A stretch of 43,245 nt of DNA, from contig PCBK01000169.1 of NCBI GenBank assembly GCA_002731275.1, positions 1-43,245 of the forward strand. The letters are read 5' to 3'. Numbering within the stretch: position 1 is the stretch's first letter; every line of letters begins with the position of its first letter. Shown here one piece after another: positions 1-43,245 of this stretch. The position numbers and the translations under genes are program-made. The notes under the pieces were generated by a model. The model saw nothing but the letters and a program-made list of their open reading frames with translations, searched no databases and had not been told where the DNA came from. Source of the DNA: Deltaproteobacteria bacterium. Lineage in GTDB: Bacteria > Myxococcota_C > UBA6777.

Positions 1-1
1 A

Positions 2-1135
2 CTCCGCCCCCATCGTTCTTCTGAAGTTCCTTTTCACTTCTTGTATGGTTCGCTCAAGCTCAAGTCTCCCTATTTATGGGATAAAAAGAGAAAGATGGGG
101 GTCAAGCCTCTTGCTGAGTGTCTGAAGGTTCCGGCCCATACATATACTCCTGCTTTACAAAAGGCACTTGTGGACTTTGGCATTGAAGAGTCTTTTTCTC
201 ATGCAACACAAAGGTTTACAGAGCACTATGGTTGAGAACCATCCACTTCTGCCTTACGAAGATTCACTTTAAAAATGGGAGAAGAAGCCCAGGAGTACGT
301 GGATACAAGACTTGTCCAAACTCAAAATGACTTTGAACAAAGTGAACGCGATAGACCTGGTGTAGACGAAATGATTGTCGAACTCGATGGCTGTTTTCTG
401 CGAACTGCTGAACTGGTCAAAAAAAGAGGCCGAGGAAAAACAAAAGTCCGGAAAATACAGAAGAAAAGACGGGTTGAAGAGTACAAGGAGGTCAGAGTTG
501 GGCTGGTTCGCTCAATCGATGATGTGAAGAAGGTCGCTGTTGCAAAAATGTCAGGTTATCCGGAGATATGTCAGCAGCTGTTTGAAGCGTCGATTGAAGC
601 AGGGTTGAGTTCAAAGACCCAGGTTGTCGGGATTGCCGACGGAGGCAATGGTCTTTTGGAAGAGTTGCAAACCCACTTTCCCGATATGACGTTCATTTTG
701 GATGTTTTTCACTTGAAAGAAAACATGTACGAAACAGCCGATGCAATGGGGTTTGTGGAAGAAGAAAAGGAGCAGTGGGTGAAGCAAAGATTTTCGATGA
801 TTTTCAAAGGAAAGGTAGAAAAAGCACTCGCTCTGATGAAGGAGGACTTATTAAAATCCGGCGTAAACGAAAGATTAGAGAGGTTGATAGGGTACATTGA
901 AAAGTTCAAGGAAGGGATGAGCTACAAAGAGTGTAAAGAAAGGGGATGGCCGATAGGATCGGGAGAAGTGGAGAGTGCGCATCGATATATTCCGCAGAAA
1001 AGGATGAAGTTGCCCGGAGCGTGGTGGAAAAAGGAGCACATCAACCCGATGTTGGCGATGAGAGTGGTCAGAGCAAACGGATGGTGGGATAGTTTTTGGG
1101 CGGAAAAGGATCAACTCCTTGAGATCGCATCGTAA
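2..1135 (+). pseudogene. ISKra4-family transposase, 5'-truncated by window edge and interrupted by an in-frame TGA
   Basis: One reading frame is open from base 2 to 232, meets TGA at 233-235, and continues in the same frame to 1135 with no frameshift, so the two open segments are one protein split by a single nonsense codon. The left part ends in TEHYG and the continuation reads EPSTSALRRF before the next Met at 275. The right part (286 aa from 275) has the marks of ISKra4-type DDE transposases: an IADGGNG block, ILDVFHLKEN, and near the end PIGSGEVESAHRYI followed by a W- and R-rich C-terminus. The real N-terminus lies left of the window. The TGA could have arisen from CGA by one transition. 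Either the copy is dead, or the two halves are made separately or by readthrough. Terminal inverted repeats could not be identified because the left end is missing. Confidence 0.8.
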
Positions 1136-1484
1136 ATGCGAAAATCAACAGCTTTTAATCGCACCCTTTACACCATTTACATATGATGTATCACACAAAT
1201 ATATTTACATAATGTTTCATACGATCAAAGAATAAACCAGACTCCCTCTCATCCCACCTTGATGATACAACCTCCTTGACAAAATGTTTGCACTCGCCGT
1301 AAACTGCGGTATTTTGTAAATACAAACCATCACATTTTCTGTGGAAAGTTTTCTCTCCCGCACAGAATGTGATAGATACAGTGGAACATATAGCGGGCAA
1401 AGAGTTCGAATAAAAGCGGACATTCAATTGTTCAACTGATGAAAGATCATTCTCCCGTGGTCAACAAATGACGAGGAAGAAGCG
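1136..1484. other. Intergenic region between the transposase and the cytochrome c biogenesis-like pair
   Basis: No convincing gene is seen. The first part probably contains the right end of the insertion sequence, whose exact boundary cannot be set without the left inverted repeat. The second part should carry the promoter of the gene starting at 1485. A good ribosome-binding site, GAGGAAG, lies just before the GTG start at 1485. Confidence 0.5.
1276..1305 (+). promoter_or_regulatory. Possible sigma70-type promoter
   Basis: TTGACA at 1276-1281 matches the -35 consensus exactly. TAAACT at 1300-1305, 18 bp later, matches four of six -10 positions. It points toward the gene at 1485 and would leave a leader of roughly 170 bases. 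This is pattern matching only. Confidence 0.25.
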
Positions 1485-2870
1485 GTGAAAAGTACGCTAA
1501 AGAGTATCACATATGCCCTGTTGTTATTGGGATGTACAGCTTACATCATCCCACAGCTCTCATTTGCTGCGCCTGCAGCACAAAGCCAGGATGAAGATGA
1601 TGATGTCATCGAACCAGGCGATGAGACACCAACAAAACGTAAAAAACCCAAGAAAAAACCACCTAAACGACGTTCAACAGAAACAGAAGACGAATCATCT
1701 GACACAGAGCTGTCCAAAGAGAAAGTCGCCGAAAAAACCACTGAAAAACCTGAAGAAAAGGCACCTGATGCAGGAACAGATAACACTGATGAACCTTCAG
1801 ATGATTCATCTTCAGACGAGTCCTCTAAAGAGACCAGCAACGCCGACGCTGGCAGTGGCACCCTCCCTCCAGAAAAACCAGCACAAGACGCAGCTCCAAC
1901 AAAAGAAACATCCCCCCCAACTCCAGTTCCCTCCGAGACCACAGCCAAAACGGCACCAGAGGTAGACAACAAAGCCGGTACAAGGCTTGTCATGGAGTTG
2001 CAATTCCTTTGGGGTATCGCGGTCTTATTGGCTCTGGCATTTTTGCTACAGCTCCTCAACTTTATACTCCCATTCCAAGCAATGAGCTTCCTATCGATGG
2101 GTGCCAATCTCCTGATATGGTTGACAGGACTCGGCTACGTTGGTGTCAATGCTTACAGGATCCTCGTCGTCGGACATGTGCCGGGAGACAGTCTCTACAC
2201 AGGGACATTATGGTTTTCGCTCATCGTGACCTTTGCTCACCTGCACAAAAGACGAACCTTCCGTAACATTTATATCAGCGCGCTTTTTGTGCTCCCCATT
2301 CTCCTCGGGAGTACAATCTGGTCCCTCTCAACAATCATCCCACTGCAAGCGACACCTGTTGCAGAGTTCTCTTCGACATGGCGACATATTGGGAACATTT
2401 GCATGTACACAGGCTTCGGATATCTTGCAACATCCGGAGCATGGCAACTCGCAGCTGGTTTCCTTGGTATTCTGGGACGAAGCCAGCGAGGAACAGGCTA
2501 TGGCTTAAAAGAACCGAGACAATGGGAAGAGTTTGGCCTGCAACCCACTTCACTTGCGATGTTCGCCTACCCCCTACTCACGATTGCATGGACAGGACAC
2601 TTACTGTGGTCGATGCAACAATTTGCCAATCCGTGGCAAGCGTGGTTTGTCGCTCCACGTACTTGGGCGGTTCTATTCTCCTGGCTCGTTTTGTCTGCCT
2701 ATTTTATGGCTGTTCGTATTCCCACGAAAAACAAACACGCTGAGTTCGAAAATTGGGACGCCCCAGAAAAAAGGGGCATCCTTCCAGGTCTCTTGCTCTT
2801 TGTTGCAAGTGCTGGAGGTGCCTTACTCTTTGTCGGCATGACTTATCTGCTCAAGCTCCTCCAAGGCTAA
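1485..2870 (+). CDS. Divergent CcsA/ResC-like cytochrome c biogenesis membrane protein with long acidic/Lys-rich linker
   Basis: The 461-residue protein starts with a signal-like hydrophobic segment (about 8-28), then a low-complexity stretch rich in D, E, S, T, P and K (about 33-165), then roughly eight membrane helices (about 175-457). The C-terminal part aligns by eye with the CcsA/ResC family: a Gly-rich helix with GHLLW (371-375), then a Trp cluster NPWQAW and PRTWAV before another helix, where family members carry the WWD haem-binding motif ending in WDPKETWA. Here the Asp-Pro-Lys-Glu core is replaced, so haem handling may be altered. The following gene is ResB-like, which supports a System II pair. 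GTG start, preceded by GAGGAAG. LLGC at 14-17 resembles a lipobox, but a lipoprotein with this topology is unlikely. An unrelated polytopic protein is possible. Confidence 0.55.
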   Translation: MKSTLKSITYALLLLGCTAYIIPQLSFAAPAAQSQDEDDDVIEPGDETPTKRKKPKKKPPKRRSTETEDESSDTELSKEKVAEKTTEKPEEKAPDAGTDNTDEPSDDSSSDESSKETSNADAGSGTLPPEKPAQDAAPTKETSPPTPVPSETTAKTAPEVDNKAGTRLVMELQFLWGIAVLLALAFLLQLLNFILPFQAMSFLSMGANLLIWLTGLGYVGVNAYRILVVGHVPGDSLYTGTLWFSLIVTFAHLHKRRTFRNIYISALFVLPILLGSTIWSLSTIIPLQATPVAEFSSTWRHIGNICMYTGFGYLATSGAWQLAAGFLGILGRSQRGTGYGLKEPRQWEEFGLQPTSLAMFAYPLLTIAWTGHLLWSMQQFANPWQAWFVAPRTWAVLFSWLVLSAYFMAVRIPTKNKHAEFENWDAPEKRGILPGLLLFVASAGGALLFVGMTYLLKLLQG

Positions 2871-2949
2871 AATGACTTTGAATGTCGCCTCCTACAACCA
2901 ATGACTTGGGGCAACGCCCCTTTCCTATACAAAAGGAAGGAATGACCTG

Positions 2950-5745
2950 ATGTTATCCATCCTACGCTTCATCGCCTCTCCAAAGACAACGGTCTTTTTG
3001 CTGTTACTTTTGGCCATCAGTATCGTGTTCTCCATCGCAGGCCCCAACACTCTGCAGACCCTTCGTTCCGCAGGCTTCGAGAAGGGATTGCAATCCTGGC
3101 CGTTCTTGATCGGCTTGGGTTTGCTGTTGCTCAACCAGCTCTTTGCTGTCTTCGTCCGTATCGGACGAAGCAGAAAAAAAGCCCCCTCTGTTGAAGAGGA
3201 AGAAGAAGATTTCATCGAGTGGGACACTCCACAAAATGAGTGGGAAACAGAGCTTGATGAGAAGCCCAAAAAAAAGCCCTCCAAGCCACTACCTCCCCCT
3301 CGTGCGATGGGGAAAGCTTCCTACGGCATCGACACAGTCTTACCAGCCAGCAACGTCAAAAGTTTGATCGAAACCCTCGGTTTTACAATCACAAGCGCTG
3401 AAGAACTTGGTGATGAAAAAGAGCAAATCGATGCGCGCAAAGGTCCCTCCAGCGCATGGTATACGCTCTTCATTCATCTCGGAGCTGTTGTCTTTTTAGC
3501 AGGTTGGCTCCTCTCCTTGTCCATGTACCCACTGCAAAAAGTGTCCGTTTACATGGGAAAAAACAACAAAGCCAACCTCAAAAAAACAGTTCACCCTCCG
3601 ATGATGAGTTGGTTGCAAAAGATCGGCCTCACAAAGGACAACAGCACCACATATCCCGCTCTCGATGTGAGCCTCGTCAATATGAAGCAGGAATTTCGCT
3701 CTTACCAGTACTTCAATCACACGTACAACAAACTCACCCCCAAGAAGAATAAACTCGATGTTGCCCAACAATCCGTAGACTCCCTCTTCATGAACTTGCG
3801 GAAACCAACGCTCAAACAGGCCAATTTAGAACGCCGCGTTGCTTTTTCAGCCTCCCTTGTCATCGGCGCAACCAAACAACCCATCTTGCTGCACCAAAAC
3901 CAAAGCATCCAACACAAAGGGTACAACATCACCCTCGCAAGAGCCTTCACAAAAGCGACACTTGACGTCGATGGAAAAAAAGTCGAGCTGACGTCCGGTG
4001 CCATGCACAAACTCTCCAAGACCAAATCACTCAAACTCCTGTACACAAAACATAACTCCGTCAATCCCACCGCTGGATGTCTCCAGGTCGCCGTGTTCGA
4101 AACCGTAAAGGGCAAACAAACACCGACCTTTGAAGGTTGTCTCCAAGCAGGTCAAAAGCTCCCAAAAAGCAACATCCCAGTCACGCTGTCCTCCATACAA
4201 CAAGGTGTACGTCTCCATTACAGACCAAGACTTGGATTTCTGCTCATTCTGTCAGGTCTGCTTTTGTTTGTATTTGGTTTTATCGGCTTCTGGTGGCCAC
4301 AAAGATACACCCTCTCCCTTGAGTGGAACCGGACAGAGAACAAGCTACAGCTCGAAGGAACAGGATACGATGTGATCCCAAGAGAGCTCGCCCATGGCAT
4401 CAGCGAAAGTCTCTACTTTCCTGCAAGCCAAATCAAATCACACCAGCGACAGAGCCCTTCGTCTCCTTCGTCACCTCCTGTCCCAACCCCACCACAGCGG
4501 CAAACAGTCGCGAATATCCAGGGACAACAAAGCCAAGCAGCCGTTGCAAATGTTCCCGCTCCCAACCAAAGACAAACACAACTTCACGGTCAACCAAGTC
4601 AGGCTCCCGCTCCCCAAGGGCAAACAGCACGGCAAGTGAAGGCACAATCACCTGCACCCCAACGACAGACGGCACAAAAGCGTGTCCCCCAAGCACAACA
4701 ACCCAAACCTACCGCACAAGCACCACAAAAACCTGCCGCTCAAGGACAAACTGCGAGACAGGTCACAAACCAACCCCAGGCCGCACAACGACAGACTGCT
4801 CAAAAACGCGTACCACAAGCACAACAACCCAAACCTGCCGCACAAAGACAAACACAGGCAAAAGCCGCTGCTCCTCAAGGACAAACTGCCCAAAAGACAG
4901 TACAAAAGCAAACGGCACAGCAAGTGAAGACACAATCACCTGCACCCCAACGACAAACAGCACAAAAACGCATCCCCCAAGCACAACAACCCAAACAGGC
5001 ACCGCAAGCGCCACAAAAACCTGCCGCACAAGGACAAACCGCGAGACAGGTCACAAAACAACCTGCAGCGCAAAGCACAGCAGGTATCGGCGCATTCAAT
5101 CAACAGGTCGCTCCTCCCAAGGCCAAGAAAAGCACCACCGCTGCTCACGGCACTTCGCAACCCAAAACAGCGGACATCTCAGTCAAATCAAGCCCCTCTC
5201 CGATGAGACAGACCGCCGAATTCTCTGCAAGTGACGTCAATGTCGCCACAAAAGACGCTCCAGCCTCCTCAAGCACTGCACGTAAAAGTACAGGCACGAA
5301 AAAAACTGTCATCTCTTCGGATTCGACAAAGAACCGCCCCAAGCAAACGCGCCCTCAACCTGTGCTTCGTGTCGCCCCTGAAGAACTACTTGGCGAAAGA
5401 CAAGACTCCTCTAAAGCGACTGAACCAGAGATCAAACCGTTCAAAAAACCTGCTGCAAAACAAGCAGCGAAAAAAGCACAGGAACCCAAGGCTGTCGCTC
5501 CCATTGCACCACCAAAGCAAAAAGCCCCCCCCAAACCAGCTGCACCAAAACCAGCTGCTCCTCAGAAAAAAGTGGTCGCCAAAGAGCCTGTCGCTGTTCC
5601 CAAGGCAACAAATCAAAAAAACTCTCTGGATATCGATTCCTTACTTGGAAAAGACAAGGAAAAGAAGAACAACGCCATGATCGATGATCTCGATATCGAC
5701 TCACTTTTCGATGACTTTGAGGAAAACCTCACAAAGAAGAAGTAA
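2950..5745 (+). CDS. ResB-like cytochrome c biogenesis protein with a long P/A/Q-rich C-terminal tail
   Basis: The 931-residue product has the ResB layout: two N-terminal membrane helices (about 12-31 and 50-70), a third beginning at YTLFIHLGAVVFLAG (171-185), a predicted extracytoplasmic domain of about 230 residues, and a fourth helix near 426-450 (FLLILSGLLLFVFG). ResB normally works with CcsA/ResC to deliver haem to apocytochromes c across the membrane, and a CcsA-like gene lies 79 bp upstream. After residue about 490 comes an unusual tail of about 440 residues dominated by Q, A, P, K and T, with three near-copies of a unit of about 49 residues. The tail ends in an acidic segment with LDIDSLL and LDIDSLF. 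An acidic/Lys-rich insert also sits between helices 2 and 3. Start at 2950 chosen for AAGGAAGG at 2933-2940. It converges with the next gene, with 7 bp between the stops. Confidence 0.65.
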   Translation: MLSILRFIASPKTTVFLLLLLAISIVFSIAGPNTLQTLRSAGFEKGLQSWPFLIGLGLLLLNQLFAVFVRIGRSRKKAPSVEEEEEDFIEWDTPQNEWETELDEKPKKKPSKPLPPPRAMGKASYGIDTVLPASNVKSLIETLGFTITSAEELGDEKEQIDARKGPSSAWYTLFIHLGAVVFLAGWLLSLSMYPLQKVSVYMGKNNKANLKKTVHPPMMSWLQKIGLTKDNSTTYPALDVSLVNMKQEFRSYQYFNHTYNKLTPKKNKLDVAQQSVDSLFMNLRKPTLKQANLERRVAFSASLVIGATKQPILLHQNQSIQHKGYNITLARAFTKATLDVDGKKVELTSGAMHKLSKTKSLKLLYTKHNSVNPTAGCLQVAVFETVKGKQTPTFEGCLQAGQKLPKSNIPVTLSSIQQGVRLHYRPRLGFLLILSGLLLFVFGFIGFWWPQRYTLSLEWNRTENKLQLEGTGYDVIPRELAHGISESLYFPASQIKSHQRQSPSSPSSPPVPTPPQRQTVANIQGQQSQAAVANVPAPNQRQTQLHGQPSQAPAPQGQTARQVKAQSPAPQRQTAQKRVPQAQQPKPTAQAPQKPAAQGQTARQVTNQPQAAQRQTAQKRVPQAQQPKPAAQRQTQAKAAAPQGQTAQKTVQKQTAQQVKTQSPAPQRQTAQKRIPQAQQPKQAPQAPQKPAAQGQTARQVTKQPAAQSTAGIGAFNQQVAPPKAKKSTTAAHGTSQPKTADISVKSSPSPMRQTAEFSASDVNVATKDAPASSSTARKSTGTKKTVISSDSTKNRPKQTRPQPVLRVAPEELLGERQDSSKATEPEIKPFKKPAAKQAAKKAQEPKAVAPIAPPKQKAPPKPAAPKPAAPQKKVVAKEPVAVPKATNQKNSLDIDSLLGKDKEKKNNAMIDDLDIDSLFDDFEENLTKKK
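4612..5070 (+). repeat. Three tandem copies of a unit of about 140-150 bp inside the ResB-like tail
   Basis: The tail repeats a block containing QRQTAQKRVPQAQQPK and then GQTARQV or GQTAQKT. Copies begin near 4642, 4784 and 4931. Copies one and three are closest (both include SPAPQRQTAQKR and PQKPAAQGQTARQVT); copy two is rearranged. Similarity is visible in DNA as well as protein, which suggests expansion by slippage or unequal recombination. Confidence 0.8.
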
Positions 5746-5752
5746 TCCCCCA

Positions 5753-8638
5753 CTAAGCGAACAACCTCTCCCTAACACTCTCCGGTGCATCCGATCTCTT
5801 GAGTAATTGCTCCATAAACTCTTTCTCTTCCTGCCCCCAACTCACTGCACGAAATCCCTCAAGCACACTCCAGATTCGATGTGTGTCATGTCCAGCTTCG
5901 CACAACCACACAGCTGACAACAACAATTGCAATACACGCCGATACGCAGTCCCTCCCCAAAGCGCAATCCTGATCACCTGATCAACATCACCATCCACTG
6001 CAAATTGGTACAATCTCCTTCGGCTCGTTTCGACGGAATCACTCATCATCTGATGAGCACGGAGACTCAAGTGGAAAGTCCGCGCAAATTGGTTCCACAC
6101 ATCACCTGGTTCTCTTTCGGGATCCGGCAAGAAAGCCGTGAAAGAGAGCGAAAAGTCATCCCATACAAGATCCATCCTCTGGAAAGCATCAAATTTACGA
6201 GCAATGAACTCGTCATTCGCAAAGAGTTCCCACAACTCTTGCCTGTATCCCTCTCTTTCAAGAAGTGTCAGTCCTTCGTGCTTTGACAACGCAGCGAGAT
6301 GATACACCCGAAAACGAAGATCATATAGATCCTTATCAAGGGCTTTGGAGTGACAAAATTGATACAACGGTAAATGGAGCTGTAATGCCTCGTCTCTTGG
6401 GTGAAATCGTTTTCGAACATACTCTCGAAAGCGACTGTGAAACAGCCTGTACATATCACCACTGAATACCAACAACTTATTGATAGACGCACGTCTTTCA
6501 GCGACTTCATCCGGCGTCATTCCCCGCTCACCGTGTGACAATCGTGTAAAGACCTTGGCAAACATGTCGTCGCTCCCTTGCTCTGGCATGACGGACAACA
6601 TCCCAAGTAAACGATGAAGAAAGTAATCATGTTTCACAGATAACTGATTCCAAAACTGATCAAACAACGCCGTGAGACTTTGTGGAACAGTCTCAGGCCT
6701 AACAGGATCAACATCTCCGTCTTCGAGACGATCGGAGATAAAGCGCAACACAAAGGGGTCGGCAAAATCATCTTCGTGGCTTTGTGTCGCAGTCTTCCAG
6801 ATGGCCTCCAACGTCTCCTTGGGGATCGACTCACGACCTGTCACCTGAAGGAGCATCTCCTCCATCTCACCCCACGAAAGTCCCGACAATGGATCACACC
6901 CTTCAAGCACCGTCACTTTCGTTTCGTCATACGGAAGTTGCTCCGCTACAAGCTCGTTCAACCCATCCCGATCAACCCTGTAGCTCACGAGAATCTGCAT
7001 ATTGGATGGCAACATTTGCGCATCTGGCAACACAGAAGGAATCGAAGTCCCCCCTGCCGAACTCATCCCTTCGTCGAGCGCGTCGACAATCAGTATGACT
7101 CTCTGCCCCTCCTTCAACTCTGCAATACGCTTCAATCGCTCAGAAAACATACGCTCAAGCAAATCAATACTCGTTGGGTACTCCTTTGTCTCGCCCTCCA
7201 AAAAGGAATCGATCTGTGCAAGAACAGAACGCAAAAACACGACAGGATGGTCTCGACCATCGACATTTGCGCAAAAATGCCACACAGGGAACACCCCCTC
7301 AGGCCATTCTTCATCTCTCTGGAATCGATCGTAAAACCATGCAAGAAGCGCTGTTTTTCCCATACCACCAAGAGCTTTCATCACACCGACAGGCCGCTTC
7401 GGTGATGCCAAAAACGATGCAATCGCTTGTAATTGCAGTGTGCGGCCAACAAATCGCTCAAGATGAAAGGATGCAATCCCCGAAAAATCAAGCTGCGCAT
7501 GTTGAGGCAGCTTGGTGACAGGGATCTCACGTAAAAATGACAAAAATTGTTGATATGGGAAGTGCAACTGTCTGTGATCTTGACTGCGTGCATACCGATA
7601 CGAGATAAATTCGAGATGCTCGTTGTCCCAACCATTCAAAAAGAAGACCTCATTGAGATCCTGAACATCCCCTTCATGTTCATGCACTTCGAGATAGTGA
7701 AGTAGCGGACCAAGCGGGAACACATGGGAATCTTCACCTCTCCTTATACAAACAGGAGCTTTGTATTCCAACAAGTGGTGTATCTTTTTGTGCAGTCGGA
7801 ACAATCCATCCTGATCGAGAAAGACAGGACTACCTCCAGTACAATCCACCCCAAACTCATCTTGCACATAGACAATCTGCCATCCCTCCAGAAAATGAAT
7901 CGATTGGTAAAGAGCTTCAACTTTCTTGGCCGCTTGTGCGATCTCTTCCTCTGAAAATGAGTGCGTTCCATGTAATAGCTGATTGCGAAATTGTACGAGC
8001 TCCTGAAACAACACCGTCATCGACAACCCCTTGCGATTGCCAGGGAAAGGACGACGCTTTTTGAGGAGCCCCTTTAACTCTCCCAAAAACACAGCATCTT
8101 CATACCCTCCACACTCCCCGACCAACAAATCAATGAGCCCTTTCCACGTCCCATCAGCAGGCGTGCGAAGGCTCTCAACGACCTCTTGATTGACTCGTGC
8201 ATCTGGTGCTTCCAGCACATACACATACTCACAAATACACATCGCAGAGAGTACACGCAGCGCCAACCCATTCAAGGAAGCTACGAGGTAAGGAAAGTTC
8301 GAGGAACCATAGCCTTTTTGGTACTTCTCAAACTCAAGCACAAACTCACGCAATTTATACCCCAATGGATAGGGTAACGTCGCCGACAGCTCGCGCAAGT
8401 TGATCTCCTCTTCAACCCGCTTCTTCTTTTTCTTCTTGAACCTGGACCAAAATTGCCCAAGCAACGCACCAGGATGCCCTTTCAAAGAGCCTCGGTCCAT
8501 TACTTCTTTGAACAATACTTGGCATCGCTCACTGATGAGACCTCTATCACAATCAGGCTGGCTTGCCAGTTTACATAATTCTTGATAGGTTGCTTTCTCA
8601 GAAGCTTCGAATGATTCGACCAACGCATCCAGTTTCAT
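5753..8638 (-). CDS. HEPN-like plus STAND-type P-loop NTPase (candidate defence or signalling ATPase)
   Basis: The 961-residue protein has an N-terminal helical region (about 85-250) resembling Swt1/HEPN-type modules: PYPLGYKLREF, then DGTWKGLIDLL, then VQFRNQLLHG, whose R218 and H223 form the Rx4H motif of HEPN ribonucleases. A linker domain follows (about 255-390, with PLGPLLHYLEV and LEFISYRYA). The NTPase begins at FVGRTLQLQ. Its Walker A is ALGGMGKTALL (422-432, K428), Walker B is VILIVDALDE (514-523), and ILVSYRVD (549-556) is a likely sensor region. LFHSRFREYV resembles the winged-helix part of STAND proteins. The last 200 residues show no repeats I recognise. STAND proteins act as ligand-triggered oligomerising switches, and many are antiphage. 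It is the last gene of an apparent operon after rsgA and a repeat lipoprotein, 61 bp downstream of the latter. The ribosome-binding site is weak. The target and trigger are unknown. Confidence 0.75.
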   Translation of the reverse strand: MKLDALVESFEASEKATYQELCKLASQPDCDRGLISERCQVLFKEVMDRGSLKGHPGALLGQFWSRFKKKKKKRVEEEINLRELSATLPYPLGYKLREFVLEFEKYQKGYGSSNFPYLVASLNGLALRVLSAMCICEYVYVLEAPDARVNQEVVESLRTPADGTWKGLIDLLVGECGGYEDAVFLGELKGLLKKRRPFPGNRKGLSMTVLFQELVQFRNQLLHGTHSFSEEEIAQAAKKVEALYQSIHFLEGWQIVYVQDEFGVDCTGGSPVFLDQDGLFRLHKKIHHLLEYKAPVCIRRGEDSHVFPLGPLLHYLEVHEHEGDVQDLNEVFFLNGWDNEHLEFISYRYARSQDHRQLHFPYQQFLSFLREIPVTKLPQHAQLDFSGIASFHLERFVGRTLQLQAIASFLASPKRPVGVMKALGGMGKTALLAWFYDRFQRDEEWPEGVFPVWHFCANVDGRDHPVVFLRSVLAQIDSFLEGETKEYPTSIDLLERMFSERLKRIAELKEGQRVILIVDALDEGMSSAGGTSIPSVLPDAQMLPSNMQILVSYRVDRDGLNELVAEQLPYDETKVTVLEGCDPLSGLSWGEMEEMLLQVTGRESIPKETLEAIWKTATQSHEDDFADPFVLRFISDRLEDGDVDPVRPETVPQSLTALFDQFWNQLSVKHDYFLHRLLGMLSVMPEQGSDDMFAKVFTRLSHGERGMTPDEVAERRASINKLLVFSGDMYRLFHSRFREYVRKRFHPRDEALQLHLPLYQFCHSKALDKDLYDLRFRVYHLAALSKHEGLTLLEREGYRQELWELFANDEFIARKFDAFQRMDLVWDDFSLSFTAFLPDPEREPGDVWNQFARTFHLSLRAHQMMSDSVETSRRRLYQFAVDGDVDQVIRIALWGGTAYRRVLQLLLSAVWLCEAGHDTHRIWSVLEGFRAVSWGQEEKEFMEQLLKRSDAPESVRERLFA

Positions 8639-8699
8639 TCTTATTCATTCGCTCTGTTTGGGCTTTTGTACATATAAGACGGATAGCTAACGTTCGTTC

Positions 8700-11600
8700 T
8701 CACTTCAACAGAGGATCTGCTGAAGTCAATGTTCTCGTATTGCCAGCAACATCGGACAATTCGACACGGGAGACCTTCCAGTCACCGACAGTCGAAGTCG
8801 CCGGAATCCTCAAGATTCCTTCAAATCGTTTTGTCGCAGGATTGTAGGACAAAGAAGCCCACATCAAGTCTGCAGCCCCCGGTCCTTTGAGTTGAATGGA
8901 GGCTTGTGAAACACCTGAGTCATTATCGGAGATCTCAGCGTACACCCTGACCTGCTCTCCAGCCCGAGCCTGTGCAGGGAACACCATCAGTTGTGTCATC
9001 ACAGGAGCGTCTGTATCAGGTTGCGTCGTCGCACCACGTACAGTCACCTGGAGCCCCTTCACAAGGCTATCCGAATCGCTTAGTTGCACTTGATTTCCGG
9101 CACGGTCACTGGCCGTTGCAGACGCCCCTTTCCACACACCATTTTCAGAGTACTTGCCAATCGTGCCTTCCCCTTCCCATTTGTTTGTCGCAGGATTGTA
9201 TTTCAAATTCGCAAACATACGATGTTTTTGCGAAGGAGATACGAGCAACACAGACACAGAGGCCACACCACTCCCAACATCGGACACCTCTGCGTACAAG
9301 CGAACAGAGTCTCCTGCAAGAACAGTCCCCTGTCCTCTCTTCAATGAGGCAAACACCGGCGCTTTTGTATCCGTTGAAGGTGTCCCACCGCTCACCTCCA
9401 GAGGCGCATCGAGCATCTCCGAACCAACAGCGCCCAGCTGGTATACAGATTGGTTCCGTGCCTTATCCAACACCTCGGCGCTTTGGATTTTCCAGCTGCC
9501 ATTTTCTGCATCAACAGCAAAAGAGACCGACGCCTCCCACCTCTTTGTCGCTGAATTATACGACAATTCAACTGAACGATACTGCCCAGAGGGCGAAGAG
9601 AGCGCAACAGAGAGGCTCCCAACACCATCCCCTTTATCTGTCGCCTCAGCCTGCAGGAAAATGGACTTTCCTGCGATCACCTTCGCGGCAGGCAACCACT
9701 TAAGTGACACCAACGAAGGAGCCTCATTATCACCAGGAGGTACAGGCGCACCCTGGAGTATTTTAAGTGATATCTGCTTGCTCAATTTGCGAGTAAGGAT
9801 CGCACTTATATCAAGAGGTTGAAGTGTTAACAGATCATTCTCACGGATACTTGAACTGTTTCCTGCTGCGTCACCGAATTGGCAGCGCGCGACACTCCAC
9901 CCGCCAGTGAAACTTTGTGAGGGGACCTTGTAATTTCCTTCAAACAATTGAGACACAGGGTTGTACTGAAGGACCGCCGAACCATACGAAGCATACTCAC
10001 CTTCAGAGAGAGGCGGTTTCAACGCACAAAATGCCTCCGTGATCCCAATGTTATCGTCGGCCTTTGCGTACACCCTGATCGATTGACCGGCATCAACCTT
10101 CCGCGGAAAGAGATTCACAAGTCCATGTGTTGGGGCTGTTGTGTCGGATGGGGCAGGCGTTGGGTTCACCTGAAAACCTCGGTGTTCCGTCGCAAGAGAG
10201 GTAACATGGGAGATCTGCAAAGCAGGCAGCGCCCCTATCGCCAGCGAATCGGACTTGCCTTCGTTTCCGGCTTTATCTTGGTACGCACATGAGGATAGCA
10301 ACCACTGACCACCAGCTGCGTCTGTTGGCAAGACCACTTCCCCCTCCCACAAAGACGTCGCCGGATTGAAGGCAAGATCAACATCAACGCTCCCCCTCAC
10401 GGCACCAACAACATGTTCAGCCTTGACCTCACAGCTGACCTTTGAGACACCACTCCCCACATCTTCGACACCGACAAACAGCCGCAATGACTCGCCAGCG
10501 TCCACAGTATCAGCCGAGAAATGTGTACCTTTCATCACAGGAGGAGTGGTCTCTGAAGGCCCACCTTGTTTGCTATTCAAGACAACAACAAACGGATCCT
10601 GAGAAGCCTGACTTGTCGCGCTTGCAATATTTAGGGCCGGAAGTGTCGCAAGGACCGAAGAGGGCATTGAATTGGAGAGACCCGCCTTGTCCTGCAAGTA
10701 GCAACCAGAGACCCACCATTCACCGGCAGGATCAGTGTCAGAGAAGTGAAGATTTCCTTCGTAAAAACCTGTATCCGTGTTGTACTGGAGAGATGTGCTC
10801 TTTTTGGCATTCGGCGTTGGTCCCTGGAAGCTACATGAAGCAAATTGGATACCACTCCCGCCAGGATCTTCGAGTCTTGTGTACACTCGCACCATCTTCC
10901 CAGCGTCGACTTTTCCAGGGGCAAGGTGAAAACCTTTCACCACAGGACGTTCACGATCAAGTCCTTGTCCTTGTGTCACCATAAAATGAAGATGTTCTTT
11001 CCAGGTCTCTCGTTCTTGTTGTGTCAGGTAGGGTACATTTTGAAGGTTTTTACCATCGATTTGAAGTGTATTTCCACTTGCATCTCGAAACGATAGGGAT
11101 TGGAGAGACCACACACCACCTCGACTATAAAGTGGGATCTTTGACACTCCCTCCCAAAGACCACGAGCTGGATTGTGCCAAAGGTTGAAGTACAAGCGAC
11201 CTGCACCAAACGCATCGTTGATCACAGCCTGCCCCCACACAACACCAGAGTCAGCGTCAGAGACCTTCACAAGCAACCTGACCACTTCACCATCCGCAAC
11301 CTCTCCAGGCGCCAACCACGCAGCGTGAAGCTGGGGTGGAACTTTATCAGTCCCAGGATTCGGTGGTGTCGTTGTCCCTTTTTCGACATCGAAGGTCTTA
11401 TTTTGAAGCAAGGGATCCGAAGCCCCGACACTGATAGTATTCTCAGCAACATCAGCAAGATCAACAGATTGAATCGACCAGGACTCGGTCCCTGCATAAT
11501 TGGGAATCGTGATCATAGCTTCATATCGCTGGTGAATCGTGTGGTAAAACGCATCTCCTTGTGCAGAGACACCGCTGGCTGACGCCAATTGAATGGTGAC

Positions 11601-12377
11601 ACGATCGATCGGACTCAATCCATCTGTGGCTTTTACCCAGACACGGACGACATCACCAGCCTTCACCTTTTTGTCAGCCACTCCAGCACTTTGTAGGACT
11701 GGAGGCACAATATCGACGGTTCCAGCCTTGATCTCGACAGTCATCCCTTTGATAGGATCTTGATCGTTCAGGTATATCGCTGGGTTCCCAGCACCATCGA
11801 GAAGGTTCACACGAGAAATTTTCCACTTACCGCCCTCTACATAAGACGGCACACGGTGAAGTCCCTCGAACTGCTTGTGGGATGGATGGTAGGTTGTCGT
11901 GAGATACATCGAGTGGTGACCGTTGGGACTCTCTATCGAGACCTGGGCACCGACTACGCCAGACAGATCCGTGCCGACCTTCACATAGACACTGAGAAGG
12001 CCACCAGCTTTGATATCATTTGAAAAGGTAAGCGATACGAGTTTTGGTGGGACAACATCTTCAGCCTTGGCTTTGACGACAAATGTGAACTTTTTGGGAC
12101 CTGCCTGTTCATCCGGCGCAGGTGCATCAAACTCAGGTGCTCGCTCAGGTCCAGGAGGTGTATCGTCCTGTGGCCCTTGTTCAACTCCCCTCTCACCAGC
12201 GTCAACAACGGACTCAGTATTTGGTTCAGAAGCCACTTCGCTGTGCTTCTCCACACCCTGCTCAGACAGGGTCTCCGTTTTCTTCTCTGTGCCCACAGGT
12301 TCCTGTGAACAATGAGTGAGAGAGAACAAGGCGATCAGGAGGCTGGCAATCCAACCTACGTGGAGAACGCGTGACAT
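8700..12377 (-). CDS. Large surface lipoprotein with nine Ig-like/beta-sandwich repeats
   Basis: The 1225-residue protein begins with a lipoprotein-type signal ending FSLTHC (Cys23; His at -1 is unusual), then a linker of about 80 residues rich in E, D and P typical of surface tethers. From residue 107 to the end it is nine repeats of about 105-130 residues. Each opens with a D(T/K/V)xxPP or DTxAP motif and then shows AGxxVRVYAxxxD, SGV, LxYNPATxxxEG, WxxSxxxLxDxAGN and a final DPL-like turn. The pattern suits bacterial Ig-like or cadherin-like adhesion domains with Asp/Asn calcium-type positions, but no catalytic motif is seen. Repeats 4, 5 and 6 each carry one Cys pair at equivalent places; the others have none. 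AGGAG precedes the ATG. It starts 12 bp after rsgA ends, so the two are probably cotranscribed. Role inferred: adhesion or envelope scaffold. Confidence 0.75.
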   Translation of the reverse strand: MSRVLHVGWIASLLIALFSLTHCSQEPVGTEKKTETLSEQGVEKHSEVASEPNTESVVDAGERGVEQGPQDDTPPGPERAPEFDAPAPDEQAGPKKFTFVVKAKAEDVVPPKLVSLTFSNDIKAGGLLSVYVKVGTDLSGVVGAQVSIESPNGHHSMYLTTTYHPSHKQFEGLHRVPSYVEGGKWKISRVNLLDGAGNPAIYLNDQDPIKGMTVEIKAGTVDIVPPVLQSAGVADKKVKAGDVVRVWVKATDGLSPIDRVTIQLASASGVSAQGDAFYHTIHQRYEAMITIPNYAGTESWSIQSVDLADVAENTISVGASDPLLQNKTFDVEKGTTTPPNPGTDKVPPQLHAAWLAPGEVADGEVVRLLVKVSDADSGVVWGQAVINDAFGAGRLYFNLWHNPARGLWEGVSKIPLYSRGGVWSLQSLSFRDASGNTLQIDGKNLQNVPYLTQQERETWKEHLHFMVTQGQGLDRERPVVKGFHLAPGKVDAGKMVRVYTRLEDPGGSGIQFASCSFQGPTPNAKKSTSLQYNTDTGFYEGNLHFSDTDPAGEWWVSGCYLQDKAGLSNSMPSSVLATLPALNIASATSQASQDPFVVVLNSKQGGPSETTPPVMKGTHFSADTVDAGESLRLFVGVEDVGSGVSKVSCEVKAEHVVGAVRGSVDVDLAFNPATSLWEGEVVLPTDAAGGQWLLSSCAYQDKAGNEGKSDSLAIGALPALQISHVTSLATEHRGFQVNPTPAPSDTTAPTHGLVNLFPRKVDAGQSIRVYAKADDNIGITEAFCALKPPLSEGEYASYGSAVLQYNPVSQLFEGNYKVPSQSFTGGWSVARCQFGDAAGNSSSIRENDLLTLQPLDISAILTRKLSKQISLKILQGAPVPPGDNEAPSLVSLKWLPAAKVIAGKSIFLQAEATDKGDGVGSLSVALSSPSGQYRSVELSYNSATKRWEASVSFAVDAENGSWKIQSAEVLDKARNQSVYQLGAVGSEMLDAPLEVSGGTPSTDTKAPVFASLKRGQGTVLAGDSVRLYAEVSDVGSGVASVSVLLVSPSQKHRMFANLKYNPATNKWEGEGTIGKYSENGVWKGASATASDRAGNQVQLSDSDSLVKGLQVTVRGATTQPDTDAPVMTQLMVFPAQARAGEQVRVYAEISDNDSGVSQASIQLKGPGAADLMWASLSYNPATKRFEGILRIPATSTVGDWKVSRVELSDVAGNTRTLTSADPLLK
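8703..12059 (-). repeat. Nine tandem protein-level repeats of about 105-130 residues
   Basis: Repeat boundaries read from recurring D-x-x-(P/A)-P openings in the 1225-residue lipoprotein. The last three repeats (coding 8703 to about 9740) are the most regular, with YNPAT or YNSAT in each. The first three are more diverged. Confidence 0.8.
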
Positions 12378-12389
12378 AGGCTTCTTCTC

Positions 12390-13352
12390 CTATTTTCGTG
12401 GGGATGAGTAATCATCCTCAGTGTGTTCTTGTAGCTCTTCACGTAGGAAGAGATAGCTGTTGTAACGCCGCTTACTGATCTCGCCCTCTGCGACAGCTTC
12501 CTTGACGGCGCAGTCGGGTTCAGCAACATGTTGACAATCCCGAAAGCGACACCCTCCGAGATAGTAGCGAAACTCCGAGAAAAACGTGGGGAGGTCTTCG
12601 AGTGTGATCCCCCAAGGGGCGAACTCCCTGATACCAGGAGTATCCATCACGTATCCACCGGCGACAGGGATCAGCATGGAGACCGTCGTGGTGTGACGGC
12701 CTTTTCCTGTGACTGCGTTCACCTCGCCTGTTTTGAGCTGCAGCGTGGGATCGATCCGGTTGAGCAGAGAGGACTTCCCTGCGCCACTTGGCCCTGTGAA
12801 GACGGTACGATGATCTTTCAGTTTTTCGCGTAGTTGCTCCACTCCGACGTTGTTCTTTGCGGAAGTACAGATGACCTCGATCCCAAGCGCTTCGAACTCA
12901 TCACGAATGGCCTGTAACTCTTCCTCTGAGATCAGATCAATTTTGTTCAACGTGAGGATGGGTTTAAGTTTGACAGCTTCACAAGTCACGAGATAGCGAT
13001 CGACGAGTCCGGGGCGGAATGGAGGGTCTTTGACCGCAACACAAACCAGGACGTGATCGATATTCGCGGCCATCGCCTGCTCTCCGCCGACTTCAGGGGC
13101 ACGTCTTGAGAGCAGCGAGGAGCGCTCCTCGATCACACAGATGATCCCTTTTTGTTCCTCACCTCTCATTTTTTCGACTGCGACGACATCACCGACAACT
13201 GGATGTGTCGAACGTTTCCCAAGAAAGATCCGCCCTCTGACTTTGCAGTGCCAGACCTCTCCTTCAACTTCGACACGATACCCCCGACCCAACACGGACA
13301 GCACAAGACCTTTTAATCGTTTCTTGTGGCTACGTTTCTTCTTCTGTTTCAA
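12390..13352 (-). CDS. rsgA: Ribosome small-subunit biogenesis GTPase RsgA
   Basis: RsgA (YjeQ) is a circularly permuted GTPase that binds late 30S subunits and helps their maturation, releasing RbfA. The order of motifs shows the permutation: G4 LNKIDL (135-140), then G1 TGPSGAGKSSLLN (186-198), a TTTVSML switch region (221-227), and G3 DTPG (237-240). The C-terminal zinc site is C268, C273, H275 and C281 in GGCRFRDCQHVAEPDC. The N-terminus is a basic OB-fold-type segment. Length (320 aa) is normal. The start is TTG at 13352, preceded by AGGA in the 9-bp gap after the upstream stop. The surrounding operon of envelope and unknown genes is not a typical rsgA context. Confidence 0.95.
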   Translation of the reverse strand: MKQKKKRSHKKRLKGLVLSVLGRGYRVEVEGEVWHCKVRGRIFLGKRSTHPVVGDVVAVEKMRGEEQKGIICVIEERSSLLSRRAPEVGGEQAMAANIDHVLVCVAVKDPPFRPGLVDRYLVTCEAVKLKPILTLNKIDLISEEELQAIRDEFEALGIEVICTSAKNNVGVEQLREKLKDHRTVFTGPSGAGKSSLLNRIDPTLQLKTGEVNAVTGKGRHTTTVSMLIPVAGGYVMDTPGIREFAPWGITLEDLPTFFSEFRYYLGGCRFRDCQHVAEPDCAVKEAVAEGEISKRRYNSYLFLREELQEHTEDDYSSPRK

Positions 13353-13361
13353 CGTTCGATC

Positions 13362-14246
13362 CTACTCATTCGCTGCATTTTTCCATAATTTCGCAAACCC
13401 TGTGTTTGTTTTCTTGAGACTTTGTACCAACTGGGTCATACGCATCTTCAATCGTTTTTGGTATGCCACACGCCCTTTTGGTTTTTTGTGTGAAAGGTAA
13501 AGCCACTTCGCACATCTGTACAACAACGCGGCATGATACGTGTACAAGCCGAAGCCCGCCTTGGGGTACAACTTGCGAAAGACTCGATAAATACGAAGCT
13601 GTGTTAAAAATTGTGAAGAGAGCATTTCGAGCGTTTTCATCGCCGCAGCTCGTGTCTTTTTGCTGCCCAACAGAGGGTTCAGCTGTCTGATGCGATAGTA
13701 AGAGAGCAGCTCTGTCCCTGTTCCCAGTGCTTGTGCGGCTTCGAGCAAGATCATCTTTTGCTTTTTGCCCAGCGCTTGTGCCTTTGTAGGTAACGCATAC
13801 GTCTTCACTGCGAGGAGCTTCTTTAGCGCGCCTCTGGCCTCATCGTTGATCTTACCCTTTACAGCAGAGCTCTCCGTCTCCTCGGCGGCTGTAGAGAGCG
13901 CATCGAGCTGATCAGAAAACGATGAAAAGACCTTCTTGGTCGAAGCTTTCGTCACATTGGAGATCTTTTGGAGATAAACCTTGTACGCTTTGGTGATGCG
14001 TTTGATACCGCTCGCGTTAGAGCGAACCCGAAGGCGCTCCCCTACAGAGGAGATGTTGCGCTCATGCTCACGTTGCAAAAGAGCGTGTGCGAGTGTCAAC
14101 CCTGATTGGTATGCGTGCGCAGCGGCTTTCCAAAGCAATGCATCTTCAGTCATTCGTTTGGAGCTGCGTTTCGCTGCAAGTGGGCTTGTCAGGGACGTTG
14201 TGGTGAGAAAAAGGCAGGAGATGGCAAAGAGAAAGAAGCGCTTCAT
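13362..14246 (-). CDS. Hypothetical exported helical protein
   Basis: I do not recognise this family. The product (294 aa) starts MKRFFLFAISCLFL, a clear signal peptide probably cleaved after SPLAA near residue 25. The remainder is helical, rich in A, L, K and R, and has no Cys pairs or catalytic motif. An upstream in-frame TTG at 14258 would add four residues, but it overlaps the GGGAG ribosome-binding site, so ATG at 14246 is the better start. It lies between an unknown gene and rsgA with gaps of 16 and 9 bp, so it is cotranscribed with them. A periplasmic role is likely from the signal peptide; nothing more can be said. Confidence 0.6.
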   Translation of the reverse strand: MKRFFLFAISCLFLTTTSLTSPLAAKRSSKRMTEDALLWKAAAHAYQSGLTLAHALLQREHERNISSVGERLRVRSNASGIKRITKAYKVYLQKISNVTKASTKKVFSSFSDQLDALSTAAEETESSAVKGKINDEARGALKKLLAVKTYALPTKAQALGKKQKMILLEAAQALGTGTELLSYYRIRQLNPLLGSKKTRAAAMKTLEMLSSQFLTQLRIYRVFRKLYPKAGFGLYTYHAALLYRCAKWLYLSHKKPKGRVAYQKRLKMRMTQLVQSLKKTNTGFAKLWKNAANE

Positions 14247-14262
14247 AAAAACTCCCAATAGC

Positions 14263-14859
14263 TTAACGTCGACCTTGCTTCCGTTTGGAAGCGTAGTCTT
14301 TGTTTCGTTTGGCGGCTTGTTGGATCATACTCTCGTCTTGACGTTTTCCTGAAGAGGTTTTCTTTTTCGCGACATATTCAGGGATCTCTTCGACATCGTC
14401 GACAATCCTCGCGAAGCAATCACGAACGTATTGGATAAAGTTGTTATCAGAAGACGTGATCGTCACCTCTGTAATCTTGTAAATGGCGATATTTACATGA
14501 TTTCCCGCGACCAAACCATAGGTCTGAAAGGTGCGATATTCTTGTGCATTGGAAGACGTTCGAGAGACTGGCAACGCGACAAGTGTTGCCCACGCTTCTC
14601 GAATCCCCGAGGACTCAGTACCGTATACAATTTCGTTGAGATCATATCCGACAGGATGGACGACCCAGTCACGGCCACGCTTGTAACCCTGGCTTTTGTG
14701 TGTGCGGTTGAGCACGTCAAAGAAATCTCGTTCACCGTCCTCACGAAGCCCATCGGAACGATAGTGTGTCAGAATCGCACGACCAAGCCACAGAGCCTGG
14801 TCACGAGAGATCTGTTCCTCTGATATATACCGCCGTCTCATAGGCTTATTCATCAACAT
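14263..14859 (-). CDS. Hypothetical protein, first gene of the rsgA operon
   Basis: A 198-residue protein that I do not recognise. It has no signal peptide or membrane helix. The N-terminal two thirds look globular and mixed alpha/beta (QALWLGRAILTHY, EAWATLVALPVS, HVNIAIYKITEVTI). The last 35 residues are very basic (KKKTSSGKRQ ... SKRKQGRR), suggesting contact with nucleic acid or ribosomes, though this is inference. ATG at 14859 is preceded by GGTGAG. It is the first of five same-strand genes with short gaps, so the operon promoter should lie in 14860-15120. Confidence 0.6.
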   Translation of the reverse strand: MLMNKPMRRRYISEEQISRDQALWLGRAILTHYRSDGLREDGERDFFDVLNRTHKSQGYKRGRDWVVHPVGYDLNEIVYGTESSGIREAWATLVALPVSRTSSNAQEYRTFQTYGLVAGNHVNIAIYKITEVTITSSDNNFIQYVRDCFARIVDDVEEIPEYVAKKKTSSGKRQDESMIQQAAKRNKDYASKRKQGRR

Positions 14860-14886
14860 AACTCACCACCCCGAAGCAAGAGAGGG

Positions 14887-14928
14887 TCACAGCCTGGCAT
14901 AGCACAATCACAGCCTGGCATAGCACAA
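14887..14928. repeat. Perfect 21-bp tandem duplication in the promoter region of the rsgA operon
   Basis: The 21-bp unit beginning TCACAGCCTGGCATAGC occurs at 14887-14907 and again, without any gap or mismatch, at 14908-14928. It sits about 30-70 bp upstream of the first operon start. Two identical adjacent copies suggest a recent slippage event. I could not match it confidently to a known operator or sigma-factor site. Confidence 0.85.
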
Positions 14929-15120
14929 ACCGTAACAGACGTTGTGTTGGCAACAATGGGTTCGTTGTCAACAAGATGACTCTGTTTCACATCTTTATAC
15001 CATAATTCGCACGAATGCTACAGATCTCAACCTGATATCACGACAAATGGTAGAAAAATAGCGAAAAATGAAGCATCAAACGGTAGGGTATATCGGAGAA
15101 AAAGGGAGGTGTATCGGAGG

Positions 15121-16692
15121 CTATTTGAGGTTAAAAGCCAGGAACAAAGAGGAGTCTTCGCGTCTGATCAACAAGAGGATGTTGTCTCCACTCTTGATGC
15201 TCGCGATCTGCCTGGCGAGTCCCTTGATCGAAGAGATGGGATTGCGATTCACCTTCATAATGACATCGCCACTGCGCAAACCGTTTGCATCGGCAGGTGA
15301 ACCAGCTCGTACAGAGATAATCCTGACACCACCATTTGCGGGAAGTCCCCACTTTTTACGCAAAGAGGTGGAGATTGTGCTGACATTTACACCCAGACGC
15401 ATCAAAGATTGTGCGAGTTTACCGTTTTTGCTGGGGCGTCGGAAAATAGGCTTGCGCTTTTTTCGGCCTCGCGCCGTAGTCATGTCATCAAAACTACGAC
15501 CCCATCGAGTCAGTGAAACATACAATGTGATCATCTTCCCACTTCTGAGTACACCGAGCTTGGCTTTGGTCCCTGGTGGATTGAAGGCAACCATACGTGG
15601 AAGCAAACTGCTGTTGAGGACTTTTTTGCCGTTGAAGCTAACGATTACATCGCCCTGACGAAGCCCTGCGCGTTGTGCGGGGGAGCCACTCACGACGCGA
15701 TTCACGAGCGCACCATGTGGATGAGAGAGTCCAAAGGAACGCGCAAGCGAGGGCGTCACAGGTTGGATCAACACACCAAGCTTGGCACGTTCGACACGTC
15801 CGTATTTTTTGAGTTGTGGGAGAATACGACGGACGACATTGATAGGCACTGCAAATCCGATACCACGACCACCACGCAAGATCGCAGTGTTAATGCCGAT
15901 GACATCGCCATTTTTGTTGAACAGTGGACCACCACTGTTTCCTTTGTTGATCGCAGCATCTGTTTGGATGTAGTTGTCGTAATTGGTGCGGCCACGTTTA
16001 AAGCGCGAGAGGATACGCCCTTTTGCGCTCACGATCCCAGCAGTCACGGAGATCCCCAGTCCACGAGCATTCCCAATCGCCATCACAGGAGCACCAACAG
16101 GGAGCTTTTGAGAGTTCCCCAAGTACACGTAGGGGAACTTCTTCCCAGCTGGTGCTTTAAGTTTGATCAGAGCGATATCGAGGAGTGGCGACGTTCCGAT
16201 CACTTTGACATCGTAGTTATGGCCATTGGCAAGCTGTGCACGGATTTTGCCAGCATTTTTGACAACGTGATGGTTGGTCAGGGCATATCCCTGTGAATTG
16301 ATCAAGAAGCCTGAGCCACGGGACCGACGCACGGGAATACGTCGCATCCAACGACGGAATCGCTTGGAACGATAAGGGTCATGACGATACCGTCGGTTTC
16401 TTCGCCCTCTCCATGGGTTTGAAAAGAAATCATCAAAGGGACGACCGCTGCGACGACGTCGTGATCTTGAAATGTAGCGTTTTCCTTCGACATGAAGGTT
16501 AAAGACAGCAGGTTTGACTCGTTTGACCAACCCGGAAAAATCATACACAGCGATCTTGGGGGCGGGTTTGCTCGAAGGTCTTGTATGAGAAAGAGATTCT
16601 GCGTGAACAGGGCTCACACCTGTCAAGGCGCCGAGTCCCAGGCATAGCCCAAATCCCCACACGAGGGATCGGCCGATCGAATGCAAGTTCAT
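15121..16692 (-). CDS. HtrA/DegP-type periplasmic serine protease with two PDZ domains and an Arg-rich loop
   Basis: Do/DegP-like proteases degrade or chaperone misfolded envelope proteins. The 523-residue product has a signal peptide ending SPVHA (about 31), a trypsin-like domain with H142 (LTNHHVV), D172 (LLDIALIK) and S253 (GNSGGP), and two PDZ domains starting near RAKLGVLIQ and near RLGVNVST. Both end with binding-groove-type segments (GSPAQRAGLRQGDVI, GSPADANGLRSGDVI). Between the first strand and the catalytic His, where DegP has its LA loop, lies a segment (72-126) with 22 Arg in 55 residues around PFDDFFSNPWRG. That charge is unusual for this loop. GAGGAG precedes the ATG at 16692. 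It is divergent from minD. The specific DegP/DegQ/DegS identity is not decided; two PDZ domains fit DegP or DegQ. Confidence 0.9.
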   Translation of the reverse strand: MNLHSIGRSLVWGFGLCLGLGALTGVSPVHAESLSHTRPSSKPAPKIAVYDFSGLVKRVKPAVFNLHVEGKRYISRSRRRRSGRPFDDFFSNPWRGRRNRRYRHDPYRSKRFRRWMRRIPVRRSRGSGFLINSQGYALTNHHVVKNAGKIRAQLANGHNYDVKVIGTSPLLDIALIKLKAPAGKKFPYVYLGNSQKLPVGAPVMAIGNARGLGISVTAGIVSAKGRILSRFKRGRTNYDNYIQTDAAINKGNSGGPLFNKNGDVIGINTAILRGGRGIGFAVPINVVRRILPQLKKYGRVERAKLGVLIQPVTPSLARSFGLSHPHGALVNRVVSGSPAQRAGLRQGDVIVSFNGKKVLNSSLLPRMVAFNPPGTKAKLGVLRSGKMITLYVSLTRWGRSFDDMTTARGRKKRKPIFRRPSKNGKLAQSLMRLGVNVSTISTSLRKKWGLPANGGVRIISVRAGSPADANGLRSGDVIMKVNRNPISSIKGLARQIASIKSGDNILLLIRREDSSLFLAFNLK

Positions 16693-17077
16693 ATGATACT
16701 CCTCATTGCTTTACTACGGTCATGAGCGACAGCTTCAGAGGCTGTCGAGGGCTCCATTGGTGCATAACATACACCGTGCCTCTTACAACGTCTCCACGCC
16801 AAGCAATATTCCACCTTTCCTCATGAAAACAGCCTGAAAGGCACACCAATGACCACACAAAGCTACTATTTTTCACGATAAAAATCAAAGAGATAAAAAA
16901 AAGGCGGGGATTTTTTTGACTCTTGAGGCGAGATCTTCCAGAGTGAATCAAAATTAGAACTAGCAGCCAGACCGCTATCATGGTCACCACGAGCTGTCGA
17001 CATGTTCACAACTGCAACCTATGTGACTGTTAAACTCGACCCAGCTCGGCGGAACGTCAACAGTGAGGATAAAAATT
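16693..17077. other. Divergent intergenic region between htrA-like gene and minD
   Basis: About 385 bp with no supported gene. It must contain the start signals for both divergent genes. The minD ribosome-binding site GAGGAT is at 17065-17070. I see no minC here, although min genes are often ordered minC-minD-minE. No confident -35/-10 pair was found. Confidence 0.5.
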
Positions 17078-18061
17078 ATGGGTGAAGCGATTCTCATCAC
17101 TTCTGGAAAAGGTGGTGTCGGGAAAACTACAGTGACTGCAAACCTCGGAATTGCTCTTGCACTTTCTGGCAAGCGTGTTGTCGTAATTGACGCTGACATC
17201 GGTTTGCGCAACCTCGACGTTGTCCTCGGACTCGAAAACCGTGTCGTCTACGACCTCGTCCACGTCATCGAAGGATACTGTAAACTCCGACAGGCATTGG
17301 TCAAAGACAAGCGACTCGAAAACTTCTATCTCCTACCGGCTGCTCAAACACGTGACAAATCTGCTGTTGACGCCAGCCAAATGCGCAAATTGATCAACGA
17401 AATCAAACAAAGCGCTGATTACGTCCTCGTCGACTGCCCCGCGGGTATCGAAGAAGGATTCAAAAACGCCATCGCAGGAACCGACCGCGCGCTCGTCGTC
17501 ACCACACCTGAGATGTCTGCCATCCGCGACGCTGACCGCATCATCGGCATGGTCGAAAGCTACGGACAGGTTGAGCTTGAGCCCAAACGCCAAAAGCTCA
17601 TGCAGCAACTTCAGTTCGTCAAAACTGAATTGCAAAACAAAGTCTACCAAATGCAGGCAGACCGCACCAACCAAGATCTCAAACTTCAAGTCCAACGCCT
17701 TGAGTTCCGTGCACAAGAGATCGAAAACCAATTGCGCAGCCTTCGCTACGACATCCAACTCATCCTCAACCGTTACAGAACAGCCATGGTCAAACGCGGT
17801 GAAATGATGAACCAGGAAGATGTTCAGGAGATCCTCAACATCCCATTCATTGGTGTCTTACCTGACAGCGAAGAGATCGTCACCTCGACAAACGCAGGAA
17901 AACCCATCTCCTTCAACGACCGCTCCATGCTTGGTAACTCTTTCAGAGCGATCAGCGAACGGGTACAGGGATTTGACGTTCCTCTCAGCGCACTTGACGA
18001 AGAAGTCGGATTTTTCTCGAAAATGAAACAATTTATGGGCATCGGGAGGATCGAAGCATGA
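17078..18061 (+). CDS. minD: Septum-site determining ATPase MinD with an internal coiled-coil insertion
   Basis: MinD is a membrane-cycling ATPase that positions the division site together with MinE. Seen: deviant Walker A GKGGVGKT (10-17, K11), IDADIGLRNLD (37-47), VLVDCPAGIE (116-125), TTPEMSAIRDADRIIG (142-157), VKRGEMM then DVQEILNIPFIGV, and a C-terminal amphipathic membrane-targeting helix (FFSKMKQFMG). It is 327 residues against about 270 usually. The excess is a Q/E/K/R-rich heptad-like segment at about 164-223 (coding 17567-17746), inserted just before the conserved LILNRYR strand. The frame is intact on both sides, so it is an insertion, not an error. ATG at 17078 is chosen over an upstream GTG at 17063, which overlaps the GAGGAT ribosome-binding site. 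It overlaps minE by ATGA. Confidence 0.92.
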   Translation: MGEAILITSGKGGVGKTTVTANLGIALALSGKRVVVIDADIGLRNLDVVLGLENRVVYDLVHVIEGYCKLRQALVKDKRLENFYLLPAAQTRDKSAVDASQMRKLINEIKQSADYVLVDCPAGIEEGFKNAIAGTDRALVVTTPEMSAIRDADRIIGMVESYGQVELEPKRQKLMQQLQFVKTELQNKVYQMQADRTNQDLKLQVQRLEFRAQEIENQLRSLRYDIQLILNRYRTAMVKRGEMMNQEDVQEILNIPFIGVLPDSEEIVTSTNAGKPISFNDRSMLGNSFRAISERVQGFDVPLSALDEEVGFFSKMKQFMGIGRIEA

Positions 18062-18372
18062 TTTTCTCTATCTTTAACTGGATCTTTACCAACAAAACCG
18101 AAGAAGACGATAAGTCCGGTTCGGTTGCCAAGCAACGTCTCCAGTTGCTCTTGGTACATGATCGAGTCCAACTGCCACCTCACCAGATGGAGGCGCTCAA
18201 ACGCGACCTCCTCGAAGTGGTCAAACGATACGTCGAGCTTGGTGGGAGCGACCTCGAAGTCAATCTCGAACAACTACCAGACTCCAGAAATATGGCGCTC
18301 GTCTCCAATATCCCCGTCAAACGCGTCCTCGACGCAAATGACGATGAGATTGAGATCTCAGCTCCATTCTAA
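18058..18372 (+). CDS. minE: MinE, topological specificity factor for cell division
   Basis: MinE stimulates the MinD ATPase and drives its pole-to-pole or gradient behaviour. The 104-residue protein starts with a hydrophobic amphipathic stretch (MIFSIFNWIF) that fits the membrane-binding N-terminus. It then shows the family core: AKQRLQLLLVHDR (the MinD-contact segment), LKRDLLEVVKRYVEL, and a C-terminal dimerisation region with VNLEQL and MALVSNIPV. The start ATG overlaps the minD stop (ATGA), implying translational coupling. It is slightly longer than the usual 80-90 residues, mostly at the N-terminal linker (TNKTEEDDKSGS). Confidence 0.9.
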   Translation: MIFSIFNWIFTNKTEEDDKSGSVAKQRLQLLLVHDRVQLPPHQMEALKRDLLEVVKRYVELGGSDLEVNLEQLPDSRNMALVSNIPVKRVLDANDDEIEISAPF

Positions 18373-18496
18373 ACGGTTCAACGCGCACGAAAGACACCTC
18401 CATCTTTCATTGACTGTCGGGTGCGTTGACTCCTTTGTTTTGTCGATATGCACAGAGCTTGCTCTTGTGTGAGTGGTGAGAAAAGAATGTTCGATG

Positions 18497-18529
18497 AAAA
18501 GGCCATCTCCTCCTGATGGCCTTTTTTTT
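18497..18529 (+). terminator. Rho-independent terminator after minE
   Basis: AAGGCCATC at 18499-18507 pairs perfectly with GATGGCCTT at 18515-18523 across a 7-base loop and runs into eight T's (18522-18529). A's before the stem let it extend. Read on the minus strand it has only four T's, but it could also help end the convergent dusA transcript. Confidence 0.85.
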
Positions 18530-18551
18530 ATCCCCATATCTACAAACCAGC

Positions 18552-19616
18552 TTAAAACCCCATTTCATCAAGCACATCGAGCATCAGCTTTGGATCTCTC
18601 GACTGTTGTTTGGCCTTCTCACTCAGTGAACGCCGCCAATACCTCGCCCCTCGTTGACCTCGAAACAACCCCAGCATATGGCGCGTAATCCGAATAATCG
18701 GCAGTTGTTTATCCGCGTTGTCTCGTTCGATATAAGGCACCATCGCCTCTACAACATCTCTGCGCGTGACCTTGTTTTCGCCTTCTCCAAAGAACAACTC
18801 GTCCACTTTCGCAAACATAAAGGGATCTTCATACGCAGCTCGCCCCAACATCACCGCGTCAACTCTGTCCAGGTGCCCTTGCATCTGATCATACGTCTTG
18901 ATCCCACCATTGATCTCGATACAAAGCTCCGGAAATTGTTCTTTAAGTGCGTAGACATCTTCATATCGCAGTGGCGGAATCGTCCGATTCTGCTTTGGGT
19001 TGAGCCCCCCAAGGATCGCAATACGTGCGTGGACCGTGAATCGATCACACTCTGTCGGCGCGACGCGCTCGACAAAGTTCAATAGATCTTCGTACTTGTC
19101 GAGTGAATCGATCCCAATACGGTGCTTTACAGTCACAGGGATCTTCACACGTGATCGCATCGCCTCAACACACTCAGCGACCAGATCAGGTTGCGCCATC
19201 AAACAAGCACCAAATCTCCCCTCTTGTACACGAGAGCTCGGACAGCCGACATTTAAGTCGATCTCGTCGTATCCCCAATCTTCACAGATCACAGCCGCCT
19301 TTGCCAAAACATCAGGATCACTCCCACCCAATTGGACCGCGATGGGATGTTCGATCGGCTGAAAATCCAAAAGCATCTGTTTGTCACCTCTGATGATCGC
19401 TTCAGCAGCGATCATCTCGGTGTACAAAAGAGTCTTCTTTGTGATCAGACGCATCATGTACCTGTAGTGACGATCCGTCCAGTCCATCATCGGCGCGATA
19501 CTCACGGGATAGTTTTTCGCCCTGCCCTTGTAACCTTCAGGCATCCGATAGATATCCTCTGGTGTCACCACTTCATTCACCGACGATGCTCTCTTCTCTT
19601 CGTGTGTTTGGTTCAT
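18552..19616 (-). CDS. dusA: tRNA-dihydrouridine synthase DusA
   Basis: DusA is an FMN enzyme that reduces U20/U20a in the tRNA D-loop. Diagnostic segments: APMMDWTDRHYRYMMR (41-56), VQLGGSDPD (94-102), DEIDLNVGCPSSRVQ (117-131) with the catalytic Cys at 125, the VKHRIGID block, VHARIAILGGLNPKQNR, IEINGGI and VMLGRAAYEDP. The MMDWTDRH and GLNPKQNR signatures separate DusA from DusB and DusC. Length 354 is normal, with an N-terminal extension of about 35 residues. It is the last gene of a same-strand run from 22348, 88 bp after thiS, so it may have its own promoter. Confidence 0.93.
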   Translation of the reverse strand: MNQTHEEKRASSVNEVVTPEDIYRMPEGYKGRAKNYPVSIAPMMDWTDRHYRYMMRLITKKTLLYTEMIAAEAIIRGDKQMLLDFQPIEHPIAVQLGGSDPDVLAKAAVICEDWGYDEIDLNVGCPSSRVQEGRFGACLMAQPDLVAECVEAMRSRVKIPVTVKHRIGIDSLDKYEDLLNFVERVAPTECDRFTVHARIAILGGLNPKQNRTIPPLRYEDVYALKEQFPELCIEINGGIKTYDQMQGHLDRVDAVMLGRAAYEDPFMFAKVDELFFGEGENKVTRRDVVEAMVPYIERDNADKQLPIIRITRHMLGLFRGQRGARYWRRSLSEKAKQQSRDPKLMLDVLDEMGF

Positions 19617-19704
19617 TTTGCTCGTATCAAATTAACGTTCAATAGGTTTACATAATATTTCATGTGTTGGTTTATGAGAGGAGGTATTGAGTCGCTTATG
19701 TGAC

Positions 19705-19908
19705 TCAACCCCCACCAACCATTCTGACGATCTCAATTCGATCACCCGATTCGATCGGTGTCTTCTCGTGCTCTGCTTTTGGGATCACCTGGCCATTCTT
19801 GGCCACTGCGATACGCATGGCGGTGATCTCAAGTTCACTCACCAGCGCTGCGATATCACTTGCTTGTGTTGAACGCGGCTCACCGTTGATCGTGACTTCA
19901 ATGTTCAT
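19705..19908 (-). CDS. thiS: Thiamine biosynthesis sulfur carrier ThiS
   Basis: ThiS is a ubiquitin-fold protein that carries sulfur as a C-terminal thiocarboxylate to ThiG for thiazole formation. The 67-residue product begins MNIEVTINGEP, has the central DIAALVSELEI helix region and ends MVGGG, giving the required Gly-Gly tail. An AGGA site precedes the ATG. The ThiF adenylyltransferase and a glycine or tyrosine oxidase (ThiO/ThiH) needed to complete the pathway are not in this window. Confidence 0.92.
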   Translation of the reverse strand: MNIEVTINGEPRSTQASDIAALVSELEITAMRIAVAKNGQVIPKAEHEKTPIESGDRIEIVRMVGGG

Positions 19909-19940
19909 GTTCGTGATTTCCTTTCAGTATGACTTACTCA

Positions 19941-20573
19941 TCAGGAGACTTTCGCCCTGTCCAATATCGATAAAAGTTCTCTGGATGTTTGCTCTGGAGC
20001 CTCCGACTGCATGATCGCCCCAATCATAGAGACTCCATGTGCACCAGCCTGGACGACTTCTTCCAGATTATACTGGTTGATCCCACCAACAGCCATCACA
20101 GGAAGCTCAACACGCAACGTCACCTCTCTGACAAAATGCGCCCCCGTCCCAGGATGACCGGGTTTACAATCTGTCGGATAAATCGTTCCAAGTTGTATGT
20201 ACTGGATCGGTTGTTGCTCCACAGCGATCGCGTCTTCTGCGCTGTGCACAGAGCAACCGATGATCGCCTCTGGGCCGAGTAGTGCCCTCGCTTCATGAGC
20301 AGAGAGCCCTGTCTCAGGAAGATGAACACCATCGGCGCCTACAGCCATAGCGACATCGATTCGCTCGTTGATCACCAGCAGGATATCATCAGGCAAGCGC
20401 TGTTTGAGCGCCCTCGCCTGCTCAAACAGCGCACGCGCTGATGCTCTCTTGTCACGCAATTGAACCCACCGCACACCACCTTGTACTGCACGCTGTATCG
20501 TCTCTTCGAATGGTAAGTGGTGTCTTTGGGGATCTGTGATCAAGCAGAGAGGAGGGAGTGTGGAAGGATACAT
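19941..20573 (-). CDS. ThiE/TenI-family protein (thiamine phosphate synthase or thiazole tautomerase)
   Basis: A 210-residue TIM-barrel protein. Segments seen: CLITDP, GGVRWVQLRDK, LLVINERIDVAMAVGADGVHLPE, GCSVHSAEDA, QLGTIYPTDCKPGHPGTG and VMAVGGIN. ThiE joins the thiazole and pyrimidine moieties of thiamine phosphate; TenI tautomerises the thiazole product of ThiG. The QLRDK, VHL and GGI blocks are shared by both. GCSVHS and PTDCK lean toward TenI, but the TenI catalytic His before the VFETDCK block appears as Thr here (GTIYPTDCK), so the assignment stays open. The ATG overlaps the thiG stop by one base (TAATG), so the two are translationally coupled. Confidence 0.75.
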   Translation of the reverse strand: MYPSTLPPLCLITDPQRHHLPFEETIQRAVQGGVRWVQLRDKRASARALFEQARALKQRLPDDILLVINERIDVAMAVGADGVHLPETGLSAHEARALLGPEAIIGCSVHSAEDAIAVEQQPIQYIQLGTIYPTDCKPGHPGTGAHFVREVTLRVELPVMAVGGINQYNLEEVVQAGAHGVSMIGAIMQSEAPEQTSRELLSILDRAKVS

Positions 20574-21355
20574 TATTTCGCGGAGGGCACACCCTCAAGG
20601 GGGCTGCTTGCAGAAGCATATCGCTTTTTGGGGATACGACCGGACAAGTAGGCGTGACGTCCAGCTTCGACACCTAAGGCAAACGCTTTGGCCATCACAG
20701 ATGGTTGCTCCGCTTTTGCGATCGCGGTGTTGACGAGGACAGCGTCCGCACCAACTTCAAGCGCAAGAGATGCGTCAGAAGGAGCACCCAGTCCTGCGTC
20801 TACGATCACGGGAACGTCGACATTTTCAATGATGATCTTGACCTCTTCCAAGGTCAAAATCCCCTGGCCAGAGCCGATCGCCGAACCAAGTGGCATGACT
20901 GTCGCACAACCGAGATCAGCCAACCGAACAGCGAGCAGAGGATCTGCATAAATATAGGGAAGAACGACGAAACCGTCATCGATCAATTGCTTCGCAGCTT
21001 CGAGTGTGCCCACCGGATCAGGGAGCAAGTACTTGGGATCAGGGATGACTTCCAACTTGACCCAATTGGAGCCCGTCAATTCACGCCCCATACGAGCTGT
21101 AAACAACGCCTCTTCAACGGTCTTACATCCGGCTGTGTTAGGCAACACAGTGTATCGATCCCAGTCGATATAATCCAGCTCTGTCGGCTTGTCCGGGTTA
21201 TCCAGATCAAGTCTCCTGATGGCGACGGTCACGATCTCGGCACCAGAAGCGTCGAGCGCTGCGACAGTCTCTTCGGGGCTATTGTATTTTCCTGTCCCAA
21301 CCATCAGGCGAGAACGAAACGATTTTCCAGCGATCACCAATGCATCTTCAGACAT
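20573..21355 (-). CDS. thiG: Thiazole synthase ThiG
   Basis: ThiG condenses 1-deoxy-xylulose-5-phosphate, dehydroglycine and ThiS-bound sulfur to the thiazole phosphate. The 260-residue sequence shows LMVGTGKY (17-24), the VTVAIRR strand, LPNTAGCKTVEEA, WVKLEVIPDPKYLLPD with the Schiff-base lysine at about K100, VLPYIYADP, MPLGSAIGSGQG, VIVDAGLGAPSDA and GADAVLVNTAIAKA. All family blocks are intact and the length is normal. GGAGAG precedes the ATG at 21355. It lies 42 bp after the glutaredoxin gene and overlaps the ThiE/TenI gene. Confidence 0.95.
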   Translation of the reverse strand: MSEDALVIAGKSFRSRLMVGTGKYNSPEETVAALDASGAEIVTVAIRRLDLDNPDKPTELDYIDWDRYTVLPNTAGCKTVEEALFTARMGRELTGSNWVKLEVIPDPKYLLPDPVGTLEAAKQLIDDGFVVLPYIYADPLLAVRLADLGCATVMPLGSAIGSGQGILTLEEVKIIIENVDVPVIVDAGLGAPSDASLALEVGADAVLVNTAIAKAEQPSVMAKAFALGVEAGRHAYLSGRIPKKRYASASSPLEGVPSAK

Positions 21356-21397
21356 ACTCTCTCCTGATCAAATGAAAGGCACCCGAGTGATGAGAAC

Positions 21398-21712
21398 TTA
21401 CGCGACAGTCTTGAGCAGCTCGTGCAGCTCACCAGACTCGTACATCTCGATCATGATGTCAGACCCACCAACAAACTCACCGTTGACGTACAACTGTGGA
21501 ATCGTCGGCCAGTTAGAGTACACTTTGATCCCTTGACGCAGCTCTGGATCTTCGAGGATGTTGTACGTGTCAAACTTTTCGACACCACACAATTGAAGGA
21601 CCTGTACAGCCCGCGCAGAGAAACCACATTGTGGAAAGGATGGATCACCTTTCATGTACAGTACAACAGGCGTCTTCGTGACTTGTTCTTTGATTCGATC
21701 AGAGATATTCAT
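21398..21712 (-). CDS. grxD: CGFS monothiol glutaredoxin (Grx4/GrxD type)
   Basis: CGFS glutaredoxins bind a glutathione-coordinated [2Fe-2S] cluster and deliver or sense Fe-S clusters, often with BolA partners. The 104-residue protein has VVLYMKGDPSFPQCGFS (16-32, active Cys29), then the WPTIPQLYVNGEFVGGSDI block for glutathione binding. Length is normal for the single-domain type. GGAG precedes the ATG. The gene immediately upstream (25 bp) encodes BolA, its known partner. Confidence 0.95.
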   Translation of the reverse strand: MNISDRIKEQVTKTPVVLYMKGDPSFPQCGFSARAVQVLQLCGVEKFDTYNILEDPELRQGIKVYSNWPTIPQLYVNGEFVGGSDIMIEMYESGELHELLKTVA

Positions 21713-21736
21713 TGTATGCTCCTTTGTTTGGCCTGT

Positions 21737-21997
21737 TTATTCGCCCAAACCGTATTGTTGTTTTGCAGTCTCCCACTTCTCGGGAGTAAATGTCTTCATT
21801 GAGAGCGCGTGGATCTCTTCACGCATTCGATCACCGAGCGCACCGTACACAAGCTGGTGTTGTTGCACGCGGTTTTTGCCGACAAATTGCTCGCTGACGA
21901 TGATCGCTTCGAAGTGATGACCATCACCAACGACTTTGATGAACGCACAAGGCAACCCATCCTCGATATACTTCTGAACGTCTGATGGTTCAACCAT
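21737..21997 (-). CDS. BolA-family protein
   Basis: BolA proteins form [2Fe-2S]-bridged heterodimers with CGFS glutaredoxins. The 86-residue product has the BolA fold pattern: IEDGLPCAFIKVVGDGHHFEAIIVS, then QHQLVYGALGDRM, then IHALSMKTFTPEKW. GGAGAG precedes the ATG. It is directly followed by the grxD gene, matching the well-known pairing. BolA versus IbaG subtype is not decided; the short length and PCAFIKVVGDGHHF are closer to the IbaG/YrbA type. Confidence 0.9.
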   Translation of the reverse strand: MVEPSDVQKYIEDGLPCAFIKVVGDGHHFEAIIVSEQFVGKNRVQQHQLVYGALGDRMREEIHALSMKTFTPEKWETAKQQYGLGE

Positions 21998-22027
21998 CTC
22001 GTCTCTCCTTCTATGGTTATCACTCCC

Positions 22028-22348
22028 TCAATATCGGGGAACTTCTGAATCCACTTCGCAAGACCACGCGTCGATACCACCCTCAAGGTTCTCCACTGAC
22101 GGAAAATCCAATTGCTGTAGAATCTGCGTCGCCATCATACTCCTGATACCCGAGTGACAATACACGATGATCGTCTTGTCACGAACATCCTGTAATTCAT
22201 CGACACGCTCGTACAGGTCGTGAAGTGGGATAAAACGAGATGGTTCGATCAATGCGAACTCACGCTCCGGTGGATTTCGCACATCCAACAACACAAAATC
22301 ATCATGTTCCTGCCTCATTTTGTGGGCAAGTTCAACTACTTCCATCAT
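22028..22348 (-). CDS. Single-domain rhodanese-like protein
   Basis: A 106-residue rhodanese domain: VLLDVRNPPERE, then IVYCHSGIRSMMA with active-site Cys64 and a six-residue loop, then NLEGGIDAW. Such proteins carry sulfane sulfur as a Cys persulfide. Two consecutive ATG codons (22348 and 22345) follow GGGAGTG; the first is used here. It heads the minus-strand cluster BolA, glutaredoxin, thiG, thiE/tenI, thiS. A role in feeding sulfur to ThiS or to Fe-S assembly is plausible from context but not shown. Confidence 0.9.
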   Translation of the reverse strand: MMEVVELAHKMRQEHDDFVLLDVRNPPEREFALIEPSRFIPLHDLYERVDELQDVRDKTIIVYCHSGIRSMMATQILQQLDFPSVENLEGGIDAWSCEVDSEVPRY

Positions 22349-22605
22349 TCACTCCCTGACGTATCCGACACACTTCCGGGTTCTGTTCATTGGACACCCT
22401 TGATAGACATCCGCAGCAAGAGATAACCCTCATCGCACGAAAGATCAAGTTGCCTGTCACAAATAACCTACCATTAAAGTATGAAACATGCACACAAGGC
22501 GGCTGAAAAAACGACCCCACGAACCACCCGCTTGCTTTCCCAAACAGACTATGAGAGGATACAGCACCATGAAGTTATTGATCATTATAATAGGTAGAAG
22601 CCGCT

Positions 22606-23829
22606 ATGCGTAGATGGTTTGTCTTGCTCCTTTTTGTTGCCTTCCAAGGAGGATGCCACCTGCTGTATGTCCCTCCCGCTCCACTGTGCACAGGAACACA
22701 ATGCCCAACAAGCGACGCTGGCATACAAAGAGAGGTACAGACCACTTGTGGAGATAACATCTGCGACCTCGAAAGAGAGAGCTGCGCGAGCTGCCCCCAA
22801 GATTGCAAATGCCCGACAGGTTCATACTGCTCCCCCAACAAAGAGCTCTGCATCGTCTCATGTGGAGATGGAATCTGTTCAGATGATGACAACGAAAACT
22901 GTCGATCATGTCCAAAAGACTGTGCTTGCAAAACAGGCACACTCTGCACCACCACAGGTCTCTGCACGACGATCCAAAAAACGTGCGGAGACAAGATGTG
23001 TGATCAAAAAGTAGGCGAGAATTGCCTGACATGTCCAGTGGATTGTCCTTGTGTAACAGGAACATGTAACAATGGGACGTGCCTCGGCACACAACCCTGT
23101 GGAGATGGGAAATGTGATCCAGGCGTCGGCGAAAATTGTACGACGTGCCCAAAAGATTGCACCTGCCCAGTCGATCAGAAATGTGCTGTCGGTGTCTGCT
23201 CGAAGACATGTGGTGATCGTGTCTGCGACACCTCCATCGGCGAGAACTGTGCAAACTGCTATCAAGATTGCAGCTGCTCACAAGGATTGGGATGTTTGCC
23301 AAATGGACAATGTGCGCAGTGTCAATGTACAGCCACACAAAGGCGATGTAACGGCATATATGTCGAAAGTTGCTCACCAGACTGCCAAACCTGGAACCAG
23401 ATTCAACAATGTACAAAGAGCCAATACTGCGCGCTCGGAACGTGTAAAAACCTCTGCGGGAATGGTGTCTGTGACAAGAAATCTGGCGAAAGCTGCACAA
23501 CCTGCCCAGTGGACTGTCCATGTAACGCAAAATTTATCTGCGAAAAGGGGATCTGTATCGCGTCCTCGACGTGTGGCAATGGTGTCTGTGACGCCAATGA
23601 AAATTGCGACACGTGTGCAAGTGATTGTCTATGCAAACAAACAGCGTACTGCTCAAAAGGTCTGTGCACCAAATGTCCCAAATGCACCCCCGGCACCTAT
23701 CAATGTATATCTCTCTTTCCCCATCCTTTTGTGGAGCTTTCCAAGTGTGAATGTGACAAGTGGACCTATCTCACAACTTGCAAACTCCCCTTCGAATCGT
23801 GCAATGAAAAATTGGGCAAGTGTGAATAA
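22606..23829 (+). CDS. Cys-rich repeat lipoprotein
   Basis: The 407-residue protein has a lipoprotein signal (LLLFVAFQGGC, Cys17). It is then almost wholly made of Cys-rich units of about 35-40 residues with the pattern CGDGxCD, GENCxxCPxDC, C, and a closing CxxGxC. Seven clear units and one degenerate unit (around the QCQCTATQRRC segment) are visible, followed by a different C-terminal Cys-containing tail. The regular Cys spacing implies disulfide-stabilised small domains on the cell surface or in the periplasm. Function is unknown; I know such repeats mainly from large-genome deltaproteobacteria. It converges on the next gene with 8 bp between stops. Confidence 0.75.
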   Translation: MRRWFVLLLFVAFQGGCHLLYVPPAPLCTGTQCPTSDAGIQREVQTTCGDNICDLERESCASCPQDCKCPTGSYCSPNKELCIVSCGDGICSDDDNENCRSCPKDCACKTGTLCTTTGLCTTIQKTCGDKMCDQKVGENCLTCPVDCPCVTGTCNNGTCLGTQPCGDGKCDPGVGENCTTCPKDCTCPVDQKCAVGVCSKTCGDRVCDTSIGENCANCYQDCSCSQGLGCLPNGQCAQCQCTATQRRCNGIYVESCSPDCQTWNQIQQCTKSQYCALGTCKNLCGNGVCDKKSGESCTTCPVDCPCNAKFICEKGICIASSTCGNGVCDANENCDTCASDCLCKQTAYCSKGLCTKCPKCTPGTYQCISLFPHPFVELSKCECDKWTYLTTCKLPFESCNEKLGKCE

Positions 23830-23837
23830 GGCCGCCT

Positions 23838-24884
23838 TTAATCTCCAGCGTACGCATCACCAAGCCACCGCAACACATTGTCCTTCCAGATCTGCGCCCG
23901 CTCTGTATCGTCGAGAATCCCCAACACGACAGCATCATCGAGCACCTGCCCAGGATGACAATCAGGGACGGACTCCATCTCACCGAGAGGATACGGATCA
24001 TCTAAACCCGCGACAATTTGGTCTGTACCGACGCGATGCTTGAGCAATTGAAGTGTGTAGGGATCGTGAACGAGTGTGTCGAAGAAGACATTCGGATGTC
24101 CCAGCGTCTCCTTGGGATGGGTGACACCCTCAAATAAATCAGGTCTCCCCTTGTATCCCTGCACACGTCGTCCGTAATTCGCCTGCCCCAACATACAACC
24201 GTGCGCAAAGCATGTCCGTATATTTGGAAACCGACGAGGCATATCATGCAAGCCAAATAAATGAAGTGTATCAGCTGTCTGTGCCATCATCCACACGAGA
24301 TGAAAGCGCCAAAATTGGTCCTTCAGCTGGATCATTTTGGGTGCATCATATGGATGGATCTCAACAGCAAGTCCGTAATGATCGGCGAGTTCAAAAAGAG
24401 GAAACACCTCAGGCGTGACAGTGGACGCCCACTGACCATCAGCCTGCATGTAATGCGTCGGCAAGCAGAGCAGCTTGAGTCCTAACGTCTCGACACACCG
24501 CTCGACTTCCTTCAGCGCGTCGTCCATGTGGAGAGGTTGCACGACAAAACCACACGTCAATTTGTCACCATGCTCAGCCTGAAGCTGCCCATGAAAGTCA
24601 TTCTGGAATCGAATGGTATCGCATGTATCGGAGACATCGTACCCATTACAGTATAGCTGTGAGAGCGTGATCATCACACCGTGATCAATTTGATTGCTCT
24701 CCATCCAGGAGAGTTTTTCGGACAAGAAAAAACTCGGATCCGTGATCGGTCGACGCCACTCACCTTGCCTCATAAAACCACGATCATCGTCTATCCAGAA
24801 CAACCTCTTTTTCTTCATAAACGATGGTATTTGTTCAGGTTCGGGCAATATATGACCATGCCCATTGATCCTTCGAGTGTGCAT
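23838..24884 (-). CDS. Amidohydrolase-family (de)carboxylase resembling ACMSD
   Basis: ACMSD decarboxylates 2-amino-3-carboxymuconate-6-semialdehyde in tryptophan/3-hydroxyanthranilate breakdown. In this 348-residue protein the metal and catalytic residues fall at the family places: H9 and H11 (NGHGHILPE), H177 (VEIHPYD), H228 (CFAHGC) and D295 in AGLDDPYPLGE, which echoes the ACMSD GTDYPFPLGE motif. Known ACMSD has H9, H11, H177, H228 and D294, a striking match. ATG at 24884 is preferred over 24902 because GAGG lies just before it. No other kynurenine-pathway gene is in the window, so a different substrate in the same family is possible. Confidence 0.75.
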   Translation of the reverse strand: MHTRRINGHGHILPEPEQIPSFMKKKRLFWIDDDRGFMRQGEWRRPITDPSFFLSEKLSWMESNQIDHGVMITLSQLYCNGYDVSDTCDTIRFQNDFHGQLQAEHGDKLTCGFVVQPLHMDDALKEVERCVETLGLKLLCLPTHYMQADGQWASTVTPEVFPLFELADHYGLAVEIHPYDAPKMIQLKDQFWRFHLVWMMAQTADTLHLFGLHDMPRRFPNIRTCFAHGCMLGQANYGRRVQGYKGRPDLFEGVTHPKETLGHPNVFFDTLVHDPYTLQLLKHRVGTDQIVAGLDDPYPLGEMESVPDCHPGQVLDDAVVLGILDDTERAQIWKDNVLRWLGDAYAGD

Positions 24885-24990
24885 ATCGGACCTCACTATC
24901 ATTAAAAAGATGTATGCTTTGTATGGGCCGGTAGCATATCACAAATGGACTCATCGAAGGAGTCCCAAACACAACCCAACGTGAAAAGAC

Positions 24991-25020
24991 TTGACGTTGA
25001 ATTGGCATTTTGGATACCTT
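24991..25020 (+). promoter_or_regulatory. Possible sigma70-type promoter for the porin gene
   Basis: TTGACG at 24991-24996 is a good -35. The -10 at 25015-25020 (TACCTT, 18 bp spacer) is poor. It lies in the 188-bp divergent gap between the ACMSD-like gene and the porin. Confidence 0.2.
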
Positions 25021-25072
25021 GCTCAGCGATGAAATGTATAAATCATGCACGTTCCAGTAGAGGAAGAAATAC

Positions 25073-26308
25073 ATGGATACACGCTCACGAACCCGACACA
25101 ATGTGAAGATTGTTCTCACTACGCTCTGTTTATCACTGGGTCTATTTTCTACGACAGCCACGGCAGAGACGAAGCTTGTGTCCAAGGCAAAAGCTTCAAA
25201 GGAAGCTGTCGATGCTCCGAAAAAAGCGCCGGAGATGCCTGCAACGTCCAAAAAAGACGAGCCCTTCTTCCGCATCCGTGGCTACCTGCAAGTAGGTTAT
25301 CGTTTTACATTTAACAACGATGACGAAGGCGGCTCTCAATCTCGTCCAACACTTTTGCGCTTGGGTGAGTCGGACGGTTTTTACCTCCGCCGCGCACGTG
25401 TCAACTTTCTCGGTGGATACAAAGACTTCAGCATTCGCGTCAGCGCAGAGATGGCCGCAGATAGTGGCGCCTCTTCTTCAGACGTCAGCCCAGCCAATCG
25501 CAGCTTGGGGTTGCGTCTGCGAGATGCCTTCCTAAAATATAAACATAGCAGTGGATTCTACGCTGTGCTGGGTCAAACCAATGTGCCCTTCGGCCTTAAC
25601 GAGGCGCGCTCCAACACAGTCGAACACTTTAACGAGTTTCCACTGATTCTCGGTGGTGAAGACATCGCATTTGGATACCCCGTACAAGGTATCGCACCTC
25701 GACGTGACATCGGCCTCAAGCTCGGCTACGAAAAAGACCTCGGACCTGTTGGCATCTTTGTGAAGGCCATGGTGTACAACGGCAACGGACCAAACGTCTT
25801 CGCGAACGACTCCGATATGCCTGCTGTTGCAGGACGCTTGGGTGTCAACGTCGGAAAACTCTTGCGTGTCGGTGGTAGTGTTCTGTGGAACCCCAGAAGA
25901 GCTGGCGAACCTCCCCAGCTTTACGACGAAACAGATCTGACCTTTGGCGCAGACCTCAGCCTCAATGTCGCAGGCTTCTTCCTCGAAGGTGCGTTCGCGA
26001 TGCAGCAAACTTCCTTCCCAACAACAGGTCAAGAGACCGCAACGGCGTGGGGTTTTCATGCAGATCTGGGTTACAGAATCAAAGGACTTGGCCTCGAACC
26101 TGCCGTTCGATTTGAGATGTTTGATCCATCTGACTTGTTTGATGATGATCAGCTCACCTACATCACGATTGGTGTCAACTGGTACAAAAAAGTCTGGAGA
26201 CACCATGAGCTAGCCGTCCGCTTAAGTTATGTGATCAAGATGGAGCAGGTCGAGACACGACAGCTCCTCAACGATCAGATCAACCTTCGGATTCGCTACA
26301 GACTTTAA
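25073..26308 (+). CDS. Outer-membrane porin, phosphate-selective porin O/P type
   Basis: The 411-residue product has a signal peptide ending STTATA (about 31), a Lys/Ala-rich periplasmic stretch (about 32-62), and a barrel of alternating beta-strands. The FRIRGYLQVGYRFTFN start, GFYLRRARVNFLGGYKDFSIRVSAEM, LRLRDAFLKYK, FYAVLGQTNVPFGLNE and the final INLRIRYRL match the OprO/OprP porin family layout, in which the LRRARV-type segment is common. It should form a channel for small anions or solutes. GAGGAAG precedes the ATG. The PHP lipoprotein gene follows after 23 bp, so the two are probably one transcript. The C-terminus ends in Leu, not the usual Phe. Confidence 0.8.
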   Translation: MDTRSRTRHNVKIVLTTLCLSLGLFSTTATAETKLVSKAKASKEAVDAPKKAPEMPATSKKDEPFFRIRGYLQVGYRFTFNNDDEGGSQSRPTLLRLGESDGFYLRRARVNFLGGYKDFSIRVSAEMAADSGASSSDVSPANRSLGLRLRDAFLKYKHSSGFYAVLGQTNVPFGLNEARSNTVEHFNEFPLILGGEDIAFGYPVQGIAPRRDIGLKLGYEKDLGPVGIFVKAMVYNGNGPNVFANDSDMPAVAGRLGVNVGKLLRVGGSVLWNPRRAGEPPQLYDETDLTFGADLSLNVAGFFLEGAFAMQQTSFPTTGQETATAWGFHADLGYRIKGLGLEPAVRFEMFDPSDLFDDDQLTYITIGVNWYKKVWRHHELAVRLSYVIKMEQVETRQLLNDQINLRIRYRL

Positions 26309-26331
26309 ACAACCTGGAGAGAGCACAACTC

Positions 26332-29300
26332 ATGAAACACACCATACGTCTCTTATTGAGTATGTTGTTTATCGCGCTACTCGGCAGCCCCATTATCATC
26401 TCCTGTGATAGTGGAAAACAGTTTGTCCGAGGTGCCGAAATCAAAGACCGCAGCGCGCTGATCGGTGGCCCAATGGCCCTCGGTAAGATCGGCGACTTCC
26501 TGCTTGAGAACACGCGCATCCGTTCGGTCATCTCAAAACACGGCATCTCCAGCGCATTTGGGATGTACGGTGGAAATCTCGTAGACGCCGACAGAGTTCG
26601 AGGCGGACTCGGCACAGGAAGCAGCCAGGGTGGCCAAGGCTTTGACAGCCTAGTCGAGATGTTCCCCATCTTCTTCCTCGCCGCGGTCGACACCAAAACC
26701 TCCGAGTTGGTCTGTAATGGTCAAAATGATTGCCAGGGCTACGAAGGCAAACCAGCCGTCGTACGAGTCACAGGGAGTGGCGCTTCCTTTATCGGACTGA
26801 CCGAACAAATCAACGACCTTTTGCTCTTTATGAACGGCGCCAACAGGCTGGGATTCGTCCTCGACTACGTCTTACGACCGGGTAAAAACTACGTCGAGCT
26901 CAACGTCACCATCCGCAACGAAGAGGACACAAAGTACCTCTACCAAACCTTTGGCGCGGTTCCCTCTGTTGCAGGTATGATCGGCCTCTTTGGAAAGCGC
27001 AACAAGGTCTTTATCCCAGGTATCGCAGGCTACAATATCCGCTTCTCAATCGAGCATATCTTCGGCAGTGACGCCAAACTCAAAGCACCAGCCATCCCCG
27101 GTCTCGTCGCTGACTTTATCGGCAGCCGCGGTAAAAATGGCGTCTCCTATGGACTCGTCGCCGAACCCTCAAACGACAACTACGTCTACAAATACAAAGA
27201 TGAGTTCGCAAAACTCGACGGCAATGTCCCCATCCACGAAGGTAGTATCCTCGTCCCCCTCGAAGGTAGCTCCATCACAGCCTGCTTTAGCAAGTCCGCG
27301 CCAACCAAGCTCAACCCCAAAGGCGAAGAAGGCAGCACATTCTCCTACAAATTTTATATCGTGATCGGCGATGGTAGCGTCTCCTCCATCAGAGATGCAC
27401 AGCTTGAGATCCACAAACGCCCCAAAGGCCTCGTCTCCGGACAGGTCTTTGAGCAGGACACAGAGGCCACGATCAGCCACGCAAAAGTCGTCGCATACAC
27501 GCGCAATGGAGAAGGAAGCACCCCAGGAAAGCGGGTCATGTACACGGAGTTTGTCACAGATGAGCACGGACGCTTCACGGGCTATATGGAGCCAGGAACT
27601 TACTACCTCCTCGCTCGAAATAACCGACTGACAAGTGAAGAGATCAAGATCATCGTAGAGAAAGACAAAAAACACTTCCAAAAGATCTCCGTCCCCCGCC
27701 CTGGACGGGTCTTGTTCACTGTCCGAGACAGCAAAGGTAACCTGATCCCTGCGAAAGTCACCGCGCTCGCAACAGTCGGCGACTTCGAGAATGGAAAGTG
27801 CACCAAGCAACACCCCGTCTACTGCATGTACGACCCCGCCATCGGTGCTCCCGAAGTCAACACCGACTTTCGCGTTGGACTGACCTGTGAAGACGGTGCC
27901 AAGTGCAACGGACACGTCAACTGCAAGGGAAATGGCGACGAAAAATGTCTCTACAGAATGGCGACAACGACGGAATTCCGAGAAGATTTCTTCGTCTCCA
28001 ACAACGGTCGCGGTGAGCTGCACTTGAGAGCTCTTTCGCCAGGTCGTTCCTACAAACTCGTCGCCTCCAGAGGTATTGAGTACGAAACGGACACCAAAGA
28101 GATCAAGATCAAACCAGGTGAGCTGAAAATCGTCGAATTCAGGCTCATCCACTCCGTCCCAACAAAGGAGATGATCTCCGCAGACTTGCACGTCCACACC
28201 AACCTGAGTCACGACTCGGCGATTTCCGATCGTGATCGTGTCACCTCCTTCGCCGCAGAAGGTGTCGATTTCTTCGTCACCACAGATCACAACCGCATCA
28301 GGGATATGCAACCTGTCGTCGAGGTCCTCGGACTTGAACGATGGCTCAAAACGATGATCGGCATCGAGCTTACGACCTTCGACATGGGTCACTTCAACGC
28401 CTTTCCACTGCGTCTTGATCTCCTGAAGTTTAACGGTGGTGCCCCCAGTTGGTTTAGGCAGGACGGTGCAGATGCACGCTACACAAGCAACGAAGCCTTC
28501 CCGCCAGGTGAAAAAGATAGACCCCTCGAAGGCTTACGGAAAGGCATCACGCCGACAGAGATGTTTAACTCGATGCGCAAGCTCGGAAAAATCTCACCAG
28601 AACAAACGATCATCCAGATCAACCACCCAAGGGACTCGATCTTCGGATATTTTAATACATACAACCTCTCTGGTGATACGTCGCTTCCGGTGTATACGTC
28701 CGGTCTGACATCCCCCAACTTGCGCACGTATGACATCGATAAATACGATAACTCTTTTGACGCGATCGAAGTCTACAACGGCAAGCGGCTTGATCTGATC
28801 TGGCACTGGCGTATCCCACCGGGGATCACCGTGCCCAGTGGATATGGTGGAAAAGTTGGCACGATCATTCGTACGGAGAATGAAGGACGTGGCAACGTCG
28901 CAGTCCCCGGTGGAGGGAGTGACTGGTTCAACATGCTGAACCTTGGATACACTTACACAGCGACCGCAAACTCCGACACACACGACCTCGGTCACGAAGC
29001 AGGAGTACCAAGAAACTACCTGTTAACAGGGTTCGATCATCCCCAAAAACTGACCAACGCTGCATTGGTTGATATCATCCGTAAAAATAAACTCTTTTTG
29101 ACAAACGGACCGATTCTTTACCTGACCGCAGGGACATCAGCAGACGGTCCATTCTCCACAAACATCGGTGAAACACTCAAGGTCGCGCAGGGCAAAGTGT
29201 ACTTCAACCTGAAGGTGTTGGCTGCGTCATGGGTCGATGTCTCCGAGATCATCGTCTATAAAAACGGTCGCGTCGTCCGAACGATCGCGGTAGATGAGAC

Positions 29301-30249
29301 GACGGACATCGAGCGTTTCAACAAAACACTCCCATTTGACGTCGACGCAGACGCCTGGTTTGTTTTCACAGTCAAAGGGAAGAAGGACCTGTGGCCTGTG
29401 TTCAGAGCCGATGAGATCGAACCTTTCCAGATTGGTCAGGCCGTCTCCTTGATCCAGGAGACCCTGCTCGCCAATCTCCCCATCTCCATTTCGTTTAGCG
29501 ATTCAGCTTGTTTGCTCCCGGCGCTCGCCCAAGGGATTCGCCCCTACGCGATCACAAACCCCATTTGGGTCGATGTTGACGGTGATGGGAAATACACACC
29601 CAACGCGTGTAAAACATTTGGAGAGCGTGGTGTCCGCTGCTATCCCAAAAACGCGTCCTGCTCCAAAGGCCTCTGCGTCGAGAAGAAAACCCCCGCTTGC
29701 ACCGAAGACAAAGATTGTGGGAACCTCGGACAATGTGTCGACGGAGGCTGTGTTGTTGACCCCTGTAAAGGGATCACCTGTGCGAAAGCCTTTTTGGCCT
29801 GTGACAACACCAAACCATGTCCAAATGATCAATGCGCTGCAGATGCCAAAACCTGTTCAGATGGGACCTCTTGCAAAGCGGACAGCGATTGTACAGGCAA
29901 AGGCGACGGGCTATGCAGATATTGCGCTTGCCCCCCCGCTCGCAAAGCATGTAAAGGAGATGGTGCACCGTGTAACGCCGACAGCGATTGTGGCAAAAAT
30001 GGCAAGTGCGAGACCGCAAGATACTGCTTCCCAACATCTTGTGCGCTCGGGTATTGTGAGCCCACCTTCCCTGTTTGTAGCGAAGATCAGGTGCAAAAAA
30101 GCAATCACCTCTTCCTTCGTACAGGAAAAACCAACAAACTGGAGACGCTACTCAAAGAGCACTCCCCCAACCAAAAAATCGAACCTGTTGATAAATACAC
30201 CATCAACAAAGTGAAGTCGTACTTTTTGTACTTTGACCACAAGCACTGA
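26332..30249 (+). CDS. Giant lipoprotein with carboxypeptidase-regulatory-like and PHP metallohydrolase (CehA-like) domains and Cys-rich tail
   Basis: The 1305-residue product starts with a lipoprotein signal (SPIIISC, Cys25). Residues about 26-360 form a beta-rich domain I do not recognise. About 367-610 contain carboxypeptidase-regulatory-like/Ig-like segments (GLVSGQVFEQD, GRFTGYMEPGTYYLLAR). A PHP-type metallohydrolase follows: ADLHVHTNLSHDS (about 616-628), FFVTTDHNRI (about 648), GIELTTF, QINHPR (about 762) and NSDTHDLGHE (about 881), giving the His/Asp/Glu metal ligands seen in CehA/McbA-type hydrolases. FLTNGPIL closes the domain. About 1099-1245 is Cys-rich with C-x-x-D-x-D-C units. 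It follows the porin gene by 23 bp. Substrate unknown; an extracytoplasmic phosphoesterase or esterase is inferred. Confidence 0.75.
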   Translation: MKHTIRLLLSMLFIALLGSPIIISCDSGKQFVRGAEIKDRSALIGGPMALGKIGDFLLENTRIRSVISKHGISSAFGMYGGNLVDADRVRGGLGTGSSQGGQGFDSLVEMFPIFFLAAVDTKTSELVCNGQNDCQGYEGKPAVVRVTGSGASFIGLTEQINDLLLFMNGANRLGFVLDYVLRPGKNYVELNVTIRNEEDTKYLYQTFGAVPSVAGMIGLFGKRNKVFIPGIAGYNIRFSIEHIFGSDAKLKAPAIPGLVADFIGSRGKNGVSYGLVAEPSNDNYVYKYKDEFAKLDGNVPIHEGSILVPLEGSSITACFSKSAPTKLNPKGEEGSTFSYKFYIVIGDGSVSSIRDAQLEIHKRPKGLVSGQVFEQDTEATISHAKVVAYTRNGEGSTPGKRVMYTEFVTDEHGRFTGYMEPGTYYLLARNNRLTSEEIKIIVEKDKKHFQKISVPRPGRVLFTVRDSKGNLIPAKVTALATVGDFENGKCTKQHPVYCMYDPAIGAPEVNTDFRVGLTCEDGAKCNGHVNCKGNGDEKCLYRMATTTEFREDFFVSNNGRGELHLRALSPGRSYKLVASRGIEYETDTKEIKIKPGELKIVEFRLIHSVPTKEMISADLHVHTNLSHDSAISDRDRVTSFAAEGVDFFVTTDHNRIRDMQPVVEVLGLERWLKTMIGIELTTFDMGHFNAFPLRLDLLKFNGGAPSWFRQDGADARYTSNEAFPPGEKDRPLEGLRKGITPTEMFNSMRKLGKISPEQTIIQINHPRDSIFGYFNTYNLSGDTSLPVYTSGLTSPNLRTYDIDKYDNSFDAIEVYNGKRLDLIWHWRIPPGITVPSGYGGKVGTIIRTENEGRGNVAVPGGGSDWFNMLNLGYTYTATANSDTHDLGHEAGVPRNYLLTGFDHPQKLTNAALVDIIRKNKLFLTNGPILYLTAGTSADGPFSTNIGETLKVAQGKVYFNLKVLAASWVDVSEIIVYKNGRVVRTIAVDETTDIERFNKTLPFDVDADAWFVFTVKGKKDLWPVFRADEIEPFQIGQAVSLIQETLLANLPISISFSDSACLLPALAQGIRPYAITNPIWVDVDGDGKYTPNACKTFGERGVRCYPKNASCSKGLCVEKKTPACTEDKDCGNLGQCVDGGCVVDPCKGITCAKAFLACDNTKPCPNDQCAADAKTCSDGTSCKADSDCTGKGDGLCRYCACPPARKACKGDGAPCNADSDCGKNGKCETARYCFPTSCALGYCEPTFPVCSEDQVQKSNHLFLRTGKTNKLETLLKEHSPNQKIEPVDKYTINKVKSYFLYFDHKH

Positions 30250-30453
30250 TCACCCCCCTCCCTTAGCTTCCTCGACTCCTTTTTTTTCTTCCAAAAGCCC
30301 TCACCTAAAACTATGAATTTACCGGAAAAATCGAGAAGGGAGAATTACGTTCGCAAAAAACATTGAAGAACTCATGGGGCGTTCTTTACAGGATGATGAT
30401 AGTCATGTAACATTCATGGCGTTTCGAAAGGTTTGGCTTTTGGCGAGGAAAGT
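30250..30453. other. Intergenic region before the kinase cluster
   Basis: About 200 bp without a supported gene. A T-run (about 30281-30289) follows the PHP lipoprotein but I see no convincing stem before it. GAGGAA just ahead of 30454 fixes the first kinase start at that ATG; an in-frame TTG at 30433 has no comparable site. Confidence 0.45.
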
Positions 30454-33132
30454 ATGGCAAGGACGTCGATAGGCGCATCTTTGGTTCAACAAGGATACAT
30501 TAAAATAGGACAGCTCCAGTCTGCCAAGCAATTGCAGCAGCGTCACGGCGGACGTCTAGGCGAAATTTTGATCGGGATGGGTGCGCTCACGGAAGATCAA
30601 TTCCAGCGCTTCCTTGCAAACCGTTATCAATTCGGATATTTCGACTCAGATCAGCTCCTGACGCTCAACATCAAAGACGACCTCCTCGATGTCTTCTCCT
30701 ACGAAAAAGCGCTCAATCAGCTCGCGCTCCCCGTCAAAAAAGGCTCCAACGGTGGTGTCCTAGAAGTCATCACACTCGCCCCCCTCTCAGACGAAGTTGT
30801 GGACTCGCTCCTCCAACTTACACAGCAAAAGAAAATCCAATACCACCTCGCGACAAGACACAACTTGTTGCAGGCCATCCGTTATCATTACGGCCAATTT
30901 TTGCGCCGGACTGCAGATAATGAACCCTTCCCAGGACTCTCCGAAGACGACGCTCTCGAACTATCGAGCGAAGGGTTACAGAAGAAAAAGAAATCATCTC
31001 ACAGCCTGATCGCCTTACGCAGAGAAGGTTTTTGCCCCTCTTGTGGGTTTCCCTACGATCCCGGCTCCGCTTTTTGCCCCAAATGTGGACAGGCCCTCAA
31101 TAAAGAAGGCGATCCGCTCCTCGGACAAATCCTCGAAAATAAATTCCAACTCGTCAAACAAATTGGCGAAGGTGGAATGGGCCTGATCTACGAAGGTGTC
31201 CAACTCGATACCAACCAACCTGTCGCGCTCAAATTGCTCCGCAACCAGTTTAAGGTCGATGAACAAGCTGTACAGCGATTCTCCAATGAAGTTGAGATCC
31301 TGCGCAGACTTGACCACCCTAATATCCTTCAGGTACACGAGTTTGTCTACGAAGAACGAACTGGCTTCGTCCTCGTCATGGAGCTGCTCGAAGGTTGCAA
31401 CCTCGAAGAGTATATCGACGCACATCAGGAAGTTCTCAGTAACGAACAACTCGCGATGATCTTCTCCAAAGTGTGTGATGGTATGGAACACGCACACCAG
31501 ATGGGCATCATCCACAGAGATCTCAAACCTGAGAACATCTTCCTTGTCGGTGGCCCAAGCCATATCGAGGAGATCAAGCTCCTCGACTTTGGTGTCGCCA
31601 AAATGACAGAGAGCGCAACACAAGGCCTCACACAAGCCGGTATTATCCTCGGGACACCCCGGTACTTCTCGCCCGAACAGGCGATGAGCCGACCGATCGA
31701 TTATCGCTCTGACATCTACTCTCTTGGGGTCATCTTCTTTGAGATCCTCACACGCACAGAGCTCTTCCAGGCCGAAAACCCATACGAATATTTGATGCGC
31801 CACGTCTACACGGCACCGACGCCGATCACGGTGGCCCGCCCTGACCTCACATTCCCCCAAGGTCTCGAAAGCTTTTTGCTCAAAAGCCTCGACAAAAACC
31901 CGGACAATCGCCCCACCTCCATGAGGGCATTCAAAAATATTCTGCTGAGTATTTTCGACGATGGCTCTGAGTTCTTTAAGGAAATCATCACCATCCCAAG
32001 CTCCCATCAATCGAGTGAGTTTGACTCCCCCCCCACATTGCTCGATGCGCAAGAACAACAACCCAACACACCATCCCCTATAAGTTCTTCTTACGCAGAC
32101 AATGCTGCGGCTAAGTCGCTCAGTACACAGCAATACACTCCCGACTACGATCTTGATGATGATGATTCTCCCACTCGACTTGATTTCTTTTTGCAAGAAC
32201 AAGAAGACTTCTCAAGTGAGTTGACAGACGATCAATTCGATGACGAAGATGATTCTCCCACAATGCTCGACATGTGGGCCGAACCCAAAGCCTCTGCGGC
32301 CGCATCAACACCCAGTATCGAGCCTCCTCCCCCCACAGCGCTCGATCCGTTTATTGGCACTCCCGAAGACTTGAGTGACCCACCACCCCAATCCTCTGCC
32401 CCAAAACCCATGCTTACAGCAGAGGAAGTTGAGGAGCGATTGGAGAGGCTCAAAAAACAGGTCCCCACATCTCGCCCTCCCGCCTCGAATCCACCACCAA
32501 TCCGAAATACACCGCCAAGCCGTGCAACGGGAAGTTATGCGCGTCCAGCGTCAGGTTCAAGTGGCTCATCGATTCCCAATTTATCGGCTGTAAAAGCCAT
32601 CCCAACACATCGCTCAGATCCATCGCTGCCCAAAATCACGGGAATTCCCGTCGTCGAGGCAGTCAAAGAACCACCTGTCCCTGTCACAAGCGTCCCTGTA
32701 GGCGAAACGCTCAAAGAGCCTCCAGTCCTGATGGGTAGCCAATTTGAGCAGGCAAACCGCGTCGCGCTCCAACCCAGCCCCGATCGCTCCCCACTGTTGA
32801 CAAGAGCTATCGGCACAGAGAGTACGAAAAAACCGAACAACGCGCGCCCTGTTCATCTTCCACCACAGCCTCCCCCCTCTGCGCGCTCGATCAACAAACC
32901 ACAGATCCGCACCGCGCTCAAAAGCCCACTCGATGCTCCTCAACCCAAAAACAACACCGTTTTGTGGATTGTGCTTTTGTTGATCTTGCTTTTACTGAGT
33001 GGCGCGGGTTTTTACTTCTACACCAATAAACAACCCAAAGCCCAAGAAAAAGAGAGCCTTCACACGCCTCTGAACACACGCTACGCAGAGCGTCCAAAGC
33101 CATCGCCTCCCCACAACCCCTCGACTTGTTGA
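30454..33132 (+). CDS. Ser/Thr kinase with N-terminal T2SSE_N/MshEN domain, zinc ribbon and C-terminal membrane helix
   Basis: The 892-residue protein begins with a complete T2SSE_N (GspE/PilB N-terminal, MshEN) domain at about 5-148, including GGRLGEILIGMGALTEDQF (32-50) and the second half LATRHNLLQAIRYHYG. A zinc ribbon follows (C194, C197, C208, C211). The Hanks-type kinase (about 230-500) is complete: GEGGMG (238-243), K260, HRDLKPEN (D356), DFG (D378), SPEQ. The long P/S/T-rich linker has four PTxLD motifs (T528, T574, T603, T628) in acidic surroundings. One membrane helix (about 835-856) and a short tail end it. MshEN domains in some ATPases bind c-di-GMP; here only the second RLG-type half motif is well kept, so binding is possible but unproved. 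First of three paralogous kinase genes, 9 bp from the next. Confidence 0.85.
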   Translation: MARTSIGASLVQQGYIKIGQLQSAKQLQQRHGGRLGEILIGMGALTEDQFQRFLANRYQFGYFDSDQLLTLNIKDDLLDVFSYEKALNQLALPVKKGSNGGVLEVITLAPLSDEVVDSLLQLTQQKKIQYHLATRHNLLQAIRYHYGQFLRRTADNEPFPGLSEDDALELSSEGLQKKKKSSHSLIALRREGFCPSCGFPYDPGSAFCPKCGQALNKEGDPLLGQILENKFQLVKQIGEGGMGLIYEGVQLDTNQPVALKLLRNQFKVDEQAVQRFSNEVEILRRLDHPNILQVHEFVYEERTGFVLVMELLEGCNLEEYIDAHQEVLSNEQLAMIFSKVCDGMEHAHQMGIIHRDLKPENIFLVGGPSHIEEIKLLDFGVAKMTESATQGLTQAGIILGTPRYFSPEQAMSRPIDYRSDIYSLGVIFFEILTRTELFQAENPYEYLMRHVYTAPTPITVARPDLTFPQGLESFLLKSLDKNPDNRPTSMRAFKNILLSIFDDGSEFFKEIITIPSSHQSSEFDSPPTLLDAQEQQPNTPSPISSSYADNAAAKSLSTQQYTPDYDLDDDDSPTRLDFFLQEQEDFSSELTDDQFDDEDDSPTMLDMWAEPKASAAASTPSIEPPPPTALDPFIGTPEDLSDPPPQSSAPKPMLTAEEVEERLERLKKQVPTSRPPASNPPPIRNTPPSRATGSYARPASGSSGSSIPNLSAVKAIPTHRSDPSLPKITGIPVVEAVKEPPVPVTSVPVGETLKEPPVLMGSQFEQANRVALQPSPDRSPLLTRAIGTESTKKPNNARPVHLPPQPPPSARSINKPQIRTALKSPLDAPQPKNNTVLWIVLLLILLLLSGAGFYFYTNKQPKAQEKESLHTPLNTRYAERPKPSPPHNPSTC

Positions 33133-33141
33133 GGGAAAAGA

Positions 33142-34827
33142 ATGCACCAAGCCGAACACTGCCCTTCATGTCAACAACGAGTCGCTGCAAATCACCCCAT
33201 TTGCCATTCGTGCGGGTATCTGCTCTCCAAACCCGATGATCCCTTTATTGGAACAATCCTCGCGGACAAATGGAAACTGCTACAGCAGCTTGGTGAAGGA
33301 GGGATGGGGCTTATCTACAAAGGCCTGAACACCCAAACGCAAGAAGTCGTCGCGATCAAGCTCCTTCGTACACAACTCAACCTCGACGAAAAAGCCATTC
33401 AGCGCTTCTACCACGAAGCACAACTGATGAATCGAATGCAACACCCCAATATCATTCATCTTCATGAGTTTGGTTTTGAGGAGAAGCTCGGGTTTTATCT
33501 CGCGATGGAGTACCTCGAAGGGTGCAGTCTGGAAGAATACATTGGGACCTTTGGTATCGAACTCTCAAGTGATAAGATCACAGAGTTGTTTGCCCAAGTT
33601 TGCGATGCACTCGAACACACACATAAACAAGATATCATCCACAGGGATATCAAACCGGACAACATTTTTCTCGTCGGTGGTCCCGAAAAATTCGATGACA
33701 TCAGGTTACTCGACTTTGGGATCGCGAAGCTCCAAAAAGAGAACATCACAAAACTCACCCAAACAGGTATGCTGCTCGGAACCCCCCGCTATGTCTCCCC
33801 CGAGCAAGTACTCAACAGACAACTGACCCCTCGCACAGACATCTACTCCCTTGGGATCATTCTCTTTGAATTACTTACAGGTGAAGATCTCTTCGAAGCC
33901 GAATCAGCTTACGAATACCTGATGAGACATGTCAGCGGTACCCGGCGAAGAATCGAGCAAGTCCGTCCTGATAAGACCTTCCCCAAAGGCCTCTCCGAGC
34001 TTGTCGAGCAATCTATCTCTCAAACCCCCGAAGATCGTCCGGCCTCGATGAGAGCATTCCAAGATCAACTGCTCGACATCATGGCGGAGACATACCCTCG
34101 ACTTGTCCGCGACTTACGCCACCGGTTCAAAAAGTATTCGACCACAGGCGCGTATATGCTCAAGGGAGAAGGCGAGGTTCCTCGCTCTGTCGCAACCCCT
34201 TCCCCCAAAGAGATCAAACGATCACAATCATTTCTCGCTGGTGTCGTTAAAAAGAAATCAAAACAAACAGGTGGTCTACAAAAACCTGCCAAGATCAAAA
34301 AGCGAGAGCGGACCTTCGAAGCTGCGCCTTGGACGCTCTGGGAAGATGGCGAACAGGCAACTCCCCCAACAACACCCGCGAGTATGCAACCTGCGCTTCC
34401 AAGGTCTCCATCTCCAGCGGCAGCCAAACAACCACAAAAAAGCCCACAGAAGGTCAACTTTGGGCAAAAAAAACAAGTCCCCCACAGGCCGAGAAAACGT
34501 ATTGGAGGTGCACTTCATACAAGTGTCCTCAAACGTCAACAACGCTGGCAGTGGCTCAAGAGAGGGATCTTTGGAGTGCTCTTGCTTGGTGTGTTGGCCT
34601 TTTCGTGGTTTGCCTACCAACATCAATGGCACAGTCGCTATCTTCTCTTGGGAACACAATACATCGAAGGGCTTATGGCACCGACACCAGAGGCGAAGTC
34701 CATTCGACGCTCAAAGCGAGCATGGAGACGTCTTCGCAGGCTCTCGTTCCGCGCACCGCGCAAGCAAACAAACAAACGACGAAGAAAAAAACGCATCGTT
34801 CGCAAAAGGACACGAAAACGTCGCTAA
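33142..34827 (+). CDS. Ser/Thr kinase with N-terminal zinc ribbon, membrane helix and very basic tail
   Basis: The 561-residue protein is a paralogue of its neighbours without the MshEN domain. It starts directly with a zinc ribbon (C7, C10, C21, C24), then a complete kinase (about 43-312): GEGGMG, K73, HRDIKPDN (D169), DFG (D191), GTPRYVSPEQ. A basic, P/S-rich linker leads to one membrane helix (about 475-491). The C-terminal 70 residues are very Arg/Lys-rich and finish with runs such as RRRKKRIVRKRTRKRR. With a cytoplasmic kinase, one helix would put this tail outside the inner membrane, against the positive-inside rule. GAGGG overlaps the end of the preceding gene, and the 9-bp gap implies cotranscription. 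The tail might bind anionic wall or lipid polymers; that is inference. Confidence 0.85.
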   Translation: MHQAEHCPSCQQRVAANHPICHSCGYLLSKPDDPFIGTILADKWKLLQQLGEGGMGLIYKGLNTQTQEVVAIKLLRTQLNLDEKAIQRFYHEAQLMNRMQHPNIIHLHEFGFEEKLGFYLAMEYLEGCSLEEYIGTFGIELSSDKITELFAQVCDALEHTHKQDIIHRDIKPDNIFLVGGPEKFDDIRLLDFGIAKLQKENITKLTQTGMLLGTPRYVSPEQVLNRQLTPRTDIYSLGIILFELLTGEDLFEAESAYEYLMRHVSGTRRRIEQVRPDKTFPKGLSELVEQSISQTPEDRPASMRAFQDQLLDIMAETYPRLVRDLRHRFKKYSTTGAYMLKGEGEVPRSVATPSPKEIKRSQSFLAGVVKKKSKQTGGLQKPAKIKKRERTFEAAPWTLWEDGEQATPPTTPASMQPALPRSPSPAAAKQPQKSPQKVNFGQKKQVPHRPRKRIGGALHTSVLKRQQRWQWLKRGIFGVLLLGVLAFSWFAYQHQWHSRYLLLGTQYIEGLMAPTPEAKSIRRSKRAWRRLRRLSFRAPRKQTNKRRRKKRIVRKRTRKRR

Positions 34828-34922
34828 ACTTCATGGAAAGTTCGCCGTCTCGTATACACATGGGTACAAAATGTCTGCTTTGCACAATCATCACTTGCTT
34901 CACATAATGAAAGGCACCTGAC

Positions 34923-37268
34923 GTGAAGGGTTCGATCGGTACAATGCTCTTGAACGCAAATGTGATTCTTGAAGAGCATTTACAAAAAGCCAAATCGGTT
35001 CAAGCTGAAAAAGGAGGTCGCCTCGGTGACATTTTGATCGGGATGGGCGCGCTCACGGAAGACCAATTCCAGCGCTTCCTCGCTGAAAACTACAACTTCG
35101 GCTACTACGGACTGTCAAAGCTCATGAGTATGCAGCTCAATGAGAACCTGTTTGATCTGATCCCCTACGACTTGGCCCTCGGCTACTTGATGCTGCCGAT
35201 CGCAAAACACAAGCAAACCCAGACATTGGAGCTCGCGGTCCTCGCGCCACTTCCTGAAAAACTCAACCAACAACTCCTTCACCACACACAGTGCAAACGC
35301 TCCACCTACGCACTCGCGACAAGAGAGAATCTCCAAAAAGCCATTCGATACCACTACGGTAAACGAATGAGGCTCAATCTGCCGAATCCAAAACCAAACG
35401 ATCAAAGAGAGGACTCCAAATACCTTCTCGCGCTACAACGTGGCCTTTGTCCAAGTTGCAGTTTTCCTTGTGATCCTGATCAGGTTGTCTGCCCACAATG
35501 TCAAACGATCATCCACCGCCCCTCCAACGATCCTCTTGTTGGTCGTCGACTTGGAGGAAAGTGGCAGATCCTCAGACAGGTCGGCGAAGGTGGAATGGGT
35601 CTCGTCTACCAAAGTATCCACATCGATACAAAGCAGGACGTCGCGGTCAAATTGCTCCGCACACAATTCAAGGTCGATGATCAAGCTGTCCAACGCTTTT
35701 ATCACGAATCCCAAATCCTTGGAAAACTCGAACACCCCAACATTATCGATGTATATGAGTTTGGCTTTGAGGAGGAGATCGGCTTCTTCCTCGTCATGGA
35801 GCGCCTCGAAGGATGTGATCTCGAACAATTCCTCTCACAGGCGCGCTCAAGACTCCCCCTCCCCAAAATTTACGAGATCTTTATCCAGGTCTGTGATGCC
35901 ATGTACCACGCCCATGAACACGGCGTCATCCACAGAGATCTCAAGCCCGAAAACATCTTCTTGATCGGAGGCCCCGACCACATCTCCGAGATCAAATTGC
36001 TCGACTTCGGGATCGCCAAAATCAAAGAAGACGAAGCCAAACGACTCACCCAAACGGGGATGACTCTCGGAACACCACGTTACCTCTCCCCAGAACAAGC
36101 GATGGGTACACAAATCGATCACCGCACCGATATCTACTCCATCTCCGTAATCTTGTTTGAGGCGTTGACAGGAAAAGATCTCTTTGAAGCGGACAGCCCC
36201 TACCAATACTTGATGCGCCATGTCTACGCGCCGCCACCTGATCTGTGGGACATCAAACCAGAAGACGATTTCCCTGTCCAACTCAACAAATTGATCCAGG
36301 CAGGGCTTGCCAAAAAACCTTCAGACCGCCCCAATTCAATGAAGTTGTACCGCGATCTGTTGCAAAAGATGCTCGATGGCCAGGAGCTCCAACTCGAACA
36401 ATACCTCCCGGAGCCGACTTCGAAAGTCCCACAAACACCACAAGGGATGCAAATCCCACAACATCCTGCACCTTTAGAGCCGGAACAAGATGAACCGTGG
36501 TCAACTGTATGGGATGATATATCCGACATATTCGAATCTACAGAGGATATCCTCGAAGATACTGAGAGTCCCAAGACGCCAAGCAAAGTAGAAAAACTTC
36601 CGGCAGTCAGTCCAGCTTCAGGGATCAGACCCATCGCGTCTTCTGAAACAGCGCCCATGCTTCACCAATCGATCAAACCTTCTGGACTGATCGCTCATCC
36701 ACGAGGCTCTGAACGCGCTGCTCGAAGAATTCATAGTGGGCGTTCAGGCGACAACATCCCCCGTATACGTTCAAACAAAAGCGGCGAGAGTATCCCACGT
36801 GTTGGCGCAGGCCACAGTCGCGAGCAAATACCACTGATCAGGACACCAAGTGTGACCGGGGAGAACATCCCACGCATCCGATCAAGTATGAGTCACGACA
36901 ATATCCCACGCATTCGTTCAAGTATGAGCCATGACAATATCCCACGTGTTGGCGCAGGACACAGTCGCGAGAGTATCCGCCGTATCCAATCAGCACGGCT
37001 TCCAAATCAAGAGACCAACTTCACAGAGTCGAGAAACTCCCGAAGCGCTCTCAAGCAGAGAACAGATCGAGATAAATGGACATACTATCTCCTCTTTGCG
37101 AGTGTGTTGTTGTTGGCTCTTGCGGGTCTTGCGACGTGGCGGATCATGACACCAGAGACGCTCTCTCCCAAGCAGCTCAAACAAGGAGAGGCCTCATGGA
37201 AACAGCTTGGACATGTCACCTTCCAAATCCAAGAGACTACGAATAAAACACCCCCTCCAACCAGGTAA
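34923..37268 (+). CDS. Ser/Thr kinase with N-terminal T2SSE_N/MshEN domain, zinc ribbon, 12-residue repeats and C-terminal membrane helix
   Basis: The 781-residue protein has the same order as the first kinase. T2SSE_N/MshEN spans about 3-146, with GGRLGDILIGMGALTEDQF and LATRENLQKAIRYHYG. The zinc ribbon is C176, C179, C190 and C193, with an extra C183. The kinase (about 213-485) has GEGGMG, K243, HRDLKPEN (D339), DFG (D361) and SPEQ. An acidic linker (about 520-560) precedes seven repeats of 12-13 residues (605-689) of the type S-x-x-S-x-D-N-I-P-R-I-R. One membrane helix (about 720-738) and a short outer tail finish it. Start is GTG at 34923 after AAAGG; its beginning MKGSIGTMLL aligns with MARTSIGASL of the first kinase. 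It lies 95 bp after the second kinase. Confidence 0.85.
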   Translation: MKGSIGTMLLNANVILEEHLQKAKSVQAEKGGRLGDILIGMGALTEDQFQRFLAENYNFGYYGLSKLMSMQLNENLFDLIPYDLALGYLMLPIAKHKQTQTLELAVLAPLPEKLNQQLLHHTQCKRSTYALATRENLQKAIRYHYGKRMRLNLPNPKPNDQREDSKYLLALQRGLCPSCSFPCDPDQVVCPQCQTIIHRPSNDPLVGRRLGGKWQILRQVGEGGMGLVYQSIHIDTKQDVAVKLLRTQFKVDDQAVQRFYHESQILGKLEHPNIIDVYEFGFEEEIGFFLVMERLEGCDLEQFLSQARSRLPLPKIYEIFIQVCDAMYHAHEHGVIHRDLKPENIFLIGGPDHISEIKLLDFGIAKIKEDEAKRLTQTGMTLGTPRYLSPEQAMGTQIDHRTDIYSISVILFEALTGKDLFEADSPYQYLMRHVYAPPPDLWDIKPEDDFPVQLNKLIQAGLAKKPSDRPNSMKLYRDLLQKMLDGQELQLEQYLPEPTSKVPQTPQGMQIPQHPAPLEPEQDEPWSTVWDDISDIFESTEDILEDTESPKTPSKVEKLPAVSPASGIRPIASSETAPMLHQSIKPSGLIAHPRGSERAARRIHSGRSGDNIPRIRSNKSGESIPRVGAGHSREQIPLIRTPSVTGENIPRIRSSMSHDNIPRIRSSMSHDNIPRVGAGHSRESIRRIQSARLPNQETNFTESRNSRSALKQRTDRDKWTYYLLFASVLLLALAGLATWRIMTPETLSPKQLKQGEASWKQLGHVTFQIQETTNKTPPPTR
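36735..36992 (+). repeat. Seven tandem units of about 36 bp encoding basic 12-13-residue repeats
   Basis: In-frame units coding SGRSGDNIPRIR, SNKSGESIPRVG, AGHSREQIPLIR, TPSVTGENIPRIR, SSMSHDNIPRIR, SSMSHDNIPRVG and AGHSRESIRRIQ, all in the third kinase. Units five and six are nearly identical in DNA, pointing to recent duplication. Confidence 0.85.
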
Positions 37269-37475
37269 GACCGTCGGATAGAAAAAAGGAAACGGAAAAT
37301 GAGACGAAGACAGAAGGTTGTTGCTGAAACCACAGGCTTTGTGATTCGTCGTCGACATGGCGGTGGCCATGCCTTCTCCTCATGCCTTGCCTGAGGCCCC
37401 ATCCACTGCCCTTTTGTGTTCGCTTTTTTCCATCCAACGGCCTAATGCCTTCTGCCAGAGACAACAGGAGCCCTC

Positions 37476-37868
37476 ATGTCCTTTCGATCGCTGACACGAA
37501 CCTGCACGACACTTTTTTTGCTAGCGACAATGTTACTTGTCCTCCCTGGTTGTTCCACTCCTTGCCAAAAGCTCAGTGCGTTGATCTGCACAGAGTTCAA
37601 AGATGAGTCCAAGTTGTGCACCATCGCCAAGCAAGAGAGCACGATGTCCGGTGTTTCGCAAAGCCGCTGTCGTGCTCTGCTCTCCACTTGGAGCTCTATT
37701 GGTCAACTCCAAACGCAATCACTTGGAAAACGCTACCAACGCTATAAAAAGAAAGTGTTGACACGCCTTCCACAAAAAAAAGCGGACAACGAGTTGGATA
37801 AAGCGGAGATTAAACTTCGTAGGACATTCAGGAGATTATACAGGTTGGGGAAGAGCGGGAAGAAGTGA
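37476..37868 (+). CDS. Small hypothetical lipoprotein
   Basis: The 130-residue product has a clear lipoprotein signal (FLLATMLLVLPGC, Cys26). The mature part has four more Cys (STPC, ALIC, KLC, SRC) and then a Lys/Arg-rich helical C-terminus (GKRYQRYKKKVL ... RRTFRRLYRLGK). I do not recognise the family. It converges with recA, with 17 bp between the stops and no obvious terminator. The gap before it (37269-37475) contains no supported gene. Confidence 0.6.
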   Translation: MSFRSLTRTCTTLFLLATMLLVLPGCSTPCQKLSALICTEFKDESKLCTIAKQESTMSGVSQSRCRALLSTWSSIGQLQTQSLGKRYQRYKKKVLTRLPQKKADNELDKAEIKLRRTFRRLYRLGKSGKK

Positions 37869-37885
37869 GGTTTTCGAGGGGGGGA

Positions 37886-39001
37886 TTACTTTTTGCTTTT
37901 CTTGCGCTTGGACTTGGTCGTTGTTTCTTCGGCCACTTCTTCAGTCGCCTCTTTCTTCGCCGCTTCGTCTTTCGCGCCTTCTTCACCTTCGTGCAGGTGG
38001 GGCAAGTATGTTGCGAGCAGTTTTTGGTAGAGTTCTTCGCGAACTTCGTCGTTTTCGGACAACCAACGACGAGCATTTTCCCGTCCTTGACCGATTCGCT
38101 CGGTGCCGTGTGAGTACCACGCACCACTCTTCTGGATAAATCCTTGATCAACAGACCTGTCGAGAATTTCACCTGTCAATGAGATACCCTCGTTGTACAG
38201 GATGTCGAATTCGGCTTGTTGGAAGGGAGGAGCGACCTTGTTTTTGACGACTTTGACGCGGGTTTGGTTACCCATGACGTTACCACTGCTGGATTTGATG
38301 GCGCCGGTTCTGCGGACATCGAGTCGGACAGAAGCGTAGAATTTGAGTGCGTTACCACCTGTAGTGGTTTCGGGGTTACCGAACATGACACCAATTTTCA
38401 TACGGAGCTGGTTGATGAAGAAGACGGTGGTGTTGGATGTACCAGCGACACCAGCGATCTTACGACATGCCTGACTCATCAAGCGAGCTTGCAAACCAAC
38501 GTGACTGTCTCCCATGTCACCTTCGATTTCGCTTTTGGGAACCAATGCAGCGACGGAGTCGACGACGATCAAGTCGATGGCAGCGGAGCGAATCAAAGTC
38601 TCGACGATTTCGAGAGCTTGCTCACCGTAATCAGGCTGGGAAATCAAGAGAGCATCGGAGTTGACGCCAAGTCGACGAGCATATTTGATGTCAAGAGCGT
38701 GCTCAGCATCGATGAAAGCGCATGTTCCACCTTGCTTTTGAATCTGTGCGATGGCGTGCAGGGCGAGTGTTGTCTTACCACTGGATTCTGGACCGTACAC
38801 TTCGATGATACGGCCACGTGGGTATCCACCTACTCCAAGCGCGACATCCAAGCCCAATGAGCCAGTGGGAATCGCTGGAATCTGTTGGATGGAGTCTTCA
38901 TACTCACCCAACTTCATGATGGAACCTTTACCGAATTGTTTTTCGATGTTGCTGATTGCGGCGTCAAGGGCGGATTTCTTATCTGATACAGCTTTGCGCA
39001 T
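37886..39001 (-). CDS. recA: Recombinase RecA
   Basis: RecA forms ATP-dependent filaments on single-stranded DNA for homologous recombination and SOS induction. All blocks are present: [22 protein letters not shown], Walker [85 protein letters not shown] and GQGREN. The C-terminus is Glu-rich, then Lys-rich. ATG at 39001 (371 aa) is chosen because GGAGG sits 8 bases before it; an upstream in-frame ATG at 39028 lacks such a site and would place the ribosome-binding site inside the gene. The 550-bp upstream region is unusually structured (see 39136-39544). Confidence 0.97.
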
Positions 39002-39135
39002 TGGAATGTCCTCCGTTTTCAAATTCATTTGTTGTTTCGTTCACGTAAATCACCCTACCCGCTCTGCACGTCATATCATGACACAGAACATACCACATTG
39101 TTTAAAAAGGACTTTTTTCATCCAAAAGTCATACC

Positions 39136-39336
39136 GATCTCGTGGTGATCTCGTGATCGCGTGGCTCGATTATTCACAAACTGCTCAAATGTGCAAGTGT
39201 TTATATTCCCTCCACAACACAGAGAGATCCCTTTTCAGATCACATCAGCCCTCCAAGATCACATATTTTCCGAATGAGATCATGGCATTGACACATAAAT
39301 CTCAATGTGATCACAGAAAAGATCAGTGATCCGATC
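39136..39336. promoter_or_regulatory. Cluster of 11 GATC sites and 8 GTGATC/GATCAC hexamers upstream of recA
   Basis: GATC begins at 39136, 39147, 39155, 39226, 39238, 39257, 39278, 39309, 39321, 39328 and 39333. The hexamer GTGATC or its complement GATCAC occurs eight times, including a perfect palindrome TGTGATCACA at 39306-39315. TTATTCACA at 39170-39178 fits the DnaA-box consensus TTATNCACA. About one GATC would be expected by chance in 201 bp. The region is non-coding. It could be an operator array, a methylation-controlled switch or an origin-like element; the function is not known. Confidence 0.6.
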
Positions 39337-39453
39337 ACAAAATGGATTCGTTTGTTTGGGTGGAGGATTCGTTTGGTGTGTCTTGGTGGATGGTTTTCGA
39401 GAGCGGGATCATGGCTTGAATCATTGAATAGAGGGAATTGTTTGGTGGGTATT

Positions 39454-39544
39454 CACCGGGTTAAAACCCGGTGCTATAGAGAGGGTACGCTCGCCTCAAG
39501 GGCTTCGCATTGATCGGAAATGCGGTGGGACTCAAAGTCCCACC
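39454..39544. repeat. Two perfect 9-bp-stem hairpins, REP-like element
   Basis: CACCGGGTT (39454-39462) pairs with AACCCGGTG (39465-39473) over a 2-base loop. GGTGGGACT (39524-39532) pairs with AGTCCCACC (39536-39544) over a 3-base loop. The two lie about 50 bp apart in a non-coding gap. There is no T-run after either, so they are not ordinary terminators for recA or slt. Such hairpins are typical of dispersed palindromic repeats, but copies elsewhere in the genome cannot be checked here. Confidence 0.7.
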
Positions 39545-39576
39545 TCAACACACAAACACATGAACACATAATCATA

Positions 39577-42324
39577 TTATGAACGCACGGAGGAGTGGAG
39601 GAAATGGAATCGATACAGATTGTACCATCGCAGACAAAACGGCACATACCGACGTGTCTCTCTGTACCCAATCCCGATCTCAATGAAGGCTTCGAGATCA
39701 GACGCAGCAAGCTGGTGAAATTGCTTCTTCCACCGACTGAGAGGCTTGGGACCGGCGTTATACGCAGCGAGTGTCAATTCAACACTGTTTTGATGCTTCT
39801 TTAAATAGGCTGCAAAATGATAAAAACCCATCCGCAGATTGAGACGTGGACGCTTCAGATACGCAACCTTAAAGGGACGAACACCAAATTTGCGCGCCAT
39901 TTTCCGCCCCTCTTTGGGCATGATCTGTGCGATACCAACGGCACCAGCATGAGAAACAATCCGGGGATTGAACATACTCTCTTGACGTGTGATCCCCAAC
40001 AGCAACATCGGACGCACACCGTACTTTCGACCATATCGCATGTACAAAAATGGAAACGGCACCGGAAATTGAAGCCGAAGAATCGCTTTGTATGGGAACC
40101 CTCTTCTCAACTTACCACGAAGCTTCCGACGAAAACGTGCGCCTTCATGGATCGCCCTGTACGCCTCACCAAAACCCAACCACGCACGCGCCAAAAAGTA
40201 AGAACGCAGTGGATGCCCCCGACGCAAGGAACGAAAAGCACGAGAGACCTCCGTGAATTCTCCCGCAAGACCCAAAATATACGCCCGTTGATAGACTGGA
40301 TGATTCACCAGTTGACGTCTTAACTTCGACCACTTCGCTTTGTTACCGCCTTTTTTGAGGAACCAGCCAAAGATCTTCTTCTTTGAGAGCGCCGCCATCG
40401 CCTCATCCTCCAGCAGCGCAAACAGAGAGACAGGCGTAGAAGCAAGCACACCCCCCTTCTTTAAACGACTCTGGGCACGGGCATAGTAATAAGAATCACC
40501 AATCAAGCTGATCTGATCGAAACATCGATGGGCTTTCTTCGGCTGCTTGAGTTGCTCGTAGGATTTTCCGAGCCAAAACCACGCTCTCGCAGCAATACGC
40601 CGACGCATCGTCGCGCGACGCAAGATCAAAATAGCCTTCTTAAAGCGCTTCTTTTGGTAATGAACCAACGCCATCTTGATCAGCGCTTCATCACTTCGTC
40701 GTTTTTGTGGGTATCGGCGGGCATATCGACGAAAATAAGACAGTGACAACGCATCCTTCCCGACCTCACCATAGAGCTGTGCTGCCCACCACAATGAACG
40801 CGGTGCCCGGCGGTCCTTCGGAAAATCACGCCAAAATGCCGCGTAGTAGGAAATACTCTTGAGATCTTTCTTCCAGCGATAATAACTGCGCGTCCAATAT
40901 AATGATACAGCCGGAACAATACGACTCTTAGGTCGATGCACAACAAACCACGCCATCAATTGACATGCTTCTTTATATTTATCCAGCCGAAAAAGAGATT
41001 TGCCCAAAAGATAGACGACACGTTCAATCTGCCTCTCCATCAGCTTGCTGTACCGCTTGGCCAACACAACGACCTTCTTCTTCTTTTGTGTCTCTCTTAA
41101 TGTCCAAGGCAATACACCGACATCTTTGGGCTTCCAGCGCACAATCTCCTTAGGTAACCACTTGCGCAAGATCTGAACGGCCACAGCATGTTTTCCCCTA
41201 CGTGCCGCATGAATCCCCGTAAAGTACAACCACGCACGTGTCTTCGCATATGTCGAACCTTTGAGCTGTCTCATCGAGACAGAAGCTTCATAGCTTCCGG
41301 GATATCCACGCAAAAGGTTCCACCAAATGCGACGCGCCTTCTTCTCCTGCTTACGTTGGCGGTATAATCTCGCCAAACGACGAAGCAACCATCGTTTTGA
41401 TAATCCTCGACGACGTTTGAGATAGAACTTATACAGACCCAATGCCTTTTTATATTGTTTTTGTTTCTCAAGAGTCCGCAAATACAGCTTCCTGACATTC
41501 ACCACATAGCGACTTTTTGGATAACGACGGAGATATAACGGGAACTCTTTTAACAACGTCGCGTGTTTCTTTTGACGCAGTAAAATCCGTAGCGCTCGAT
41601 AGGCCAAGATGTCCTTCAGTGGCGGGACCTTCGCAGCGAGAAGTTGATATGAAGCACGCGCCTTCGTGAGTTGTCCGATGTTCTCCTGACAACGTCCTCT
41701 CAAAAACCAGGCAGCGCTCCAGTAGCGACTCAGGCGTGGTGTAGGTTGCTTCGAGAGTTTTCCCAGCCACCTCAGAGCCTTCTTGCACTCAAATCGCAGG
41801 GACAGATAACGTGCCACAATCACACGAGATATCAAGGAAGTCCTTGGTTTGTTTTGCTTCACAACCCAGCGATACAAAGCGATGGCACGATCTGCGTCGC
41901 CAATCGACATCGCCATATGTGCCATGTCAAAACGTGCGAGGAGTTTACGAACACCGCGCAATGCTTTGGTTCCTTTGTACCAAATTGCGAAGGCCTCGGA
42001 TTCCCGACCAAGACGCAATCGCCGAAGCCCCTGTTTATTGACCTTTTTGCTGAGAAACGAGATGCGACGCAATGTCGGTGAGAGAGGAAAATCCTCCCCA
42101 GGCCACAATGAAATGTCGTGATCAAGCCCACGCCACTTGTATGACAAGCGCTTTTTCTTACTCTTCTTTTTGGGGGGCTTCTTGCTCTTCTTGCTCTTCT
42201 TTTTTTGGATGGTCTTTTTGGGAGGGTTCTTGCTCTTTGAGTGAGGCTTGGCATCCACCAAGATCGGCAGGCACAACATACCAACACACGTTAAACACAA
42301 GATATGTAGGCAATTTCGAATCAT
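39577..42324 (-). CDS. Slt70-like soluble lytic murein transglycosylase, very basic
   Basis: The protein (915 aa from ATG 42324) has a signal peptide MIRNCLHILCLTCVGMLCLPILVDA, a Lys-rich linker (KKTIQKKKSKKSKKPPKKK), and a long helical superhelix of TPR-like repeats. The C-terminal SLT domain contains ITRQESMFNP (catalytic Glu at about 782), GAVGIAQIMP, AAYNAG and YRETRRYV. It should cleave glycan strands of peptidoglycan to form anhydro-muropeptides. It is longer than E. coli Slt70 because of the extra TPR region. The Arg/Lys content is extreme throughout. ATG 42324 is chosen because it starts the signal peptide and follows TGGAG; an upstream extension to 42441 lacks both. Confidence 0.85.
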   Translation of the reverse strand: MIRNCLHILCLTCVGMLCLPILVDAKPHSKSKNPPKKTIQKKKSKKSKKPPKKKSKKKRLSYKWRGLDHDISLWPGEDFPLSPTLRRISFLSKKVNKQGLRRLRLGRESEAFAIWYKGTKALRGVRKLLARFDMAHMAMSIGDADRAIALYRWVVKQNKPRTSLISRVIVARYLSLRFECKKALRWLGKLSKQPTPRLSRYWSAAWFLRGRCQENIGQLTKARASYQLLAAKVPPLKDILAYRALRILLRQKKHATLLKEFPLYLRRYPKSRYVVNVRKLYLRTLEKQKQYKKALGLYKFYLKRRRGLSKRWLLRRLARLYRQRKQEKKARRIWWNLLRGYPGSYEASVSMRQLKGSTYAKTRAWLYFTGIHAARRGKHAVAVQILRKWLPKEIVRWKPKDVGVLPWTLRETQKKKKVVVLAKRYSKLMERQIERVVYLLGKSLFRLDKYKEACQLMAWFVVHRPKSRIVPAVSLYWTRSYYRWKKDLKSISYYAAFWRDFPKDRRAPRSLWWAAQLYGEVGKDALSLSYFRRYARRYPQKRRSDEALIKMALVHYQKKRFKKAILILRRATMRRRIAARAWFWLGKSYEQLKQPKKAHRCFDQISLIGDSYYYARAQSRLKKGGVLASTPVSLFALLEDEAMAALSKKKIFGWFLKKGGNKAKWSKLRRQLVNHPVYQRAYILGLAGEFTEVSRAFRSLRRGHPLRSYFLARAWLGFGEAYRAIHEGARFRRKLRGKLRRGFPYKAILRLQFPVPFPFLYMRYGRKYGVRPMLLLGITRQESMFNPRIVSHAGAVGIAQIMPKEGRKMARKFGVRPFKVAYLKRPRLNLRMGFYHFAAYLKKHQNSVELTLAAYNAGPKPLSRWKKQFHQLAASDLEAFIEIGIGYRETRRYVPFCLRWYNLYRFHFLHSSVRS

Positions 42325-42462
42325 AGACAACTCCAAAGAAAAGGTTGCAGGAATACCACCCAAGATAGCAACACCCACGCAAAAAATCACCTTTTTGACC
42401 GGACAAATTGATCGCCCTTGCTGCTGGCCACCGGGCTCCATTTTTGGACAAGTTGCTTCTGG

Positions 42463-42572
42463 CGCGCTTTGCTTGCCCTTCTAACGGGGATGCACGGGCA
42501 TCCCCTGGCGCGCTTCGCTTGCCTTCCCCTCCTTGTTGACGCCTGCGGCGTAGCTGCCGCGCTTTGCTTGCC
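42463..42572. repeat. Three copies of a 15-bp direct repeat
   Basis: CGCGCTT(T/C)GCTTGCC occurs at 42463-42477, 42509-42523 and 42558-42572, at 46- and 49-bp spacing, with one variable base. Confidence 0.8.
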
Positions 42573-42940
42573 GGGCTGCGTGGCGTCAGCTCTCGCTTGT
42601 AGCGAGTGCTGCGCTGAATGCTCAACCGTCGCTTTGCGACGCTTTCGCGGTGCGCCTCGTGATTTCCATCACGAAAGGGGTGCAAGAAGGAGATGATTGG
42701 GGTGTGAACACACTCGCACTTCGTGCGAGCGATGCCTTTGGTTTTACGGAGAGGACAGGTCACAGAGTTATCCTCGGCTATCGCCTCGGGGAAAGGGAAC
42801 AGAACCCCATCAGATGGGCTTTGGTTGATAGAGCAACCTGGGGTTTTCACCCCAGACCCCACGATGCTGACGCATCGTCTGTGTTGCGCTCTGCGAGCGC
42901 TAGGAAAAGGAAGCCCCCCTCAGCCGCCCTTGTGGTCGAC

Positions 42941-43050
42941 AGCTCCACCTACGCAACTTGGTCGGCAAGGGGAGCGATGCAAGACCCCCTCAGACGGGCT
43001 TCGCCCGCCAGCTCCCCCTGCGCAACTACGTTGGCAAGGGGAGCGATGCA
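42941..43050. repeat. Two 41-bp imperfect direct repeats
   Basis: AGCTCC(A/C)CCT(A/G)CGCAACT starts at 42941 and 43010, and both copies end with the identical 18-mer GGCAAGGGGAGCGATGCA (42964-42981 and 43033-43050). CCCCCTCAG precedes each copy by a similar distance. Confidence 0.8.
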
Positions 43051-43052
43051 TA

Positions 43053-43156
43053 TCAACCGATATATCGCGATATAAAAGAAAAATCCGTGTATATCGATTT
43101 GATCTCAGTAGGGTCGGGCCTTGTGTCCGACCTCAACCATCGTATATATCGGTTGA
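43053..43156. repeat. 13-bp inverted repeat around an internal palindrome and hairpin
   Basis: TCAACCGATATAT (43053-43065) is the reverse complement of ATATATCGGTTGA (43144-43156). A perfect 14-bp palindrome TATATCGCGATATA lies at 43061-43074, overlapping the left arm, and GGTCGG/CCGACC (43112-43117, 43127-43132) forms an inner stem. The layout resembles a small non-autonomous mobile element, but target duplications were not found. Confidence 0.6.
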
Positions 43157-43161
43157 ATGGT

Positions 43162-43190
43162 CCCTCCTCTCGAAAGGCTTGAGAGGAGGG
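43162..43190. repeat. Perfect 10-bp-stem hairpin
   Basis: CCCTCCTCTC (43162-43171) pairs with GAGAGGAGGG (43181-43190) over a 9-base loop. There is no T-run, so it is not a standard terminator. Confidence 0.75.
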
Positions 43191-43245
43191 AAGGAGCGGA
43201 GCGACAGGGTGGAGAGTTTGTTGAGGTGGATGATTGCAAGTGAAG

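Follow-up and report, generated by a model that had tools for sequence, protein, structure and literature searches.

The stretch of DNA analysed here (the window, 43,245 nucleotides of contig PCBK01000169.1 in the Deltaproteobacteria bacterium assembly GCA_002731275.1) carries a minD gene and, directly after it, minE. MinD is a division-site protein, and is among the most conserved of all division proteins. The minD gene of the window encodes a large insertion, whose features are collected in Table 1. Two other genes of the window drew attention in their own right. Positions 22606-23829 (+) encode a cysteine-rich protein in which CGDGxCD-like motifs recur and whose start resembles that of a lipoprotein; positions 8700-12377 (-) encode a secreted-looking protein of 1225 amino acids built with many similar repeats, each of ~110-120 residues.

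Table 1. Features of the minDE locus (positions in the window; residues numbered as in the MinD product)
Feature	Position	Strand	Description
minD	17078..18061 (stop included)	+	327 aa
helix 7	17513..17575	+	residues 146-166, predicted (AlphaFold2 pLDDT ~90-97)
insertion	17567..17758	+	residues 164-227; 64 aa versus 7 in relative, net +57
hairpin helix A	17579..17659	+	residues 168-194, predicted (AlphaFold2 pLDDT ~90-97)
hairpin turn	17660..17671	+	residues 195-198, predicted (AlphaFold2)
hairpin helix B	17672..17737	+	residues 199-220, predicted (AlphaFold2 pLDDT ~90-97); heptad test covers 199-223
C-terminal amphipathic-looking, putative membrane-targeting region	18011..18058	+	residues 312-327; conserved with relative (L010)
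minE	18058..18372	+	104 aa; 4-base overlap with minD stop; PF03776 5e-22, TIGR01215 above cut-off

The protein is a true MinD of the MinCDE system, with its core motifs and fold intact. It scores 358.8 bits against TIGR01968, the NCBIfam profile for bacterial MinD (cut-off 212.9), in a match that is split into two stretches, the first of which stops at residue 166. The motifs GKGGVGKT and DCPAG are invariant with relatives, as are the individual positions K11, K16, D38, D40, D119 and P121-G123 of the deviant Walker A, switch I (D38/D40) and Walker B elements. An AlphaFold2 model of the full-length protein (mean pLDDT 86.3) superimposes outside the insert on E. coli MinD (3q9l) with Z 36.1 and rmsd 1.8 over 255 residues, and the top Foldseek matches to the model are MinD throughout. 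The C-terminus has a predicted short helix (312-319) of low pLDDT in a tail that is modelled without confidence, but is conserved with the relative. The MinDs of known structure, from E. coli (3q9l), P. aeruginosa (6riq) and A. aeolicus (4v02/4v03), resemble it in fold (Z 34-36, ~1.4-1.8 A), in Walker motifs, in helix-7 contact residues, in the adjoining minE, and in having a C-terminal tail. The known bacterial MinDs differ from the one in the window in the loop after helix 7, of 11-21 residues in them and 72 here.

This loop holds the insertion. An initial annotation had placed an in-frame insertion at 17567-17746, which corresponds exactly to residues 164-223, and the frame is indeed open on both sides. 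The insertion as delimited here runs for 64 residues between G163 and LILNRYR. Its base composition and most of its codon choices resemble those of the rest of minD, with CTT, CAA and GAG mildly favoured. Pfam finds no domain within it. A search for its source elsewhere in the genome found none; because the best other match reaches only E 0.28, duplication from elsewhere in the genome is unsupported. The longest direct repeat across the region is 7 bases.

What might such an insertion look like? AlphaFold2, run on an eight-sequence alignment whose other members all leave the insertion uncovered, confidently predicts an antiparallel helical hairpin; the initial annotation had named a prediction with no such hairpin as a refutation. 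Folded alone and without an alignment, the insertion gave no confident model (pLDDT 45). Single-sequence structure predictions often fail, and this outcome is best taken as uninformative or as mildly against autonomous folding, not as a strong refutation.

The sequence itself has the heptad character first ascribed to it. Periodicity exceeds that of shuffled sequences in helix B (p 0.0001) and less clearly in helix A (p 0.07), the combined value being matched in 0 of 20,000 shuffles. In an antiparallel register where facing residue numbers sum to 393, L174 meets L219, L178 meets I215, V181 meets A212, L185 meets L208 and M192 meets L201; R171/L222 and K188/V205 fail to match. This mirrored hydrophobic register beats shuffles moderately (p 0.004 with alanine included, 0.036 without it), but it and the heptad p-values are optimistic, because the helix bounds were picked after the model was seen and the register range after the sequence was inspected. 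At 27 residues and 1.5 angstroms per residue, the arm would extend about 40 angstroms, similar to the width of MinD itself. Together, model and sequence make one anatomy well supported: the insertion would form a lineage-specific antiparallel coiled-coil hairpin of ~57 net residues at helix 7's C-terminal end.

Such an insertion is rare. When the loop is measured from DADRxxG in helix 7 to the next [NT]R in the following strand, its 72 residues compare with 11-21 in 44 other MinDs, 34 of which have exactly 13; the enteric-type MinDs have the longer loops within this range. Of 386 genomes sampled from across the domain, 62 encode a MinD above the TIGR01968 cut-off, and the above-cut-off matches listed are single stretches of ~735-801 bases, except the MinD of the window and a partial match in G366 (profile 50-261). 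The matches listed span 783-804 bases in 156 MinD-bearing genomes from one large phylum, and 750-789 bases in 185 from another. From 364 MinD-like matches on plasmids, 60 were taken evenly; those covering 1-316 of the query span ~795 bases, ~51 codons below the query. Viral contigs held two MinD relatives and nothing matching the insertion. Thus, among the matches listed, no second MinD with the insertion appeared in ~400 MinD-bearing genomes plus the plasmids. A literature search by title and abstract, with many subscription papers outside its coverage, likewise returned no MinD with a comparable insertion. Within this coverage, the insertion does not look like the common or already described feature that the initial annotation had allowed for.

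Several apparent further cases dissolved on inspection. Longer open frames in G041, G186 and G267 are upstream frame extensions, with loops of 11-12 residues. A partial match in G829, a 64%-complete genome, ends at profile position 139 in a 176-aa frame, and does not cover the insertion region. A match on a Paenibacillus plasmid (1-160) has an ordinary loop.

The nearest relative is the MinD of a genome of the same family (G004, L010:1084-1896), where the insertion is replaced by the 7-aa loop QHHSSPA. The two proteins are 75% identical overall, with 135/163 residues identical before the insertion site and 65/100 after it, and the gene order htrA(-like)-minD-minE-dus is common to both. Because it is missing from a member of the same family whose gene order is identical here, the insertion is, on sequence comparison, a lineage-specific feature that sets two close relatives apart. 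All other MinDs inspected are also without it, so a gain in the lineage of the window is the simpler reading, one that draws on five genomes of the phylum.

The partners of MinD are, of course, relevant here. MinE is intact, and is 46% identical to the MinE of the relative. The initial annotation had taken MinC to be absent, and had the insertion possibly making up for it. This proved mistaken: another contig of the same genome (C131) encodes a MinC with both MinC_N and MinC_C domains (L009:730-1863, 377 aa; MinC_C 90.8 bits, with a weaker match to the N-terminal domain). Its R-x-G and GD motifs are conserved, and its two domains are joined by a long proline-rich linker. Such a linker is a feature of the MinCs of this group wherever their sequence was read. 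Beyond a few residues, neither the MinE nor the MinC of the window genome shows any obvious novelty matching the arm. Close to minC, contig C131 has a further gene resembling minD, but its product begins with an Mrp-type N-terminal domain and reads as Mrp/ApbC-like rather than as MinD.

All five genomes of the group or phylum encode MinC_C (L009 on C131, L078, L079, L080, L081). MinD and MinE were detected in two of the five, the window genome and G004; two of the other three are 86% complete. MinC thus appears to persist without MinDE in three relatives' genomes, two of them only 86% complete. In one family, two genomes carry tandem minD pairs, G267 (L031:459-2202, minus strand) and G131 (L026:175-1791); the pair at L031 has MinC-like sequence before it and minE-like sequence after it.

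Where the arm emerges bears on what it might do. In E. coli MinD, S148, D154 and I159 of helix 7 make contacts for both the RSGQ motif of MinC and the contact helix of MinE (PMC6803595). By alignment, these are S147, D153 and M158 here, the first two identical and the third changed from isoleucine to methionine. The insertion begins at 164, five to six residues past M158 in the same helix. In the MinCD filament of P. aeruginosa, R165 of MinD lies at the MinC-MinD interface (PMC6771821); residue 164 of that MinD aligns with Q164 here. The same paper equates R165 with E. coli R133, a numbering at odds with our alignment, and this contact is therefore taken with reserve. On alignment and model, the insertion would grow from the partner-docking flank of MinD.

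We tentatively favour, at somewhat less than even confidence, a surface arm that adjusts how MinC and MinE dock or compete, or how MinCD assembles. The arm would touch or shield the face of MinD on which MinC and MinE dock. It might alter the grip of MinD on MinC, make the displacement of MinC by MinE easier or harder, or affect whether MinCD copolymers form. The rationale for placing its action there is that helix 7 is the site of MinC/MinE competition, and that the P. aeruginosa interface residue falls in the same loop. Since the site adjoins this helix, the partner binding or oligomerisation proposed in the initial annotation is also plausible as an inference. There is a precedent of a kind. 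Adding helix 3 of A. aeolicus MinC to E. coli MinC strengthens the MinC-MinD contact and lets MinC compete with MinE (PMC5548801). That helix, like the arm, is an extra helical element at the MinC-MinD contact; unlike the arm, it is a single helix, it belongs to MinC, and it contacts helix 8 of MinD, whereas here a hairpin on MinD follows helix 7. Some findings weaken a role in docking. The arm is in one sequence only, so conservation or selection is not demonstrable; the partners MinE and MinC are without obvious matching change; and the low pLDDT of the insertion folded alone also counts against it.

The single sequence and the partners without matching change also speak for neutral expansion, a serious rival, which retains a sizeable minority of the probability. 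Here, a permissive surface loop would have grown into a hairpin that folds on itself and is tolerated without any specific role. The loop is already variable, at 11-21 residues and longer in enteric-type MinDs, and a relative 81-83% identical upstream manages without the arm. However, ordered heptads and a confidently predicted hairpin exceed what is expected of an unconstrained low-complexity stretch, and no other large expansion at this site was seen in ~400 MinD genomes, among the matches listed.

The coiled-coil character could also serve oligomerisation, with hairpins of adjacent MinD dimers packing to give MinC-independent clusters or lattices on the membrane. F180, Y190, L203 and F210 read as lying off the hairpin core, and might provide a second face. 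But the hydrophobic core is consumed within the hairpin itself, and with MinC present no substitute is needed; such an arm is improbable. We give even less credence to docking on a lineage-specific partner, or on acidic surfaces such as membrane or nucleoid: the two helices are net positive (10 basic residues versus 6 acidic) and the loop is exposed, but no partner gene linked to minDE was found, and the neighbours of minDE are those of the arm-less relative. An assembly or binning artefact is very improbable, for although the genome is a draft of 200 contigs (an estimated 94.65% complete, with 5.5% contamination), the insertion is in frame on both sides, resembles its gene in base composition and codon use, has no further copy in the genome and sits in conserved gene order.

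The favoured reading, of an arm acting on MinC/MinE docking, has a bolder form, in which a MinD acquired its own coiled-coil arm and thereby rewired MinC-MinE competition or MinCD assembly, giving the Min oscillator a built-in regulator not previously described. This we regard as unlikely. The value of the case is limited, of course, because the arm is known from one draft genome. Still, the arm would sit on the very surface of MinD that MinC and MinE contest. Arm-bearing and arm-less MinDs of close relatives, in operons of the same make-up, would offer a natural gain/loss pair for probing how far the oscillator depends on that surface, and the same pair may bear on whether MinCD copolymers matter.

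Follow-up and report, generated by a model that had tools for sequence, protein, structure and literature searches.

Three adjacent kinase genes next to recA

The window, i.e. the whole stretch of 43,245 nucleotides analysed here, contains three consecutive plus-strand kinase genes, referred to as K1, K2 and K3, with a gap of 9 bases between the first two. The preferred start of K1 is the ATG at 30454, which is preceded by the ribosome-binding-like AGGAAAG. K1 and K3 have in common the domain order MshEN, CxxC/CxxC zinc ribbon, Hanks kinase, long linker and one membrane helix, while K2 has the same layout without MshEN. The features of the locus are listed below with their basis in brackets.

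30454..33132, + strand: K1, 892 aa, MshEN, zinc ribbon, Hanks kinase, linker and transmembrane helix (Pfam, motifs)
30466..30627, + strand: K1 MshEN_N four-helix subdomain, residues 5-58 (structure-database match, model)
30466-30537, + strand: K1 half-motif I, SIG..L..K..Q (motif alignment)
30553-30624, + strand: K1 half-motif II, RLG..F..L..R (motif alignment)
30646..30903, + strand: K1 MshEN_C alpha/beta subdomain, residues 65-150 (PF05157 at 70-148, model)
31033..31086, + strand: K1 zinc ribbon CPSC-x10-CPKC, residues 194-211 (Zn_Ribbon_1 26 bits, motif)
31144..31935, + strand: K1 kinase domain (Pfam, motifs)
32944..33027, + strand: K1 membrane helix, residues 831-858 (hydropathy 2.59)
33142..34827, + strand: K2, 561 aa, zinc ribbon, Hanks kinase, linker, transmembrane helix and very basic tail (Pfam, motifs)
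33160..33213, + strand: K2 zinc ribbon CPSC-x10-CHSC, residues 7-24 (motif)
33274..34068, + strand: K2 kinase domain (Pfam)
34923..37268, + strand: K3, 781 aa, GTG start, MshEN, zinc ribbon, Hanks kinase, linker and transmembrane helix (Pfam, motifs)
34932..35093, + strand: K3 MshEN_N subdomain (motif alignment)
34932-35003, + strand: K3 half-motif I, SIG..L..K..Q (motif alignment)
35019-35090, + strand: K3 half-motif II, RLG..F..L..N (motif alignment)
35121..35372, + strand: K3 MshEN_C subdomain (PF05157 36.8 bits)
35448..35501, + strand: K3 zinc ribbon CPSC-x10-CPQC, residues 176-193 (motif)
35565..36350, + strand: K3 kinase domain (Pfam)
37077..37151, + strand: K3 membrane helix, residues 719-743 (hydropathy)
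37476..37868, + strand: small putative lipoprotein, with relatives that adjoin the MshEN kinase at the recA locus of two sister genomes (locus comparison)
37886..39028, - strand: recA, the syntenic anchor (Pfam RecA 461.7 bits; relatives in loci L096 and L097)

The Pkinase profile scores 185, 188 and 168 bits in K1, K2 and K3, respectively, and all three contain the catalytic motifs GEGGMG, VAIK-type lysine, HRD[LI]KP (HRDxKPxN), DFG and SPE. Each kinase domain is preceded by a CxxC-x10-CxxC ribbon, the Pfam ribbon cut-off being passed by K1 only (Zn_Ribbon_1, 26 bits against a cut-off of 25), and each protein has a single C-terminal hydrophobic helix, which is marginal in K2 (hydropathy 1.71). 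These features agree with the earlier note, which had described three adjacent and catalytically complete kinases, each with a zinc ribbon ahead of the kinase and one C-terminal membrane helix, and a full-length T2SSE_N/MshEN domain at the start of the first and third. PF05157 (MshEN) matches K1 with 34.4 bits at residues 70-148 and K3 with 36.8 bits at residues 67-150, above its curated cut-off of 23.1 bits and with a profile that spans chiefly the C-terminal MshEN subdomain, while no MshEN was found in K2 by the same Pfam search. K1 and K3 unite MshEN and a Ser/Thr kinase in one chain, which K2 does not. No match to the T2SSE ATPase domain PF00437 was found in K1, K2 or K3 by Pfam, so they are not extension ATPases of type II secretion or type IV pili. 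The three proteins are predicted to be Hanks Ser/Thr kinases anchored in the inner membrane, with the catalytic half in the cytoplasm. Outside these domains, the K3 linker contains repeated SxDNIPRIRS-like units ahead of the membrane helix (window ~36738-36993), and the C-terminal tail of K2 is strongly enriched in arginine and lysine (window ~34621-34824).

In a sequence search of solved structures, residues 3-64 of K1 match MshE (5HTL; E 1.1e-6) and residues 5-148 match PilF/PilB chains. The AlphaFold model of K1 residues 1-510 gives a confident MshEN fold over residues 1-150 (pLDDT ~95), which compares with c-di-GMP-bound MshE (5HTL) at Z 13.2 and an rmsd of 2.3 A over 137 residues, while its kinase half is poor (block pLDDT ~29-81, three-sequence depth). 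By this model, both the four-helix N-terminal part and the alpha/beta C-terminal part of MshEN are present in K1. The fold is thus that of the N-domain of V. cholerae MshE, PilB and PilF, from which K1 and K3 differ in having a kinase attached in place of the T2SSE ATPase and in their altered pocket residues.

A single MshEN kinase lies beside recA and a relative of the small-lipoprotein gene in two sister genera (G003, contig C22, and G001, contig C780), whereas the window has three kinases at this locus; among the genomes compared, the three-gene cluster occurs in this genome only. The recA-linked relatives (L096 7689-9941 and L097 3014-5389) have no zinc ribbon, reading REGLYTPPG.. where the window has REGFCPSC.., and the ribbon is therefore dispensable for the architecture. 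Such Arg/Lys-rich C-terminal tails are also seen on the recA-linked relatives and on the small lipoprotein-like proteins encoded beside them (L096 ~7692-7800 and ~9998-10564). Directly upstream of K1, the window encodes a putative lipoprotein of 1305 aa (26332-30249) with a PHP-like domain below the cut-off and a Cys-rich C-terminal part. Among those window genes that were scanned, Pfam detected neither a pilus nor a secretion ATPase, as the earlier note had stated for the surroundings of the cluster; a paralogue elsewhere in the genome, however, adjoins pilB.

The c-di-GMP pocket

The residues of MshE in contact with c-di-GMP are R9, L10, G11, L25, L29 and Q32 in the first half-motif and R38, L39, G40, L54, L58 and Q61 in the second, as given in the part of Wang et al. 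2016 (PMC5013675) cited here. The criterion for a c-di-GMP-binding MshEN is two RLG..L..L..Q half-motifs with a five-residue spacer. K1 and K3 keep the spacer and depart from the half-motifs, reading SIG..L..K..Q / RLG..F..L..R and SIG..L..K..Q / RLG..F..L..N, respectively. The changes R9S, L29K, L54F and Q61R/N are common to both proteins and affect both half-sites, while RLG of half-motif II, Gly11, Leu25, Leu39, Leu58 and Gln32 are kept. The degenerate SIG on which doubt about ligand binding had first been based is present, but it is not the sole change, as lysine replaces Leu29, phenylalanine Leu54, and arginine or asparagine Gln61.

According to the same part of PMC5013675, G40I and G11L in MshE abolish stabilisation by the ligand, each single hydrophobic change lowers affinity more than tenfold, changes of Arg9 and Gln32 cost up to about fivefold, and the non-binder XpsE carries L29R; it also reports that imperfect MshEN motifs can still bind, so forecasts from pocket residues are not decisive. 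As both half-sites are changed at two or more contact residues, c-di-GMP binding by the MshEN of K1 and K3, and hence gating, is doubtful. It is likely, judged from the residues, in the recA-linked relatives of the sister genera, where the half-motifs are near canonical (RIG or KIG..L..L..Q / RIG..L..L..Q). The proposal of a membrane-anchored kinase with an MshEN input is retained, whereas the case for a c-di-GMP gate has become weaker for K1 and K3; in these relatives such a gate is plausible. With 28 GGDEF domains encoded in its genome, the bacterium probably makes c-di-GMP.

Kinship and distribution of the MshEN kinases

The genome (G000; 10.75 Mb, 200 contigs) encodes more than 150 kinases and 13 MshEN domains above the cut-off, and seven proteins have the full order of MshEN, zinc ribbon and kinase, namely K1, K3 and those on contigs C24, C80, C189, C136 and C59. 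On contig C23, a zinc-ribbon kinase has an N-terminus that is merely MshEN_N-like and in which Pfam does not recognise MshEN. A kinase-domain tree places the C23 kinase, K2 and all MshEN kinases in one group (support 96/95), apart from the 16 further kinases of G000 and the four of a different phylum that it also contains. K2 is nested among the MshEN kinases, and a second tree is consistent with this. By these sequence comparisons the K1-K3 cluster belongs to one lineage-specific clade of MshEN kinases, which is new. A chance neighbourhood was considered and rejected: although the genome (10.75 Mb) has more than 150 kinases, these three sit within 7 kb, and a single clade holds all of their kinase domains. 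The tree counts changes without direction, and as its deep nodes are weakly supported, the course of events at the recA locus is deduced from synteny; the simplest reading would be one fusion origin in the lineage, followed by loss of MshEN from K2. Judged by eye, a further MshEN protein (G000 C3:319176-319607, L003) combines KFG/RLG half-motifs with an HD-like region and a C-terminus resembling a receiver.

The earlier note had suggested surveying genomes for the same domain order, and further MshEN kinases were found in all four family relatives (G001-G004). G000 and these relatives (genomes of 6.6-10.75 Mb) make up one family of an isolated lineage, beyond which kinship is only at the level of 'same domain'. 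The order was not seen elsewhere: the kinase motif occurs in the matched frame in 0/40 of the GTDB R220 loci closest to the MshEN of K1 and K3, nearly all of which are pilus or secretion ATPases, and 193 genomes from the kinase-rich phylum of G032 (probably Myxococcota) yielded no fusion among the matches listed, with about seven candidates scored per genome, a depth at which divergent fusions may escape. The best matches in that phylum start at the ribbon or the kinase, so its zinc-ribbon kinases resemble K1 and K3 in ribbon and kinase and differ in having no MshEN ahead, among the matches listed. Long MshEN proteins occur in that phylum as well, and in the 20 examined no kinase motif was found.

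Rarity of MshEN kinases outside the family is thus indicated. Such fusions do exist elsewhere, as MshEN-Ser/Thr-kinase fusions, with the same two domains in one protein as in K1 and K3, were already listed in 2016 (Wang et al., PMC5013675, text and Supplementary Table 4). The combination is therefore known, while the lineage-specific expansion and the pocket changes are new; the pocket changes, the pilB neighbourhood and the amplification at the recA locus are not described in the part of that paper cited here.

Role of the MshEN domain

In 5/5 family genomes, one MshEN kinase gene is oriented divergently to ribF-pilB, where the neighbouring PilB itself carries T2SSE and MshEN (profile, G000). 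This neighbourhood is suggestive of a link to type IV pili, although housekeeping genes also lie within the block; the C24, C80, C189, C59 and G002_C71 paralogues share no obvious neighbour. Gly40 is replaced by Ile or Leu in the pilB-neighbouring kinases of 5/5 genomes, which makes c-di-GMP binding by this branch unlikely. Between those of G002 and G004, MshEN_N has dN = 0 and dS = 0.35 (60 codons, one pair), a sign of strict purifying selection that pertains to this branch and not to K1 and K3. As the domain is strictly kept without Gly40, it probably serves protein contact in this branch, which gives indirect support to the contact with secretion machinery raised by the earlier note. Two known proteins offer comparisons. 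The N-domain of Xanthomonas citri PilB is of MshEN-type fold, has no c-di-GMP motif and is kept for protein contact, binding PilZ, but it belongs to an ATPase, not a kinase (PMC8389850). Myxococcus xanthus Pkn1 is a functional analogue: this kinase, which is needed for development, carries a fused domain of c-di-GMP-receptor type that is predicted to be a non-binder, the domain being PilZ and not MshEN (PMC8316039).

The reading preferred here, at a probability of roughly 0.55, is that MshEN is a maintained cytoplasmic input, ancestrally for c-di-GMP, which in K1 and K3 probably serves docking or partner sensing on membrane-anchored kinases. The family would have been born by the joining of a PilB/GspE-type MshEN to a zinc-ribbon kinase, and the ancestral input was probably c-di-GMP, since the recA-linked relatives of the sister genera keep a near-complete site. 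The recA-side kinase would then have been amplified in this genome, MshEN being lost from K2 and the pocket altered, in the direction we infer, in a form common to K1 and K3. Control of the kinase by c-di-GMP through this pocket has most likely been lost, and MshEN probably provides a surface for docking or dimerisation instead, like the non-binding PilB/GspE N-domains, that would bring the kinase to a partner or relay partner binding to the kinase. Of this reading, the computations show the architecture, the common ancestry, the conservation and the residue changes.

K1 and K3 may instead still be gated by c-di-GMP, bound perhaps weakly in the altered pocket and switching the kinase on or off; this is the main alternative, possible but rather unlikely. 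The closeness of the K1 fold to ligand-bound MshE, the RLG and glycine retained in half-motif II together with Gln32, the near-canonical relatives at the same locus, the 28 GGDEF domains and the binding reported for imperfect motifs all speak for it; however, a lysine in the hydrophobic guanine-1 triad is combined with the loss of Arg9, the guanine-2 side has Phe at Leu54 and has lost Gln61, hydrophobic changes are the costlier ones in MshE (more than tenfold, against up to about fivefold for Arg9 and Gln32), and most other kinases of the family have half-motifs more degenerate still. Binding of another dinucleotide or small molecule by a pocket rebuilt around Ser9, a polar residue 29 and an aromatic residue 54 is improbable: Ser9 and polar 29 recur in K1, K3 and the C24 and C80 paralogues, aromatic 54 recurs in K1, K3, C80 and C189, and the MshEN_N identity of K1 and K3 is high, but C24 and C80 have Glu at position 3 (Gly11), which makes a common pocket doubtful, and the pattern could reflect drift in a docking domain. 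That identity also bears on whether MshEN is a decaying, functionless relic, as its complete loss from K2 and the drifted pocket residues would suggest. MshEN_N is 63% identical between K1 and K3, more than the kinase (55%) and the linkers (24-30%; C-linker 24%), and has therefore been maintained; with open reading frames and a confident fold as well, a relic is very improbable.

Beyond the docking or partner-sensing role preferred for K1 and K3, it is proposed only tentatively, as an idea with odds well against it, that this lineage has turned the c-di-GMP receptor MshEN into a kinase input and diversified it over at least seven kinases in one genome, with some members of the lineage still responding to c-di-GMP and others adapted to a new ligand or to the pilus machinery. 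If so, one receptor fold would join second-messenger and Ser/Thr phosphorylation networks; to our knowledge, direct evidence of c-di-GMP control over Ser/Thr kinases is scarce. The recA locus offers a natural test pair, the sister-genus kinases with a near-intact site and K1 and K3 with an altered one, and the pilB-neighbouring branch is a case of strict MshEN conservation in the absence of residues required for c-di-GMP. Taken jointly, this pair and this branch could separate the ligand-sensing role of MshEN from its docking role.
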